This document shows positions 1 through 64,000 of a stretch of 64,000 bases of DNA, in pieces. Position numbers and translations under genes: made by a program. The notes beneath the pieces were generated by a model. That model worked only from the letters and a program-made list of their open reading frames with translations. It had not been told where the DNA came from and did not search any database. Source of the stretch: an uncultured Geobacteraceae bacterium (lineage in GTDB: Bacteria > Desulfobacterota > Desulfuromonadia > Geobacterales > Pseudopelobacteraceae); assembly GCA_903901875.1 (NCBI GenBank), contig CAIUSO010000031.1, forward strand, positions 1 through 64,000, written 5' to 3'. Within the stretch, counting starts at the first letter, position 1, and each line of letters begins with the position of its first letter.

Positions 1-156
1 AGGACAATACGCGCGTAACTCATCAAGGCCCGAGGGAATATCCCTCACAAAGAGGCCGAATATACGGAAGCAATCCTGTCCCTGTCATTAAGTGAAAAAA
101 CCTTGCAAATAGGGGGGAGACCATATACGGACAACGCTGGGCGGAGATAGCTGGCG
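1..156. other. Left edge, no gene recognised
   Basis: No open frame longer than a few tens of codons with recognisable protein character was found here on either strand, and no RNA gene or clear hairpin terminator is visible. It lies downstream of the comEA-like gene on the minus strand. Confidence 0.5.
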
Positions 157-714
157 TCAGCGCAAATTATCCCGCCGTGTAAAATACGGCACAATGCGCT
201 CGTATTTCTTTTCACCAATCCCCTCAACATCCATGAGATCCGAAAGAGCCAGCTTTCCGCCGTGGGACTGCCGGTATTGGACAATGCGACCGGCCAGTGC
301 CGGACCGATGCCCGGAACGTGGGCAAGATCGTCTTCTTCCAGCTCACGTATATCAAGGGGGATTCCCATTACGATACATTCCTCAACGGTCATCCGGCCA
401 ACCGATATCAGCTGCGAACCATCGGATCGGCTTCCAACCACGACCGCCGCCCCGTTTGTCAGTGGTTTCGTTGCGGAGGGGGCAGCGACCGAGACTCCCT
501 TCGGTCGAAGCTTCTCCGCATCGGTTACGGCCCGCTCCGCAGAAGCGTTGGCCGGCACAACGTAAATGCCGGGGTGCCTTACCTCTCCACTGACCTTAAC
601 GAAAATTGAGCTGCCCGATAACGTAGAAAAAACCGCATGGCCAGGAGTGACCTCCTGGCCGGTACGGTTTTTCATTGTCAACATTGCGGTGAGGAGAGCT
701 GCGCAGAGAATCAT
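157..714 (-). CDS. ComEA-like helix-hairpin-helix DNA-binding protein
   Basis: The protein has about 185 residues: a short hydrophobic N-terminal segment (MILCAALLTAMLTM), then an SLBB-like region (about residues 35-95, with VKVSGEVRHPGIYVV), then a C-terminal pair of helix-hairpin-helix motifs (HVPGIGPALAGRIVQYR and DVEGIGEKKYERI). This is the ComEA architecture: a membrane-anchored receptor that binds double-stranded DNA during natural uptake. It lies about 30 bases downstream of cimA on the same strand and may be co-transcribed. The ATG used leaves almost no charged residues before the membrane segment. An in-frame CTG at 744, closely preceded by GAGGAA, would add a basic stretch (SEKLRRGG), so the true start may lie upstream. 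No other competence gene is visible here, so a role in transformation is inferred from the family only. Confidence 0.8.
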   Translation of the reverse strand: MILCAALLTAMLTMKNRTGQEVTPGHAVFSTLSGSSIFVKVSGEVRHPGIYVVPANASAERAVTDAEKLRPKGVSVAAPSATKPLTNGAAVVVGSRSDGSQLISVGRMTVEECIVMGIPLDIRELEEDDLAHVPGIGPALAGRIVQYRQSHGGKLALSDLMDVEGIGEKKYERIVPYFTRRDNLR

Positions 715-745
715 CCCCCCCCGACGCAGCTTTTCACTGTTCAGC

Positions 746-2314
746 TTATTCCTCGGACTTATGTAGTTTGTAATCGATGCTATCGATCAATGCCTGATAG
801 GAAGCATCGATAATATTTTCAGACACGCCCACAGTTCCCCAGCGGGAATGTTTGTCCCCCGACTCGATCAACACCCTGGTGGATGAAGCGGTTCCCTGAC
901 CGGCCGGCAGTACCCGTACCTTGTAGTCGAGGAGCTTCACCTCTTTCAGCTTGGGATAAAACTTTTCCAGTGCTTTGCGGATGGCATTATCAAGGGCATT
1001 GACCGGACCGTTTCCTTCCGCAGCGGTGTGTTCGATCTTGCCGCCAACCTTGACCATGATAGTTGCTTCCGCAACGGGGCGCTGTTCCTCGCCCCGTTTC
1101 TCATCAATCACCCGGAAACCGAGTACGGTGAAGAACTTTTTATGTCCCCCCAGGGCCCTCTTCATCAGCAGTTCAAAGGAGGCTTCCGCCCCTTCAAACT
1201 GATAGCCCCGGTTTTCCATATCCTTGATATTGTCAAGGATTTCAAGTGTCACCGGATCCTTGCTGTCAAGATTAATATTAAATTCTTCCGCCTTGGCAAG
1301 AATATTGGAACGGCCGGACAGGTCGGAAATCAGAACGCGGGTACAGTTACCGACCAATTCGGGACGCATATGTTCGTAGGTTTCCGGATGGCGCTGAATG
1401 GCACTGACATGGACCCCACCCTTATGGGCGAAGGCCGAGTTACCCACATAGGCCTGGTGCTTGTTGGGCGAAATATTGGCCAGTTCGTACACATAACGGG
1501 ACACGTCACGCAGATGACGCATCTGCTCGTCGCTGATGCATTCTTTGTGCATTTTTGCCTTCAGTGCCGGAATGACAGAGCAGAGATTGGCATTGCCGCA
1601 CCGCTCTCCGAAGCCGTTGATGGTCCCCTGAACCTGAACGATCCCCTCTTCAACGGCGATCATGCTATTGGCAACGGCACATTCACCATCATTATGGGTA
1701 TGGATGCCAAGGGGAGTTTTAATCTCTTTCCGAACCGCACGAAGAATGTCGGCAACTTCGAAGGGCATGGTGCCGCCGTTGGTATCACAGAGGACGATAC
1801 AGTCAACATTGGCATTTTCTGCCGCTTTAAGAGTCTTGATGGCATACTCGGGATTGGCCTTATAGCCGTCAAAGAAATGTTCGGCGTCATAAAAAACTTC
1901 CGGCGCATGTTTCTTGAGATATTCCAGTGAATCAAAAATCAATTCCAGATTTTCTTCCAGGGAAATACGGAGTGCCTCACGCACATGAAAATCCCAGGTT
2001 TTACCAAAGATGGTTATGGCATCGGGCTCCGCCTTAATCAGGGTTATGATGTTGCTGTCCTTATCCGGTGTTACCTTGGCGCGACGGGTCGATCCGAAGG
2101 CGGCAATCTTGGCATGTGCCAGCTTTTCTTTCTTGATATCTTTGAAAAAAGCCACGTCTTTCGGGTTACTCCCCGGCCATCCCCCCTCAATATAGTGAAT
2201 ACCCAGCTCGTCCAGTTTATGGGCGATACGAATTTTGTCTTCCACCAGGAAAGAGATATCTTCGGCCTGGGTACCGTCCCGCAGGGTTGTGTCATACAGC
2301 TTGATCAAACTCAT
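746..2314 (-). CDS. cimA: (R)-citramalate synthase
   Basis: This DRE-TIM metallolyase of 522 residues belongs to the LeuA/CimA family. It opens with [18 protein letters not shown], the catalytic and metal-binding signature, has the HTHND metal-binding motif in the barrel, a GGVHVSA motif, and a C-terminal regulatory (LeuA dimer) domain. Members of this length and start are citramalate synthases, which condense pyruvate and acetyl-CoA in the threonine-independent isoleucine route used by Geobacter relatives. A shorter LeuA-type isopropylmalate synthase would normally carry a different N-terminus. The ATG is preceded by a good GGGAGG ribosome site 6 bases upstream. The comEA-like gene follows closely. 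Upstream lies a non-coding stretch with REP-type repeats. Confidence 0.9.
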
Positions 2315-2514
2315 GAATGCCTCCCGAAAATGGAAAAAAGTACGATTTCATATCATAAAGAAAATTGTCCTCCGTTTTAACCGGTTTTTCATGATTTTTC
2401 AACTAAAACGCTGAGCTGCTCTCCAGTTTAGCCAGAGAGCGGTAAAATCAGTGCAACATTTTTTTTTGCGAAGGCATTGGCCACGGGGGAAAACCGGGTT
2501 TACAGCGTGAATCG

Positions 2515-2578
2515 AGGAGGAATAAGGGGGAGGAATAAGGGGACAGGCACCTAGGAGGAATAAGGGGACAGGCACCTA
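2515..2578. repeat. Tandem 25-bp REP-type repeats at one RAYT end
   Basis: Two perfect 25-bp direct copies (2529-2553 and 2554-2578) each contain AATAAGGGGACAGGCACC. A partial third copy precedes them from 2515. The same 18-base core occurs inverted at 3275-3292, on the far side of the transposase gene. The TAG stop of the transposase lies inside the last copy. Confidence 0.85.
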
Positions 2579-3292
2579 TTCGGCGGTTCTTTTTCGTCCT
2601 TTTTGCCATCCTCGTTGCCGTAAAGTAGACTCAAGTCCCAGTTGCCTACAAATTACGGTTCTCCAACCGTCGCAACCTAATGGGGCTTGCCTATTAACGC
2701 TATTCCTGACCATTTCAATTTCTGTATCTGTAAGCGGTGTATCTACAAATGAAATCCAATCTTCTGGAATGGAAATGGGTAATTCGGCCGGTCGCATCTC
2801 TTCCACATCCGCAATGCGGTTCTGGCACGAAGACCACGGCCATTGTACTGCTGACGGCACAAGATTTGCTCTAACCGGATTCCCTTCAATGTATCGAACT
2901 ACAGTCAATAGGTGGTCATCATCCTGAACAATAAAACTCTTATACCGCCCCTGCCACACATGGCCGCTGGAATGGTAATGTTGGTGATAACGGCGGACAT
3001 GGGTTGTCGTCAGCCAATGCATCCATTTATTAAGCTGATCTGCCGCAGTCGGTTGAACGAGTAAATGAAAGTGATTAGGCATTAGGCACCAAGCAAGCAG
3101 CTTTACACCATTTCTCCCCTGTGCCTGAAATAACAGATCCAAAAAAGCGTTGTAGTCACCATCTTTGTGAAAGATTTTCTGCTTACTGTTACCTCTGTTG
3201 ATCAAGTGGTAAAAACAGTTGTCAACTAATGCTCTTGCGACCCTTGGCATTTTCAATGACCTTTCTTGCTATTTGGTGCCTGTCCCCTTATT
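2534..3292 (-). mobile_element. RAYT transposase element with inverted ends
   Basis: The element consists of one transposase gene bounded by AATAAGGGGACAGGCACC on the left (2534-2551, again at 2559-2576) and its exact inverse GGTGCCTGTCCCCTTATT on the right (3275-3292). An imperfect palindrome, CCGTAA...TTACGG at 2618-2658, lies inside the 3' end of the gene. Short inverted-repeat ends next to a solo Y1-type transposase are characteristic of REP-associated tyrosine transposases, which act on hairpin-forming REP sequences. A deleted derivative of the same element lies at 3562-3771. Confidence 0.75.
2576..3250 (-). CDS. REP-associated tyrosine transposase (Y1, IS200-like)
   Basis: The protein (about 224 residues) has the single-stranded-DNA HUH nuclease signature NHFHLLVQ near residue 62 and the conserved WQGRYKS and RYIEGNPVRA segments; the Tyr of the latter is the expected catalytic residue. 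These are diagnostic of the TnpA_REP/RAYT family, which cleaves and joins single-stranded REP hairpins. I chose ATG 3250 (MPRVARA) over the TTG two codons upstream because AAAGG lies about 10 bases before it. The gene looks intact. The 3' end of its coding sequence is also found, internally deleted, in the repeats at 3562-3771, so the element has produced non-autonomous copies locally. Confidence 0.88.
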   Translation of the reverse strand: MPRVARALVDNCFYHLINRGNSKQKIFHKDGDYNAFLDLLFQAQGRNGVKLLAWCLMPNHFHLLVQPTAADQLNKWMHWLTTTHVRRYHQHYHSSGHVWQGRYKSFIVQDDDHLLTVVRYIEGNPVRANLVPSAVQWPWSSCQNRIADVEEMRPAELPISIPEDWISFVDTPLTDTEIEMVRNSVNRQAPLGCDGWRTVICRQLGLESTLRQRGWQKGRKRTAE

Positions 3293-3561
3293 CACAGCCG
3301 TTTACCCTAATACACCTATGCCAATCATTACGCCACTCAGACCTGCCTCGGTTTAAAATATGTATTTCAAAACAGCCTATCTGTAAAAATGAAACAATAA
3401 CCAATATATTAGTTACTATTACAACATCGTACATACCAGTTCCAATCACATAAGTTAACAAAAATTTTACTCATGAGTATTCTGCAAACTCTATAATAAA
3501 CACACATATTAACGGGTACATATTTGCTGTTTACAATATACGAGGATGAATAAGGAGGATG
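3293..3561. other. AT-rich spacer, no gene
   Basis: This stretch between two REP-type units is visibly more AT-rich than the flanking genes, particularly about 3330-3540. No frame has protein-like composition, and the short open frames look random. I see no RNA gene. It is probably sequence left by mobile-element activity. Confidence 0.5.
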
Positions 3562-3771
3562 AATAAGGGGACAGGTACCTATTCGGCTGTTCTTTTCGTC
3601 CTTTTTGCCATCCTCGCTGCCGTAAAGTAGACTCAAGTCCCAGTAGCCTACAAATTACGGCTATTTGGTGCCTGTCCCCTTATTACCCCCCATCCTCGCT
3701 GCCGTAAAGTAGACTCAAGTCCCAGTAGCCTACAAATTACGGCTATTTGGTGCCTGTCCCCTTATTACCCC
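3562..3771. repeat. Deleted RAYT derivative with 82-bp perfect tandem repeat
   Basis: It starts with AATAAGGGGACAGGTACC (3562-3579) and continues with sequence closely matching the 3' end of the transposase gene (compare 2576-2658), then jumps straight to the right terminal repeat (CTATTTGGTGCCTGTCCCC). The unit 3608-3689 is repeated perfectly at 3690-3771. Each 82-bp unit holds the CCGTAA...TTACGG palindrome plus one terminal repeat. This is a MITE-like, non-autonomous element. Confidence 0.85.
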
Positions 3772-3839
3772 AGGATTTTTCAAGAAAAACCGTGAGTTTT
3801 TTCCTTGACCGCTGTATCACGACCACTTACCCTGTCCCC

Positions 3840-5195
3840 ATGACTTCTGACCTGACAACCGCACCCATCCCCCAACTTGTCCGCCGCCTGGCCATTCCAG
3901 CCGGTACCGGCTTCTTTTTCAACACCATGTTCAACGTGGTGGACACCTGGTACGGGGGGCAGCTTTCAACCAGTGCCCTGGCCGCCATGTCCCTGTCGTT
4001 TCCTGTTTTTTTTCTCATTCTGGCCATCGGCAGCGGCGTCTCCAACAGTGCCACGACCCTGATCGGCAACGCACTTGGGCGAAATAATACTGAAGAAGCC
4101 GGGCACTATCTGCTGCAATCACTCTCATTCACCCTGATCCACGCCCTGCTGTTGACCGGAGCCGGGCTGCTGCTGGCACCGCGCATTTTCATGATCATGG
4201 GGGCCCGGGGGGAATATCTGACCCATGCCCTCAGCTATATGAATGTGATTTTTTCCGGCACCGTTTTCTTTCTGCTCAACTATCTCATGAATGCCATACT
4301 CAACTCCCAGGGGAACACCGTCGCCTATCGCAACTTTTTGTGCGGCGGTTTTGTCCTCAACCTTATTCTGGATCCCTGGTTCATGTACGGCTGGTTGGGT
4401 GTGCCTCCCCTCGGCCTCGGTGGGATCGCCCTGGCAACCGTGGCCATTCAGTGCGGGGGAATGTTCTATCTGTTGAGCCAGCTGGTGAAAAGCGACAGTA
4501 TTCCCCCTTTTCGTCCCGTTGACCTATTACCCCGTCGGCAGTATTTTCTGGAGCTGTTCAAACAGGGGTTTCCCTCGGCAATGAATATGATGACCGTATC
4601 ACTGGGCATTTTTATCATTACCTGGTATGTGGGACGCTTTGGACAGCAGGCCGTGGCCGCCTACGGTATCGGCACTCGAATAGAGCAGATTGCACTGCTG
4701 CCGGTCATGGGACTGAACATTGCCGCCCTGGCCCTCACCGCGCAGAATTTCGGTGCGGAGCGTTTTGACCGTATCCGTGAGGCACTCCGGGTATCGCTCC
4801 GCTACGGCGTGATGCTGGCCGTCATCGGCACCGGTGCCGCTCTGCTCTTCAGCCGGGAACTGATGGGGTTTTTCAGTACCGACCCGGCGGTTATTGCCAT
4901 CGGCTCAGGGTTTCTGGCCATTGAGGCCTACGTACTTCCCGCCTATGTGCTTCTCTACGTCTGCACCTCCGTCATGCAGGGGATCAAACGACCACTGTTC
5001 GGCCTGGGTATCGGATTGTTCCGCCAGATTGCCGGCCCGGTCTGCCTCTTTCACATTGGCACAGTGGTTCTCAGACTTGGCTTGGCAGGAATCTGGTGGG
5101 GAATTTTCACCATAACCTGGCTCGCCGCCGGAATAGTCATTGTCTATGTTACCGGAACGCTCACCACTCTTGAAAAGGATCAGATACGACTATGA
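3840..5195 (+). CDS. MATE-family multidrug/cation exporter
   Basis: The product is an integral membrane protein of about 451 residues with some twelve hydrophobic segments and the two-fold MATE (NorM/DinF-like) pattern: an early segment with NTMFNVVDTWYGG and a matching second-half segment beginning FKQGFPSAMNMM. MATE proteins export cationic drugs or metabolites using Na+ or H+ gradients; the substrate cannot be told from sequence. I chose the ATG at 3840 (MTSDLTTAPIPQLVRRLAIP) because the upstream in-frame extension reads into the 82-bp mobile repeat and lacks family character. The stop overlaps the mtaB start (ATGA), so the two genes are probably translationally coupled. Confidence 0.88.
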   Translation: MTSDLTTAPIPQLVRRLAIPAGTGFFFNTMFNVVDTWYGGQLSTSALAAMSLSFPVFFLILAIGSGVSNSATTLIGNALGRNNTEEAGHYLLQSLSFTLIHALLLTGAGLLLAPRIFMIMGARGEYLTHALSYMNVIFSGTVFFLLNYLMNAILNSQGNTVAYRNFLCGGFVLNLILDPWFMYGWLGVPPLGLGGIALATVAIQCGGMFYLLSQLVKSDSIPPFRPVDLLPRRQYFLELFKQGFPSAMNMMTVSLGIFIITWYVGRFGQQAVAAYGIGTRIEQIALLPVMGLNIAALALTAQNFGAERFDRIREALRVSLRYGVMLAVIGTGAALLFSRELMGFFSTDPAVIAIGSGFLAIEAYVLPAYVLLYVCTSVMQGIKRPLFGLGIGLFRQIAGPVCLFHIGTVVLRLGLAGIWWGIFTITWLAAGIVIVYVTGTLTTLEKDQIRL

Positions 5196-6484
5196 AACGG
5201 GTAGCCATCAGCACTCTGGGGTGCAAAACCAATCAATTCGAATCGGCCGCCATGGTCGAACAGCTTTCGGCCGCCGGCTACGAAGTGGTCCCTTTCACCG
5301 CCCCTTCGGACATCTACATCATCAACTCCTGCACCGTCACCGCCCGCACCGATGCGGAAACCCGCCGCCTGATCCGCCGGGCGCGGCGGCTTAATCCGGC
5401 GGCACGTATTATCGCCACCGGGTGCTATGCCCAGGTAGCTCCCGGTGAACTGGAAAAGATGCCGGAACTTGACGTCGTTCTCGGTAACAGCGAGAAACAG
5501 ATCATTTCAGACCTGCTCAACGGCACCGCGTATCAGGTTTCCGACATAGCCGCCATCAGCCGCGCCGAGCCGTTGAACCTCACCAGCTTTGCCGAACATA
5601 CCCGCGCCTTCCTGCAGATCCAGAACGGTTGCAACTCCTACTGTGCCTACTGCATTGTCCCCTATGCCCGTGGTGCCAGCAGGAGTGTGCTCCCTGATGC
5701 GGTCATCGAAGGAGTACAAAATTTTGCCCTTTCAGGCTTCCAGGAGGTGGTGCTGACCGGCATCCATCTCGGTGCCTACGGGCTGGATCTCCCCTCCCCC
5801 ACTTCGTTGACGGAACTGGTACAGCGGATTGATGCAGTAAACATCATCCCCCGTCTCCGCATCGGCTCCATCGAGCCCAATGAGGTCACGGCAGAGCTGC
5901 TGGAACTGATGGCCACCTCCCCCCGCATCTGTCCACACGTGCATCTACCGCTCCAGAGCGGCAGCGATTCGGTGCTGGCCCGCATGGGACGCCACTACAC
6001 ATCCGGCTTTTTCAGGGAGCTGGTGAATACCGTTTCCGCCGCACTGCCGACTGTTTTTATCGGTGCCGACGTCATCGCAGGTTTTCCCGGAGAGAGTGAT
6101 GAGGAATTTGAAGAAACGGTGCGGTTGATTGAAGAGCTGCCCTTCTCCGATCTCCACGTATTCCCCTATTCCCTCCGCCCCGGAACCCGAGCGGCCAGTA
6201 TGCCGGGACAGGTGGTACCCCGGATTGTTACGGAACGTGCGGCCCGTCTCAGAAGCATCGCCACCCGGAAGAAGGCCACATTTTTCGCGTCATGTATAGG
6301 AAGGGAGTTTACGGTACTGGTACAGAGTTACGAAGATGTGACCGGTATCTGCCGGGGCATAACCACCAACTATATTCCGGTGGTTTTTCATGATGCGAGG
6401 GGGAGGGTGAACGAACTGGTCAGGGTTGTAATAGAGTGGGCAAGGGAAAACTCATGTTCTGCTCGTATTCTCCCCATTGAATAG
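5192..6484 (+). CDS. mtaB: tRNA t6A37 methylthiotransferase
   Basis: This radical-SAM methylthiotransferase of 430 residues begins STLGCKTNQFES. The N-terminal cluster-binding cysteines are in GCKTN, NSCTV and GCYAQ, and the radical-SAM motif CNSYCAYC lies near residue 147. A C-terminal TRAM-like segment follows. The short length and GCKTNQ opening fit MtaB, which makes 2-methylthio-t6A at position 37 of ANN-decoding tRNAs, rather than MiaB or RimO. It overlaps the MATE gene by 4 bases. It converges on the remains of a toxin gene downstream of jetD, with no obvious rho-independent terminator between them. Confidence 0.9.
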   Translation: MKRVAISTLGCKTNQFESAAMVEQLSAAGYEVVPFTAPSDIYIINSCTVTARTDAETRRLIRRARRLNPAARIIATGCYAQVAPGELEKMPELDVVLGNSEKQIISDLLNGTAYQVSDIAAISRAEPLNLTSFAEHTRAFLQIQNGCNSYCAYCIVPYARGASRSVLPDAVIEGVQNFALSGFQEVVLTGIHLGAYGLDLPSPTSLTELVQRIDAVNIIPRLRIGSIEPNEVTAELLELMATSPRICPHVHLPLQSGSDSVLARMGRHYTSGFFRELVNTVSAALPTVFIGADVIAGFPGESDEEFEETVRLIEELPFSDLHVFPYSLRPGTRAASMPGQVVPRIVTERAARLRSIATRKKATFFASCIGREFTVLVQSYEDVTGICRGITTNYIPVVFHDARGRVNELVRVVIEWARENSCSARILPIE

Positions 6485-6496
6485 ATTTATTGTGCC

Positions 6497-6577
6497 TCAT
6501 GATTGTCCACAATCAAAGGATAACACCAAATCTGCAGCATCAAGCTTGCGAACAGGTTCGTACGCGGGAGCACTCAA
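6497..6577 (-). pseudogene. Remnant of a TacT-like GNAT toxin N-terminus
   Basis: Reading from TTG 6577 in the +1 frame relative to the jetD stop gives about 26 codons, starting SAPAYEPVRKLDAADLVLSF and ending with DCGQS before TGA. GNAT toxins of the TacT/AtaT type typically begin (M/L)SAPxPL...FDCGxxSLDxWL, so this matches the first part of such a toxin, cut off just before the catalytic acetyltransferase domain. Its position, starting across the stop of the antitoxin-like sequence, is the normal overlapping arrangement of tacA-tacT pairs. The remainder of the toxin is absent; mtaB ends 12 bases further on. The call rests on motif recognition and no alignment was made. Confidence 0.6.
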
Positions 6578-6726
6578 CCCAGCACCCCCGGCTTGGTCAG
6601 CAATTCAGCCAATCTCGGTTTGGCTTGCACCGACCTGTCCATCGCTTGCTGAAAAGCTGTCCAGCTGATTTCGTCAAGTTCAAAACGGCACCGGTCTGCC
6701 AAGGTCTGGTTTGCTGCGGTAATACC
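6574..6726 (-). pseudogene. TacA-like (DUF1778) antitoxin C-terminus fused to JetD
   Basis: The last 50 codons of the jetD frame (about residues 409-458) include ANQTLADRCRFELDEISWTAF and end KPRLAELLTKPGVLG. This follows the C-terminal half of DUF1778/TacA antitoxins (typically ...LADRTRFxLxxExWxAFxxALDxPPxxxPxLxxLLxxPxxx), the part that wraps and neutralises the GNAT toxin. The DNA-binding ribbon-helix-helix half of TacA is not recognisable. It is in frame with jetD and followed directly by the toxin remnant. I therefore read it as a deletion that joined jetD to a former tacAT locus. Confidence 0.65.
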
Positions 6727-7950
6727 GGCATTGACGGGAGCGTATCTCGCAGGTATTTTATCTGCCCCGTTCAAAACAAGTGCAAACAGTACCGACTCAA
6801 CCCACCCGAAACCGATCCGTTCCTGCTCAAGGCGCAGCTGTTTACGGATCCGGTTATCCCGTAAATCATCATAGAGTGCCTGTTCCTCCCGGGTGAGCCG
6901 GGACAAATCCCGGAGGGATTGTTTTTCTTCCTCTCCCCACTGCTCTTCGAAGGCCATCAGCGTGGCTCGATCCATCAGAAACGATTCCACCTGGGGAAAA
7001 TGACTCCGGAGCTGATCGAGAATGGCAAAACCGTGGGTGTCGATATCGCCCCAGTAGTACAAAGGGTGTGAATGGAGCCAGGGGGCATCCCGTACCGCTT
7101 CAAATCCGTATCCGGCACCAAAAATCACCATTCCCCCGGCAACTTCGGGAAACGCAAGGAAGTTAATTTCGTTTTCGGTCACAAATATCCGGCTAACGTC
7201 AGGAGCAAGCAGGGCAAAACTCTCGGCATCCAGGGTAATATCCCGGGCAAAGCCACCAGCCACGGGAGAGTAGCGAGGGCCAAGAATTCGGAAACGGACC
7301 AGGTGCGGTTTATCCAAAAAGCCGTAACGTCGGGCAAAGCGGCTCGTTCCGACCATTTCGCAATTGATGGCTTCGGGCGGGAGCACCATATCCAGCAGCT
7401 CTGACAACACCCCCCGATGTGCTTCGATAAATTTGCTGTGTATTCCGGGAAGATCCACCTGGCGCAGATACCGCCCCGGCATCGGATGCTGTTCGACCCA
7501 GGCGACCAGTGCCAGCAGTTTGTGCCACTCATCCACCAGTTCCACTGCCCGTAATGGCCGTTTGACCAACCAGGGGAGAAGACGCGGCTCCCGGAGGCGG
7601 GTTTCATCTACCAGTCCGGCGAAGCGGGCAAGCACGCGCAGCTTGCCGATACAGCCACAGGCAGCCTCCCGTGTATCAATCCAGACCGACCGGGGAATTG
7701 TATTTGCCCCGAATAACCGGTGTCGAAAATACCCCATCTCCACCCGAAAGTACGACAGGGCACGAAGTTCACTGATCCACACCCGTACGTCATCAAAATG
7801 GTCAGAAATTTCAGCCGACGTGGGAGCTTTCAACGTCAGACGCCTTGGAAACAGCGATTCACCAGAAACCAGCGAAGCCAGAATATCTCCCCGATCCCAC
7901 AACTTTTGCAGCTGCTCGCGCAGGTTCCCTGGTCGGGTCCATCCGTTCAC
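6574..7950 (-). CDS. jetD: Wadjet protein JetD (Toprim nuclease), C-terminally extended
   Basis: The protein has 458 residues. The N-terminal DUF3322-like part is followed by a DUF2220/topoisomerase VI-A-type Toprim domain, with the expected acidic residues in VTENEINFLAFP and in YYWGDIDTHGFAI (the DxD). JetD cleaves circular DNA that the JetABC loop extruder has reeled in. The usual JetD end (LEQERIGFGWVESVL) occurs near residue 388, so the last 70 residues are extra; about 50 of them resemble the C-terminus of a TacA-type antitoxin. The start is GTG, overlapping the jetC stop as GTGA. Whether the extension affects nuclease activity is unknown. Confidence 0.9.
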   Translation of the reverse strand: MNGWTRPGNLREQLQKLWDRGDILASLVSGESLFPRRLTLKAPTSAEISDHFDDVRVWISELRALSYFRVEMGYFRHRLFGANTIPRSVWIDTREAACGCIGKLRVLARFAGLVDETRLREPRLLPWLVKRPLRAVELVDEWHKLLALVAWVEQHPMPGRYLRQVDLPGIHSKFIEAHRGVLSELLDMVLPPEAINCEMVGTSRFARRYGFLDKPHLVRFRILGPRYSPVAGGFARDITLDAESFALLAPDVSRIFVTENEINFLAFPEVAGGMVIFGAGYGFEAVRDAPWLHSHPLYYWGDIDTHGFAILDQLRSHFPQVESFLMDRATLMAFEEQWGEEEKQSLRDLSRLTREEQALYDDLRDNRIRKQLRLEQERIGFGWVESVLFALVLNGADKIPARYAPVNAGITAANQTLADRCRFELDEISWTAFQQAMDRSVQAKPRLAELLTKPGVLG

Positions 7951-10900
7951 AGCTGCCTCGCCTTTTCTTCCCGATATTCCTCAATGGAAAGATTACGCAA
8001 CCGGGAGTCACGGCCATCCTCATTCTGGACAAAGCCCACACTGGAGACAAAGGGCTCTATAATATGAATTTTCTGGAGCGGAGTGACAATCAGAAGTTGC
8101 AGGTTGAGTTGGGCAAACAGCCGAAGGCCGTACTGTGCCGACTCATCCGAACCACGACCAAACGCCTCATCTATCACCACAAATCGGAAGGTGCGGGAAC
8201 GGACGGCACCCCATTCAAGTCCAAACTGATAGGCAAGGCTTGCCGCCAAAATGGTATAGGCGAGTTTTTCCTTCTGCCCCCCCGATTTGCCACCGGAGTC
8301 CGAGTAATGTTCATGTTCACTGTTATCCTCACGCCACCGTTCACTGGCTGCAAAGGTATACCAGTTACGCACATCGGTGACCTTGACGGTCCAGCGGCGG
8401 TCTCCTTCTGCCTGCCCGTCCCGGCCACGAAACCGTTCGATGATCTGCTTGACCTGCAGGAACTTTGCCTCCGAATACTGACTGTCATCAGAGCCGGTAA
8501 TGGCCCCTTCGGTGCAGCTGCGCAACTCACCCTGGAAATCGCGGATATCGGCGTCGGGGGTCAGCTGGGCCTCCAGAACGATATATCGGCCCGGATTATA
8601 ATCAATCTGATTGAGGGATTCGTTGATCCGCGTGATGCGATCTCTGATGGTTTCCCGTTCCCGTGCCAGCTGTGACTGAAAATTGGCCACCTCACGAATG
8701 GTATTTTCATTGAGCAAATCCTTGAACCGTGTTTCAAAACGGGGCAGGTCATCGGACCTCAACTTTTCAAGCATGGCCCGATACTCGGCAACCGCATCAA
8801 TGGCCACATCAACTTCCTGGGTGTCAAGGGGAAAGGAGGTACAATAGGCACGCATGGCGTCAATAATCCGGTCACGTAACCGATCTATTTTCTTGGTTTC
8901 CGTTTCAATTTTGCCCTGCAGCCACTCCCGCATGTCCCGCTCCCGGTTATCGCAGGATTCAACGGACAGGGTATGCTCTCCGAGTGCTTCGCCACGCATG
9001 GATTCGAGACGGTCAAAAAAGGTGGACCGTTCGGCTTGTCCAGGTGCCTCCAGCAGCAACATGGTGTGCTGGCGCAGCTCTTCGGCCGCTTCCCGCCTGG
9101 CCTGGGTAGCCCCCAGTTCCCGCGCCTTCTTTTCCCTCTCTTTTTCCGCGTCTCCCAGTTCTCCCTGGAGTGATTTCAAGCGCATGGTCAGGCTGTGCAA
9201 GAGATCGGAGGCCGCTTCAAGCTGCTTCTTTTCGGAATCAAGCCGAGCCAGCTCCACAACCAGCGATTGCCAGTCCAGCTCACTGAAATCAAGATATTCG
9301 TCAAGTTTTGACAGCGTATCGAGACGGTCCTTGCTTGTACTGTGTTCTTTCTGTAACGTCCCCATCAACTGGAGCAGTTCACCCAGCTGGGCCTCCAGTG
9401 CCCGTGACTTCCCTTCCAGCACGGCAATCTTCTCGCTATTGGTCCAGCCAAGAACGAATCGATGGCGGTCATCGATCCTGAACCGGTCATCTTTTTCATG
9501 GCGCTCACCGGCACCCTTGATCTGCCCGGCACGACTGATGGCTCGGCTCTCCCGCCGAAATTGTTCCTGGGTCAGACAGCAGGCCACATCGAAGCGGTGG
9601 GCCAGTTCACGCTCCAGCCAGTCATAAAACGGCGAATCCGGCTTGATTGCCAGCTTTCGCGCCAATGAATCCCGATGGAGTTCCGGGAGATCACCCCGCT
9701 GACCGGGGCGCACCCGAAAATAGACCAGACGCCCCTTAAGATGGGTTTGATCCACCCATTCGGCCACGGCACCATACAGATGGTCCGGCACCAGCAGTGA
9801 CAATCCAAAGTTACGCAGCAATCGCTCGCCTGCCCCCTCCCAGTCCCGTTCTTCCTCACGGAGCCGCAATAGTTCGCCGGCAAAGGGCATCTGCTCCTCG
9901 GGGAGCGACAGTGCCGTACAGAGGGCACTGCGCATGGACACCTGTTCGGCAGGAATATTACTCCGCCTGGTTTTTAAACTGGCAATTTCAGCAGCCAACT
10001 CTTCATGTTTCTGCTTCCCCTGGCGGAGATTGACACCATGCTCCGTGAGCCTGTTCTGGACATCGGCCTCCCGGATCCGTTCTGCTTCGGCCAAGGCCAG
10101 GAAATGGCGACGCTGTGCAAGGAAACCGTCCTCATCGGGGGCTGCGGTTTCACCTATGCCCCGCAAAAGCTCTGAATACCGGCTGGATTTTTGTTCACGC
10201 CTCAGACGTTCCCGTTCCCGCAGGCGGATTTCTTCAGCCAGGCGCTCCAGACGGTCGCCACCATTATCGGCAATACTCCGCTTCAATTCACCCTCTTCGC
10301 CTCTCAGGAAATCACAGCGTTCCTTGTGCCGTGTTGCCTGGAGATCCAGCCGTGCCCACTCTTCGGACAGCGAGGCGATACGTTTTTCTAACAGGGATAA
10401 TTTCAATGTGGCAAAAAACGATTTAAGTGCCTCCCGGCAGGCACGGAACTGTTCCCCCTCGGCAACCAGAATTCCGTGGCGTTCACAGTCGTTCACCAGC
10501 GGCGAAAGCAGTTCCACCTGTCGTTTGGCCTTCAACACCGCCTCGTGGGCACGGTTCAAATCGTCAAAGTGGTTCACCAGCGCGGTGATACGTGAGGCAA
10601 CATCAAACGGTTCCAGCATGTGACTCCGAACGAAATCGGTCAGATTCCCCACCGACTTCATGGATACGGTCTGATGGAACAGCTCCAGAGCCTGCTCGTT
10701 GTCGATGCCGAAACGGCGGCGAAACCAGGCACCGTAGGGGGGAAAACTCTCAAAAACCTCCGCTCCGATGCCCCGCAGTTTTTTACGGAGCTGGGAGATA
10801 TCCGAGCCGAAACGGGCAAAATCGGTGGCTATGGAGAGGGCCCGATCCATGCAGACAAAGAGACGGGCCGGCTGGGCCGACGCATCCTTCATCCAGAACA

Positions 10901-11315
10901 CCTGTGCCAGGGTCACCGCCTGACTGTAACCCGCGTTGTAAAAAGTCCCCAGAATCACCGAGTAGCTGTTATGATCACGCAATGCAACCGCTTTGACACT
11001 GCCACTCACGTCGTTCCGCTCCGACTTGTAGTGACCAAGAACGTACGAACGAAGCGTTCGCTCCTTGTTTTCAGCACCGGCAGCCTTATTGTAGGCAACA
11101 CGGTTGGCAGGAACGAGCAGTGTGGTTACGGCATCCACCAGTGTTGACTTGCCGGAACCGATGTCCCCCGTAAGCAGGGAATTTTTCCCCCCCGGATTCA
11201 GTATCCAGACCCGCTTGTCAAAGGTACCCCAATTATATACCTCCAGACGATGGAGCCGGAAACCGGACAGGGCATCATCGGCAACAAAATCGAGGGCTGT
11301 TTGCAGATCATTCAT
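7947..11315 (-). CDS. jetC: Wadjet protein JetC (SMC-like ATPase)
   Basis: The product is a MukB/MksB-like SMC ATPase of about 1122 residues. The Walker A motif GDIGSGKS lies at about residues 50-57. Long coiled-coil arms follow, with a hinge-like region in the middle. Near the C-terminus come the ABC signature SGGKSGGQKEK (about residue 1000) and Walker B FRFVVIDEAF. JetC is the motor that extrudes DNA loops in the Wadjet complex. I start at ATG 11315 because CAGGAGGTAC lies just upstream; the longer frame to 11465 is only read-through inside jetB. It overlaps jetB by 8 bases and jetD by 4. Confidence 0.93.
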   Translation of the reverse strand: MNDLQTALDFVADDALSGFRLHRLEVYNWGTFDKRVWILNPGGKNSLLTGDIGSGKSTLVDAVTTLLVPANRVAYNKAAGAENKERTLRSYVLGHYKSERNDVSGSVKAVALRDHNSYSVILGTFYNAGYSQAVTLAQVFWMKDASAQPARLFVCMDRALSIATDFARFGSDISQLRKKLRGIGAEVFESFPPYGAWFRRRFGIDNEQALELFHQTVSMKSVGNLTDFVRSHMLEPFDVASRITALVNHFDDLNRAHEAVLKAKRQVELLSPLVNDCERHGILVAEGEQFRACREALKSFFATLKLSLLEKRIASLSEEWARLDLQATRHKERCDFLRGEEGELKRSIADNGGDRLERLAEEIRLRERERLRREQKSSRYSELLRGIGETAAPDEDGFLAQRRHFLALAEAERIREADVQNRLTEHGVNLRQGKQKHEELAAEIASLKTRRSNIPAEQVSMRSALCTALSLPEEQMPFAGELLRLREEERDWEGAGERLLRNFGLSLLVPDHLYGAVAEWVDQTHLKGRLVYFRVRPGQRGDLPELHRDSLARKLAIKPDSPFYDWLERELAHRFDVACCLTQEQFRRESRAISRAGQIKGAGERHEKDDRFRIDDRHRFVLGWTNSEKIAVLEGKSRALEAQLGELLQLMGTLQKEHSTSKDRLDTLSKLDEYLDFSELDWQSLVVELARLDSEKKQLEAASDLLHSLTMRLKSLQGELGDAEKEREKKARELGATQARREAAEELRQHTMLLLEAPGQAERSTFFDRLESMRGEALGEHTLSVESCDNRERDMREWLQGKIETETKKIDRLRDRIIDAMRAYCTSFPLDTQEVDVAIDAVAEYRAMLEKLRSDDLPRFETRFKDLLNENTIREVANFQSQLARERETIRDRITRINESLNQIDYNPGRYIVLEAQLTPDADIRDFQGELRSCTEGAITGSDDSQYSEAKFLQVKQIIERFRGRDGQAEGDRRWTVKVTDVRNWYTFAASERWREDNSEHEHYSDSGGKSGGQKEKLAYTILAASLAYQFGLEWGAVRSRTFRFVVIDEAFGRGSDESAQYGLRLFAQLNLQLLIVTPLQKIHIIEPFVSSVGFVQNEDGRDSRLRNLSIEEYREEKARQL

Positions 11316-11961
11316 CGTCGGTACCTCCTGACTCTCCTTCCAGAACCGCCTGATATGACGCCAGTCGAAGATCAAAATCCGCCAGCCATTGGGCATCGAC
11401 AAACGACTTGAGAATTCGGCGAACTTCATACATGGCAGCCTGCTTCCCGGTCGATCCCCCCCCACTTTTCAATTGGCGCAGAAAGCCCAGATCGACTATT
11501 TTTGTGATATGAGTATCAACCGTATCCACCAGTTTTGCCTCATTACTGTTTTCCGGTAAAAAGACCCGGAGCAGTTCGACAATTTCATCACGGGAGAGAA
11601 CCAGCCGTGTTTCTCCGCCACTGGCATCAAATTCGGCCAGTTTTTTGCGCAGCAATGCCAGTAAAAGACTCACCGGGAACGACAGTGAGCGCCGTGCCAC
11701 CAGACGGGGCACCTTTGCCGGACTGTCGTCCACCGATTCGGGACGAGAACGGAGAAAGGCATGTCCCTCGGCATCGTCCAGCACCAGCTCCAGTCCGAGC
11801 AGAGAGACGTAATCCCGAACCCGGGCCTGCAATCGGAGTAGAGAATTCCAGAGCAATTCATTATCATCGTGATAGAGCACCCCCTTGAGCAGGGTAATGA
11901 CCAGCACCGATAAATCCTGTGTCGCCACGTTTGTTTCAGCTACCTGTTCCGCCATACTCAC
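11308..11961 (-). CDS. jetB: Wadjet protein JetB (KITE/MksE-like, DUF4194)
   Basis: The product has 217 residues and is mostly helical, with two predicted winged-helix-like regions. It corresponds to the DUF4194 (MksE/KITE-type) subunit that dimerises and bridges JetA with the SMC heads. Identification rests on size, on its position between jetA and jetC, and on family features such as PVSLLLALLRKKLAEF and SRDEIVELLRVFLPE. The start is GTG (GTGA overlap with jetA); an internal ATG two codons later is an alternative. A good Shine-Dalgarno site for jetC lies within its 3' end. Confidence 0.88.
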   Translation of the reverse strand: MSMAEQVAETNVATQDLSVLVITLLKGVLYHDDNELLWNSLLRLQARVRDYVSLLGLELVLDDAEGHAFLRSRPESVDDSPAKVPRLVARRSLSFPVSLLLALLRKKLAEFDASGGETRLVLSRDEIVELLRVFLPENSNEAKLVDTVDTHITKIVDLGFLRQLKSGGGSTGKQAAMYEVRRILKSFVDAQWLADFDLRLASYQAVLEGESGGTDDE

Positions 11962-13412
11962 CTCACAAATATTACCCGTGGCAATGTAGCCTGTTTCATC
12001 TGTTCCCGGCCATCGGGGCCGACCCCTTGCCAGGTAATACTATCGGTTATATTTTCATCGACTACCGACTTGAAGTCGCTGTTGGAAAGGTGAAGATAGG
12101 CCACCAGCTCCGACAGGCCGTTTTTCAGCGGCTCCAGCCGGCAAAGTTCACTGAGGGTAATCTGCGAACGCTCCTGCAAGGCATGGCGAATCTGCCGAGC
12201 CAGGTGGGCCGTATCAATAACAACCTGCCCGTAGAGCACCTCTGCATTCAGATCGGTATCACCCGCCTCCAGGGCCTCATTGGTAAGCACCGCCCTGACC
12301 GTCGGGGTATGCAGCGGTCGCTCCAGCGGCAGTTCTATATCGGCAGCGGCTTCTTCCAGGGTTGACATTTCTCCCGCCGGAGGGGATTCCCTGATCGCCA
12401 GAGCCTTTGCCTCAATGCCATGGAGGATATCCATGATACGGCGATTCTCCAACCACGCCTGATCATCGAGAAAGCGGCGTAACTGTTGGGAAAGCTGTGC
12501 CACCGTACGCTGGGTATGTTCTCCCGCCTCCAGCCAGTCATAATGGAGCCGCCGGGTTCGTGAGTCCGGTTTCAACTCCGCCACCGGTGGAAGTGACAGC
12601 ACACGTTCCAGCAGGGTTGACAACTCCTCCTGCCGTCGACTTGACATCAGAAAGTCCCAGAATGCCCGAAAACTCCTCCCCTGATCAGAATCGGCAATCA
12701 GATCCCGCTCCCCCATGATCTCTTCCAGAAGGGCACCTTTACCCCCATCCCACAGGGCTATCCGTTCCCGGACCCGCCGGTCAAGACCACGGAAATTCTG
12801 TTCCACTTCCCGAAAATCCGAGAGGAGCTCCCGTGCCAGCTGGATAAATTGCTGAAAACGTTCTTTCAAGGCGGTGGTATCAAGCAGGGGGATGTCCCCC
12901 GTCAGAACCCGGGCAATTTCCCGGTCTATATCGTCTCTCCGTTTCTGAAGCTCGGCAATGCGCGTCTGGGGATCGGTTTCACTCCCCTCGCTCATCTGCT
13001 TCAGCAGTTCAAATAATGTGAGCAAGCGAGATTCAGTACCGACAAAACTCCGTTCCGTAAGGGTGCCGAGCCAGGCGATGGCTTTCTCGGCGGGAGGAGT
13101 CAGGTCGAAATTCGGTTCATCGGAACCGTGGCGGTAAAACTTCCGAAGCCACCCCTTGTCGTTGGCAGCCCAGTCATTCAGATAGTCCAGTGGAGGCCGG
13201 GGAAAGGCATTGTCACCCAACCGTTCCCGCAGAACAAACAGCTCGTCCTTCAACGCCTCCACCAGATCCTCCTGCGCCATTACCCGCAGATTGGGCACAA
13301 GATAGACGCGGTGCAGAAAACTTGCAATCAGCGGAGCGTGGTCGGAGCGAAGCAGCTTCCAGGCGGGGTGGCTCTGACGGAGCAGTTCCAGGGTGGAAAA
13401 GTCCATGTTCAT
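11958..13412 (-). CDS. jetA: Wadjet protein JetA (kleisin/MksF-like, DUF3375)
   Basis: The protein has about 484 residues and starts MNMDFSTLELLRQSHPAWKL, the typical DUF3375/JetA opening. The N-terminal winged-helix region precedes a helical bundle and coiled coil (about 150-250, rich in RIAELQKRRDDIDREIAR-type heptads) and a C-terminal winged-helix segment. It is the kleisin subunit closing the JetC ring. I place the start at ATG 13412, which overlaps the recJ stop as ATGA; the frame upstream runs 19 codons inside recJ and has no family character. The overlap implies that jetA is translated from a recJ-containing message. Confidence 0.9.
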   Translation of the reverse strand: MNMDFSTLELLRQSHPAWKLLRSDHAPLIASFLHRVYLVPNLRVMAQEDLVEALKDELFVLRERLGDNAFPRPPLDYLNDWAANDKGWLRKFYRHGSDEPNFDLTPPAEKAIAWLGTLTERSFVGTESRLLTLFELLKQMSEGSETDPQTRIAELQKRRDDIDREIARVLTGDIPLLDTTALKERFQQFIQLARELLSDFREVEQNFRGLDRRVRERIALWDGGKGALLEEIMGERDLIADSDQGRSFRAFWDFLMSSRRQEELSTLLERVLSLPPVAELKPDSRTRRLHYDWLEAGEHTQRTVAQLSQQLRRFLDDQAWLENRRIMDILHGIEAKALAIRESPPAGEMSTLEEAAADIELPLERPLHTPTVRAVLTNEALEAGDTDLNAEVLYGQVVIDTAHLARQIRHALQERSQITLSELCRLEPLKNGLSELVAYLHLSNSDFKSVVDENITDSITWQGVGPDGREQMKQATLPRVIFVR

Positions 13413-15118
13413 GGAGTGCACCCCCGGATCGCCTTGATGCGGAGTTGCAGGGTGGTGATATTGTTCCACCGGTTACCTTCGGGGAAGAAGGCGATATCAA
13501 GTATCCCGTCGGTAGAGATATCTGCCTGGCGAAAGGCTATTGCGTTAAAGCTTTTCCCCTGTGCCAGCACCCGAAGCTTGAGATGGCCGTCTCCCACCAC
13601 CCGCCGTTCGCTCACCGTGACACCACGCAGCATGAACGTCGGTTCAGGATTGCCGGAGCCGAACGGTTCCAGCCGTTGCAGCTCTTCGGCAAGGGCCAGA
13701 TCCAGCTCCTTCGGATCGACGACGGCGTCAATTGCCAGAGAGGGCAACAGCTCCCCCGGGCCCAGCACCTTGAGGGCTTCCGCCTCGAAGGCGGCCACAA
13801 AGCCATCAATACGGTCCTCCGGCAAACCGACACCGGCTGCGTACCGATGGCCGCCGAAGCGAGTCAGGTAGCCGGCACAGCCATTCAGGGCTTCCAGCAG
13901 ATGGAAACCGGGGATGCTCCGCCCCGACCCCTTGCCGTACCCCTGTTCATCAATGGCAATCAGGATGGTGGGGCGATGGTAACGCTCCACGAGCCGGGAG
14001 GCGACGATGCCGATGACCCCCTGATGCCACTCCCGTGATGCGAGGACAATACTCCGACAGGCTGGATGGAGGCCGCTCTCCTCCACCAGGGTAATGGCCT
14101 GTTCGAGGATACTTTTTTCAACGATCTGTCGCTCGGCATTCGCTGCGTCAAGCTCGTCGGCAATGCGGGTATTTTCCCGTTCATCAATCCCCAGCAGCAG
14201 ATCGACTCCCGGCACGGCACTTTCCATGCGCCCGGCAGCGTTCAGTCGTGGGGCCAGCCGGAATCCGACCTGACCGCAGGTGACCCCGTCGGTCACTCCG
14301 GCCACCCGTTTCAAGGCGGCAATACCGGCCCGCCCCCCCTGTTCAAGTTTTTGCAGGCCAAAATAGGCATACATCCGGTTCTGGTCTTGGAGCGGCACCA
14401 CATCGGCGATGGTACCAAGGGCCACCAGATCAAGCCAGTCACGCAGATCCGGTTCTTGACCGGGGGCAAAGAGCCCCTCTTTCCGCATCCGGCTCCGGAG
14501 TGCCACCAGCAGATTAAAGGCCACGCCTACCCCGGCAAGCAGTTTGAACGGATAGGCACACCCCGGCTGCAGCGGGTTGACAACGGCAACGGCATCGGGA
14601 ATAACCATACCCGGTGTGTGATGATCAAGTATGATCAGGTCAACAGCGGCCTGGCGGCAGAAGGCTGCCTCCGCCACCGAGACGATCCCGCAATCTACGG
14701 AGATAACCAGCGTCGCCCCCCCATCGAAGATTTGCTGAAGAGAGTCACGGTTTAATCCATAGCCGTCATCAAAGCGATTTGGAATAAAATAGCCGCAGTC
14801 AGATCCAATCTGCCGGAGAAAGGATACCAGCAGTGCCGTACCGCTGATACCGTCAACATCATAATCGCCGTAGATACAGATCCGCTCCCCCGCTGTGCGA
14901 GCCCGCACCACCCGCTCAACCGCAGCCTCCATACCTTTCAGGGAAAAGGGATCTCGCATGGCAGAGAGAGCCGGTTTCAGAAAGAGAGCCCCACCCTGAA
15001 CCGTGTCAATCCCCCTGCCCTTGAGAATCAGAGCCATGAGTCGGCTGATGCCGAGGGCGGAGCGGAACGTCTCAATGTCCGATGTCACCGGTGTTGCTAT
15101 CTGCCATTTCTTTTCCAT
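13409..15118 (-). CDS. recJ: Single-stranded-DNA exonuclease RecJ
   Basis: This DHH/DHHA1-family 5'-3' single-strand exonuclease has 569 residues. All expected motifs are visible: YGDYDVDG (motif I, near residue 84), a central SVDCG, LDHHTPG (DHH), the NPLQPG stretch and the DHHA1 signature GGHRYAAG (near 417). RecJ works in RecF-pathway recombination, mismatch and base-excision repair. It is slightly short but complete. It is separated from the secDF/TPR block by a strong terminator and followed without a gap by jetA (ATGA), so it heads a recJ-jetABCD transcription unit. A weak GGGGA lies upstream of the ATG, and no clear promoter was recognised in the short space available. Confidence 0.93.
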   Translation of the reverse strand: MEKKWQIATPVTSDIETFRSALGISRLMALILKGRGIDTVQGGALFLKPALSAMRDPFSLKGMEAAVERVVRARTAGERICIYGDYDVDGISGTALLVSFLRQIGSDCGYFIPNRFDDGYGLNRDSLQQIFDGGATLVISVDCGIVSVAEAAFCRQAAVDLIILDHHTPGMVIPDAVAVVNPLQPGCAYPFKLLAGVGVAFNLLVALRSRMRKEGLFAPGQEPDLRDWLDLVALGTIADVVPLQDQNRMYAYFGLQKLEQGGRAGIAALKRVAGVTDGVTCGQVGFRLAPRLNAAGRMESAVPGVDLLLGIDERENTRIADELDAANAERQIVEKSILEQAITLVEESGLHPACRSIVLASREWHQGVIGIVASRLVERYHRPTILIAIDEQGYGKGSGRSIPGFHLLEALNGCAGYLTRFGGHRYAAGVGLPEDRIDGFVAAFEAEALKVLGPGELLPSLAIDAVVDPKELDLALAEELQRLEPFGSGNPEPTFMLRGVTVSERRVVGDGHLKLRVLAQGKSFNAIAFRQADISTDGILDIAFFPEGNRWNNITTLQLRIKAIRGCTP

Positions 15119-15135
15119 TTCACCATTCCCCGTTC

Positions 15136-15168
15136 AAAAAAAATCCCCCGACAAGCGGGGGATTTTCA
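15136..15168 (-). terminator. Rho-independent terminator after the TPR gene
   Basis: A 10-bp stem (AAATCCCCCG at 15141-15150 pairing with CGGGGGATTT at 15156-15165, loop ACAAG) is followed on the minus strand by a run of eight T. It lies just past the stop of the TPR gene and ends the sec operon before recJ. Confidence 0.9.
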
Positions 15169-15170
15169 AG

Positions 15171-15746
15171 CTATTTCATTGTGGGTGCCATGGCTTTGCC
15201 CTGCTGCTGCAGCAAATCTTTAACCTGGAGGGCCGTCTGGCTGCCTGAGTCCATTTTCAAGTACTCTTTCAGGTAGGGAAGTGCCTTTTCCGGCTGTTTC
15301 AAATCAATCTGATAGACTATTCCAATATTAAAAAGGCTGGGGAGATGCTTCGGATCGACTTTATTAGCCTTGATGAAATTAGCCAATGCCTTGTCAAACC
15401 ACCCCGTTTTCCTGAACATAACCCCCTGGTCAGTCAGGACATTGGTATTATTGGGGTCAAGCTCAAGAGCTTTACCATAGGCATTGATCGCCTTTGGTAT
15501 CTGTTCCGTATCAAAGTAGTCATTCCCCAGAGAGATCCAGGCATTTACGTTTTTCGGTTCTGTAGCAACGACCTTTTCCGCCTGGGCGATGCGCTGGGCG
15601 TAGTCGTTCGGTGCAATGGCTGCTTCCGGAGCGGTGGCAGCACCCTGCTGTCCCTTACCGGCATTGCTGATGCTGAAGATCAGATATCCCCCCAGCAACC
15701 CGACAATCAAGGCAACAACGGTAAAAAGAACGGTTTCTTTTTTCAT
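15171..15746 (-). CDS. Membrane-anchored TPR-repeat protein
   Basis: The product has 191 residues. One N-terminal membrane segment (TVVALIVGLLGGYLIF, about residues 7-22) and an Ala/Pro-rich linker are followed by about three tetratricopeptide repeats (signatures NAWISLGNDYFDTEQIPKAI, NVLTDQGVMFRKTGWFDKAL and LPSLFNIGIVYQ). TPR repeats mediate protein-protein contacts, and the repeats probably face the periplasm. It is the last gene of the secD-secF block, about 35 bases after secF, has a GGGAGG ribosome site, and is followed by a strong terminator. A role with the Sec translocon or outer-membrane assembly is suggested only by position. It is clearly not YfgC or BamD by length. Confidence 0.8.
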   Translation of the reverse strand: MKKETVLFTVVALIVGLLGGYLIFSISNAGKGQQGAATAPEAAIAPNDYAQRIAQAEKVVATEPKNVNAWISLGNDYFDTEQIPKAINAYGKALELDPNNTNVLTDQGVMFRKTGWFDKALANFIKANKVDPKHLPSLFNIGIVYQIDLKQPEKALPYLKEYLKMDSGSQTALQVKDLLQQQGKAMAPTMK

Positions 15747-15781
15747 GGCGAACCCTCCCGATTAGTTTGTGTGGAACGGTT

Positions 15782-16684
15782 TCACGCTTTCTTTGCCAGC
15801 GCGCGGTTTTCAAGAATAACCACGATGGGGCTGGCCACAAATACCGATGAATAGGTGCCGACAAGCACGCCGATCAACAGGGCCAGCGAAAAGTCATGGA
15901 TCACTTCTCCGCCGAAGAAGAACAATGAAGCGGCCGCAAGAAACACCGTCAAGGAGGTAACAATGGTTCGTGAAAGAACCTCATTGATACTGTCATTGAA
16001 TATGGTATTCATGGCCCCCTTCAGGTTCTTGTGGAGATTCTCACGGATACGGTCAAAAACAACGACCGTGTCAGTCAATGAATAACCGGCAATGGTGAGC
16101 ACCGCGGTGATAAACAGCAGGTTTATCTCCTTGTTCAGCAGGTAAAACACCGCAAACATGGCCAGACAGTCATGGAGTGTGGCACAGGTTGCCCCCACAC
16201 CGAACTGGAAATCAAAGCGCCAGGCGATGTAGAGAATAATCCCCAGCAGGGAGAGCACCGCCGCAATCAAGGTGTCTTTACGGAGTTTATCACCGATGGA
16301 GGGGCCTATTTCAGTAGAACTTTCCACGGTAAAGGCGTTGTCGGCGAACTCTTTTTTGAAGGCTGCCTGAACCATCTCCGACGGCTTTCCGACAGCCGCA
16401 CCGGCCATTTTCACCAGCAGCTTGTTGCCATCCTTGATTTCCTGGAGGTCCGCCTTGGCGACGCCGTTTTTATGGAGGGCGGCCCGGGCATCGGCAATAA
16501 CCACCGGCTTGCTAAATTTTAACTGCATTGCGGTTCCGCCGGAGAAATCAATCCCCATGTTCGCCGCACCACGACCGACCTGAACGACACCAATCAGGCC
16601 GATAATGGAAATAATTGCCGAAATAACGAAGGAAATATTACGCTTCCCAATAAAATCAATGCTTGTTTTCCCAAGAAGTTCCAT
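15782..16684 (-). CDS. secF: Protein translocase subunit SecF
   Basis: The product has 300 residues. It has an N-terminal membrane helix, the conserved MGIDFSGGT motif at the start of the periplasmic domain, and five further membrane helices, including the characteristic GYSLTDTVVVFDRIREN loop. SecF works with SecD in proton-driven release of preproteins on the periplasmic side of SecYEG. Spacing to secD is 15 bases. Length and all motifs are normal. Confidence 0.95.
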   Translation of the reverse strand: MELLGKTSIDFIGKRNISFVISAIISIIGLIGVVQVGRGAANMGIDFSGGTAMQLKFSKPVVIADARAALHKNGVAKADLQEIKDGNKLLVKMAGAAVGKPSEMVQAAFKKEFADNAFTVESSTEIGPSIGDKLRKDTLIAAVLSLLGIILYIAWRFDFQFGVGATCATLHDCLAMFAVFYLLNKEINLLFITAVLTIAGYSLTDTVVVFDRIRENLHKNLKGAMNTIFNDSINEVLSRTIVTSLTVFLAAASLFFFGGEVIHDFSLALLIGVLVGTYSSVFVASPIVVILENRALAKKA

Positions 16685-16699
16685 AAACGGTGTTACCCC

Positions 16700-18289
16700 C
16701 TAAATACTCATTTTTGTTGCCCTGCCCTTGTGCAGAAACAGGTCAAAGGTCACTTTGGTTCCAATCAGCGAGGTAAACAGATTGATGATTACCCCCAGAC
16801 TCAAGGAAACCGCGAATCCTTTTACCGGTCCGGTACCGAACTGGAACAGCACGGCAGCGGTAATCAAGGTAGTAATATGTGAGTCCATGATTGTCAGGAA
16901 CGCTTTATCATAGCCGGAATTGAGAGCAGCCTGGGGTGTTTTACCCAGCTTCAGCTCCTCACGGATACGTTCAAAGATAATGACGTTGGAGTCAACTGAC
17001 ATACCAACCAGCAATACGATAGCTGCAATACCGGGAAGGGTCAGAGTGGCGCCGAGGGCGGCCAGTGATCCCATCAAATAGACAATGTTCAGAACCATCC
17101 CCAGGTTGGCGATCATACCGGACAACTTGTAATAGACAGCCATGAAAACCACAACCAGTAACACACCGATCAGGCCGGCGTACAAACCCTTGTTGATGGA
17201 GTCCTGTCCCAAAGAGGGGCCAACGGTGACATTCTGGATAATTTTGACCGGTGCCGGCAGGGCACCCGCCCGAAGTACAATGGCCAGGTCAGAAGCACTT
17301 TTTTCGGTGAAGCTCCCGGAAATCTGGGCACTGCCGCCGGAAATCCGTTCACGGATGACCGGTGCCGAATGGATGTTATTGTCGAGTACGATGGCAAAAC
17401 GCTTGCCCACATTGGCGGCCGTAACCTGATCGAACAGTTTGGCACCCAATGAGTTGAATTCAATGGCCACATAGGGCTGATTGAACTGTGAATCAATCCT
17501 GACCTGGGCATCGGTCAGCAGATCGCCGGTAATCATGGATTTTTTCTGCACAACGAGCGGAATTTCGCTCACCGCTCCGGTGGTTGGATCAACGGTTTTT
17601 TCCTTGAGCAGTTCGGCATCGTCAGGTATTGCTCCGGTAGGAGACACATCCTCACGGACCATTTTAAAGTCCAGTCGTGCGGTCCGGCCAATGAGGTCGA
17701 TGGCACGCTGGGGGTCTTTGATGCCGGGTAACTGAACAACAATGTGGTTGATCCCTTCCCGCTGGATGGTCGGCTCGGAAACGCCGAACTGGTCAATTCG
17801 GTTACGAATCGTCTCAAGGGCCTGCTGAACCGCCTTATCCTTACGGTCCTGGGCATCCTTCTCGTTGACCCGAAGAGTCATCGCCACAAAGCCGCCATCA
17901 TCAAAGGTCGGACTCTGCTCATAGGAAGGATATTTATCCTTGATCAGCTTCTGGACAGTCTCTGCGGTTCCCTTTTCGTAGAAGACCAGGGACACCTTAT
18001 CAGAGCCGCTCCTGGCAATACGCTTGAAACGGAGCGTCTTGCCGTTCAAGGTATCTTCAAGATCGGTTGCCACCAGATCAAGGGATCCTTCGATCGCTTT
18101 CTGGGTATCGACCTCCATAACCAGATGGGTTCCCCCCTGCAAGTCAAGACCAAGATGAATCTTGTCCTTCGGCAAGAGGTTACCCCACCACGCCGGCAAT
18201 TTACTTGCCAGGGTTGGAGTCAGATACAGAAATGACAGCGCCACAAAAGCGACTATCAGACTTATACGCCAGCCGGTTCCTTTAGGCAT
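16700..18289 (-). CDS. secD: Protein translocase subunit SecD
   Basis: The protein has 529 residues. After the first membrane helix it carries LGLDLQGGTHLVMEVD, the large periplasmic P1 domain (about residues 50-350, including RNRIDQFGVSEPTIQREG and VVQLPGI) and five C-terminal membrane helices with the conserved SVDSNVIIFERIREEL motif. It forms the SecDF complex that drives late export steps. The gene order queA-tgt-yajC-secD-secF is the usual one. Confidence 0.96.
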   Translation of the reverse strand: MPKGTGWRISLIVAFVALSFLYLTPTLASKLPAWWGNLLPKDKIHLGLDLQGGTHLVMEVDTQKAIEGSLDLVATDLEDTLNGKTLRFKRIARSGSDKVSLVFYEKGTAETVQKLIKDKYPSYEQSPTFDDGGFVAMTLRVNEKDAQDRKDKAVQQALETIRNRIDQFGVSEPTIQREGINHIVVQLPGIKDPQRAIDLIGRTARLDFKMVREDVSPTGAIPDDAELLKEKTVDPTTGAVSEIPLVVQKKSMITGDLLTDAQVRIDSQFNQPYVAIEFNSLGAKLFDQVTAANVGKRFAIVLDNNIHSAPVIRERISGGSAQISGSFTEKSASDLAIVLRAGALPAPVKIIQNVTVGPSLGQDSINKGLYAGLIGVLLVVVFMAVYYKLSGMIANLGMVLNIVYLMGSLAALGATLTLPGIAAIVLLVGMSVDSNVIIFERIREELKLGKTPQAALNSGYDKAFLTIMDSHITTLITAAVLFQFGTGPVKGFAVSLSLGVIINLFTSLIGTKVTFDLFLHKGRATKMSI

Positions 18290-18319
18290 AGGTACATGTT
18301 CTCCCTTTCAGATTTTTTG

Positions 18320-18649
18320 CTAATCCTTCTTGATGGCAGCAATATAGCTTTTGGTAATCTTGATGTTCACATTGTTTGCCACTTCCATTGTCACAAGTTC
18401 ATTCTCAACGGAGGTAACCTTTCCATGGACACCACCGGCGGTGATGACATTATCACCCTTTTTCATCGATTCCAACAACGCCTTATGTTCCTTAGCCTTT
18501 TTTTGCTGCGGACGGATCAGCAGAAAATAAAAGATTGCAAACATGAACACCAAAGGAATTATCTGCTGAAATGCAGCCATTCCTCCGCCGGCTCCCCCTG
18601 CTGCGGCGCCGCCCGGTGCCCCCCCCATCGCATATGCCAATCCAAACAT
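18320..18649 (-). CDS. yajC: Sec translocon accessory protein YajC
   Basis: This small protein of 109 residues has an unusually Gly/Ala-rich N-terminus (about residues 8-28) followed by one membrane helix (IIPLVFMFAIFYFLLIRPQQKK), the hallmark of YajC, and a KGDNVITAGGVHGKVTSV cytoplasmic domain. YajC associates with SecDF. A strong GGAGGAGG site precedes the ATG. Confidence 0.95.
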   Translation of the reverse strand: MFGLAYAMGGAPGGAAAGGAGGGMAAFQQIIPLVFMFAIFYFLLIRPQQKKAKEHKALLESMKKGDNVITAGGVHGKVTSVENELVTMEVANNVNIKITKSYIAAIKKD

Positions 18650-18672
18650 GGTATCCTCCTCCTGTATTGTTG

Positions 18673-20825
<2,153 letters not shown>

Positions 20826-20826
20826 G

Positions 20827-22029
20827 TCAGTTCATTTCAGAGAGCTTTTTCAACTCTGTTCCCGGATAATAGTATGAAAGAATTTCATCGGAGGAAAATC
20901 CGTCAAGCGCACGCTGCTTGGCCCCCCACTGGCACAGGCCAACCCCGTGACCATTTCCGGTACCGGAGAAAAGCAGTTCCTTTTTTGAACCGGTTGTGAC
21001 GGTGAAACGGGTACTCTTAATGAGACCATAGCCGACTACCTTGCGAAACTGATCGCCGGTCAGGGCCGTACTGCCGACTGTCGCCTGCACCAGCACCTGC
21101 TTCAAGCGACCACGACCATTCAACACCCCCGGCTTGATAGAGGACAGCCCGGAGATTTTATAACCGGCATTTCGCAGACGTTCTTCCAGATCTTTCAACG
21201 ATATCTTATATTCCCACGCCGTCGCGGTCGGAGAGGAAAAACAGTACTGACACTCAACCCCCTTCAGATAGGGAAGTGCCGCACCCCAGACATTTTCCGA
21301 CGCTTCGGTCCGCCCCCCGCAACTTGAATGATAGTACGCCTGAATCACCCCGCCACCGTAGGTGAGCACCTCACCCTCGGTTTCATGAACGGCCCGGCGA
21401 GCCCGGCTATCCTCGATGGAACTGCCATCGTAGACCTGATCAATAACCGAGGACTCCAGATGATACGGGGCCCCCATGCGGGCAAGTCGCCGATTCACTG
21501 CGTAGGTCCGGGCGATGATCGCCTGGGCCTTGACCGCTTCAATGGGCCAGGATGAAGAGATTTCACAATTTATCAATCCGACCAGATACTCTTCCAGGAG
21601 CAACTGGTTAACAACCTGAATACCCTTGTCAAAAGGGGAGAGTTCCGCACTCCCCCGATAGGGCTTGTTGTTGATATACACCGCCGTTTCTGAAGAGAAA
21701 GAAAGCTTTTTGTAGAGCGTGCCGTCAACCAGCAGCCCATCGCCGACCGGCTTTACCAGGGCGGGAATCGACAGAGATACCGGCTCACCGGCCCCATTGG
21801 TCACAACAATACCGTCACCGGCAACCGTTATTTCGGGAGCTGATTTTACTATGGCGATCCGGATGGTATCATCCTGGACCGCTGCCTGAATTTTCCCGAA
21901 TCCGGACCACGACACGAGTATCGCCGCCAGTACCAGAAGGATAATTATGCCCGAACGCTCGTGTGGTCGCAAAACCTGAGAATAGAAACACATAATAGCA
22001 TAGTGTGTCAATTTTTTTGATGACGGCAT
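20827..22029 (-). CDS. SpoIID/LytB-domain protein
   Basis: The protein has about 400 residues. A basic N-terminus and one membrane segment (SGIIILLVLAAILVSW) lead to an extracytoplasmic SpoIID domain with the expected motifs: LEEYLVGLINCEISSSWPIEAVKAQAIIARTYA, YHSSCGGRTEASENVW and GTGNGHGVGLCQWGAK near the C-terminus. SpoIID in Bacillus is a lytic transglycosylase acting on denuded glycan strands; in non-sporulating bacteria the homologues are thought to remodel peptidoglycan. The start is uncertain: ATG 22029 has CAGGA nearby, while ATG 21993 and an upstream ATG at 22080 are alternatives. It is divergent from the ABC ATPase genes. Confidence 0.85.
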   Translation of the reverse strand: MPSSKKLTHYAIMCFYSQVLRPHERSGIIILLVLAAILVSWSGFGKIQAAVQDDTIRIAIVKSAPEITVAGDGIVVTNGAGEPVSLSIPALVKPVGDGLLVDGTLYKKLSFSSETAVYINNKPYRGSAELSPFDKGIQVVNQLLLEEYLVGLINCEISSSWPIEAVKAQAIIARTYAVNRRLARMGAPYHLESSVIDQVYDGSSIEDSRARRAVHETEGEVLTYGGGVIQAYYHSSCGGRTEASENVWGAALPYLKGVECQYCFSSPTATAWEYKISLKDLEERLRNAGYKISGLSSIKPGVLNGRGRLKQVLVQATVGSTALTGDQFRKVVGYGLIKSTRFTVTTGSKKELLFSGTGNGHGVGLCQWGAKQRALDGFSSDEILSYYYPGTELKKLSEMN

Positions 22030-22172
22030 TTCGAAATCCTGCCGGATATGCAGATCTTCGTTGCACATTTTACCATGCATGCTGTATGGTTATACCCAAA
22101 ATGCCTGACCGGAGAAACTTCAAGCTCCCTCGTCAATTATTTTCAGGTATACGCTATTATCCAGGGAACTCT

Positions 22173-23135
22173 GTGAACGAATTACTCACCGTTAACAACC
22201 TGCAGATTTCCTTCGGCACCGGCGTGGCAAGCTTTCAGCCGGTTCAGGATATCACCTTCGGACTCCACGCCGGCTCCGTTCTGGCTCTCGTGGGAGAATC
22301 CGGGTCCGGCAAAACCATGACGGCACTCTCTATTATGCGGTTAATCCCCCCTCCCGGTATTATTACAGCCGGTTCCATTCTGTTTGAGGGAAAAAATGTG
22401 CTGTCGGCATCTGCGGAGGAGCTGCTCACCATACGGGGCAGTCGTATCTCCATGGTTTTCCAGGAGCCCATGACCTCCCTCAACCCGGTACTGCGCATAG
22501 CCGATCAGCTCCGGGAGCCACTGATGCTTCATCTGAATATGTCACGGCGCGATGCCGAAGCCCGGGGGATAGAGCTCCTCGCCGATGTGGGAATTCCTTC
22601 GGCCAGCGACCGGATGAGAGACTATCCCCACCAGTTGAGTGGCGGCATGAGGCAGCGGGTTATGATTGCCATGGCACTCTCCTGCAACCCGTCTCTGCTT
22701 ATAGCCGACGAACCGACCACCGCCCTTGATGTGACCATACAGGCCCAGATACTGGAACTGCTGGATGACAGGAGAAAATCGGCGGGACTCTCGATGCTGC
22801 TCATTACCCACGATCTGGGCATTGTCGCGGATCGGGCCGATCATACTGCGGTCATGTATGCCGGACAGATTGTTGAGTCGGCTCCCACCGCTGCACTGCT
22901 TTCGTCACCGGCACATCCATACACCCGGGCACTGCTGGCCTCACTGCCACAGTACGCCGTACCGGGGAGACCTCTGCCCACACTGGCCGGGCAATTGAAT
23001 ATAAAAACCGCCGTTTTCGGAGGGTGCCGCTTTGCCGAACGATGTCCCCTGGTTGAGGAGCGATGCACCACAGAACAGCAGTCGCTTCTTGAAATCAGAC
23101 CACTTCACTCACTCCGTTGTTGGAAATGTTCATGA
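22173..23135 (+). CDS. Dipeptide/oligopeptide ABC transporter ATPase (DppD/OppD-like)
   Basis: The product has about 320 residues. Walker A is GESGSGKT, the signature is LSGGMRQR, and Walker B is [12 protein letters not shown]. The C-terminal oligopeptide-transporter extension has conserved cysteines (GCRFAERCP...C). I start at GTG 22173 ([15 protein letters not shown]), preceded by AGGGAA; the frame continues upstream without family similarity. The stop overlaps the next ATPase as ATGA. No permease or binding-protein gene is adjacent, so the transported substrate and the partner genes must be elsewhere. Confidence 0.9.
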
Positions 23136-24109
23136 CCGATAGTAGCCCAATCCTCTCCGCTGCGGATGTAACAAAAAGTTACCCGGCAGCAACTGGTGGC
23201 AATGGCCGCCGTCTGTTAACCGCCCTTGACCAGGTGTCACTCCAGCTTGCACCTGGTGAAACAGTTGGAATAGCCGGTGAATCCGGTTGTGGCAAGTCAA
23301 CCCTTGCCAAGGTGATGGCCGGACTGCTGAAGACCGACTCCGGAACCGTTCTCTACAAGGGAACACCATTATCCCTGCTCCCCCCACCCGATGCACGGAC
23401 CTTTCGCCGTTCTACCCAGATGATCTTTCAGGATCCCTTCTCGTCACTGAACCCCCGCATGAGGATTGGTGACAGTATTATGGAACCGCTCAAGATTGCC
23501 GGAATCCCCCCGGAACTCCAGCGAAGTGAACTGAACCGGCTCATGGCGGCGGTCGGCTTGCCAACTGATTCAACAAACCGTTTCCCCGATGAATTTTCCG
23601 GCGGCCAACGGCAACGGATCGGCATTGCCCGGGCACTGGCCGCTTCACCGGAGATTCTGATCGCCGATGAACCGGTCTCTTCCCTCGATATTTCTATTCA
23701 GGCCCAGATCATCAATATCCTGTTGGAGATGAAACGGGAATTCGCCCTCTCAATGATGATCGTTTCACATAATCTTCTGGTACTACGCCACATATGCGAC
23801 AGAATCATCATCATGTATCTGGGAACCATTGTGGAGAGTGGACCCGCCGAGACACTGTTCAAAAGATGCCGACACCCCTATACCGAAGCTCTCATTGCCG
23901 CCGTACCGGGAATTCACGGTACGGCAACTGAGGCACCGGTGCTCTTGCATGATGACATTCCGTCGCCCCTCGCTATTCCTCCCGGATGCCGCTTTCACCC
24001 CCGCTGTCGCCACGCCGCCGACATCTGCCGTGTCACGTCTCCCGTATTGACCGAACACCCGGACCATCACGTTACCGCCTGCCATCGCAGCAGAGAACTG
24101 TACGGGTAA
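23132..24109 (+). CDS. Dipeptide/oligopeptide ABC transporter ATPase (DppF/OppF-like)
   Basis: This is the second ATPase of the pair, about 325 residues. It has Walker A GESGCGKST, the FSGGQRQRIGIARAL signature, Walker B ILIADEPVSSLD, the EPLKI segment typical of DppF/OppF, and the Cys-containing C-terminus (CRFHPRCRHAADIC). It starts at ATG 23132 within the upstream gene's stop. The two would form the heterodimeric motor of a peptide, nickel or similar importer; which one is not decidable here. Confidence 0.9.
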   Translation: MTDSSPILSAADVTKSYPAATGGNGRRLLTALDQVSLQLAPGETVGIAGESGCGKSTLAKVMAGLLKTDSGTVLYKGTPLSLLPPPDARTFRRSTQMIFQDPFSSLNPRMRIGDSIMEPLKIAGIPPELQRSELNRLMAAVGLPTDSTNRFPDEFSGGQRQRIGIARALAASPEILIADEPVSSLDISIQAQIINILLEMKREFALSMMIVSHNLLVLRHICDRIIIMYLGTIVESGPAETLFKRCRHPYTEALIAAVPGIHGTATEAPVLLHDDIPSPLAIPPGCRFHPRCRHAADICRVTSPVLTEHPDHHVTACHRSRELYG

Positions 24110-24131
24110 CAGACCCCGCGACCGATTTTAA

Positions 24132-24160
24132 TTGACGAAACAGATTTCCATATATATGAT
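24132..24160 (+). promoter_or_regulatory. Likely sigma-70 promoter of the arsR-type gene
   Basis: TTGACG (24132-24137) and TATGAT (24155-24160) are separated by 17 bases, an excellent match to the housekeeping consensus. The AT-rich stretch that follows (TATAATTCAAAC) is a plausible operator for autoregulation, which I infer from family habit only. Confidence 0.65.
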
Positions 24161-24197
24161 AATTTATAATTCAAACATGAGAGGAATCGTCTGACCA

Positions 24198-24470
24198 ATG
24201 GCCTTTGATAAAAGTAAGATTTTTACCACTGAAGCAGAAGTTTTGAAGGTATTAGGGCACCCGATCCGGTTGAAAATCGTTGCCGGACTCTGTACCCATG
24301 AATGTAATGTCAAACACATCTGGGAATGTCTCGGACTTCCCCAAGCCACCGTTTCCCAACATCTGGCACTGTTGAAGAACAAGGGAATCATCGAAGGTAA
24401 ACGGGATGGAGTGGAAGTTCATTACAGCGTCACCAACGAACTTGCCAAAAAGATCATCGCATCGTTATGA
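24198..24470 (+). CDS. ArsR/SmtB-family transcriptional regulator
   Basis: This winged-helix regulator of 90 residues has a recognition helix and wing that read GLPQATVSQHLALLKNKGIIEGKRDG and HYSV. The helix corresponding to the metal site of ArsR contains CTHEC (Cys-x3-Cys), followed by a further Cys (WECLG), so metal, metalloid or thiol sensing is possible. No transporter or detoxification gene sits immediately downstream; the regulator stands alone after the ABC ATPases and its last 6 bases overlap the convergent bioC. Its target is unknown. Confidence 0.88.
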   Translation: MAFDKSKIFTTEAEVLKVLGHPIRLKIVAGLCTHECNVKHIWECLGLPQATVSQHLALLKNKGIIEGKRDGVEVHYSVTNELAKKIIASL

Positions 24471-25289
24471 CTTGACCCGGGCAGTGAGAGAGAGGACGGC
24501 ATATGTTGCGGGAATCCTGCCAGGTATGCCGTATCGCTCCTCATAAAGCCGTGACGCTTCATTGAGGATTCCCCGCCATCCAAGGCCGCTCGTTGCCCCA
24601 CCCGCCACCGCCCCTGCGCCGATACTTTTAATGGATCGTAGCAGGGCGAACATGTCGGCATACCAGTCAACCTCCGTTTCCACACCCAGCACACACTGTT
24701 CAAAATCCATGTCCGCAACAATTAACCGCACCTGTTCAAGGGTATGAAAACGGTGTAACCGTGACGTTAGTGGCCGCTGTCCCCCGCTGATTCGACCGGC
24801 AGCGTCACGAAAACAGTGCTGCAGTTCGCCAAGTGTACCCTCACAGAAAAATGCCAGGCGAAGCCATCCCCCCGGCTGCAGCACGCGGTGCATTTCATGC
24901 AGTGCGGTAGAGATGTCGGCTACCCACTGCAGCGCAGATGCAGATACCACCAGATCGAAAGCCCCCCCGTCAAACGGCAGACACCGGGCATCACCATTGA
25001 TAATCGTACCACGGGAGCCAAGCTTCTGCTGCGCCCGTAAACACATATTGGGGGCACTGTCAAGCCCGGTCAGGCATGCATCCGGGAAGCATCCATGCAA
25101 TTTTTCCAGCAGTGCTCCGGTTCCGGTACCAATATCAAGAATATTCTTTGGCCCCCCATCGGCTGATGGTGCAATGGAACCGGCAAGTTGGTTAACAACC
25201 CGTTTCTGAACCTGCGTATGCTGGTCATACTCGGCTGCTTTTTGATGAAACGCAGCTGCGACCCGGCAAGGGTCAGGATTTCTGTTCAC
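24465..25289 (-). CDS. bioC: Malonyl-ACP O-methyltransferase
   Basis: This SAM-dependent methyltransferase of about 274 residues has motif I ILDIGTGTGALLEKL, the LTGLDSAPNM acidic loop, and the FDLVVSASALQWVADI segment typical of BioC. BioC methylates malonyl-ACP so that the pimeloyl chain can be built by fatty-acid enzymes. The gene overlaps bioH by 17 bases and starts with GTG preceded by AAGGAG. Its place after bioF-bioH strongly supports the assignment. Confidence 0.88.
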   Translation of the reverse strand: MNRNPDPCRVAAAFHQKAAEYDQHTQVQKRVVNQLAGSIAPSADGGPKNILDIGTGTGALLEKLHGCFPDACLTGLDSAPNMCLRAQQKLGSRGTIINGDARCLPFDGGAFDLVVSASALQWVADISTALHEMHRVLQPGGWLRLAFFCEGTLGELQHCFRDAAGRISGGQRPLTSRLHRFHTLEQVRLIVADMDFEQCVLGVETEVDWYADMFALLRSIKSIGAGAVAGGATSGLGWRGILNEASRLYEERYGIPGRIPATYAVLSLTARVKS

Positions 25290-26100
25290 ACACTCTCCTT
25301 ATAAAACAACTGAGTTCCCGATTGAATTGCCCTCTTTCTGTCATAAACGGCACATGTCCGGCGTCAGCGAAGGTCACTATTTCGGAATTTTTAATCTGTT
25401 CCTTCAGAAAACGTGACGCCCCCGGCAAACAGATCCGATCATGGTCACCCGTTATGAGCAGTACGGGAACGTCAATGTTCCCCAACATTCCCCGCATATC
25501 GGCCCCTATCAGGGAGTCCAGCCCCTCAAGCACCGTTGCCCTGTCGGGCAGAGGGATTCGGGCAAGCAGCTCCTGCAGCTCCCCGCCAGAGGAATGCCGT
25601 TCAAGCTCTCCTTCCGCAAAAAGACGTGTGTGGAATCCCGTGACCGCCCGTTCAAGATGCCGTTGCACCTTGAGTTTCATCCCCTGGGCTTCCGTGATCT
25701 TCAGGCCGAAGGGGAATTCTTCCGAAGCGGTAAAGCGCGGAGTTGCGGAGACCAGCACCAGACCAGCCAGCCGCTTTTCAAGGGCCCCATAGGCCTGCAA
25801 CGCGATCTGAGCCCCCATGGACCAGCCGACCAGCACCACCCCGCCAAGGTCCAGATATTCGCACAGATCAACAAGATCCTGGGCAAAGTGGCTGAAATCA
25901 ACGTCACCGGTGCTCCCCCGCGAGCTGCCATGGCCACGCACATCGGGGGCCAGCACACGGCAGAAAGCTCCCAGTTCGTCGTATTGATATTTCCAGACCG
26001 CCGAGGACATACACCAGCCATGGATCAACACCACCGGGTAACCGTTCCCCCCATCCTCGTACCAGAGTCGTTCTCCTCTGCGGTTGGTGAACCAGGCCAT
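25273..26100 (-). CDS. bioH: Pimeloyl-ACP methyl ester carboxylesterase
   Basis: This alpha/beta hydrolase of 275 residues opens with VVLIHGWCMSSAVWKYQ. It has the nucleophile elbow GWSMG, an acid in ITGDHDRI and a catalytic His in DAGHVPF. In a bioF-bioH-bioC cluster this is BioH, which cleaves the methyl ester of pimeloyl-ACP and ends the disguised elongation. The start overlaps the bioF stop by one base (TGATG). Confidence 0.87.
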   Translation of the reverse strand: MAWFTNRRGERLWYEDGGNGYPVVLIHGWCMSSAVWKYQYDELGAFCRVLAPDVRGHGSSRGSTGDVDFSHFAQDLVDLCEYLDLGGVVLVGWSMGAQIALQAYGALEKRLAGLVLVSATPRFTASEEFPFGLKITEAQGMKLKVQRHLERAVTGFHTRLFAEGELERHSSGGELQELLARIPLPDRATVLEGLDSLIGADMRGMLGNIDVPVLLITGDHDRICLPGASRFLKEQIKNSEIVTFADAGHVPFMTERGQFNRELSCFIRRVCEQKS

Positions 26101-27275
26101 CAGATCACCCCGCGCAGGCGTCCCACCTGGCAGATACGCGCGATGGCACCGGCAATATCAGCATCACTATGGGTTGCCATCAGGGTAAAACGAATACGGC
26201 TCGTCCCTTCCGGTACGGTGGGTGGTCGAATGCCCTGGGCAAAAATTCCCTCTGCAAGGAGCTCTTCGCAAAAGCCCATGGTACATTCGGTAGAGCCCAA
26301 AACAACCGGTACAATTTGCGTGGAACCTTCCGGAATCACAAAACCGGCGGCGGAAAGGCTCCGTCGGAAGGCACTGCTGTTGGCAGCCAGACACTGCCGC
26401 AACTGTTCCCCTTCGGGACTTTGCACCAGCTCAACGGCAGCCAGAGACGCGGCCAGTACCGCCGGAGGAAGGGACGTCGAGAAGATGAAACTGCGGGCAC
26501 GATTGACCAGCAATTGGCGCAGCTGTTCCGAAACGGCGGCATAGGCTCCGAAACTTCCCAGCGCCTTGCCGAATGTCCCCATCAGGATATCCACCCCACC
26601 GCTGACCCCCATACTTTCGGCAGATCCCCTCCCCCGTTCCCCCATAACCCCGCTCCCATGGGCATCATCGATCATCAGCAGTGCGCCTGAAGCTTGTTTC
26701 AGCGCCACAAGCCCGTTTAACGGTGCCAGATCACCATCCATGCTGAACACCCCATCGCTGACAATCAGAGAACGGCCGGTGGTGTGATGTTTTTCCATGA
26801 GTCGGGCGAGGCGATCAACGTCGTTATGGGGATACCTGACGAGACGGGCACCGGAGAGCAGAATGCCGTCAATGATACTGGCATGATTGAGACGGTCGGA
26901 AAACACCACGTCACCCCGACCGACCAGTGCGGGAATTATGCCGGTATTGGCAGCGTGACCGCTGTTAAAGACCAGGGCTGCCTCACTCTGTTTCCACCGG
27001 GCGACCGCCTCTTCAAGCTGCACATGGAGGGTCATGGTTCCAGAAACCAGACGGGAAGCACCGCTTGAGGTCCCATAGTCCCGAATGGCCGCCGTTGCGG
27101 CTGCCGCCAGTGCCGGGTGATCAGCCAACCCCAGGTAGTTGTTTGAGCAGAGGAGCAACACCTCACGGCCATCGCAGTTTACATGGGTGCCTTGCCGTCC
27201 ATGGATCAGGCGAGTCCGACGCATGAGGCCTCGGGATTCTATTTCTGCAAGTTCATTGTGTATGGTTCGCGGCAT
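26100..27275 (-). CDS. bioF: 8-amino-7-oxononanoate synthase
   Basis: This PLP enzyme of the alpha-oxoamine synthase family has 391 residues and joins pimeloyl-ACP (or CoA) to L-alanine. Signatures: [25 protein letters not shown], the [11 protein letters not shown] cofactor loop, and [12 protein letters not shown] with the Schiff-base Lys. It is the first gene of the biotin trio and lies 35 bases after manC. No bioA, bioD or bioB gene occurs in the window. Confidence 0.93.
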
Positions 27276-27310
27276 TGCGTCGGTCTCTGGTCAACCTTTA
27301 TTCATAGTAG

Positions 27311-28384
27311 TTACAGGTATTCCTGATACCCGGAGTTACCGAGAAGTTCCACAACTTTTTTTACATCCTGGCACCGTTCACGGTCGCAGACCAGCAGGGC
27401 ATCGGGGGTGGAAACAATGACCAGATTACTGACCCCCACCGTGGCCACCATTCTTCCATCACCATAAATGAGACAGTCGGGGGAATCAACGGCAATATGG
27501 CCCGCCACGTTGACACAGACGGTCCCCTCACTGTTCGGTTCAATCACCTCCGGCAGGGCACTCCAGCTTCCCACGTCGCTCCATCCCATCTCTACCGGCA
27601 CCATCACTACCCGCGATGATTTTTCCATCACCCCGTAGTCGATGGAAACACTTTCAATGTCAGCGTAGAGTTCACCGATTTTGTCATCCAACAGTGTCAC
27701 CTGTTCCCCCGACTCCGGCAGCAGGGGAGCAAGTTTGTGATACAGCGTCGGCATATGTGTGGCTATTTCGCTAAGGATCGTGTCGGCCCGCCAGATGAAC
27801 ATGCCGCTGTTCCAAAAGAAGTTACCCTCCTCAAGATAGCGGAGTGCTTCCACCAGGGGGGGCTTTTCCACAAAGCGCCGCACCGGAAAGGGACCTTGGG
27901 GCGTTGTATCCATATCGGCCTCAATGTAGCCATAACCGGTTTCAGGACGGGAAGGTAAAATGCCAAGGGTCACCAGCGAACCGTTCCGGGCAGCTTCCGC
28001 ACCAAAGAGCAGGGTGTCCCGAAGGACGGACTCTTTTTTGATGAAATGGTCGGCCGGGAGCACAACCATGACCCCCGCGGGATCGTAGGAGGTTACCAGG
28101 GCGGCGGCCAGCGCGATTGCCGGTGCCGTGTTACGCCCGACAGGTTCCGCAATGACATCAACAGGAACCGGGCCGTAACCAGACATCTGGCGTGTGGTCT
28201 CCTGGGCCTGGAGCCTGTTGGTAATGATCATGATACGTTTCGGATTCAGCTCCAGCACCCGATCAACCGTCTTTTGCAGCATGCTGCGATCACCGGTAAT
28301 GGAAATAAGCTGTTTGGGGAGGGCTGCACGGGAAAGGGGCCAGAATCGGGTTCCGGAACCTCCGGCCAAAATCACGATATACAT
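27311..28384 (-). CDS. Mannose-1-phosphate guanylyltransferase
   Basis: The product has about 357 residues and starts MYIVILAGGSGTRFWPLSR, the GTP-binding signature of GDP-mannose pyrophosphorylases of the ManC/CpsB type. FVEKP and GNFFWNSGMFIWR are further family motifs. It makes GDP-mannose for polysaccharide synthesis. It lacks the C-terminal phosphomannose-isomerase cupin of bifunctional enzymes; that domain is encoded separately upstream. I chose ATG 28384, preceded by AGGAGA; the frame upstream overlaps the lipoprotein gene. Confidence 0.9.
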   Translation of the reverse strand: MYIVILAGGSGTRFWPLSRAALPKQLISITGDRSMLQKTVDRVLELNPKRIMIITNRLQAQETTRQMSGYGPVPVDVIAEPVGRNTAPAIALAAALVTSYDPAGVMVVLPADHFIKKESVLRDTLLFGAEAARNGSLVTLGILPSRPETGYGYIEADMDTTPQGPFPVRRFVEKPPLVEALRYLEEGNFFWNSGMFIWRADTILSEIATHMPTLYHKLAPLLPESGEQVTLLDDKIGELYADIESVSIDYGVMEKSSRVVMVPVEMGWSDVGSWSALPEVIEPNSEGTVCVNVAGHIAVDSPDCLIYGDGRMVATVGVSNLVIVSTPDALLVCDRERCQDVKKVVELLGNSGYQEYL

Positions 28385-28400
28385 GGGGAAGTGTCTCCTG

Positions 28401-28940
28401 TTATTTGTATTGAATGCGGTAAATAAAGTCCGCCAACTCCCTGCCCAGCTCCCCAAAGGACGCCGTGGTATCTATAACGTCCCAGAGGGTCTGCCGAAAG
28501 CTGGCAACTTCCAGACCGGTCGCTCCATCACGCAGTGTGGCCTCGACCGAAATTTTGAACCGTCCGATACGGATAAACTTTCCGGTTAACACCAACGTGG
28601 CCGCATCCGGCGTTCCATCACGCACCACCCCCCTGTAAATCCGGTGGGCCGTCACATAACGCACGATATGGGTGGACAATTCACCCGGCAACTGGCCATA
28701 GTGAATTTTCTCCGCCCTCCCGCCCGCGGGGGCCGCCGTCTCAAGAGGAGGGACATCCCGGGTCAGTTCGAAATCCCGAACCAGGAGGGTTGTATAGCGA
28801 AACATCGGTTTGGTGTTGACCACCTTTTCTTCTTCTATCACGGTGGCTGAAGTGGCGGCGCACCCTGCCAGCAACGTGAGGAGGCATACTCTCAGCAGCA
28901 GTCGGGGCAACCATCGGTATGGCCGATTACGAGCAGGCAT
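28401..28940 (-). CDS. Putative lipoprotein of unknown function
   Basis: Starting at ATG 28940 the product is about 179 residues with a basic N-terminus, a hydrophobic stretch and the lipobox LLAGC near residue 27, so it should be lipidated and membrane-attached. The mature part is mixed alpha/beta, with YTTLLVRDFELTRDV, a central segment of residues HIVRYVTAHRIYRGV, and GKFIRIGRFKISVEATLRDG. The shape resembles DUF4410-type lipoproteins, but I am not sure of that. It sits between the two halves of a GDP-mannose/PMI pair; its start overlaps the cupin gene's end by 14 bases. Confidence 0.7.
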   Translation of the reverse strand: MPARNRPYRWLPRLLLRVCLLTLLAGCAATSATVIEEEKVVNTKPMFRYTTLLVRDFELTRDVPPLETAAPAGGRAEKIHYGQLPGELSTHIVRYVTAHRIYRGVVRDGTPDAATLVLTGKFIRIGRFKISVEATLRDGATGLEVASFRQTLWDVIDTTASFGELGRELADFIYRIQYK

Positions 28941-29289
28941 CTGTGCTTTCGCACCGATGATAGTCATCATCAAAGCGAACGATATCATCTTCCCCCAGAT
29001 ATTCGCCACTCTGAACTTCAATAATGACCAACGGGATTTTCCCCGGATTTTCCAGCCGGTGATTAAAGCCAATCGGAATAAATGTCGATTCATTAACATT
29101 CACCACCCGTTGCCCCTCTCCGCAGGTCACCAGAGCGGTCCCGGACACAACAATCCAGTGTTCGCTCCGGTGATGATGCTTCTGTAATGAGAGCCGCTGT
29201 CCGGGAAGTACTTCTATCCGCTTAATTTTATAGCTACTATTTTCATCAAGAACCGTATAGGTGCCCCACGGGCGTTCACCGCGTTCCAT
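28927..29289 (-). CDS. Cupin, phosphomannose isomerase type II-like domain
   Basis: This cupin of 120 residues matches the C-terminal isomerase domain of bifunctional ManC/AlgA enzymes: RPWGTYTVLDENSSYKIKRI and QKHHHRSEHWIVVSGTA, with the metal-binding His and Glu residues. It probably interconverts mannose-6-phosphate and fructose-6-phosphate, or binds a sugar nucleotide. It is encoded as a free-standing domain 19 bases after rfbD, with AAAGGA as ribosome site. Confidence 0.85.
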   Translation of the reverse strand: MERGERPWGTYTVLDENSSYKIKRIEVLPGQRLSLQKHHHRSEHWIVVSGTALVTCGEGQRVVNVNESTFIPIGFNHRLENPGKIPLVIIEVQSGEYLGEDDIVRFDDDYHRCESTDACS

Positions 29290-29308
29290 AATGCTATTCC
29301 TTTCAGAG

Positions 29309-30148
29309 TTAAAGTAAACTGCGCGCAGAAAGGTATTCTTTCAATGCCGAACGCCACGATTGTGGTTGAAAACCGGTATCTTTTTCCAACCGGGAACAGT
29401 CAAGGGTAGAGTAGAGCGGTCGTGGGGCCGGTCGATTCAGTTCGGTGGTCGTCATTGTTTTGACCGTCACCTCAAGGCCCGCTTCGGCAAAAATTGCCCG
29501 AGCGAACCCGTTCCAAGAGCAATATTCCGAATTTGCCGCATGGTAGATCCCCCGGCAACCGTTATCTACCAGGGCAATGATGGCTCGGGCAAGGTCCACC
29601 GTCCAGGTTGGAGAGCCGACCTGATCATCGACAACCGTCAGTTCATCCTTTTCAGCACCCAGGCGAAGCATGGTCTCGACAAAATTCTTACCGTGGATGC
29701 CGTAGAGCCACTGGGTCCGTATAATCAGATGTTCCGGGGAGAATCCGGCATTCATTTCACCGGCAAGTTTTGATTCACCATACACACTCAAGGGGTGTGG
29801 CGCGTCATCCTCAACGTACGGGACCCCCTTGGAACCATCAAAAACATAGTCCGTGCTGATCTGAACCAGGAGGATATTATTATCCCGGCAGGCCATGGCA
29901 AGATAACCGACCCCTTCACCATTGACCGACATCGCCTTTTCGGTATTACTTTCACAGCCATCAACATCGGTGTAGGCCGCGCAATTGATCACTACGTCCG
30001 GCTTACGGGCTGAAATAACCTGCAGCACCGATTCAAGGGAGGTGATGTCGATTTCAGCAATATCCACACCCTGACCTCTCTCCCCCAGAAGTGCCATCAA
30101 ATCACGCCCCAGCATCCCCTCCGCACCTATGACTAATATCACCTGCAT
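29309..30148 (-). CDS. rfbD: dTDP-4-dehydrorhamnose reductase
   Basis: This extended short-chain dehydrogenase has 279 residues. The nucleotide-binding loop is GAEGMLGRDL, the catalytic Thr lies in QISTDYVFDG, and the Tyr-x3-Lys pair is YGESK. RfbD makes dTDP-L-rhamnose in the last step of the pathway. It heads the polysaccharide-precursor operon with the cupin, lipoprotein and manC. The genes rfbA, rfbB and rfbC are not in the window. Confidence 0.9.
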   Translation of the reverse strand: MQVILVIGAEGMLGRDLMALLGERGQGVDIAEIDITSLESVLQVISARKPDVVINCAAYTDVDGCESNTEKAMSVNGEGVGYLAMACRDNNILLVQISTDYVFDGSKGVPYVEDDAPHPLSVYGESKLAGEMNAGFSPEHLIIRTQWLYGIHGKNFVETMLRLGAEKDELTVVDDQVGSPTWTVDLARAIIALVDNGCRGIYHAANSEYCSWNGFARAIFAEAGLEVTVKTMTTTELNRPAPRPLYSTLDCSRLEKDTGFQPQSWRSALKEYLSARSLL

Positions 30149-30169
30149 CTCCTTTTGTTTTATATCTGT

Positions 30170-30197
30170 TTGAGTTTCATTTTCTGTGTCTTATGAT
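30170..30197 (+). promoter_or_regulatory. Likely sigma-70 promoter of the small Cys-rich gene
   Basis: TTGAGT (30170-30175) and TATGAT (30192-30197) are 16 bases apart, shortly upstream of the small gene at 30231. The interval is also the divergent control region for rfbD. Confidence 0.55.
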
Positions 30198-30230
30198 ATA
30201 GTGATACTCATTAAACTTGGAGGAAAAACA

Positions 30231-30413
30231 ATGACTGTCACTACCCTTTGCCGCTGCGGTGCCGACCACCACGGACATCTCTGTATGTTGAGAAGTAACG
30301 GGCTTGTCGATGAGATAGCAACCATCAGTAATAAGCCAAAATACTACTGCTTCACCTGTGGAGGTGAGGCGAATTGCAAGGAAAACCTTTGCGACCCAGC
30401 CCTGATAGAATAG
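30231..30413 (+). CDS. Small Cys-rich protein, possible zinc ribbon
   Basis: The product is about 60 residues with seven Cys (CRC near the start, one after HHGHL, YYCFTCGG, then two toward the end) and two adjacent His. The paired Cys motifs suggest a zinc-binding knuckle, and YYCFTCGGEAN resembles rubredoxin/zinc-ribbon turns. A strong GGAGG site 8 bases before the ATG and a good promoter indicate it is really expressed. I do not recognise the family or its function. Neighbours are rfbD (divergent) and an HDOD gene (convergent). Confidence 0.7.
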   Translation: MTVTTLCRCGADHHGHLCMLRSNGLVDEIATISNKPKYYCFTCGGEANCKENLCDPALIE

Positions 30414-30434
30414 AAAGTCGTTTCCGAAAGGTGG

Positions 30435-31277
30435 CTAGTCCAGTGCTGTTTCCCGTGACTCCTCAAGCATTGACTCAAGCTCAACAATCTGGGGATCGGT
30501 AATATCGAGAACCTCTGCTTCTTTTGTAGCCATAAGCACTAGTTCCGGCTCATGTTTCAGGCCAATGCCGAGACGGTGGGTCGCCAGGTTGACGAAACGG
30601 ACAATGGCCAGCATTCTGTTGACCGTATCCCACTCCTCTGCATGGTGATCGCGGATCACATCACAATACATTGCCGGAAAGTTCCAGTGCTGCATCATAC
30701 GGTATCCCTGTTCAACGTGCATTGCTTCGAATATTTCCAGAATCAGCTCGTCATCAAACAGTGAGTTGATGACACCGGCGGTCACCAGCCTCTCGATTGA
30801 CTTCAGCAGATACAGCTTGCCCACATCATGGAGCAGTGCCGCCAGATAGGTTTCATCTGCCACCCCGCGCATACCGCAGGAATGGGCCAACCACCGCGCC
30901 CCCAGTGCCGAACAGTGACTATGGATCCACAGCTCTTTCATATAGTGATCAAGGGCAGGATTGGTTGAGGAATGGGCAGCCGCCTGGGATGCAGCAATAA
31001 CCAGATTGATGACCTGCTGTGCTCCAAGCCGGATGACCGCTTCCTTGATGGTAGCGACCTTTGAACGCCCCATATACATGGGGGAGTTGGCAATTTTGAG
31101 CATCTGACTGGCCAGTGACATATCCTCATTGGCCACCTGAGACACTTCATCAACAGTAAAATCATAGTTGGAGAGCATTCTCTGGAGCTTCAGAGCTACC
31201 GGGTGGAAAATTGGCAATTCTATCGGCTGTGAAGCGAGTAACCTTCTGACCGTTTCAGGAATAGTTGACTGTGACAT
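30435..31277 (-). CDS. HDOD-domain signalling protein
   Basis: The protein has about 280 residues. An HDOD domain (a degenerate relative of HD phosphohydrolases) occupies most of it: LPIFHPVALKLQRML at the start, AIKxA-type helices (KEAVIRLGAQQVINLVIA), and LLHDVGKLYLL with the HD pair, then HVEQGYRMMQHWNFP. HDOD proteins regulate signalling, motility or cell-cycle events without clear catalysis. It starts at ATG 31277 with AAGGAG upstream. It is the last gene of a four-gene operon with a DUF815 ATPase. Confidence 0.88.
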   Translation of the reverse strand: MSQSTIPETVRRLLASQPIELPIFHPVALKLQRMLSNYDFTVDEVSQVANEDMSLASQMLKIANSPMYMGRSKVATIKEAVIRLGAQQVINLVIAASQAAAHSSTNPALDHYMKELWIHSHCSALGARWLAHSCGMRGVADETYLAALLHDVGKLYLLKSIERLVTAGVINSLFDDELILEIFEAMHVEQGYRMMQHWNFPAMYCDVIRDHHAEEWDTVNRMLAIVRFVNLATHRLGIGLKHEPELVLMATKEAEVLDITDPQIVELESMLEESRETALD

Positions 31278-31316
31278 AAAAATCTCCTTACCCACTTATT
31301 ACAACGTATAACTCAA

Positions 31317-32183
31317 CTAAAAAGGGGAACCCTCCAACAGCAGTCGCCCTTCAAGATCATCGATGAACTGCCGGGCCGACCGACCACTTCTCCTCCCCAC
31401 GCTACCGGCCCAGAGTAATGCGAGTCGTCTCAACTCCCCATCGGCAATATCGATCTTTCTCACCCGACCATATCCACGTACCACCTCCAGATACTGATCC
31501 TGATCAAGACAGTAAAAACCGAGAGAAATTCCAAATCGATCAGACAGGGCTAGCTTTTCTGAAACCGCTTCCTCCGGATGGATCTCCGCTCCCCCTCCGT
31601 TGTCTCCGAAACGCTCCGGCATGAGGTGTCGCCTGTTTGAAGTCGCATAGATCAGGACATTGTCAGGGCGTTCCTCAATGTCACCATCGAGCAACGTTTT
31701 GAGAGCCCGAAAATCCCCTTCCCCCTCGTCAAATGAAAGATCATCGCAAAAAAGGATATAGCGGAAAGGAGTCCCCCGCAGCCAGGCGACGATCTTCGGT
31801 AGTGACATGATATCCCACCGCTTCAGCTCAACCATGCGCAGGCCACGATCCGCAAACTCCCTAAGCAGTCCCTTTACCAGCGAAGACTTGCCGCAGCCAC
31901 GTTCTCCCCAGAGCAGCACATTGTTGGCAGGAAAGGATGCGACAAACTGTGCCGTATTACGGAGCACTTCCTCTTTGATGTCATCAACGCCCACCAACTC
32001 GGCAAGGTTGCACAGATGGGGATGGGTCACCGGCACCAGTCGACCGGCATCACCCCGTTGCTCCCATCGAAATGCCAGGTTTCCGGCGAAATCAATCGGC
32101 TGCTCTTCCGGTGGAGTCAAGCGATCTACCAGTGCCCCGATTTTATCAAGCAGCATATCAAACTTGTCGCCCCCGAACTCCAT
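31317..32183 (-). CDS. DUF815-type AAA-like ATPase
   Basis: The product has about 288 residues. Walker A is LLWGERGCGKSSLVKG, Walker B is YILFCDDLSFD, and a sensor-like YATSNRRHLMPER follows, as in the DUF815 family of P-loop ATPases. The function of the family is not established; a chaperone or remodelling role is often suggested. The start ATG 32183 overlaps the stop of the upstream small gene by one base (TGATG). It is followed by the HDOD gene after about 40 bases. Confidence 0.85.
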   Translation of the reverse strand: MEFGGDKFDMLLDKIGALVDRLTPPEEQPIDFAGNLAFRWEQRGDAGRLVPVTHPHLCNLAELVGVDDIKEEVLRNTAQFVASFPANNVLLWGERGCGKSSLVKGLLREFADRGLRMVELKRWDIMSLPKIVAWLRGTPFRYILFCDDLSFDEGEGDFRALKTLLDGDIEERPDNVLIYATSNRRHLMPERFGDNGGGAEIHPEEAVSEKLALSDRFGISLGFYCLDQDQYLEVVRGYGRVRKIDIADGELRRLALLWAGSVGRRSGRSARQFIDDLEGRLLLEGSPF

Positions 32184-32584
32184 CAGCAGCCACACCCGCA
32201 GTTATGACAGACTTTTCTGAATTCTCCCGAAGGAGCAACCGTTTCCGGCGCAAATGCTATCCGCCGTACCGCAGCTGCGATATCTTCCCGAATGTCCAGG
32301 TGCTGACTTTTACCTATAATGTGGCCGATGCACTGGTTACTGTGCCCATCCTCGGGAGAGGAGATTTTCACCACATTCAAGAGATCCCCATAGCTGTTAA
32401 TGGTAACCACCACTTCAGGGTTCCGTACTATCCGCAGAGCAATGTTGAGACGCTCCATCTCGGTCGAGAGCCCGGCAAGAAAAGCCTCAAAGGGAGTACC
32501 ATCGAAATCATAGCACCAGTCATTCCGCAAATACTTCTGGCCATGGATGATAATAACCAGCTGTTTACCGTTTTTACCTGTCAT
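32183..32584 (-). CDS. Conserved-looking protein of unknown function with CxxCxC tail
   Basis: The product has 133 residues. It begins GKNGKQLVIIIHGQKYL and contains NIALRIVRNPEVVVTINSYG. It ends in CHNCGCGC, a Cys-rich tail that could bind a metal. The start lies directly after the stop of the upstream gene (TAAATG) and the stop overlaps the DUF815 start, so it belongs to this operon, which argues that the frame is real. I do not recognise a family. Confidence 0.65.
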   Translation of the reverse strand: MTGKNGKQLVIIIHGQKYLRNDWCYDFDGTPFEAFLAGLSTEMERLNIALRIVRNPEVVVTINSYGDLLNVVKISSPEDGHSNQCIGHIIGKSQHLDIREDIAAAVRRIAFAPETVAPSGEFRKVCHNCGCGC

Positions 32585-33106
32585 TTAGAGAGATACTCCA
32601 CTGGAACAGCTGAGTTTCCCCGGGCACTCTGCATCCCAGGCAACAAAGCCATCACCGGAAAGATTCAAAAACGATTCCACCCTCATCCGATAGAAATCAC
32701 GTTTCCCGATTTCTTCCTGGAGGAATGCCAGCTCATCGGCAGAAATGAGATGCTGTCGATGCATATACCCGTACAGTTCGGATAGTGCAGCGAGATGGCG
32801 CTCCAGCACACCAAACTCGGGATCAAGGGTATGGGTAATATACCACGATCCGGCAAAAATGGTAACCAGCCCCGGCTGGGGACGGGCGATATTACCACGA
32901 CAAAAATCAATGACAAAGTCCCGCAGATAGAGATCTGCGCAGAATGCCAGTTCGGACGCCTGCTCAGCCCCCATCCCCTGTTGCTGAAGGTACTGGTAGA
33001 ATTGTTTCAGTACCTGTTGGCAGTGGCCATCGGCCTGCAACTCTTCATCAATGGTTTCAAATGCAAAATCGTCATGTTCAAATTCAACTTCAGGGCTCTG
33101 ACTCAT
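32585..33106 (-). CDS. Unrecognised helical protein, first gene of the DUF815 operon
   Basis: The product has 173 residues and is mainly alpha-helical, with an acidic N-terminus (PEVEFEHDDFAFETIDEEL) and a segment FCADLYLRDFVIDFCRGNI. No signal peptide or membrane segment is visible. It is joined without a gap to the 133-residue protein and then DUF815 and HDOD. The family is unknown; its length and helical content recall small chaperone-like proteins, but that is a guess. Confidence 0.65.
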   Translation of the reverse strand: MSQSPEVEFEHDDFAFETIDEELQADGHCQQVLKQFYQYLQQQGMGAEQASELAFCADLYLRDFVIDFCRGNIARPQPGLVTIFAGSWYITHTLDPEFGVLERHLAALSELYGYMHRQHLISADELAFLQEEIGKRDFYRMRVESFLNLSGDGFVAWDAECPGKLSCSSGVSL

Positions 33107-33815
33107 AAATAGTATTTCTTTCCAATTATATTTTTGTGGTGGGTCAGACAGTGAGCGACTGAGTGTCCCACCTTATTTAATAACGATGATTCCAAATATC
33201 GATATCATTATTTGTCTAAATGTTAAATTATGCCATTTGTCTATTACTTGTCCAATAGAAAACTGCTTTGTCCGTCCCTATTACAAGTAAAGTTTATCTA
33301 ACATTGCCTAACTTATGAACCACGTGCAAATAAATTGTCATCCCCGAATGCCTTTATCGGGGATCCAGGTTTTTCAGACAGTTAGAATCTGGATTCCGGC
33401 CTAAAGCCTGCCGGAATGACATCGTTTTGGACTTTTCTGATGGTGCAAACGATCCCGTTCCGCAGCTTTAAAACCTTTGTCCATAAGTCGTAAATACCAT
33501 TATACGACTGACAGCCAATTGACCATACCCAACCGGGACCGGCATAGCCAACAAACATTACCACGACCATAGGACGTGGGTTTCTACTTCGGACTAAAAC
33601 TAATCCGCCTCACTTTTGTATCCACCTATATATATTATATAAACGCAGACGTCTACATTCAAGCCGCATTATTACCCGAATAAAATCATGCTGTATACTG
33701 GCGAGAGAGTCTGAATATTCAATGTATTCTTTGTTTCCACTAGGATGATACCAACTGAAATCGCACTAACGGTCAGTGTTGTCCGGTCAGGTTTTTGTAC
33801 GGCGGCGTTTGGGCT
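33107..33815. other. Non-coding AT-rich region with a palindromic repeat
   Basis: About 700 bases between the DUF815 operon and a truncated kinase gene. It holds the palindromic repeat at 33337-33420; otherwise I see no gene, RNA or clear promoter. Short open frames here lack protein-like composition. Its right end is where the truncated REC domain of the next gene stops. Confidence 0.6.
33337..33420. repeat. REP-like palindromic repeat
   Basis: The 84-base element is bounded by GTCATCCCCG and CCGGAATGAC. It contains CCCCGA...TCGGGG and ATTCCGGC...GCCGGAAT stems, and inner CCAGG/CTGG. The same GTCATnCC...GGnATGAC design occurs in dispersed repeats of many proteobacteria. It may be transcribed as a hairpin. 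Confidence 0.6.
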
Positions 33816-36800
33816 TTAACCGTCTATTTTTGCAGGAGCCTGACAGGCAGGTTTCAGTACAAGATCGTATGCAACCTGAGAAAGTGCATCTATTGCCTGC
33901 TGACCATCTGCCACTGTATCAACTGAGAGGCCGATTGTTTTCAGCATATGGAGTGCAACCTTCTGGTTGACAGGATTGTCCTCCGCCAGTAGTATTCGTG
34001 CGGTAAGATTTTCTCGTACTTTGTCAGAAGTGAATATATTGCCCTGTAGTTGATTTGTGGTACCCATCTTTACGTTGCAAGATTCAACATTTTGTTTCTC
34101 AAGCCGCGTAGTAAACCAGAATGTGGAACATTTCCCCTCTTCACTGACAACACCTATTTCCCCACCCATTAATTCAGCGAGTTGTTTACTGATAGCTAAT
34201 CCGAGACCAGTCCCGCCGTATTTACGGGTGGTAGAGGAATCAACCTGAGTAAATGGTGAAAAAAGTGCTGAAATGCGTGATGCCGGTATCCCGATCCCAG
34301 TATCAGTAATAGAGAACGTGATAATAGCAATACCATCCTGGTCGGACACAAGTGATACAGTAACGGTAACGGAACCTTTACGGGTAAATTTGATGGCATT
34401 ACCAACCAAATTGGTAATGATCTGCCGCAGTCTACCGGGATCACCATTGAGTAACGTGGGGACTGCTGGTTCAATGTGATACGACAATATGAGGCCAGCA
34501 TCGTCAACCCGATAAGCCAGAAGGTGGTTGATATCGTCTAATATCTGTTGCAGGTTAAAGTCAATGTGCTCAAGTTCAAGCTTTCCAGACTCGATTTTAG
34601 AAAAATCGAGGATGTCGTTAATCAAAACGAGAAGGCTCTCACCACTTCTACTGATAATCTCAGCATATTCAAGCTGAACAGGTGTTAAGCCGCTTTCCAT
34701 CAGAACACTGGACATCCCGATAATACCATTCATCGGTGTTCGTATTTCGTGGCTCATGTTAGAGAGGAAAAAACTTTTTGCTTCCGTGGCGGCTTCAGCC
34801 TTTATTTTGGCACTTGTGAGCTCCTCAAGCATATTTTTCTTGTCGGTGATATCTTGCTTGACAGCAATATAATGGGTTACTGCTCCCGAATCATCACAAA
34901 GGGCTGAAATTTTGGCGTGTTCCCAGAACAGTCGTCCATCCTTTGCTTTATTATGGAATTCACCCTCCCATACCTCATTGTTCGCAATTGTTGCCCGCAT
35001 ATCTGCAATAGAGTCAGGTGGCGTCAGGCCGGAATCAAGCTCACTTGCATTCAGGAAAATTGCTTCCTCAGCCGTATAACCTGTCAGCTCGGTAAATTTC
35101 TGATTGACAAATTCAATAGATCCGACGGTATCAGTAATCATAATGGAAACAGGACTCTGCTGAACGGCGCGGGATAGTTTTAGTAATTCAAGTTCATTGT
35201 GTTTTCTCTCTGTGATGTCCTCAAATACGGTAAATACTTCGAATGGCCTGGCCTCATGAGGACGAAATACGGGAACTGCGCCAATACTAATCCAACGGTA
35301 TTCGTTGAGTTTTTGGTTAAACACTCCCATAACCACTGAACTCACCGTCAGTCCGGTTCTTAACGCTACCATCGCAGGATGTTCCTCACCTGGAAATGGT
35401 TGACCATTTTCACGTATGGTTTGGTGTTGCACCTTAACGGAGCTACTACCGAGAAACTCTTCTTGATTCCAGCCAAGGATTTTCTCAGCGGCAGGGTTCA
35501 TTGAAGTGATCGTGCCGTCTGCATTCTGATAGACCACACCGTGGAGCATTGTTGTCGTCAGAATCCGTTGACGCTCCTCGCTCAGGTGTAACATCAGTTG
35601 GGCCTGAATCTGGTCGGTGACATCCTGAATTGTGCCAATCAATGATACGGGGTTACCCTGATGGTCGGATTTGACTTCACCCAAGCAGTGTACCCATCGC
35701 ATTTCTCCATCATTTTTACGGATTATCCTGTATTTTTTACAAAAGGGATTCTTTTTGGCTATGACATCTTCTCTCAAGTAGAGATCTATCATGGCCCGGT
35801 CATCGGGATGTACTATGTCTAACCATCCCTGAGCGTCTCTCGTGTAGTTGTTATCTATACCGAAGATAGTGTCCAGAACATCAGAGGATTCCCATTTGTC
35901 GGCCATGAAGTCAGCCTTATAAGAGCCTATGAACGCGGCCCGCTGGGATTCTTTGAAGAAATATTCACTCTCTCTTAATGCCTCTTCTGCCCTTTTACGT
36001 TCAGAAATATCACGCACAATGGCCCACATTCCGACAGGTTTACCAATTTCATCCTCTGAAAGGTACGTTCTCAACTCCACAGTTAACAATGTCCCCTCTT
36101 TACGGTAATATTCCTTTTCGTAAACAGGAGAATGGCCATGTACCAGTACGTGCTCATCCAAAATCTTTTTTTCTTCAGCGTGCCAACGTTCTGGTGTAAT
36201 TTCAAGATAGCTTAGCTTGCTGAGTTCCTCGGACGAGTAGCCGATCATCTCACAAAATGCTTTGTTGCAAATCAGTATGTTACCTGCCATATCGGCAGAA
36301 GCAAAGCCATCGGTCATGTTTTCAAAGAGAGATTGGTATTTGAGTCTCTTTTTATTGAGTCTGCTTTCAGCATTGATACGCTCTAAGCGACGCTTACGAA
36401 CGTTATAGATGGTAACAAAAAGGGATATCAGGAGAAATGGGGCGATGTATTTCAGTGAGTCTCTGAAAGTGGGCTCTTTAACTTCGTAGACCCCAAACCA
36501 CTTGGCATACAGTGCATCGTAGGAACCATTTGTTTTGGTCAGTGCAAGGGCCTCATTAATGTGAGCAAGAAGTTGAGAATCGTGTTTGTGGGTACCAAAT
36601 GAAAACTTCTGAGAGTAGCCGACCTTTGCGTGAAGGGGAATGATAGTATCGGTGTTAAGTTCATTAAGAGTCTGCATTCCGACGAGCTTGCTAAGCAACA
36701 TAGCATCGCACTTTCCAGATGCGAGTAATTTCAGGCCATCTTTTGCAGTTTCAACAACGACAAGCTGCTTTTGCAGCCCGTGGGAAAGAGCATATTCATG

Positions 36801-37232
36801 GGCTAGGTCAGATTTAAATACAATAATTGATTTATTGGCTAAATCGGCTTCTGAATGAATTCTGGAATCATTCTTTCGGACAAAAATTGCACCATGAACC
36901 GTATCGTGCGGAACGCTAAATGCGGTATAATTGTGCCGATCTTCCGATTGGGCAATATTAATGAGCACATCGACTTTGCCTTCTTTAAATTCCTGGAGGA
37001 TTTGTGCCCAGGGCCGTACTCGAATGGAATACTTCAGCCCCGCCTCCTTTGCAACCTCTTTCCACAGGTCAACGGTAAAACCAGAAGCAGTTTCATCGGT
37101 ATTTCCGACAGCAAAAGGCGGGAAATCCAGCTCGCTCCCAACTACCAGAGTTTTATCTGGCACGTAAGCAGCCATTGCCAAGCTTACATTGGCAAAGAAA
37201 GTAATCAGAAAAAATAACAGTCGCATGGTCAT
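33816..37232 (-). CDS. Periplasmic-binding-domain PAS hybrid histidine kinase with truncated REC
   Basis: The protein has 1138 residues: signal peptide (to about 21), periplasmic SBP_bac_3 solute-binding domain (about 25-250), one membrane helix (about 262-278), four PAS domains (about 300-420, 430-545, 555-680, 690-800), HisKA with phosphorylated His 828 in [13 protein letters not shown], HATPase with [17 protein letters not shown] and GGTGLGLA, then a REC domain starting near 1079 ([12 protein letters not shown]). The REC breaks off after AYDLVL and ends in an unrelated [12 protein letters not shown], so the phospho-acceptor Asp, Thr/Ser and Lys are missing. The layout is BvgS-like, so it probably senses an amino-acid-like ligand. 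The kinase core looks intact; it may pass phosphate to a separate regulator. Confidence 0.85.
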
Positions 37233-37431
37233 AATAAGGACTCGTGGTTTTGCGTCCCCAGGTTGCCCTGGTTTTGTTTTTTTCTGGAAAAACGATATTT
37301 TTCGTAAAATAAATACTGACGGGTGCTTCTGTCAATGAAATTTAATCTTTACCACAGGCTCTCTACTGGTTTTTGACAAGGTTGATACAGAGTATTCATC
37401 ACGCGGGGTGATTTGGGTGCGAGTGGTTATT

Positions 37432-38808
37432 TTAGAATACTGCTATGGAGCGGGTCTGAGTGAATATTTCCTCTACCGCAGACACCCAATCAGCACTGAA
37501 GCTATCTGTATTAGTCAGCCATGTTTCGATGCTTCGCGACGTTTCAACCTTAACAGCAGCCTTTTCGTCGCATACTGCTGATACAATAAGAGCACCGGTA
37601 CCCTTCATTTTCCCATCCAACTCATTGTCGGTCATGGCAGCGAAAGCACGGCTCAATGAGTCAAAGTCTTTTACTGAGATATGCTTACATCGCTCTTTCT
37701 TCAACAATTCAGCCCCTTCAAGCAGCATGGCGTATTGCGTCGGCTTATCGGGAAACGATGTGCTCAGCTCCTGATGGAGATAATAAAGCTGGCGTTCCAA
37801 AGTAATACGTGGCAGCCCTTGGACCGCAAGATAGTTGGCAAACCATAATACCTTACGAATTAATGTTTGGTGATCGAGCTGTGCGAGGGTTACTAACCAA
37901 GCCGAGTCGCCACTTGCAAAACGCCTTCCCCTCTCTCCGTAACGTGCCTCAAAATAGGAAAACTCTTCAAAACAGAGGCGGCCAGCAGACGTTGCAGCTG
38001 CAACTTCCCTCTCATCTGTCGGCACCGCATGGTTTGACACCTCAGGATTTATGCTCGCTGCCGAGAATCTCATACCATCAACGGAGGGCAACGGATAAAG
38101 TCCCCTATGAATTTTTTCCATAAAGGAGAAGGACTCATTCACCGCACGCTGTATCTGAACAAACGCCTGTTCGTCAAAACAACTGCCATTTATAAGATGT
38201 TCGTATGTTGCCTGATATTCGCGGCTCTTCTCACCGTACACCCCAGAGAATGTGGCACCGTTTTCTTCGTCTGCTTGAAAACTGTTTTGTACCTCATCGC
38301 GATAAGCATGAGTAATCTGCAACACATGGTGAAGAGTAAAGAGGTACCCTATTAAACAGACCGGTTCTTCGCTAGCGAGAAATCTCATTCTGGCAATGAG
38401 AGCATCGACAGAGTGCCTTACGTCTATGATTTCCTGTAGTAAGGAACTGTTGAAATAGGTCAGGTCATCCACGATCCGCATAAAATGACTTTTATCGGCT
38501 TCCAAATCAGTACGGATCACTGATTGTAGAATATCTAACGTATCTAACCTTAATTTTTGGGTGGAGTTGTCCCTGCTCTGAACGGAGGATAAGTATGCAA
38601 CAAGCCGCTCAAGTGTGTTAAATATAGCGGCAAAGGCACGGAGTTGGTTAATGTAGGAGGGAAGTGGCAATGTGCCATTAGTAAGTGCTCCAAAGAAGGG
38701 AAGGCTTTTGAAACTGTCCAAAAGAGCGGCAGACTCAGACTGCATTCTCGTAATTACATTTTCTGACAGATGTTTATTTCTGTGAGCGTCTCTATTACTG
38801 ATGGTCAT
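37432..38808 (-). CDS. Heme-oxygenase-fold protein linked to a sensor kinase
   Basis: The product has about 458 residues. The first ~250 follow the helical layout of heme-oxygenase-like proteins: FKSLPFFGALTNGTLPLPSYINQLRAF, then EPVCLIGYLFTLHHVLQITHAY as the helix over the heme, and a terminal FVQIQRAVNESFSFMEKI. The proximal His and the GDLSGGQ-type distal motif of true heme oxygenases are not where expected. A second conserved part begins CFEEFSYFEARYGERGRRF. The start at 38808 overlaps the upstream kinase gene by 14 bases and is preceded by AAAGGGA, so the two are co-expressed. I infer a ligand or redox sensing partner rather than an enzyme; this is not proven. Confidence 0.55.
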   Translation of the reverse strand: MTISNRDAHRNKHLSENVITRMQSESAALLDSFKSLPFFGALTNGTLPLPSYINQLRAFAAIFNTLERLVAYLSSVQSRDNSTQKLRLDTLDILQSVIRTDLEADKSHFMRIVDDLTYFNSSLLQEIIDVRHSVDALIARMRFLASEEPVCLIGYLFTLHHVLQITHAYRDEVQNSFQADEENGATFSGVYGEKSREYQATYEHLINGSCFDEQAFVQIQRAVNESFSFMEKIHRGLYPLPSVDGMRFSAASINPEVSNHAVPTDEREVAAATSAGRLCFEEFSYFEARYGERGRRFASGDSAWLVTLAQLDHQTLIRKVLWFANYLAVQGLPRITLERQLYYLHQELSTSFPDKPTQYAMLLEGAELLKKERCKHISVKDFDSLSRAFAAMTDNELDGKMKGTGALIVSAVCDEKAAVKVETSRSIETWLTNTDSFSADWVSAVEEIFTQTRSIAVF

Positions 38809-41800
38809 ATTGTCCCTTTCCCGGAGGCAGCCATTTCTCAAGCATTTCAGCCAGATCGGCCTTTTTAAGCGGCTTGGTCAGGTAATCATCCATCCCAACA
38901 CCAATACACATTTCCCTATCTCCCTCCATGGCATTGGCTGTTACCGCTATTATCGGTACCTTATGATTAATGACGTGTGAGGAGCTATCCCTGATAACCG
39001 TCGTCGCTTCATAGCCGTTCATTTCCGGCATCATACAATCCATCAAGACAAGATCATAGTCAGCTATTTCCAGTGCCCGAACCGCTTTCGCTCCGTCGGG
39101 GACCACATCAGCGGTGTAACCGATGTTCTTCAGTAGATTACAGATGATTTTCTGATTTATCGTATTGTCTTCTGCCAGGAGAATCCGGGTGGCAGGTGCG
39201 CTCACAGCTGTTTCTGGTTGGCCAATAACAGCTGCATTCTGCGGCTCTACTCTCTCAGCCGGGCATACGTCCGACTCCGCTCCCTGATCTTTTTTAGAAA
39301 GTTCTAATCTTGCTGTAAACCAGAAAGTGGAACCTTTGCCATATTCACTCGTTACGCCAACTTCTCCCCCCAGAAGTTCCGCCAGTTCCTTGGAGAGTGC
39401 CAATCCCAAGCCGGTGCCGCCGTGGCAACGGGTTGAGGAACTATCAATCTGGGAAAAAGCGGAAAAAATTCCCTTTAGGACCGATTCTTTAATACCACGG
39501 CCGGTATCATGGACATCGAAGCGTATGATTGCAAAACCGAACTCCACAGCCTGGCAGGAGACCGCTATGACAACGGTTCCTTTTGCGGTGAACTTGAGAG
39601 CGTTATCAACCAGGCTGGTCAGTATCTGCAGCACTTTACCCGCATCCCCTTTCAAATGGCAGGGGACTGCGGGGGCGATTCGAGTGGAAAGCCCGATCCC
39701 GGAATCTGTGGCTCTGGTGATAAATTTATCTGTTGTTTCATGGATGATTCTCTGTAGATTGAAATCCTTACTTTCAAGAGTCAGCCTATTTATCCTGATC
39801 TGGGTAAAGTCAAGTATGTCACTGACTATCCTGAGGAGATCTTGACCACAGCTGTTGGCAATTTGCGCAAAATCCCGCTGTTCATCGGTCAGATCACTTT
39901 CAAGCAATATATCTGTCATTCCGATCATCCCGTTTAACGGGGTACGCATCTCATGGCTCATTACTGCCAAAAATTCATCCTTGGCTTGATTCGCTATTTC
40001 GGCTTTTTCTTTTGCCGTTATGAGCGACGATTCCAGTTCCTTACGCTTGTTGATATTTTCTTTGATGCTGACATAATGGGTTATGACACCCTCTTCATCA
40101 CGCATCGGTGAAACTTTGGCGTATTCGAAATTGATTTCACCTTTTTTGTTCCTGTTTATGAACTCCCCCTCCCACATCTGCCCGCTCTTTATGGTGGACC
40201 AGAGTTCCTGGTATGTTTCCGGTGGAGTTAGGCCCGATTTGAGCACACGCGGATTCTGCCCAATAGCTTCTTCAGCTGAATAACCGGTTAATGTGACAAA
40301 GAACGGATTGACGAATTCTATCGTGCCACTGGTATCAGTAATCACGACCGTAACGGGACTCTGTTCAATGACACGGGAGAGCATACTCAGCTGCCTTTCA
40401 GCCGCTTTACGCCAGGTAATATCTTCGTGTGATATTACCGCGTATCTGACACCGTTAACGCTGAAGGGGTTCGCCGTACAAATGAACCAGAGGTCTTTTT
40501 CAGGGGTTTGGCACGGATATTCCTTCATGAATTGTGGTGAAGTGCCTTCCAGCACCGCGCTGATTCCGGTGGTAAATTCTTTTACAGCAGGATCCTGTTC
40601 GGCTGCAGGGGATTGACAGGCAAAGAAATAGTTTGATCCTATGCTACTAAACTCTTTTATCGCATCGTTCTGCATGCCGAAATATTCCCAGGCACGATTG
40701 GTGGTAATGATGGTTCCCTGGGGGTTTAAGACACAGATATGCGCCCTGATACCGTCAAGGGTTGCTTTGTAAAACTGATCCTGCGCCGTCAGGTTCGCTT
40801 CAGCTTTTTTTAAATCGGTGATATCTGTGATAAGAGCAAAGAAACCATGGAAGTTGCCCCCGACACCGTCCGGTATATAGTGTGCCCAGGCATAACCGGT
40901 GCTACCATCTGCTTTCATTAAAGTACGTTCGAAATGTTGTGGTTCCCCTTGCATGACTGCGTTTATAAAAGGCTCATTTTGGCTGAATAATTCGTCGCCC
41001 ATAAGGTCCCGGATATGGATACCCTTCATCTGCTCCGGACTTTTTCCGAACCATTCCTGATAGGTTAGATTGGCAAACCTGCACCGGAGATCCTGATCCC
41101 AGTAGCCAACCATTCCCGGGAGCACATCAATCAGCTGCCTCATGAAACGTTCACTCTCCGAAAGCATATCAGAAACCTGCTTTTGTTCTGTTATATCAAG
41201 GTGGAATCCCTGCATGAGCAGAGGAGTGCCATCCAGATCCCATTGGGTTACACTCCCATAGTCGCTCACCCAAACCCATCCTCCATTTTTATGCTTCATG
41301 CGAAATTCGTTATGTAATGGCCGGGAAGGGTCCTTGACGTGAATGTTGAACTGCTCATATATGCTATTAGTATCGTCGGGATGAACGGAGTCCAGTAACG
41401 TCTGAATGGTGATGGGGGCGAGCTCCGCACAGGTGAAGCCGAACATCCCCGCCCAATGTTCATTAACGACCGCTTCACCGGTTTTGATATTCCACTCCCA
41501 GGTTCCGGCACCGGTACCGTTAATTATACCGTCAAGACGGTGTTGTTTTAGCTCAAGTTCTCTGTGCTTATCATTGAGGGCGGAGGCTATGGTAACTCGA
41601 TCCGTTATATCGTGGGAAATTTCCGATGTACCAATGACACCCCCCTGAGAATTGTACACGGGCGAGAGTGAGACCGACACATCTATTACACTGCCATCCT
41701 TGCGCAGGCGGAGGGTATCAAAGTGATTGATACTGCAACCGTTACGAATCTGCACCATAAACATTGTCTCTTCATTCCGCTGCAGTTCGGGTATCACAAG

Positions 41801-42325
41801 AGAGATTGGTTTTCCAATAGCCTCGTCACGGCAATAGCCATACATTCGCTCTGCCCCGACATTCCAGCTGGTAATGGTGCCCTCCAGCGTTTTGGCTATA
41901 ATGGCGTCGTCAGAGGATTCAACGATCGCCGCAAGGGCAGCACGTTCTGCCTCGACCAGTTTTTGCCCGGTTACGTCGGTAAAAACGAACATCAACTCAT
42001 TGATTTCAACTTTCTGAATACTGACCTCAAGTATCAGTCTGCTGAAATTGCCTTTGCAGCCCTCAAGAGTAACGGTCAGTTCTTCACACACCACCCCGTA
42101 TTCTCCGGAAAACCGATCAACCAACCGATGGATCTCCGGTGCAACAGGGTCAAGAATATGAAAAATATTATCTATCATGCCGTGGCTGGCAATCCCCATA
42201 AGCAACGCAACTGCTTTTTGAGTTAGCATTATTACGTCACCATTAATGGCAACCCGGGCAATGGCCACAGGAATCTTGTTCAGAAAGGCCAGCAGTTCAT
42301 CATCTTGAGTAATGTATTTATCCAT
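38795..42325 (-). CDS. Multi-PAS hybrid histidine kinase
   Basis: The product is a cytoplasmic hybrid kinase of about 1176 residues, with no signal peptide or clear membrane helix. Six PAS-type domains (about 10-120, 125-245, 260-385, 390-505, 515-635, 645-765) feed into HisKA with His near 791 in AVMSHEMRTPLNG. The HATPase has SLVDNALKFT, DTGRGI and [18 protein letters not shown]-terminal REC follows with acceptor Asp in LVLMDCMMPEMNG and conserved LTKP. It probably senses several cytoplasmic cues. The start at ATG 42325 (MDKYITQDDELL) is preferred to an ATG 14 codons upstream. It overlaps the heme-oxygenase-fold gene, which should be its functional partner. Confidence 0.85.
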   Translation of the reverse strand: MDKYITQDDELLAFLNKIPVAIARVAINGDVIMLTQKAVALLMGIASHGMIDNIFHILDPVAPEIHRLVDRFSGEYGVVCEELTVTLEGCKGNFSRLILEVSIQKVEINELMFVFTDVTGQKLVEAERAALAAIVESSDDAIIAKTLEGTITSWNVGAERMYGYCRDEAIGKPISLVIPELQRNEETMFMVQIRNGCSINHFDTLRLRKDGSVIDVSVSLSPVYNSQGGVIGTSEISHDITDRVTIASALNDKHRELELKQHRLDGIINGTGAGTWEWNIKTGEAVVNEHWAGMFGFTCAELAPITIQTLLDSVHPDDTNSIYEQFNIHVKDPSRPLHNEFRMKHKNGGWVWVSDYGSVTQWDLDGTPLLMQGFHLDITEQKQVSDMLSESERFMRQLIDVLPGMVGYWDQDLRCRFANLTYQEWFGKSPEQMKGIHIRDLMGDELFSQNEPFINAVMQGEPQHFERTLMKADGSTGYAWAHYIPDGVGGNFHGFFALITDITDLKKAEANLTAQDQFYKATLDGIRAHICVLNPQGTIITTNRAWEYFGMQNDAIKEFSSIGSNYFFACQSPAAEQDPAVKEFTTGISAVLEGTSPQFMKEYPCQTPEKDLWFICTANPFSVNGVRYAVISHEDITWRKAAERQLSMLSRVIEQSPVTVVITDTSGTIEFVNPFFVTLTGYSAEEAIGQNPRVLKSGLTPPETYQELWSTIKSGQMWEGEFINRNKKGEINFEYAKVSPMRDEEGVITHYVSIKENINKRKELESSLITAKEKAEIANQAKDEFLAVMSHEMRTPLNGMIGMTDILLESDLTDEQRDFAQIANSCGQDLLRIVSDILDFTQIRINRLTLESKDFNLQRIIHETTDKFITRATDSGIGLSTRIAPAVPCHLKGDAGKVLQILTSLVDNALKFTAKGTVVIAVSCQAVEFGFAIIRFDVHDTGRGIKESVLKGIFSAFSQIDSSSTRCHGGTGLGLALSKELAELLGGEVGVTSEYGKGSTFWFTARLELSKKDQGAESDVCPAERVEPQNAAVIGQPETAVSAPATRILLAEDNTINQKIICNLLKNIGYTADVVPDGAKAVRALEIADYDLVLMDCMMPEMNGYEATTVIRDSSSHVINHKVPIIAVTANAMEGDREMCIGVGMDDYLTKPLKKADLAEMLEKWLPPGKGQYDHQ

Positions 42326-42388
42326 AAGGTACCCCACTCCTGCCCGGTATAATAACGAATCAAGCAAGGGTTGTCAGCTTACAACTCC

Positions 42389-42659
42389 TTACAACGTACA
42401 GATCACCCTGGCTGTTATGGTTACCGTGCCAACTTCGTTAAATTTTATAGAGTTACCGACGAGGTTAATAATGATTTGCTGCAGTCTGCCGGAGTCCCCC
42501 TTCAAAAACAATGGAACGTCTGGAGCTATCTCTTTGATTAACATTAACCCTTTTTCAGCAGCCAGAAGCCCCAGAATCTCAATGCAGTCATTTATTGATA
42601 CTCACAAGATTGAAATGTACCGGTTCCAATTCCAGTTTTCTTGCTTCGATCTTTGAGAA
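42389..42659 (-). pseudogene. Frameshifted histidine-kinase fragment
   Basis: Read on the minus strand, this gives FSKIEARKLELEPVHFNL (the end of a HisKA domain), then a one-base frameshift near 42592, then ILGLLAAEKGLMLIKE, PLFLKGDSGRLQQI and NLVGNSIKFNEVGTVTI (the N-box of a HATPase domain), ending in a stop at 42389. It lies between two intact kinase genes and closely resembles their core. It is a degraded duplicate, not part of either. Confidence 0.8.
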
Positions 42660-42743
42660 GTCATGTTGACTGAACTCCAAGTGGTTTTTTAGGGGAAGCA
42701 AGAGACTATTCATCGCTAAGACACTTAACTTACTCGTTAAACT

Positions 42744-45221
42744 CTAATGTGACAACCACTTTTCAACCATCACGGTAAGCTCCGTTTTTATTACCGGCTT
42801 TGCCAGATAGTCGTTCATACCAACCCCAAAGCACATATTAAGGTCACCAGTCGTCGCGTTAACAGTCAAAGCAATTATCGGAATATTATTTTTGAGTGTT
42901 GAAAAATCTGAGTTTCTGATTATGGCTGTCGCCTCATACCCATGCATTTCAGGCATTGCGCAATCCATCAGGACCAGATCATAATCTATCAGCTTGAGCG
43001 CATTCACCGCTTCATGACCATTGGCAACAACATCTGCCTTATACCCCAGCGAGATCAGCATCCTCTGGACGATTTTCTGGTTGATGACGTTATCCTCTGC
43101 CAATAGAATTCGGACAGGTTTCTTCTTGGATTCTGCAATAGTATGCCTTGTAATTAGTTCTGCTGCCTCAGACGAACTCCATATCCCCTGTTGAGCTCGT
43201 CCTAAAGCCAAGGCAATGCAATCCTTCATGAGGGTATGTCGCACCGGTTTCGTCATGTAACCGACAAAACCAATCTGTTTAAGAATAGCAGCATCTCCCC
43301 GCTGGCCAAGGGAAGTTACCATCACCAATAGAGTTTTCGATATAAGGGGATTTGATTTGATGTTTTGACCAAGTTCCAGTCCATTCATACCGGGCATTTC
43401 ATGGTCCAGTAAGGCCATATGAAATGGCTCACCGTTACAGGATGCGTGCAAGAGAATATCATATGCAGAGCTACCATCATGTGCTTCTCCATATTGATAT
43501 CCCCATTGAGCGAGAAGAGTAGTCATTAATTTCCGGTTTGTACTGTTATCATCAATCACCAAAATACGAACTCCCGAGTGATCAAATGATGGAATAGAAG
43601 CGTGGTCTGGAACCATTCTGACCGCTTGCTTCTCAAACTGAGCGGTAAACCAGAAGGTAGATCCCTTCTCCGTCTCGCTTCTCGCACCTATTTCACCACC
43701 CATCAGTTCTACCAATTGCTTGCAAATTGCAAGGCCCAGTCCGGTACCACCGTATTTTCGTGTTGTCGAACCGTCCAACTGAGTAAAAGGGAAGAAAAGC
43801 GTATCAATCCGATCAGTCGGTATGCCGATTCCAGAATCATGGACCTCAAACAAAACGATAACAAAACCGTCACAATCAGATGCCAGCTTGACCCTTACAT
43901 TAATTTCTCCCGTTTCAGTAAATTTAATGGAATTGGCCAAGAGGTTACTCATAATTTGGCGAAGTCTGCCGGGATCTCCTTTCAGATACGATGGAACATC
44001 CGGATCAATACGACACATCAGTTCCAGATTTTTGTCAAATGCGCGAAGAGCAAACATCTCGATGGTATCTTCAACCGTCGTACACAGGTCAAATGATAGA
44101 ATTTCAACATCCAGCTTCCCTGCTTCAATCTTGGTAAAATCAAGGATATCATTGATAAGTCCCATCAGATGTTCACTACTCTTTTGGACAATTCCAATAT
44201 ACTCTCGCTGCTCTTCGTCCAGTTCGGTATCAAGCAAAAGACTGGTCATACCAATCACACCATTCATGGGCGTTCTGATTTCATGGCTCATGGTTGCCAA
44301 AAAAGAACTTTTGGCCTGGGTGGCAGACTCAGCTCTCATCTTTTCGATAACGAGCTGTTTCTGTGTTACAATTCTCTCTGTGATATTCTCTTTAATTGCC
44401 ACATAGTTTGTAATAACTCCTTCGTCCCGAAGTGCCGTTATTACTGTATGTTCCCAGAACAAGCTTCCATCTTTACTTTTATTGAGAATTTCCCCCTCCC
44501 ATGTTTCACCGGCTTTGATAGTTGCCCACAGTTTTTCAAAAACCTCTGGTGGCGTTTCGCCTGATTTCAATAGCCGGGGGTTCTGCCCAATAGCCTCTTC
44601 GTATGCATAACCGGTAAGTTCCGTAAAGTGGGGGTTTACATATTCGATTTTCCCGTCAATGTCTGTTATAACAATAGTGACCGGTGACTGCTCAATTGCT
44701 CGTGTTAACATACGTAATTTCATTTCCGTCTGCTTACGCACATTAATGTCAAATTCAAGCTGTACATTTTTAGCTGCAAGCTCATCAGTTAAGATAACAA
44801 GCCGCTCATTATCCAGCTTACTTTTGACTACGTAATTCTTTTTTTGTAACAGGTTCATTATCCTGAAGCGAAGTTCCAACGCATCGTATGGCTTTGATAT
44901 AAAATCATCTGCCCCTCTGGCTAATGTACGAATAGCCGCGTCTCTATTACCAGCCGCCACTATTACAGAAATATTTTTTAAATGATGTGAGTCTCTAATA
45001 TGCGCCAGTGTCTCCTCACCCCCCATTACGGGCATATCCAAATCTAAAATAATCAAATCGGTATCATGGTGAATCGCCAATAAATCCAGACATTCTCTCC
45101 CATGAGAAGCCATGACAAGTTTTTCAATATCAACGAACTCACGGAGCATCTGCTGAAGCATGAGTTGATTCATAAGATCGTCATCAACAATCAAGATTTT
45201 TACAGTTTTCATCGTTATCAT
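42744..45221 (-). CDS. REC-PAS hybrid histidine kinase with two C-terminal REC domains
   Basis: The product has about 825 residues: N-terminal REC ([14 protein letters not shown]; acceptor in [13 protein letters not shown]), one PAS (about 160-280, with [12 protein letters not shown]), HisKA ([13 protein letters not shown]), HATPase ([33 protein letters not shown]), then a REC with [13 protein letters not shown] and a last REC with [13 protein letters not shown]. Three receivers in one chain suggest a phosphorelay hub or cross-regulation by another kinase. No membrane helix. I chose ATG 45221, preceded by AGGGGA, over an earlier in-frame codon. The PAS and core are very similar to the next two kinase genes to the left. 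Confidence 0.86.
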
Positions 45222-45871
45222 ATCTAGTCCCCTGTCAACCGACACTTTGCTACCTGGAGGAGCCTTTGATCGAAAATATTTATTCTACCTAACGGCACTG
45301 AAACCGCCCTCAGTGGTCTGTCGGGTTTAGGGAACCGTCCCGAAATTCCGCCGTTTGAGAGTAGCTTTCCATCTTGAAGACCAAGATAGTTATTCAAAGC
45401 ACAAGAAAACTTGGCAAATCATAGTAATTAGAAATTGGCTCTTTTATTAATGCATTTACCTGAGACAACGAATCCATTTATCATTCGGATCCAACCGCAC
45501 ACAAAGGAACTGCTTTATCAAATTTGACAGTAATTGTCTGTAGGTAAATCTGGACACTTCCAACTATCATTTCATGATGGATTATCAAACATTTTATGAC
45601 GTTGACTACGAACGATTTCGGACTCTATCAAATGACTCCTCATCATAGACTGCTATCTACCAACGGCAGACAACCTGGTCACGCCGTTATTTTTACTGTC
45701 GTTATTTTTGCTTGGTTTTTATTGTGAACTGACATAATGTTGTAGACTATTCAGGAGAAACGACGCAGTACACGGTTAGAATCAGCGGCTAAAAACTTAA
45801 ACTATTTTTACCTTTCCAAGATATATTCTGTGAGAGTACCATTTGGATTTGACAGTAACACATTATATTTC
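45222..45871. other. Divergent intergenic region, no gene recognised
   Basis: About 650 bases between two divergent kinase genes. AT content is higher than in the genes. Short open frames here show no protein character. It probably carries promoters in both directions, but no convincing -35/-10 pair was found. Confidence 0.5.
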
Positions 45872-47044
45872 ATGAGTATACCTATGAAAACTGATCCGGC
45901 AACCGACGATCGCCCTACCATTCTTGTCGTTGACGATGTTCCTGACAACCTGTCGAACATGAACAATATCCTACGTGATAATTTCAGGGTAAAGGTCGCC
46001 AGTAGTGGTGAAAAGGCACTGAGGATTGCTCGCCTGGATAAAGCACCCGATCTGATCCTGCTCGATATCATGATGCAAGGCATGAATGGCTATGAGGTCT
46101 GCCGCGAACTCAAGGCTGATGCCAGCACCTGTGGTATTCCCATTATTTTTGTCACGGGAAAAACTGAGATCGACGATGAAAAACACGGGCTGGATCTTGG
46201 TGCTGTTGACTATATTACCAAACCGATTAGCCCTCTAACCATGTTGGCACGCATCCGCAACCATCTCGACCTAAAGAGATTAAATGATAATCTGACCACA
46301 CTTGTAAAGCAGCGCACATGTGAATTGGAGCAGGCCTATAATAGGCTGAATGCTCTTGACGCAGGAAACAGGGATTATCTGCTAAGCATTTCCCACGAGC
46401 TCCGAACACCTGCCAATGGGGTGTTGGGTATTGCTCAACTGGCACTCGATGAAATTACGGATGAGTCCTTGCGCTCTGAGTACATGGAGATATTTTCAAC
46501 TTCAAGTAATCGTTTAATGACTTCAATTGATGCAGCACTACAGTTGGCAAATTTGCAAGCTGGCGAACCGATTGCCACTCTTCCTGTCAATTTCGGGGAA
46601 ATCGTTACGAAGGCCGGCTCTTTTGTCAGAGAGTCTTTTACCGAAAATGAGCTGGTAATTACTACTTCACAAATGGAACAGTGCCTCGTTCTAGGAAATG
46701 AGGAGCTTCTCTGCCGGAGCGTTATAACATTACTCAGAGCAGCTCAAAAAATGGCAACCAGTGGTGCCCTTCTTGGGTGTCGGATTGATACGGCGGAAGA
46801 GTGGGCGGTCCTCCGGATTTCCTTTGGTGGACGCCCTCTATCACATGAATTGTTGAACTCCATTTTCGACACCTTTTCTCACCATCGCACATGCTCTTAT
46901 GTAGAGGAACTCGGGTTGGCCCTACCGCTTGCATCTGAGCTTGTAAAGTCCATGGGAGGAAGTGTCAATATACGACAAACTTCACATGGTGGCGAATTTA
47001 TGTTGAAACTTATCAAAGTAAGCCATGACCCCACAAAGGTGTGA
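45872..47044 (+). CDS. REC-HisKA protein with degenerate ATPase domain
   Basis: The product has about 390 residues. An N-terminal REC is intact (ILVVDDVPDNL; acceptor in [17 protein letters not shown]). A HisKA with SISHELRTPANGVLG follows. The C-terminal region is where HATPase should be, but the N-box (here CRSVITLLRAAQKMATSG), the DxGxG box (here ISFGGRPLSHE) and the GTGLGL box (here EELGLALPLAS) are not conserved. It may therefore not bind ATP and could act as a phosphotransfer or dimerisation partner of the neighbouring kinases. It lies alone on the plus strand. The start is uncertain: ATG 45872 or 45884, with no clear ribosome site. Confidence 0.75.
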   Translation: MSIPMKTDPATDDRPTILVVDDVPDNLSNMNNILRDNFRVKVASSGEKALRIARLDKAPDLILLDIMMQGMNGYEVCRELKADASTCGIPIIFVTGKTEIDDEKHGLDLGAVDYITKPISPLTMLARIRNHLDLKRLNDNLTTLVKQRTCELEQAYNRLNALDAGNRDYLLSISHELRTPANGVLGIAQLALDEITDESLRSEYMEIFSTSSNRLMTSIDAALQLANLQAGEPIATLPVNFGEIVTKAGSFVRESFTENELVITTSQMEQCLVLGNEELLCRSVITLLRAAQKMATSGALLGCRIDTAEEWAVLRISFGGRPLSHELLNSIFDTFSHHRTCSYVEELGLALPLASELVKSMGGSVNIRQTSHGGEFMLKLIKVSHDPTKV

Positions 47045-47081
47045 ACTCATTTTTCTGGCCGAGCTCATGAATATTTTTTAG

Positions 47082-48851
47082 CTATCGCCGAAGCCAGCGG
47101 ACAAGAATTTCATATAGTTCATCAGGGTCAACCGGCTTGCTTATGAAGTCGCTCATTCCCGCATCGAGACAGCGAGCCTTATCTTCCACAAAGGCATTGG
47201 CGGTCATGGCCAGTATCGGTGTTTTTCCGTTTAGTGGCAGATTCCGAATATGGCATGTTGCTGTCAGACCATCCATGTTCGGCATTTGCAGATCCATCAA
47301 AATAAGCGCATAACTGACTCGGCCAGCACGTTCCACCGCAATAACACCATCCTCCGCCGTATCCACCGCCAGGCCAGCATCAGCAAGTATATCCTGCGCA
47401 ATTTCCCGGTTAATCTCATTATCTTCCACAAGCAGCACTCGCGTACCAGAAAAGTCACGTTTTAAAATTTCTTCTGCCGGTTCGGTTAGACTGGTAAACA
47501 ATGAAAGAGAAGCGGAGACATCTTTTTTCAAACGGGCTGTCAGCCAGAACGTACTACCAATTCCTTGTTTACTCGTGACTCCCGCCTCCCCCCCCATCAG
47601 ATGAGCGAGCTTTCGGGTAAGGGCCAGCCCCAGTCCCGTACCACCGTATTTACGTGTGGTAGTACTGTTAAGTTGTTCAAAATTGGAAAAAAGACGGGAA
47701 ATAGCTTCGGTGGAAATACCGATCCCGGTGTCACGCACTTCAAAACATACTAATACATCTCTCTCCGTTTCCTCGGTCAGAGAGGCACTGAGTGTGATAC
47801 TGCCCGACTCGGTGAATTTTACTGCATTGGTGACATAGTTCAGTAGAGCCTGCTTCAGCCGGGTAGGATCCCCCAGCAGACGGATATCCGGCAGGTATCC
47901 TTTGTCTATGCACAGCGACAGTCCCCGGGCCTCAACCCGATCTTCCATCATTGAAACAACTGTTTCTATGATTACGTTGAGATTGAGACATGTTTCTTCA
48001 AGGGTCAGCTTACCAGCTTCAATCTTTGAGAGATCAAGTATATCATTAATGACGGAGAGCAGGTGCTGCGATGCATTGTCGATTTTCTGAATTCTCTCGG
48101 CCTGTTTTTGCGATATGCCCTCCTGCTTCAACAAGTGCACCATACCGGTAATCGCATTCATGGGCGTCCTGATTTCATGACTCATATTCGCCAGAAACGT
48201 TGATTTGGCAAGATTGGCAGCATCTGCCTGCTCTTTAACCTGTTGGAGTGCATCGAGTGTTTCCTGAAGCTTCTGTTCCGCTATTTTCCGTTTGTTGATC
48301 TCCCGGGTCAACTGGATTGTTCGAGATGCCAACTTGTCATACATGGACATCACCGTTTCAATCATGGCCCTTGTTGAACCGGCCATCTGTTCGTTGGCGA
48401 TTCGTTTTGCTTCTTCCCGTGCAACCCCCTGCCGCAGGGCGAGAACAGCTTTCGCCATACGCTTGTCAGATTCAATAATGTGTAACGCCAACCAATGGGT
48501 GAGAAACGCAACAATATCCTCTACCACATCATCAAAGGGCTTGACGTTTTCCTCTTTTTTCAATCGAAGCACCTCTTGCACAAAATTGACGTGAGTTGCC
48601 TTATGCTCCGTTTCCCATTCATCGTTGCCGAGTGCCTCACCCCAGATGGCTTCTTCTGTCTGAAAATGAAAAACGGTGTACTCCTTCAACTGATCAAAGA
48701 TACAGTTCAGGGCGGGAACATCTGACTGGAAGGTTAAGTGGCTTACAAGACTGTTCAACAGATCGATCAAACGATGATGCTGAATGTCAATGGCAGGGAT
48801 CCCCGTTTCAAAGTTACTGTTCCAGGGAAAAATTTCAATGTCAGTATTCAT
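47082..48851 (-). CDS. Hemerythrin-domain hybrid histidine kinase
   Basis: The product has 589 residues. It begins with a bacteriohemerythrin domain (about 10-135) that has all seven expected diiron ligands: His25, His62, Glu66, His83, His87, His124 and Asp129. A coiled-coil linker (150-215) follows, then HisKA with His225 in [13 protein letters not shown], HATPase ([33 protein letters not shown]) and REC ([11 protein letters not shown]; acceptor in [13 protein letters not shown]). Hemerythrin binds O2 reversibly, so this is probably an oxygen or redox-responsive kinase without membrane helices. It lies just downstream of the HD-GYP regulator on the same strand. Confidence 0.92.
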
Positions 48852-48892
48852 GGTCCCACCTAACTGAAATATGTAATTGAGCTTTGGACATC

Positions 48893-50011
48893 TTATATTT
48901 TCACTGCACTATCATCCGCGTACCGCCAGGCAATTGTAGCAAACTCTCCCTGTATTTCCACGAAAGCATCTACAACATCGGGATCAAAATGGGTACCCTT
49001 TTCGCTCACAATCATAGCCGATACAATGTCCGGTGCGAGTGCCGCCCGATATACACGGTGAGATATCAGAGCATCATACACATCTGCCAGTGCCATCAAA
49101 CGGGCTGATATTGGAATACTATCGCCTGAAAGGCAATGGGGATAGCCGCTGCCATCCCATTTTTCCTGGTGTGAAAGGGCTATTTCCTTTGCAGTCACCA
49201 GAAAATCAACTTTTGCTCCCAATGAACGCTCGGCGTGATCGAGTGCATTATAGCCGATGATTGTATGGGTCTTCATTATTTCGAATTCGTCCGCAGTTAA
49301 CTTTCCCGGTTTGAGCAGAATATGATCAGGAATACCGACTTTACCGATATCATGGAGTGGTGCAGACTTGAACAGCATGGCAATATTCACATCGGTGAGA
49401 TATTCCTGGAAGCGGGGATGGTGTTTAAGTTGCGAAGCAAGGGCTTTCACATAGTGCTGTGTTCGTCTCAGATGGTTGCCGGTGTCATTATCCCTTGTTT
49501 CAGCAAGGGATGCCAGTGCCAGTATTGTCACCTCCTGAACAGCTCTCACCTCACCGGTCCTTTTTTCAACTTCCTGTTCGAGAAACAGGTTTTTATCACG
49601 AAGAAAATCAGCAGCTGCCTTCAAGCTCAAATGTGTCTGAACACGTGCCAGGATGATTGCAGGGCTGATAGGCTTGGTAATATAATCAACGGCACCCAGT
49701 TCAAAGCCATGTTTTTCATCCATCATGTCTGTTTTGGCCGTCAGAAATATGACCGGGATATTTCGGGTCCTCTCGTCGGATTTTAATTGGAGGCATACTT
49801 CGTAGCCATCCATTCCAGGCATCATTATGTCGAGAAGAATGAGATCAGGAGGTTCTTCTGACCGGGCGATCCGTAGGGCCCTCTCTCCATTTATGGCTAC
49901 CTTGACCTTGTACTCATCCTTGAGAAGAGCCCCGATAAGTGAAAGATTGTCAGGGGTATCATCAACCACAAGCACGGTCGAACGTCCATTATAACGTTGC
50001 AGAATTTCCAT
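48893..50011 (-). CDS. Response regulator with HD-GYP c-di-GMP phosphodiesterase domain
   Basis: The product has 372 residues. The N-terminal REC has acceptor Asp61 ([13 protein letters not shown]) and ITKP. A coiled-coil linker is followed by an HD-GYP domain with [14 protein letters not shown] and [11 protein letters not shown], the defining motifs. HD-GYP enzymes hydrolyse cyclic di-GMP. This is the output of the kinase cluster, so the local pathway probably controls c-di-GMP levels. It is 13 bases after the REC-kinase-REC gene. Confidence 0.93.
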
Positions 50012-50024
50012 GAATCACCTCGTA

Positions 50025-51641
50025 TCAGTGCCGCGAATCAAGCTTTTCCTGTACCCTGCGTAACAGTTCCATCGGCTGGAGCGGCTTCATGAGCACCTCA
50101 AGTCCAGGGCTCCCGATACCCCGATCGGAGAGGAATTCGGCACTGTACCCACTCAGATAGAGGACAGCAACACCATCTTGAATACGGCATATTTCGGAAT
50201 ACGCCTCCACACCATTTTTCTTTGGCATGAAGATATCCATCACTATCAGATCGATTCTGTCCCGGTTGTCAGTGAAAAGAGTAACTGCGTCCTCACCGTT
50301 ACAGGCCTGAATTACCTCATAGCCAAATCGGTTAAGCAGTGTCACTAATAGTATACGAACGGCAGGATCATCTTCCGCAAGCAGAATTGTACCCTCTCCA
50401 CCGAATGGGACCGCGCTCTCCTCCTTTACCCCGTGCAACTTCTGTCCCGAACTATCCAGGGGAAGATACACCCGGAATGTTGTTCCTATTCCCGGTTCAC
50501 TGTTCACGTGGATAATGCCGTTATGTTGCCGGATAATTCCATGGACTATGGCCAATCCGAGTCCGGTCCCTTTGCCAATCTCTTTTGTGGTATAAAAAGG
50601 CTCAAAAATCCGCCGTTTAGTGTCCGCATCCATGCCGGCACCGGAGTCGGAGACAGCCAACCAGGCGTAGTACCCCGGCCTGAACAGATCCGGGCCTTCA
50701 CCAAGCGGTGCTTCTACTTCCTGAATCCCGGACTCAATTAGTAGCTTCCCACAGCCGGACATGGCATCTCGGGCATTGCTAGCCAGATTAATCAGCACCT
50801 GCTCAATCTGATTGCTATCCACAGCTACCGGAAGTGTCCCTTGTTCATGCAGAGTGACCATCAACTGAATTTCCTCACCAATCACTCTCTCCAGAAATCC
50901 CTGCACTCGCAGAATAATCGTATTAAGGTCCGTTTGTTTGACGGACACCTCCTGCTTACGACTGAATGCCAGAAGTCCTCCAGTCAGTTGGGCAGCCCTA
51001 TCCACAGCATCCAAAATCCGCTGAATTTCTTGCTTATGTTTGTCACCCAACTGGTCATCTAGTTGAAGTAATGATCCATACCCCATGATTACCATCAGGA
51101 TATTGTTGAAATCGTGGGCCACACCACCGGCAAACTGACCAATGGCCTCCATCTTTTGAGACTGGAGAAGCTGCTCCTCGGTTTTCCTGTTTTCACGGAT
51201 GCGCCTTTCAACCTCCTGTTCCAGGTCAAGATTCTTGTTTCGGAGAACGTCTGCTGATAATTTCAGACTAAGGTGGGTTTTAATACGAACACACAATACA
51301 GCAGGGTTTACCGGTTTAAATATGTAATCTGCAGCCCCAAGCTCAAACCCCGCCTGCTCATCTGTCACGTCCGTCAGAGCAGTAAGAAAGATAATCGGAA
51401 TATCTCGGGTCCTCGCTTTCGACTTCAGCTTCCGACAGACGTCGTACCCGCTTAATCCCGGCATCATGATGTCAAGAAGTATCAGGTCAGGAGGTGAAGC
51501 TGACCCGGCAATACGGAGTGCTTTTTCTCCGTTATTTGCCACTTTAACCCGATACATGTCACTGAGAATATCATGCATGAAGGCTAAATTATCCGGTGCA
51601 TCGTCAACGACCAGCAGTGTTCGGAGTCCCTTATCGTCCAT
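50025..51641 (-). CDS. REC-histidine kinase-REC protein
   Basis: The product is about 538 residues: REC ([24 protein letters not shown]), a coiled coil, a HisKA of the GGVAHDFNNILM type, HATPase ([31 protein letters not shown]) and a terminal REC (LLAEDDPAVRI; acceptor in LIVMDIFMPKKNG). The H-box differs from the other kinases here (AHDFNN, as in NtrB-like soluble kinases). I chose ATG 51641 because GAGG lies 7 bases upstream; it overlaps the end of the preceding kinase gene by 11 bases. The long N-terminal extension of the frame is not coding. Confidence 0.86.
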   Translation of the reverse strand: MDDKGLRTLLVVDDAPDNLAFMHDILSDMYRVKVANNGEKALRIAGSASPPDLILLDIMMPGLSGYDVCRKLKSKARTRDIPIIFLTALTDVTDEQAGFELGAADYIFKPVNPAVLCVRIKTHLSLKLSADVLRNKNLDLEQEVERRIRENRKTEEQLLQSQKMEAIGQFAGGVAHDFNNILMVIMGYGSLLQLDDQLGDKHKQEIQRILDAVDRAAQLTGGLLAFSRKQEVSVKQTDLNTIILRVQGFLERVIGEEIQLMVTLHEQGTLPVAVDSNQIEQVLINLASNARDAMSGCGKLLIESGIQEVEAPLGEGPDLFRPGYYAWLAVSDSGAGMDADTKRRIFEPFYTTKEIGKGTGLGLAIVHGIIRQHNGIIHVNSEPGIGTTFRVYLPLDSSGQKLHGVKEESAVPFGGEGTILLAEDDPAVRILLVTLLNRFGYEVIQACNGEDAVTLFTDNRDRIDLIVMDIFMPKKNGVEAYSEICRIQDGVAVLYLSGYSAEFLSDRGIGSPGLEVLMKPLQPMELLRRVQEKLDSRH

Positions 51642-54600
51642 GGGCGACCTCATTATATTTTCGTTGTGCATGGTGAAGTACGTTAACGGCATCCTCAAAC
51701 TCAAATTGGCGAATTGCACGTTTAAGCTCAAGGAAATCCTGTGAAAATGCGGAGTGGAAAAGGTTACTGTTCGCTTCAAACAGATCAACAGACGCCCCAT
51801 TGTCATCTTCTAACAATTCAAGAAGGTTTTGACAGGTCGTTGCAAGTACGGCGGAATCAACCACCATCGTCTCATTCTCCCGCTCTGGTGGTAGATGTGT
51901 ATCTATTGCGGCAATAACATCATCTAAGCTCAACTCAAAATCAGGGAGCATACGCCCACTATCATTACCCGAGCGAATTGCCTGTTCCACAGTGGCAGCA
52001 GCGGCCTGAAGACCGACTGCTCCAATGGTGCCGGCAACCCCTTTCACCGTATGGGCTACACGCTCCGCTGCCCCGTGGTCGTTCTCATCCAGCAATCTTC
52101 TTATGTCATGGGCCGCATTCCGATGGCCGGAAGCAAACATCCTTAACATACTGATATATCGGCTTTTTACCCCTTTTACCCGCCGTAATCCCTGTGAGAT
52201 ATCAATTCCGGTGAGTTCATCGGGCAGTTCTTCTTCAAAGGTCGCCCCATGGCTATGCGTCGGTATGTCTGTAAGGATAATTGATCGTGGTTTGATCCAC
52301 TTCAACAAAACCATTTCCCAAAGCTGGTCAGGCTCTATCGGCTTGGAAATGTAATCATTCATACCTGCCGCAAGACAGGAATCCCGGTCCTGTGGCATGG
52401 CATTAGCCGTCATGGCAATTACGGGTAGTTCGGCCCATGCAGGATTCTTCCGGATCTCCTCTGTTGCCCGGAGACCATCCATAACCGGCATCTGTATGTC
52501 CATCAATACCAACTCATAGGAGTTAAGTCTAAGCAATTCAAGGGCGGCACGGCCGTTAACGGCCGTGTCAACCCGCATTCCGGCGCCGATGAGTAGCTCA
52601 AAGGCCACTTCCTGGTTGATGTCATTATCTTCAACAAGCAGAATTTTAGCTCCACCGATAGTACGGAGCCGTTCTTCCAAGGACTCCGACTGCTCAGAAC
52701 GGTTGACTGAGGTAATTTTTTCACCGAAGAGGATTTGAGAGATTACGTCAAACAGCGGAGAAGGTAATACCGGTTTGGTGAGAACAGCAGCAATGATGCC
52801 TTCGACCCATGGATCATTTAACGCCATATTATATCCAAGTGATGTCACCAGGATTACCTGGGGCTCGGGCATCAAGCCGCATTCACGGATGAGACAGGCA
52901 GCTTCAAGGCCATCCATATCCGGCAGGTTGTGAGCAAGTAAGATTATCCGGTAGGGACAGTTCCCATCGGTGGCCCGTCGAACTTCTTCAAGTGCCAGTT
53001 TCCCAGAAGGCACGCCACTCACCTCCAGCGACAGTGTTCTTACCGTGGCACATAAATCATCACGGGATATGTCACTCCCATCGACAACCAGCACGCGACA
53101 ACCTGGAGTATCGAAAGAGTGAGGTAACAGGTGACTCTGACCGGTAGATGTTCTACCGACACGTACGGTAAACCAGAAGGTACTGCCGATTCCAAAGGAA
53201 CTGTCAACGCCGACTGAACCACCCATCAACTCGGCTAATCGCTTGCTGATTGCCAACCCCAGACCGGTTCCCCCATATTTTCGGGTAGTTGACGTGTCAG
53301 CCTGTTGAAAGCTTTTAAAAAGCATCATCTGTTGCTCTTGGGTTAACCCGATACCGGTATCCCGCACTTCAAAATAGAGCGTCAATTCTTGACTGGTACA
53401 TTCTTTAACGCGTACGGCAATGCATATTTGTCCTCGCTCCGTGAATTTCAAGGCATTTGAGCCGTAGTTGAGCAGAATCTGCTGAATCCGCAAAGAGTCG
53501 CCGACTATGTTTTCAGGGACATCCGGGGCTATTTCAAAATTCAGTTCCAATTTTTTGCCACTTGCCCGCTCAATCAAAAATCCGGTCACTGAATCCATTG
53601 AACTTTTTAGATTGAATTCTGCCTGCTCAATGGTGAACTTTCCGGCTTCAATCTTGGAATAGTCAAGGATGTCATTAATGATACTCATCAAATGATTACT
53701 CGATGACTGTATTTTAGTCAGATATTCCCGCAGACGCGGAGCCGGTTCTGCTTTCAACGCCAGATGTGAGATACCAAGAATTGCGTTCATGGGGGTCCGA
53801 ATTTCATGGCTCATATTGGCAAGAAAATCCGACTTGATCCTGTTTGCCATCTCGGCCCCATCCTTGGCAACACGCAACGCCTCAGCCGCCGCACGTTCTT
53901 CGGTAATATCCTCAAAGATGGCAACAAGCCCCTTGGCCGGCTCACTATCATTTAGATAGCGGGCTTTGGTCCGTGCCCAGAACATGCTGCCATCCTTACG
54001 AATCAACGGGAGCCCTGAATTTTGAAATATTCTATCCGCTTCTAAACCCTCCATGATTTTGTGATTAATTTGCTCATAACTCTCATCATTGGCATACCAG
54101 CAACGAGTTGACTTTCCAACCAGTTCACCCGTCCCATAGCCAAAAAACTTCTCCATGTTATCATTACAACGGAGCACAATACGGTCTTTGATCAGTGCGA
54201 TCCCGGTTGTTGTCGCATCAAAGATTGCCCGCTGTTCTTCAATGGCTGCTTCCGCATATTCTTTGGCACGCTGCAACTCAAGGGTCCGTTCCCTTACCCG
54301 TTGTTCAAGAGTACGGTTCTGTTCTGACACTTCTTCTTCCATCTTTTTACGGACCGTAATATCCTCAAATACCCCCAGCAGAATTTCCCTCTTCCCCATT
54401 GAATCCAAAAGGGGAAACTTGCTTGTGTCACCCCACATTACCGAACCGTCAGCCCGTCGTATGGTCTCGATGATATGCCGTTTTTCCTGCTGACTGTTCA
54501 TAACAGCCTGATCATCGGTACGATAACCTTCAGAAGCATCACTCCCCCATGGAAGATCAAAATCGGTTTTCCCTATGATCTCTTCCGGTTTGTCAAAACC

Positions 54601-55527
54601 GGCGCTCATGGCAAAGTTCCGGTTACAACCGAGAAAACGCCCCTCCCTGTCTTTCCAAAAAATTGAGTGGGGAATGGTATCCATGATAGTGGTAAGCATG
54701 TTGCGGCTGAGGCGAAGATTTTCATAGGGTTTTTTAATAGACGCAATAAAAATTCCCTTATAGATCAGCAGAAACGCGAGAATTTTATAGATATGGCCCA
54801 ACACATTAAAGGTATCGAAGACACTCTTGTAACCGCTGAATATATACTCGCAGCAGACACAGAGAATAAGGGCGGACAGATAATATGGTACCTGCGATTC
54901 ACCGACTCTGAGCAGTCTCCGCCAATAGACGATAATTGCAACCACCAGCAGTGCCATGATGACGTACTCGGAGAATATTTTGAATGTGGTCAGCCCGACA
55001 CCCGCTACAAAGGTTGCCGGAATATGCCCAGGAAAAAATGTCACCCCGACAAACACCCCCGCAGAAATCCCGAGTGCCGTGCTGAGCATAACGGATTTGG
55101 AAAGCCACCAGCGGGAAAATCCCGGATAGATAAATGAACCGGCAAGAAAAGAGCCCGCACTGACCATGCGAGCGGCAATCCAGAACTGCGTTGATTTATT
55201 GGGGTTGTTTGCCGTTATCAGGTCGGGCATACCGGCGTAGCCAAGCAGGTGCATACTGTCCAGCAACCCGATCGCCAAAAACGCCACGCTCAAAAACAAG
55301 GTATGCTGATCCCCGTCCTGATCGTAAGCGTACCAACCGACGCTAAAAATAGTAAAAGAGACAATGACACTGAATACTTCTGTGACGTTATGAAAAACAA
55401 GATAGGTGGCTGTATCAGCCACACGGTAGAGTTGAGATTGAAAGTACCCAATCAAAAAAAAGGGAGCCACCGTCAACAATACAAATCCTGTCAGGTGGCG
55501 TTTGCTGACGAGACTACTCATGGGCAT
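51631..55527 (-). CDS. MASE3-domain hybrid histidine kinase with HPt
   Basis: The product has about 1298 residues. About seven to eight membrane helices at the N-terminus form a MASE3 sensor (about 10-275, with [19 protein letters not shown] and [13 protein letters not shown]). Two PAS domains (about 280-400 and 435-555), HisKA ([16 protein letters not shown]), HATPase ([36 protein letters not shown]), a degenerate REC ([12 protein letters not shown], with the acceptor Asp replaced), a second intact REC ([13 protein letters not shown]) and an HPt domain ([14 protein letters not shown]) follow. This is a full ArcB/BarA-like phosphorelay chain. The start could be ATG 55527 or the nearby GTG 55536 or ATG 55521. 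Confidence 0.88.
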
Positions 55528-55572
55528 CTTCGGCACCCCCGGCTTGGTATACGAAGTTTGTTAATCCCCCCA

Positions 55573-58500
55573 TTACTGTTCTGAATGGGGAAATATACCG
55601 TTCCTGGCACTCCGGTTTTTCATGGCGCCCTCAAGAATCGTGAGAGCCCCATCGTAATTAAAACAGTTCATGGCAGCCTCCAGACGGGAAAATTCTCGGA
55701 GAAAGGCCGTCTTGAGAAGCTCGACATGCTCCTCAAACAGCTCGCACGCCGCAGCATCATCGGCACGTAGCAAAATCAGCAAGGTGTCACAGACTTTCCC
55801 CAACGTGGTGTCTTCAACTACAACCGTCAACCGAGCCTGTTCAGGGAGAAGCTTGGTCTCCAACTCCACAATCAGATTCCCCAACAACATTTCGAAGGAG
55901 CCTATCAATTGCACCAGTTCACCACTCTGTTCACGAAACACTTTTTCCAAAGCAGCCGCAGACTCTTGCAGCTCAACCGCCCCCAGATTTCCCGCAACAC
56001 CTTTCGCAGTGTGAGCCAGTCTCTCAGCCGTACCCCAGTCCCCCGCTTCTACAGCCTGACGAATCAAAGTTGCCGTATCCCTCTGCCCCGTGATAAATTT
56101 CCGCAACATGGAGAGAAAGAGCACTTTTTTGCCACGAACTCGTTGGAGACCAAGTGCCATGTCAATTCCGTCCAGAGATTCCGGAAGTTCGGAACCGGGG
56201 GCAACCGTCGGTATCGCTGCCGGGGAGGGTGGCGTCCCTCTCTGGCTACGTGGCCGAATCCACTTCAACAGTGTACCCCAGAGGTGCACCAGATCTATCG
56301 GCTTGGTAATATAGTCATCCATGCCGGCCCCTATACATGCTGCACGGTCCTGCTGCATGCCGTTGGCCGTCATGGCAATGATCGGAAGGTGGGCAAACGC
56401 GGTGTTCTTGCGTATTTCAAGCGTTGCAGTAACCCCATCCATTACCGGCATCTGCATATCCATCAACACCAGGTCATAGCTCTGTGACATAATTTTTTCC
56501 AATGCGATCTGGCCGTTATTGGCGGTATCAACCCGCAGACCAGCCTCTACCAGCAGTTCAACGGCAACCTCCTGGTTGATTTCATTATCCTCGACCAGCA
56601 GGACATGCGCTCCGCCGATGGTGCCCAGTTTTTCTTCCAATGCTGAAGTTGACATTGGAGCACGGTATGAAGGGGGCTGTTCATCACGAAGGCAGCGAAC
56701 CGCCGTATCAAAGAGTGTTGACGGGGTAACCGGCTTGGTCAGGACTATTTCTATTCCGCTCTCGTTATCCATAACAATAATGGCATCATCCCTGTCAAAT
56801 GCCGTAATTAAAATAAGGTGGGGGGCTGGTAGCAGCTCAAGCGTTCTGATCCGGCGAGCTGTTTCTATGCCATCGATTTCTGGCATTTGCCAATCAAGAA
56901 TCACAAGTCGATAGGGTTGCCCCTGCCTGGCTGCATGTTGAAGTTCCTCCAGAGCTTCCAAACCGGAAGAAACGGCAACCACATCAAAGGTCATTGATTG
57001 CAGCGTGTCGTGCAATACCAGACGAACATGCTCATTATCATCAACAACGAGAATGCGGCAACCACGAAGGTCAGGATGGGTGACAAGTGAGCGCCGCTGT
57101 TCCGCAGTTATGCCAACCCGCACGGTAAACCAGAAGGTACTGCCAACGCCCGCTTCACTGGTGACACCAACCTCTCCCCCCATCAAACCTGCCATCCGCT
57201 TGCAAATAGCCAGTCCGAGGCCGGTACCTCCGTACTTTCTGGTTGTTGACATGTCAGCCTGTTGGAAGCTTTGGAACAACAGTTGCTGCTGTGCTCCCGT
57301 GAGTCCAATGCCGGTATCCCGGACAGCGAACAGAAGCAACACCGACTTTTCTGCCCGCTCTTTAACTCGTGCCGAAATACAGATTTCCCCCCGCTCCGTA
57401 AACTTTATCGCATTGGCCCCATAATTAACCAGTATCTGGCCGATTCGAAGGGAATCACCAATGAGGCTATGGGGCACATCCGGTGCGATATCAAAGATCA
57501 GTTCCAATCCCTTGCCAGCGGACTTTTCATTAAGGAAACCGGCCACCATACTCAGCACCTGCTCCAGATCAAAGTCGGCATGCTCTATGGCAAGCTTACC
57601 CGCCTCTATTTTAGAGAAATCAAGAATGTCATTAATAATGCCAAGCAGGTGTTGACCGGAATTTTGAATTTTAGCCAGATAATCCCGCTGACGTAACGTA
57701 AGATCGGTTTTGAGCACAAGATGGGACATACCGATAATAGCATTCATGGGGGTGCGAATTTCATGACTCATGATAGCAAGAAAGTCTGATTTGGTTTTAC
57801 TGGCTGCTTCGGCAGCCTCCTTTGCCCTGCGAAGCTCTTCGGCAATTTCACGTTCATTGGTAATATCTTCAATAATGATAACGACACCGGCAGAAAAGTC
57901 AAAATCATCCAATCGCTGGGCTGACTTGCGGGCCCAGAACGACGTGCCGTTCTTGTGCCGTAGCTGAATTTCCTTCCGATGGTAGACACCGAGTGCCGCC
58001 ACGCACTCGGCCTCTTCTGTCCCGATCTGCTCAAACAGCTCGTCACTCCCATACCAGATTCGCGTGCTTTGACCAATGAGCTCACCGGCAGAATACCCAA
58101 AAATGGTTTCCAGCCGATGGTTACAGCGCAAAATGATCCGATCCCGCACCAGCAAAATTCCAGCGGTTGCAGCTTCAAATACTGCCGATTGCTCTCGGTT
58201 GATCGTCTCCAGCTCTGCCGTCCGTCGAGAAACCAGCTCTTCAAGATTTTGCCGATAGTCCGCAAGCTCCTGTTCCCGGGCCATCTGTTCCGTGACATCC
58301 CGCCACACGGCGGAAATAAGGGAATGCCCTTTGAGGTAAATCGGCTTGAGGGTCAGGACGACATCCCGTAACGTACCGTTTTTATGGCGGTGACGGGTCT
58401 TAAAATCAGTCAACTTTCCTGCTGCTGCCATCGTGCTGTTAACGGCAATTTCTTCTGAGGAATGCTCTCCCTGAATATCCAGCACCGTCAGGCAGGCAAA

Positions 58501-59496
58501 TTCCTCACGGCTATAGCCAAGACCTTCATGGGCAACCGCATTGAAATCGGTGAAATGACCGGTAACAGCATCTACAAGTACAATAGCGTCGGTTGTCTGA
58601 GCGAACATAGTCGCCACAAGTTGTTCACGTTCCTGGAGCAATTGTTCATTACCCCTTAGTTCAGCTTCTACCCGATTCCGCTCACCAATTGTCCGGGAAA
58701 AAGCAAGGGCAGCCTGAGCACAATCACACACCGGACCAACGAGTGAAGTCAAACCTATTGTTTCTATCTGCCGAAGTTCTGGAATTGTTCCACTTTCGGC
58801 CAAATCGTGCAGAGCCCCGGCAATCTGGGTCATTTGACGCGACATGCTCCGGGAGGCCATATACCAAAGCGCCACCGCCACCAGTAGAAACAGCAGATTT
58901 ACGGAGATAATCTTTCGGGAATAAGAAGTTATTTCTTCATTAAACTGCCTGTTATGAGCTTTTGTGTACCGGGTGAGACTGCCAACGATCGCCTGGGAAT
59001 GTTCCGTGATATCGAGATATCTATCCAATGCTTCATCTACGTAAATCCTGGCCCGCGATGGATCTGTCGTAATAATGTCCGTCGCCATGGTAACCAGATT
59101 ACGGTACCGCTCAAAATCATCCATAAGCGGCTGCAGTTCAACCAGGTACTTATGGAGAGATGCCTCACTTTTTCCCAGAGTCCGCAGTTTCTGGTCCAAG
59201 CCGGCGAGTCGGTCGACAATCATGACATGGGTTTTATAGAGTTCCTCTTCACTGATTCGCTCGCTCCGGTTCTGATTCAAAAGTCCATCTACAAGTTTTT
59301 GAATGGCAAACATTTCGGAATCAATACGTGCAGCAATGGTGAGTTCGTTTAAATCACGCTCAAGGGAGTGTAGCGACTTATCCTGTTCACCTTTAAAGTA
59401 AAAAAGTGAGCCAACAGAAAAAAGTGTTACACATACAAGTGCCAAGGCAATAGGCACAAAAAAGAGCAGTAGAAATGAAGGACGGAATTTTTTCAC
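55573..59496 (-). CDS. Membrane hybrid histidine kinase with two REC and an HPt domain
   Basis: The product has about 1307 residues. Two membrane helices (about 6-35 and 195-215) flank a helical periplasmic sensor. Two PAS domains follow (about 295-410 and 435-555), then HisKA ([16 protein letters not shown]), HATPase ([36 protein letters not shown]), REC with LVILDWQMPEIDG, REC with LVLMDMQMPVMDG, and HPt with RLAHTAKGVAGNLG. It is a close paralogue of the next gene in the C-terminal two thirds. GTG 59496 (VKKFRPSFLLLFF) was chosen as start; TTG 59538 would overlap the phosphatase gene. Confidence 0.88.
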   Translation of the reverse strand: MKKFRPSFLLLFFVPIALALVCVTLFSVGSLFYFKGEQDKSLHSLERDLNELTIAARIDSEMFAIQKLVDGLLNQNRSERISEEELYKTHVMIVDRLAGLDQKLRTLGKSEASLHKYLVELQPLMDDFERYRNLVTMATDIITTDPSRARIYVDEALDRYLDITEHSQAIVGSLTRYTKAHNRQFNEEITSYSRKIISVNLLFLLVAVALWYMASRSMSRQMTQIAGALHDLAESGTIPELRQIETIGLTSLVGPVCDCAQAALAFSRTIGERNRVEAELRGNEQLLQEREQLVATMFAQTTDAIVLVDAVTGHFTDFNAVAHEGLGYSREEFACLTVLDIQGEHSSEEIAVNSTMAAAGKLTDFKTRHRHKNGTLRDVVLTLKPIYLKGHSLISAVWRDVTEQMAREQELADYRQNLEELVSRRTAELETINREQSAVFEAATAGILLVRDRIILRCNHRLETIFGYSAGELIGQSTRIWYGSDELFEQIGTEEAECVAALGVYHRKEIQLRHKNGTSFWARKSAQRLDDFDFSAGVVIIIEDITNEREIAEELRRAKEAAEAASKTKSDFLAIMSHEIRTPMNAIIGMSHLVLKTDLTLRQRDYLAKIQNSGQHLLGIINDILDFSKIEAGKLAIEHADFDLEQVLSMVAGFLNEKSAGKGLELIFDIAPDVPHSLIGDSLRIGQILVNYGANAIKFTERGEICISARVKERAEKSVLLLFAVRDTGIGLTGAQQQLLFQSFQQADMSTTRKYGGTGLGLAICKRMAGLMGGEVGVTSEAGVGSTFWFTVRVGITAEQRRSLVTHPDLRGCRILVVDDNEHVRLVLHDTLQSMTFDVVAVSSGLEALEELQHAARQGQPYRLVILDWQMPEIDGIETARRIRTLELLPAPHLILITAFDRDDAIIVMDNESGIEIVLTKPVTPSTLFDTAVRCLRDEQPPSYRAPMSTSALEEKLGTIGGAHVLLVEDNEINQEVAVELLVEAGLRVDTANNGQIALEKIMSQSYDLVLMDMQMPVMDGVTATLEIRKNTAFAHLPIIAMTANGMQQDRAACIGAGMDDYITKPIDLVHLWGTLLKWIRPRSQRGTPPSPAAIPTVAPGSELPESLDGIDMALGLQRVRGKKVLFLSMLRKFITGQRDTATLIRQAVEAGDWGTAERLAHTAKGVAGNLGAVELQESAAALEKVFREQSGELVQLIGSFEMLLGNLIVELETKLLPEQARLTVVVEDTTLGKVCDTLLILLRADDAAACELFEEHVELLKTAFLREFSRLEAAMNCFNYDGALTILEGAMKNRSARNGIFPHSEQ

Positions 59497-59513
59497 AGAA
59501 TAGGTATCCAGGC

Positions 59514-60134
59514 TTACCGTGCAAGAAGATGGTGCCAATATTCGGGGGGTATGGAGGCGATGTAGTCAAAGCCATCCTTGCCCTTGGGACGAAAAATTAC
59601 CACTGTTCCCTCTTTGGGAAAGTAACCGATCAGATCTGCCAAATTCGGAGCATGGGCAACTATTATACGGTTACTGCCCATGGCAACAGGTGCGGAAAGA
59701 AGCCGCCGAGTAGCTTCCATATTCGGCTTTTTCTCTTCACTGGTCATATTTGCGGTATACATAAGGTCTGAGTCGACGGTTATCTCCATACCAAAAGCGG
59801 CCACAGCAGACTCCCTGGCCCGACAGAGCGGGCTCGCAATTACTATCGCAACAGGAATTCCCGCTTTCTTTATATTCCTGCCAACATCAGCGGCCATTTT
59901 GCGCCCCTCTTTTGTCAGAGGTCGTTGGGTTGAACAGTCGTTTAAGTCAACGTTAGGTACACGATCAGGCTTGCTGGTATTTGTGGCACCATGCCGCATA
60001 TAGAGGACATATCCACCACGGCGAAGGAGCACCACATCTTCCGCTGTGGCTATTTTTTCAGTAAATGCATCTGCAACCTTAACTGATAGTAACATCAAAA
60101 GAGAAACCAGAACAGAAGAGAGTAATGAATTCAC
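59514..60134 (-). CDS. Secreted histidine phosphatase-family protein
   Basis: The product has 206 residues. An N-terminal signal peptide (SSVLVSLLMLLSVKVADA) precedes a phosphoglycerate-mutase-like fold with the RHG motif (YVLYMRHGATNTS) and the second catalytic His in IIVAHAPNLADL. Members of this family include Ais-type and SixA-type phosphatases; the signal peptide makes action on cytoplasmic histidine kinases unlikely, so a periplasmic phosphate-ester substrate is more plausible. It is the first gene of the kinase series and is close to the next gene (17 bases). Confidence 0.82.
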   Translation of the reverse strand: MNSLLSSVLVSLLMLLSVKVADAFTEKIATAEDVVLLRRGGYVLYMRHGATNTSKPDRVPNVDLNDCSTQRPLTKEGRKMAADVGRNIKKAGIPVAIVIASPLCRARESAVAAFGMEITVDSDLMYTANMTSEEKKPNMEATRRLLSAPVAMGSNRIIVAHAPNLADLIGYFPKEGTVVIFRPKGKDGFDYIASIPPEYWHHLLAR

Positions 60135-60310
60135 AAATTCCCCCTACAAACATACTTACTGAGAGCTACGCTACCAACAACAGACTATATTTTAGTATCG
60201 GAAATCAGGTTACTTTTATGCAAGCGTCTCATCATACAAGATCACATTGTTAATGTATGTCAGCAAATCTGGACAATTATGTAGAAATTTGATGTCATGT
60301 TTTATTAAAA

Positions 60311-60331
60311 AAAGCCCGAGGCGCATGGGGC
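60311..60331 (-). terminator. Possible terminator after the LuxR-type gene
   Basis: On the minus strand GCCC...GGGC is followed by seven T, about 50 bases past the regulator stop. The stem is short (4-5 bp), so this is weak. Confidence 0.35.
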
Positions 60332-60382
60332 ATATTCGTGTCGTGTCAAGAGAGAAACTCTATGCCACCCCACATGACTGCA

Positions 60383-61027
60383 TCAAAGAGAGGTGATACC
60401 GTGCTGAATTGCAAATTTCACCAAGGCAGGAATATTTGTTACTCCCAGCTTGAGCATAATTCTCCTTCGATAGGTGTCAACACTTTTAGGGGAGAGTTTG
60501 AGAAATTCTGCAATTTTCATGCTAGCGATTCCTTCAACTACCAGTTGTAAAACCTCACGTTCTCGATGGCTCAGGCTTTCAATGGGTGATTTTATAGCTC
60601 TTTTATACTTAATAACTGTGTTTTCCAGAGACAAGTCAACTCCAGCTCCAAAGAACATACGCCCTCTCATCACCGTTCTTATCGCTTCAGTAATCTCATC
60701 GGCAGCAAACTCTTTAAGCAGGTACCCCTTAGCACCAGCCTGAAGTGATCTATGGATATACTCACATGAATTATGCATAGATAGCATTATAACTTTGGTG
60801 GTCGGCAGTTGTTTAGTGATACTTTCAGTCGCCTCAATTCCGTTTGTGTGTGCCATCGATATATCCATCAGAATAACGTCCGGGTGCAGCATAATAGCTG
60901 ACTTTACCGCTTCTTCCCCATTTGAGGCACTACCAACAGCCTCAATATCGTTCTGGGTTTCAAGCATTTTTTTAAGACCTTCACGCATTACGGAATGGTC
61001 ATCAACGATGAGTACGCGAATTTTCAT
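60383..61027 (-). CDS. NarL/FixJ-family response regulator
   Basis: The product has 214 residues: REC with acceptor Asp55 (VILMDISMAHTNG) and conserved LLKE, then a LuxR-type helix-turn-helix (ESLSHREREVLQLVVEGIASMKIAEFL and SVDTYRRRIMLKLG). It is the likely partner of the overlapping upstream kinase, with which it shares 26 bases. Its target genes are not shown by the sequence. Confidence 0.93.
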   Translation of the reverse strand: MKIRVLIVDDHSVMREGLKKMLETQNDIEAVGSASNGEEAVKSAIMLHPDVILMDISMAHTNGIEATESITKQLPTTKVIMLSMHNSCEYIHRSLQAGAKGYLLKEFAADEITEAIRTVMRGRMFFGAGVDLSLENTVIKYKRAIKSPIESLSHREREVLQLVVEGIASMKIAEFLKLSPKSVDTYRRRIMLKLGVTNIPALVKFAIQHGITSL

Positions 61028-64000
61028 TGTTTATCTCCATAATAGCCACCATTATTGTCGTCCCCCGCTCAGGTGATGACTTAATTACAAATTCTCCCCC
61101 GATCAACTCTGCCCGCTCACGCATAATAGTCAGCCCCCAACCTGACTTTATCTGTCGCCCATCAACCAATTCAGCATTGAAACCTTTGCCATCGTCACTA
61201 ATTGACAAGATACATTGCCGAGCCATCGTCATCCTCAGTGTAATCATGGCGGTTTGAGCATTGGCATGCTTAATAATATTGGCAATTGCTTCCTGAGCTA
61301 TGCGGAAGAGTGCCACTTCCATCGGAAGTGGCAGCCGCGGGAAGTCATCTGCAATGAGATGGCTGATGGAAAAACGTAAGTGATGATTTACAACATTACA
61401 GTACCATCGAAGTGCGGCAGACAATCCGTAGTCGTCCAAAGTGGGAGGTCGCAGTTCTGCCATCATGTTTCTCACTTTACCATTGATGGCAACAAGTACT
61501 TCCTGTGAGTCATTGAGAAAATCGGTAACCTTTGCCCGATAACGTGGTGGCAAAACCTCTCGAATCATCGCAATCCGCATCGTGTTAACAGCCAGATCAC
61601 TGCATATCTCATCATGAAGTTCTGCCGAAAGCTTCCTTCTCAGCTCCTCATCCAACTCAATCAAGCGTTGAGCGTACAACTTTAAAGCATCAGTTGCCTT
61701 TTTACGCTCGGTTATATCTATCAAAAAGCCTATTATCTCTATCGGTTCGCCGGTATGATTCGTGATAAATTTCAGTTCACTGTGCATCCAACGGTAAAAA
61801 CCATCGCTGTTTTTAAAGCGAAACTCCAGTTCGTAACGAACTTTTTCCGGCAATGCCGCGAGAGCAGAAACAATATGCCCCACATCGTCGGGATGGATAT
61901 TTTTTTTCCAAAACGTACCTTCGTCAATAAAGTGGTGAGGCTGATACCCTGTCAAGTTTTTGACATTGTGTGAGATATAAGTAATACTAAAATCACCGCA
62001 CACGCTACAGGTATAAATGACTGCCGGTGTGCTCGTGAGTAAATAGTCGAGACGCTCATTCCGTTCCTGAAGTATTTTTTCCGAGTGCTTACGTTCGGTA
62101 ATATTTCGAAAGAAGGCAAACAGTTGATCACCAGCCACATCTAAATACTGGACACTGCACTCAATATCGAAAAGACGTCCGTCCTTATGCCGATGCCGTG
62201 TCTCAAATTTCATCTTACCAAGTTCCTTGATTCGCTTAATTTTAAGTGTAATATCCTGGGAGCTTTCGAGCGCATCCAGATCGGATACATACATATTCAG
62301 CAACTCCTGCTTACTATATCCGCTCATTTCACAATAGGCTTGATTGACCTCAACCAGTTTACCGTGCAAATTGACTACCCAGAAGCCATCCATCGCAGTT
62401 TGAAGAATTGTCTGATGTTGCTCTTCGCTCTTCCGACAAGCCTTTTCGACCACCTTACGCTCAGTAATGTCAAACAGAGTTACAAGAAAATCCCTGTTTA
62501 CACTTTGGTTCATGAACGCTGTGGTGCCAAGCACCGTTCGAATAGAACCGTCTTTACAGGTAATATCACACTCCACCGGTTCGGAGGGTTTGCCCGAGTT
62601 TCTCAATTCAATTAGATTGCTGGCCCAGCGATCCTTTAAGAATTGGCGGTACGTCTCATCGGGGAATGCTTCCATCGCCCACTCTACAGGGGTTGGCATA
62701 TTGTCCGACGTATAACCGAATGTCTGTAAAAAGGCTTTGTTAAAATAGATAAACCTACTACGATCCCCGGCAATGACAAGGAGCGGGATCGGTGATGACT
62801 CAAAAATGGTTTGAAAACTACCTTCTGCTTCCAGAACCTTAAGCTCAGTATTTTTACGTTCAGTGATGTCGAGTAAAGCCCCTATCATTTCAACCGGCTG
62901 CCCCTGAACATCGCGAAGCACATTTATCTCATCATGAGTCCATCGGTACGAACCATCCTGATGAAGAAAACGATATTCATGACGATAGGGGCCTTGCAAG
63001 CTCCATTGTGATATTCCGGAAAAAACCCGGTCCCTATCATCCGGGTGAATACGGCTTGTCCAGAAGGAAGAATCACAAAGAAATTCTTCAGGGGTATAAC
63101 CAAAATACTTTACAATGTTATCTGAAATAAATGTGGCTCCGTAGTCACCGGAGGTGCCACAGGAATAAATGACGGCGGGGGAGCTGGTAAACAATGACTT
63201 GAGGCGTTGCTCGCTGTTTTTGAGTTTTTTTTCCGTCTGTTTACGATCAGTTATATCCTCAGCAATACCGAGAAGATACTGGGTATTACCAAGGTCATCG
63301 ACTAAAGGGATTTTTTTTGTATGCAGAATACGCTCATCCATATATTGGGTATAAATCGTTTCCTCGGGGGTGTCGACGACTTCCCTCCCCGCAAGAACCA
63401 GCTGATCATTACCAACAAACCGATCTGCCACATCCACGGGAAAAAAATCATGGTCATTTTTACCAAGCAATTCTTCTCGACTATGGCCAGTAAGCTGTTC
63501 AAAAGCACGGTTAACCTTAACATAGCGAAGTGTCCTCGCATCTTTAACAAAAATCGTAGCAGGAATGTTTTCAATGATTTTTTCCAGGAAAAGTTCATTA
63601 CTTTTGAGTTCTCTCTCACGCAGTTGTATAACTTCCGAAGATATTCGCAAGCGTTCTTCCATCTCTCCCTGCAGCAAACCGCTATAATGAACGCTATCCG
63701 TAAAACCTGCCATTGCCTCCTTGATAAGGGATATATCCACCCCCTGACACTGTTCGACACCAAGCCAGGGCAATGGCCTGATGCGGTCTGGGCTACTCCA
63801 AACGATTTCAAATTGACCATTGGAAGCTGACCTACCGATATGACACCCCTTGGTAAGATGGTTATTGGAGTTTATTGTCAATAACCCTGCCGGACTGGCT
63901 AGTTCCATTCCGGGAAGCACGCGCCGTATCTCAGCCGTCTCAAATGAACCGGCACATTCAACCGCATTTTTCCAAAAATAGATTTGCATATATGCCATAA
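61002..64000 (-). CDS. PAS histidine kinase with substrate-binding-protein input, N-terminus beyond the window
   Basis: This partial gene runs off the right edge. The first visible residues (MQIYFWKNAVECAGSFETAE, then LPGMELASPAGLLTI, NHLTKGCHIGR and GQFEIVWSSPDRIRPLPW) match the C-terminus of amide/urea-type (AmiC/UrtA-like) periplasmic binding proteins. Five PAS domains follow (about 135-255, 265-385, 395-510, 520-640, 650-770), then HisKA_3 with the phosphorylated His in LSAELHDEICSDLAVNTMR and a HATPase with DDGKGFN and GWGLTIMRERAELIGG. No membrane helix separates the binding domain from the PAS domains, so the ligand-binding part seems to be cytoplasmic, as in AmiC. It pairs with the LuxR-type regulator. 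Confidence 0.82.
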   Translation of the reverse strand, partial: MAYMQIYFWKNAVECAGSFETAEIRRVLPGMELASPAGLLTINSNNHLTKGCHIGRSASNGQFEIVWSSPDRIRPLPWLGVEQCQGVDISLIKEAMAGFTDSVHYSGLLQGEMEERLRISSEVIQLRERELKSNELFLEKIIENIPATIFVKDARTLRYVKVNRAFEQLTGHSREELLGKNDHDFFPVDVADRFVGNDQLVLAGREVVDTPEETIYTQYMDERILHTKKIPLVDDLGNTQYLLGIAEDITDRKQTEKKLKNSEQRLKSLFTSSPAVIYSCGTSGDYGATFISDNIVKYFGYTPEEFLCDSSFWTSRIHPDDRDRVFSGISQWSLQGPYRHEYRFLHQDGSYRWTHDEINVLRDVQGQPVEMIGALLDITERKNTELKVLEAEGSFQTIFESSPIPLLVIAGDRSRFIYFNKAFLQTFGYTSDNMPTPVEWAMEAFPDETYRQFLKDRWASNLIELRNSGKPSEPVECDITCKDGSIRTVLGTTAFMNQSVNRDFLVTLFDITERKVVEKACRKSEEQHQTILQTAMDGFWVVNLHGKLVEVNQAYCEMSGYSKQELLNMYVSDLDALESSQDITLKIKRIKELGKMKFETRHRHKDGRLFDIECSVQYLDVAGDQLFAFFRNITERKHSEKILQERNERLDYLLTSTPAVIYTCSVCGDFSITYISHNVKNLTGYQPHHFIDEGTFWKKNIHPDDVGHIVSALAALPEKVRYELEFRFKNSDGFYRWMHSELKFITNHTGEPIEIIGFLIDITERKKATDALKLYAQRLIELDEELRRKLSAELHDEICSDLAVNTMRIAMIREVLPPRYRAKVTDFLNDSQEVLVAINGKVRNMMAELRPPTLDDYGLSAALRWYCNVVNHHLRFSISHLIADDFPRLPLPMEVALFRIAQEAIANIIKHANAQTAMITLRMTMARQCILSISDDGKGFNAELVDGRQIKSGWGLTIMRERAELIGGEFVIKSSPERGTTIMVAIMEINNENSRTHR

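Follow-up and report, generated by a model that had tools for sequence, protein, structure and literature searches.

The window, the whole 64,000-nucleotide stretch of DNA analysed here, comes from an uncultured Geobacteraceae bacterium whose draft assembly has 169 contigs. It carries a jetABCD defence operon in which the jetD frame runs on, without a stop, into the remains of a tacAT toxin-antitoxin pair, and on the other side of these remains lies a convergent mtaB-like gene. The features are listed in the table below.

Table. Features of the jetD-mtaB region, with positions in the window
Feature	Positions	Strand	Basis or remark
JetD open reading frame	6574-7950	minus	one open frame, 458 aa
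jetD proper (residues 1-388), nuclease subunit of type I Wadjet	6787..7950	minus	PF11795 + PF09983; PADLOC JetD1
jetC, jetB and jetA, directly upstream of jetD	7947..13469	minus	PADLOC, nearly full-length profile matches
Former jetD 3' end and spacer, now a linker (about residues 389-405)	6735..6786	minus	aligned with sister locus L020
tacA (DUF1778/PF08681) C-terminal part, in frame with jetD	6574..6734	minus	PF08681 match; own stop TGA 6574-6576
tacT (GNAT toxin), first 26 codons, then stop	6497..6577	minus	TTG start overlaps tacA stop
mtaB-like tRNA methylthiotransferase gene, convergent with jetD, intact to its stop	5192..6484	plus	84% aa identity to sister

PADLOC was used to identify the defence genes, and gave E values of 0 for JetC1, 1e-92 for JetB1, 9e-222 for JetA1 and 3e-148 for JetD1, the last over JetD residues 2-390. 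Judged by these matches, jetABCD is a complete type I Wadjet operon. JetD is reported to be a dimeric CAP-Toprim nuclease under the control of JetABC (PMC10586767), and both domains of a type I Wadjet JetD are found in the window's protein: the N-terminal, CAP-like DUF3322 (PF11795) at residues 7-187, with 175 bits in Pfam, and the C-terminal, Toprim-type JetD_C (PF09983) at residues 210-387, with 196 bits. The conserved core motifs ENEINFLAFP, YYWGDIDTHG and LRLEQERIGF are present. Because the JetD_C match reaches position 178 of the 179 in its profile, the whole of JetD has been read by about residue 388, where a first-pass annotation of this DNA had also placed its normal end.

The frame then continues for 70 residues. 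The first-pass annotation had seen the C-terminal part of a DUF1778 antitoxin in this extension, and the Pfam search agrees: TacA1 (PF08681, formerly DUF1778) matches JetD residues 406-451 with profile positions 30-75 of 80, at 29.6 bits against a Pfam cut-off of 21 bits (E 6.7e-7 in the whole JetD, 1.8e-8 with the tail alone). A search of NCBIfam gave no match. The tail is 85% identical in amino acids to residues 40-92, the C-terminal 53 residues, of an intact TacA from the same genus (locus L012 of genome G011). About the first 40 tacA codons are gone and profile positions 1-29 are without a match, which means that the N-terminal ribbon-helix-helix DNA-binding part is absent while the toxin-binding C-terminal part is present. 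In the structures of TacA, AtaR and KacA it is this C-terminal part that wraps around the toxin.

The toxin gene is cut shorter still. The translation of the tacT remnant is LSAPAYEPVRKLDAADLVLSFDCGQS, followed by a stop after 26 codons, and intact homologues have about 155-171 residues, so the window does not have the intact downstream GNAT toxin gene of a TacAT module. The 26-residue remnant was too short for Pfam, which gave no match. With tblastn it is 72-74% identical over 23-25 amino acids to the intact TacT of L012 (E 1e-4 in the whole-genome search and 9e-7 among the mtaB loci). The opening of a GNAT toxin in an overlapping frame had been described before and is there, but its frame is offset by +2 (that is, -1) relative to the JetD/tacA frame and not by +1. 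The right-hand break of tacT falls in a short palindrome-like GATTGTGGACAATC.

Window positions 6504-6731 align with the intact tacAT pair of G011 over 228 bases, colinear and ungapped, at 78% identity (178/228, E 5e-48), from near tacA codon 41 through the last ~52 tacA codons and the overlap to the first ~24 tacT codons. Since Pfam detects the tacA part, and tblastn and the DNA comparison the tacT part, the finding is real and not a chance match. Nine intact tacAT pairs of the matching subfamily were found within the order. Neither gene is whole in the window, tacA lacking its start and tacT everything after its first 26 codons, and deletions or a partial capture must therefore have occurred. 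A search of the rest of the genome found neither another copy of the fragment nor a donor for it, and viral contigs gave none either. Plasmids gave no match by DNA; by protein they gave five DUF1778 antitoxins of less than 45% identity, none of them spanning the JetD part. Repeats on either side of the fragment were looked for as marks of an insertion mechanism, and only a single 10-base direct repeat was found. The bases beside the fragment, at 6732-6764 and 6484-6503, do not match tacAT, and have no clear match in the sister locus described below either.

JetD ends were read in a family-wide search and in 80 species-level loci. Where the end was readable, JetD stopped 2-22 residues past position 388 (in a few cases the count starts from a match that stops a little short of 388), with the single exception of L072, and none of these relatives carries a TacA-type tail. 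As the other readable JetDs, apart from L072, end normally, the TacA-derived tail is private to the window genome among the sequences searched, and the comparison of JetD lengths confirms that such a tail is not normal for JetD. In L072 (JAKFVQ010000021.1, a Candidatus Obscuribacterales MAG) JetD at 3001-4179 is extended in the same frame by 511 residues. The end of this extension matches RNase_H_2 (PF13482, E 1e-11), and the extension is unrelated to the TacA tail; it is either a JetD-nuclease fusion or an assembly join. G079 looked like a long JetD, with a 745-codon stop-to-stop frame, and was rejected when JetD was seen to end normally there. A literature search on JetD with toxin-antitoxin and fusion protein found none.

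The closest JetD (77%) belongs to the sister locus L020 (CAIRBT010000122.1, from an uncultured Geobacteraceae MAG; L004/G042 is the same locus), which has the gene order of the window: jetC, jetD, convergent mtaB and a MATE-type transporter. The mtaB identity between the two extends over all 430 residues. In the sister, jetD ends with ...SVLSALGSNRV* at 4191 and the mtaB stop is at 4213, leaving a spacer of 21 bases with no tacAT in it. Between the aligned stretches the window has 281 bases (6484-6764) and the sister 27, and the tacAT fragment makes up 228 of the 281. Relatives of mtaB are found in 39/39 same-genus genomes. Among 30 same-genus mtaB loci, jetD stands beside mtaB only in the window and the sister, and tacAT only in the window. 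Also from the sister, locus L168 (G042 contig C12:2000-5000) holds a second, partial JetD_C match (C12:3390-3716, profile positions 34-134 of 179) in a 219-codon frame, which is perhaps a remnant.

Aligned at the end of jetD, the window and L020 differ by several substitutions and by a one-base gap at the sister's TGA. This gap shifts the jetD frame, which then meets no stop before that of tacA; the two alternative frames after residue 388 close after 4 and 8 codons. One frame of the three enters tacA in tacA's own frame, so that an in-frame join would arise by chance about one time in three once the stop was lost. It would be a different matter if a base were simply missing from the assembly at the jetD stop, with JetD ending normally and the tacAT fragment left untranslated. 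The gap does fall in a draft assembly, with a run of four G on one side of it and a run of four A on the other; on the other hand, several substitutions also separate the two spacers and so the gap could be real. We consider a sequencing or assembly error unlikely.

The best reading, to which we give a probability of about 85%, is that the read-through is a passive, recent scar, made of a decayed tacAT fragment and a lost jetD stop. "Scar tissue" was one of the two readings offered in the first-pass annotation, and it is the one that holds up best, with both tacAT genes broken and the tail in no other JetD among those searched. That annotation also supposed that a deletion had put the Wadjet operon beside a resident tacAT locus, and the absence of both tacAT ends would fit such an event. 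The sister makes this history doubtful, since its Wadjet already adjoins mtaB without tacAT and its short spacer partly aligns with the window's; nor does tacAT lie beside mtaB in the other 28 same-genus loci. The joining of Wadjet to a former tacAT locus by deletion is thus the part of the earlier account that fares badly, and we rate it as improbable, if somewhat less so than an error at the stop. With the sister's site empty and 28/28 other same-genus loci without tacAT, it is most likely that Wadjet was there first and that tacAT DNA later entered the space between jetD and mtaB and was then cut down, a polarity that rests on one sister genome.

The simplest history of the scar would be as follows, in an order of events that we infer from the comparison with the sister. 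Wadjet would have stood beside mtaB in the common ancestor of the two. A tacAT pair or piece would then have been gained between jetD and mtaB in the window lineage, or lost cleanly in the sister, and most of it deleted, so that about 228 bases, spanning the last part of tacA and the first part of tacT, were left. In a separate event, the native jetD stop would have been lost through a small indel; the JetD frame would then have run through the short spacer and on, in the reading frame of tacA, as far as the former tacA stop. The resulting protein would be a working JetD with an idle, 70-residue passenger tail.

A functional fusion was considered as well, in which JetD bears the toxin-binding part of TacA and neutralises a TacT, for example a plasmid-encoded one, or links Wadjet to toxin control. 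The toxin-wrapping part is retained, in frame and conserved, and no stop interrupts the frame over the 70 residues. For the 51 codons of the tacA piece compared with L012, dN is 0.05 and dS 1.79, and a single residue of the piece (R to C in ADRCRF) departs from all nine intact homologues. However, the dead tacT piece is conserved too (dN 0.16 and dS 1.08 over 24 codons), so a conserved tail is in itself no sign that the fusion is under selection, and we rejected conservation as proof of function. Either most of it dates from before the break, or the break happened not long ago, as far as these codon comparisons go; there may be weak selection on the tail, the tacA dN/dS being below that of tacT with small codon counts. 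AlphaFold2 was run on JetD with 28 aligned sequences. It predicted the body with block means mostly of 80-97 pLDDT and the tail at only 35-70, with the linker mostly at about 50 or below and residues 439-458 below 50; three short helices are predicted in the tail (410-422, 427-437 and 445-452).

The genome also offers little for such a tail to bind. With the adjacent toxin dead, the antitoxin part has no local target to neutralise, and no TacT of the matching subfamily was found in the genome. The intact tacAT that the first-pass annotation had thought worth looking for does exist elsewhere, as the only other PF08681 gene, a divergent tacA paired with an intact tacT of its own (C166:72587-73326), but it is not of the matching subfamily: its TacT is only 37% identical to that of the subfamily, which speaks against the idea that JetD binds a TacT encoded elsewhere. 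About 350 bases behind this pair, at L001 (G000:C166) 2616-3237, there is what looks by eye like a RelB/RelE-type pair. Neutralisation in GNAT-RHH modules is reported to be mostly cognate-only: PMC9431474 describes a single cross pair among four Klebsiella modules, and cites three Salmonella TacAT pairs as showing no cross-neutralisation. Together with the missing N-terminal ribbon-helix-helix part, which carries dimerisation, and a join seen in one genome only, this makes a functional fusion very improbable. Least probable of all is its strongest form, in which a newly formed Wadjet nuclease with an antitoxin tail would capture TacT toxins, for instance those of the plasmids under attack, and couple plasmid restriction to the neutralisation of plasmid addiction toxins.

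As a scar, the locus is an example of a defence gene that gained a protein tail by stop loss beside toxin-antitoxin debris, and a caution to annotators who might be tempted to call this frame a JetD-antitoxin fusion. Wadjet targets plasmids, and toxin-antitoxin addiction modules are common on plasmids. The finding would weigh more only if TacT binding by the tail were true, Wadjet being an anti-plasmid system.

Compared with known type I Wadjet systems, the window has the same two-domain JetD in a full jetABCD operon, and differs in that JetD reads on past the point where its relatives stop. With the GNAT-RHH modules (TacAT, AtaRT and KacAT) the tail has in common the C-terminal part of the TacA/DUF1778 antitoxins, and differs from them in the loss of the antitoxin's beginning and of nearly all of its toxin partner. 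The locus also resembles the toxin-antitoxin remnants and stop-loss read-through genes of bacteria, with pieces of both genes in their original order and a neighbour extended; what sets the window apart from these is that the extended neighbour is a defence nuclease, and that its frame happens to match that of the antitoxin.

Follow-up and report, generated by a model that had tools for sequence, protein, structure and literature searches.

The window, a stretch of 64,000 nt from a contig of an uncultured Geobacteraceae bacterium, carries on its reverse strand a hybrid histidine kinase gene and, overlapping it, a gene for a protein of 458 residues with a heme-oxygenase (HO) fold (Table 1). The ATG of the latter at 38808 is immediately preceded by a Shine-Dalgarno-like AAGGGA. 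The overlap with the end of a large sensor kinase gene, which the first-pass annotation had described, was found to span 14 nt. The same annotation had presented the kinase as a cytoplasmic protein with six PAS domains. Pfam recognised five PAS domains, followed by HisKA, HATPase, and receiver domains, and nothing in the first 140 residues, leaving a sixth PAS domain unsupported. In the kinase, a single marginal hydrophobic stretch was detected within the ATPase domain (19-residue mean of 1.8 at residue 930), and the hydropathy of the sequence agrees with a cytoplasmic protein.

Table 1. Features of the overlapping gene pair in the window; residue numbers refer to the HO-fold protein.
Feature	Position	Strand	Basis
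HO-fold/photoglobin protein, 458 aa	37432..38808 (incl. stop codon)	-	
Heme-oxygenase-fold domain, residues 16-243	38080..38763	-	VIA-align Z ~21-22 to heme oxygenases; domain profile vs PDB 1we1, E 1.3e-16
Leu30, in place of the relatives' proximal His	38719..38721	-	Alignment
H161 to I165, in place of the relatives' distal GxxxG	38314..38328	-	Alignment
Predicted photoglobin (bilin-binding globin) domain, residues 263-375	37684..38022	-	Model and profile
Asp301, aligned with biliverdin-contacting Asp270 of SasPcob	37906..37908	-	Invariant, 25/25
Trp322, aligned with Trp296 of SasPcob	37843..37845	-	Invariant, 25/25
C-terminal helical tail, residues 376-458, no known family	37435..37683	-	
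Upstream gene: hybrid histidine kinase with HisKA, HATPase, receiver, and five PAS domains found by Pfam	38795..42367	-	
14-nt overlap, kinase stop / HO-like start	38795..38808	-	

The first domain of the window protein matched Pfam PF01126 with E 3.1e-4 at 21.1 bits, below the cut-off of 23. Its scores across searches were 21.1, 22.7, and 22.3 bits, and 23.2 bits with in-frame neighbours, at a gathering score of 23. With phmmer against the PDB, the protein matched 1wov, the Synechocystis HO-2, at E 7.7e-4. An AlphaFold model of the whole protein, built with 17 relatives, had a mean pLDDT of 88.6, and VIA-align superposed residues 16-242 on rat HO-1 with Z 22.3 and an rmsd of 2.5 over 207 aligned residues, so that the predicted structure did not turn out to be unrelated to heme oxygenase. 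A profile of 23 family HO domains matched the heme oxygenases of the PDB (1we1, E 1.3e-16), and PF01126 was matched by 21 of 23 family members. Because of the superposition, the profile match to the PDB, and these Pfam matches, the HO fold and the HO ancestry of the domain are secure, and the helical, HO-like protein that had been recognised from the sequence stands. Other HO-like folds, including TenA, were set aside, though not formally excluded, as the fifty VIA-align matches listed were nearly all heme oxygenases. Among them was one domain of unknown function (3dde), and one thiaminase II appeared further down the Foldseek list for the window protein.

The usual proximal histidine and glycine-rich distal motif had been reported as missing, which is true of the window protein and does not extend to its family as a whole. 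In the alignment with relatives, Leu30 occupies the column of the proximal histidine, and H161 and I165 replace the two glycines of the distal GxxxG, both of which are present in 22 relatives. Most family members retain the HO motifs: outside the window's clade, 20 of the 21 sequences in which that column is filled have the proximal histidine, and GxxxG was found in 22 of 22. Both motifs are absent from the window protein and its two nearest relatives, which form one clade of three members only with a support of 100/100. Within this clade, HO domains share 46-47% identity compared with 66-74% for the C-terminal part, while the two values differ by -13 to +11 points in 42 other family pairs. 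In the window's clade only, replacements have accumulated about twice as fast in the HO domain as in the C-terminal domain, with dN of 0.38-0.46 and 0.17-0.21, respectively. Because this HO-domain dN is paired with dS above 1.2, which is near saturation, the HO half appears altered but still constrained; its substitutions point to a constraint that is changed, not gone, under purifying selection.

A second conserved domain, also noticed at first pass, was confirmed: residues 241-458 could be aligned in 25 sequences with 16 invariant columns, in an alignment that includes L033 and L036, both cut at contig ends, and leaves out L039, L079, and L082 as truncated, masked, or decayed. No family was matched by Pfam in residues 241-458, no confident chain match was returned by PDB sequence and profile searches with the domain, and Foldseek with its model gave no match below E 0.5. 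Modelled alone, the domain had a pLDDT of 90.3. The top VIA-align match of this model was the photocobilin globin 8j2w (Z 12.0, rmsd 2.1, 106 residues aligned, 21% identity), followed by 8j2x with Z 11.8, smURFP with 11.7, and phycobiliproteins with about 9 to 10, and the photoglobin value of 12 falls in the range below about 13 in which, according to the warning of the tool, matches of helical domains can arise by chance. Sequence-profile evidence was therefore sought. A profile of 24 family globin parts was aligned by hhalign with that of seven globins of photocobilins encoded on Streptomyces, Azospirillum, and Skermanella plasmids, at P 3.5e-6 with a probability of 87.6% and a score of 39.5, which exceeded all 60 column-shuffled controls (maximum 20.6). 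A weak match (P 0.024, probability 2%) was obtained with the globins of those photocobilin-like proteins that the relatives themselves encode; a second hhalign run against the globin of such local proteins gave a probability of 1%, and a PDB search with their N-terminal globin gave no useful match.

In photocobilin, Asp270 is described as the key biliverdin contact and Trp296 as lying beside ring D (PMC10979010). D301 and W322 of the window protein align with these two residues, in SasPcob numbering counted on the 8j2w sequence with an offset of 6 fixed by His108, Trp61, and Glu71-His72, and both are invariant in all 25 sequences. From model and profile together, the second domain is predicted to be a bilin-binding globin (photoglobin). 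Heme, bilin, iron, or gas had been offered as possible ligands; a bilin is favoured because of this predicted domain, and the loss of both heme-site motifs speaks against heme. The helical tail that follows the globin is the sole part remaining in two decayed relatives.

Fusions of HO and photoglobin were identified in 8 of 58 relatives by single-protein search and, by profile search, in 18 of 277 genomes of the class and in 5 of 395 genomes sampled from the phylum. A scan of genome contigs gave a single locus. The search of 297 phylum genomes with the globin only detected no unfused copy; the domain occurred in 3 genomes, always fused to HO. In plasmids, the search for the fusion returned only plain Deinococcus HOs in 3 records. 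Besides the window gene, its genome encodes three paralogs of full length, and of one further copy only the C-terminal 80 residues remain. In L082, from another family of the order, the copy around 8090-8392 (-) has decayed and contains two in-frame stops.

At 21 of 25 family loci, a two-component gene was found no more than three genes away, as counted by BLAST against kinases and regulators partly taken from the same loci. Nearness to a kinase alone is weak evidence, since kinases are common here (150 scored HATPase matches in 4.3 Mb), and a test of ancestry is more specific. When the sensory part of the window kinase was compared with 4 genomes, the best five of the matches listed, with the window's own kinase counted among them, all adjoined a family gene or its remnant. 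Three of these are located beside an intact gene (window, G004:C5, and G020:C139) and two beside a C-terminal remnant (G000:C114 and G020:C85), while the contig of the sixth closest kinase, 3.65 kb long, holds no HO gene. The pairing of the fusion gene with one kinase type is inherited. The recurrence of the pair in other genomes, by which the link had been proposed to be checked, is observed at G004:C5 and G020:C139, and the idea that the protein serves a histidine kinase as its accessory sensor subunit is supported by the five closest kinases and by the 21 of 25 loci.

Contig C31, on which the window lies, contains a dense histidine-kinase island at 34-70 kb with at least nine HATPase matches within about 35 kb. 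In the next kinase downstream, at 33816-37232 (-) of the window, the receiver domain breaks off after about 47 residues, and no frame further downstream contained a remnant of its missing part. Two further loci show a window-like kinase followed by parts of the family. At about 8353-8592 (-) of L026, in the window's genome, only the last 80 residues of the fusion family follow, and a GC-rich palindrome (CCCCTCC...GGAGGGG) is present near 8600-8640, where the remainder of the gene would be. At 8797-9714 (-) of L040, a protein of 305 residues follows, the first 49 of which correspond to the family tail and are fused to a chemoreceptor-like stretch.

A B12-binding gene was located no more than 1.4 kb away at 17 of 28 family loci, a count that takes in L039, L079, and L082 and uses a B12 model built from the neighbour proteins themselves. 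Most of those loci yielded the same B12 genes in an independent Pfam search with PF02607, and three of the neighbouring B12 proteins were confirmed with Pfam. Among the 11 loci without a B12 gene, 5 are cut off within 3 kb on one side or both. W-x9-EH, given as a motif of light-sensing CarH (PMC8156234), occurs in 16 of the 17 neighbouring B12 proteins. No B12 gene was found near the window gene, either by the PF02607 search of the window contig or with the family B12 model, nor near the genes of the three-member clade, and Pfam detected no B12 family inside the window protein.

All 22 PF01126 matches at E 1e-4 in the 18 carrier genomes are members of the fusion family. Bilin supply to phytochromes was rejected because no PHY domain was found (0 of 18 carrier genomes), and a phycobilin pathway because no bilin reductase was found (0 of 18). 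Should biliverdin be made by the family HOs, the candidate acceptors observed would be their own photoglobin domains and the photocobilin-like proteins.

The best reading, for which the probabilities are evenly balanced, is that of a pseudo-heme-oxygenase/photoglobin that would sense biliverdin, and perhaps light, for the overlapping kinase; it draws on sequence comparison and structural models. The window protein would be a two-part sensor subunit, in which the HO-fold domain is followed by a photoglobin with a linear tetrapyrrole bound to it. For most family members, biliverdin is probably made from heme and O2 by the HO domain and would be taken up by the photoglobin of that chain, and the adjoining CarH-like B12 protein would complete a split photocobilin controlling a histidine kinase. 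The window's clade would be a derived form, which has lost the enzyme site, lacks a nearby B12 gene, and retains the putative bilin site along with the kinase pairing. Its member in the window may bind biliverdin made by the three intact paralogs of the same genome and may pass a bilin or light state to the kinase at 38795-42367. Geobacteraceae are mostly anaerobes, whereas heme oxygenase needs O2, and this counts against such a reading. A wider proposal is put forward more tentatively, at somewhat less than an even chance: a self-supplying photoreceptor chain in non-phototrophs, in which the chromophore-making enzyme and the chromophore-using globin share one polypeptide, acting on histidine kinases together with a CarH-like B12 photosensor encoded separately. 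The enzyme half would then have become a pseudoenzyme in the window's clade, the receptor half being retained and wired to one hybrid kinase.

A protein that binds no ligand at all, with both domains kept as a protein-protein scaffold for the kinase or its partners, is unlikely but has to be taken seriously. It would account for the loss of both heme-site motifs and for the lack of a nearby B12 gene in the window's clade, and Plasmodium is known to have an HO scaffold that is catalytically dead and serves another role (PMC11634067). Against it, conservation within the clade is highest in the globin part (66-74% compared with 46-47% for the HO domain), and the two bilin-contact residues are unchanged. 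Somewhat less likely still is a protein whose bound biliverdin reports the supply of O2, heme, or iron through the O2-dependent HO reaction of the paralogs and not light. The requirement of HO for heme and O2 is established, the relatives are non-phototrophic, and the 18 carrier genomes showed no phytochrome; however, the family's B12 neighbours carry the W-x9-EH of light-sensing CarH-type domains in 16 of 17 cases, and photocobilins are described as responding to light (PMC10979010).

The intact predicted fold of the HO domain and the purifying selection acting on it would also suit a heme or gas sensor that still binds heme through another ligand. The proximal histidine and both distal glycines are gone, however, and the HO domain has been replaced at about twice the rate of the C-terminal domain in this clade only, which makes such a sensor very improbable. 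An ordinary heme oxygenase for iron supply that lies in the kinase island by chance is scarcely credible: the HO fold and the nine HATPase matches within about 35 kb of the same contig would allow for it, but it was rejected on the missing catalytic motifs and the gene context, in which a photoglobin is fused to the domain and the pairing with one kinase type is inherited.

The window protein resembles the photocobilins SasPcob and AbDPcob in its globin fold, its aligned profile, and the biliverdin-contacting Asp and Trp, and in the wider family an adjoining CarH-like B12 gene supplies the other half (PMC10979010). It differs from the photocobilins as described in that the family globin is fused to an HO fold and not to a B12 domain, and the window copy overlaps a kinase gene and has no B12 gene nearby. 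In the available text on BBAG-2/photoglobins (PMC10151467), HO and globin are described as two distinct proteins and the word 'fusion' is used for globin-B12, whereas the family here joins HO and globin in a single polypeptide with an added helical tail, and its genes have two-component neighbours; the family has RGMP, which reads QGLP in the window. The canonical heme oxygenases rat HO-1, Synechocystis HO-2, and HmuO share the fold over window residues 16-242, but not the lack of the proximal histidine and GxxxG seen in the window's clade. PfHO of Plasmodium likewise retained an HO scaffold after loss of active-site residues, but its function differs, it acts in an organelle, and it has no photoglobin (PMC11634067). 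The Wx9EH and ExHx2G motifs of CarH-type B12 photoreceptors also occur in most relatives' neighbour genes, although these B12 neighbours lack the DNA-binding domain of CarH (PMC8156234) and none is near the window gene.

Photocobilins and bilin-binding globins are recent discoveries with mostly unknown signalling partners, and the functions of BBAGs are stated to be not yet known in the available text of the PNAS paper (PMC10151467). One chain joining chromophore synthesis to sensing in histidine-kinase operons would offer a direct handle on BBAG function, and the window's clade a natural experiment in which the receptor site was kept and the enzyme site lost. Literature searches returned no report of the HO-photoglobin fusion or its kinase operons; supplements and the original photoglobin paper lay outside the search, and the fusion may already be in print.

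Two arrangements of B12 proteins were observed in addition. At 3648-4766 (+) of L077 and 9316-10680 (-) of L032, the neighbour of the HO-photoglobin gene encodes a B12 protein that carries an additional globin-like domain at its N-terminus, and two bilin-globin candidates may thus share one operon. At 1417-3999 (+) of L100, in the window's genome, a single protein joins a B12-binding domain directly to PAS domains and a histidine kinase, and its W-x9-EH motif reads ER instead of EH.
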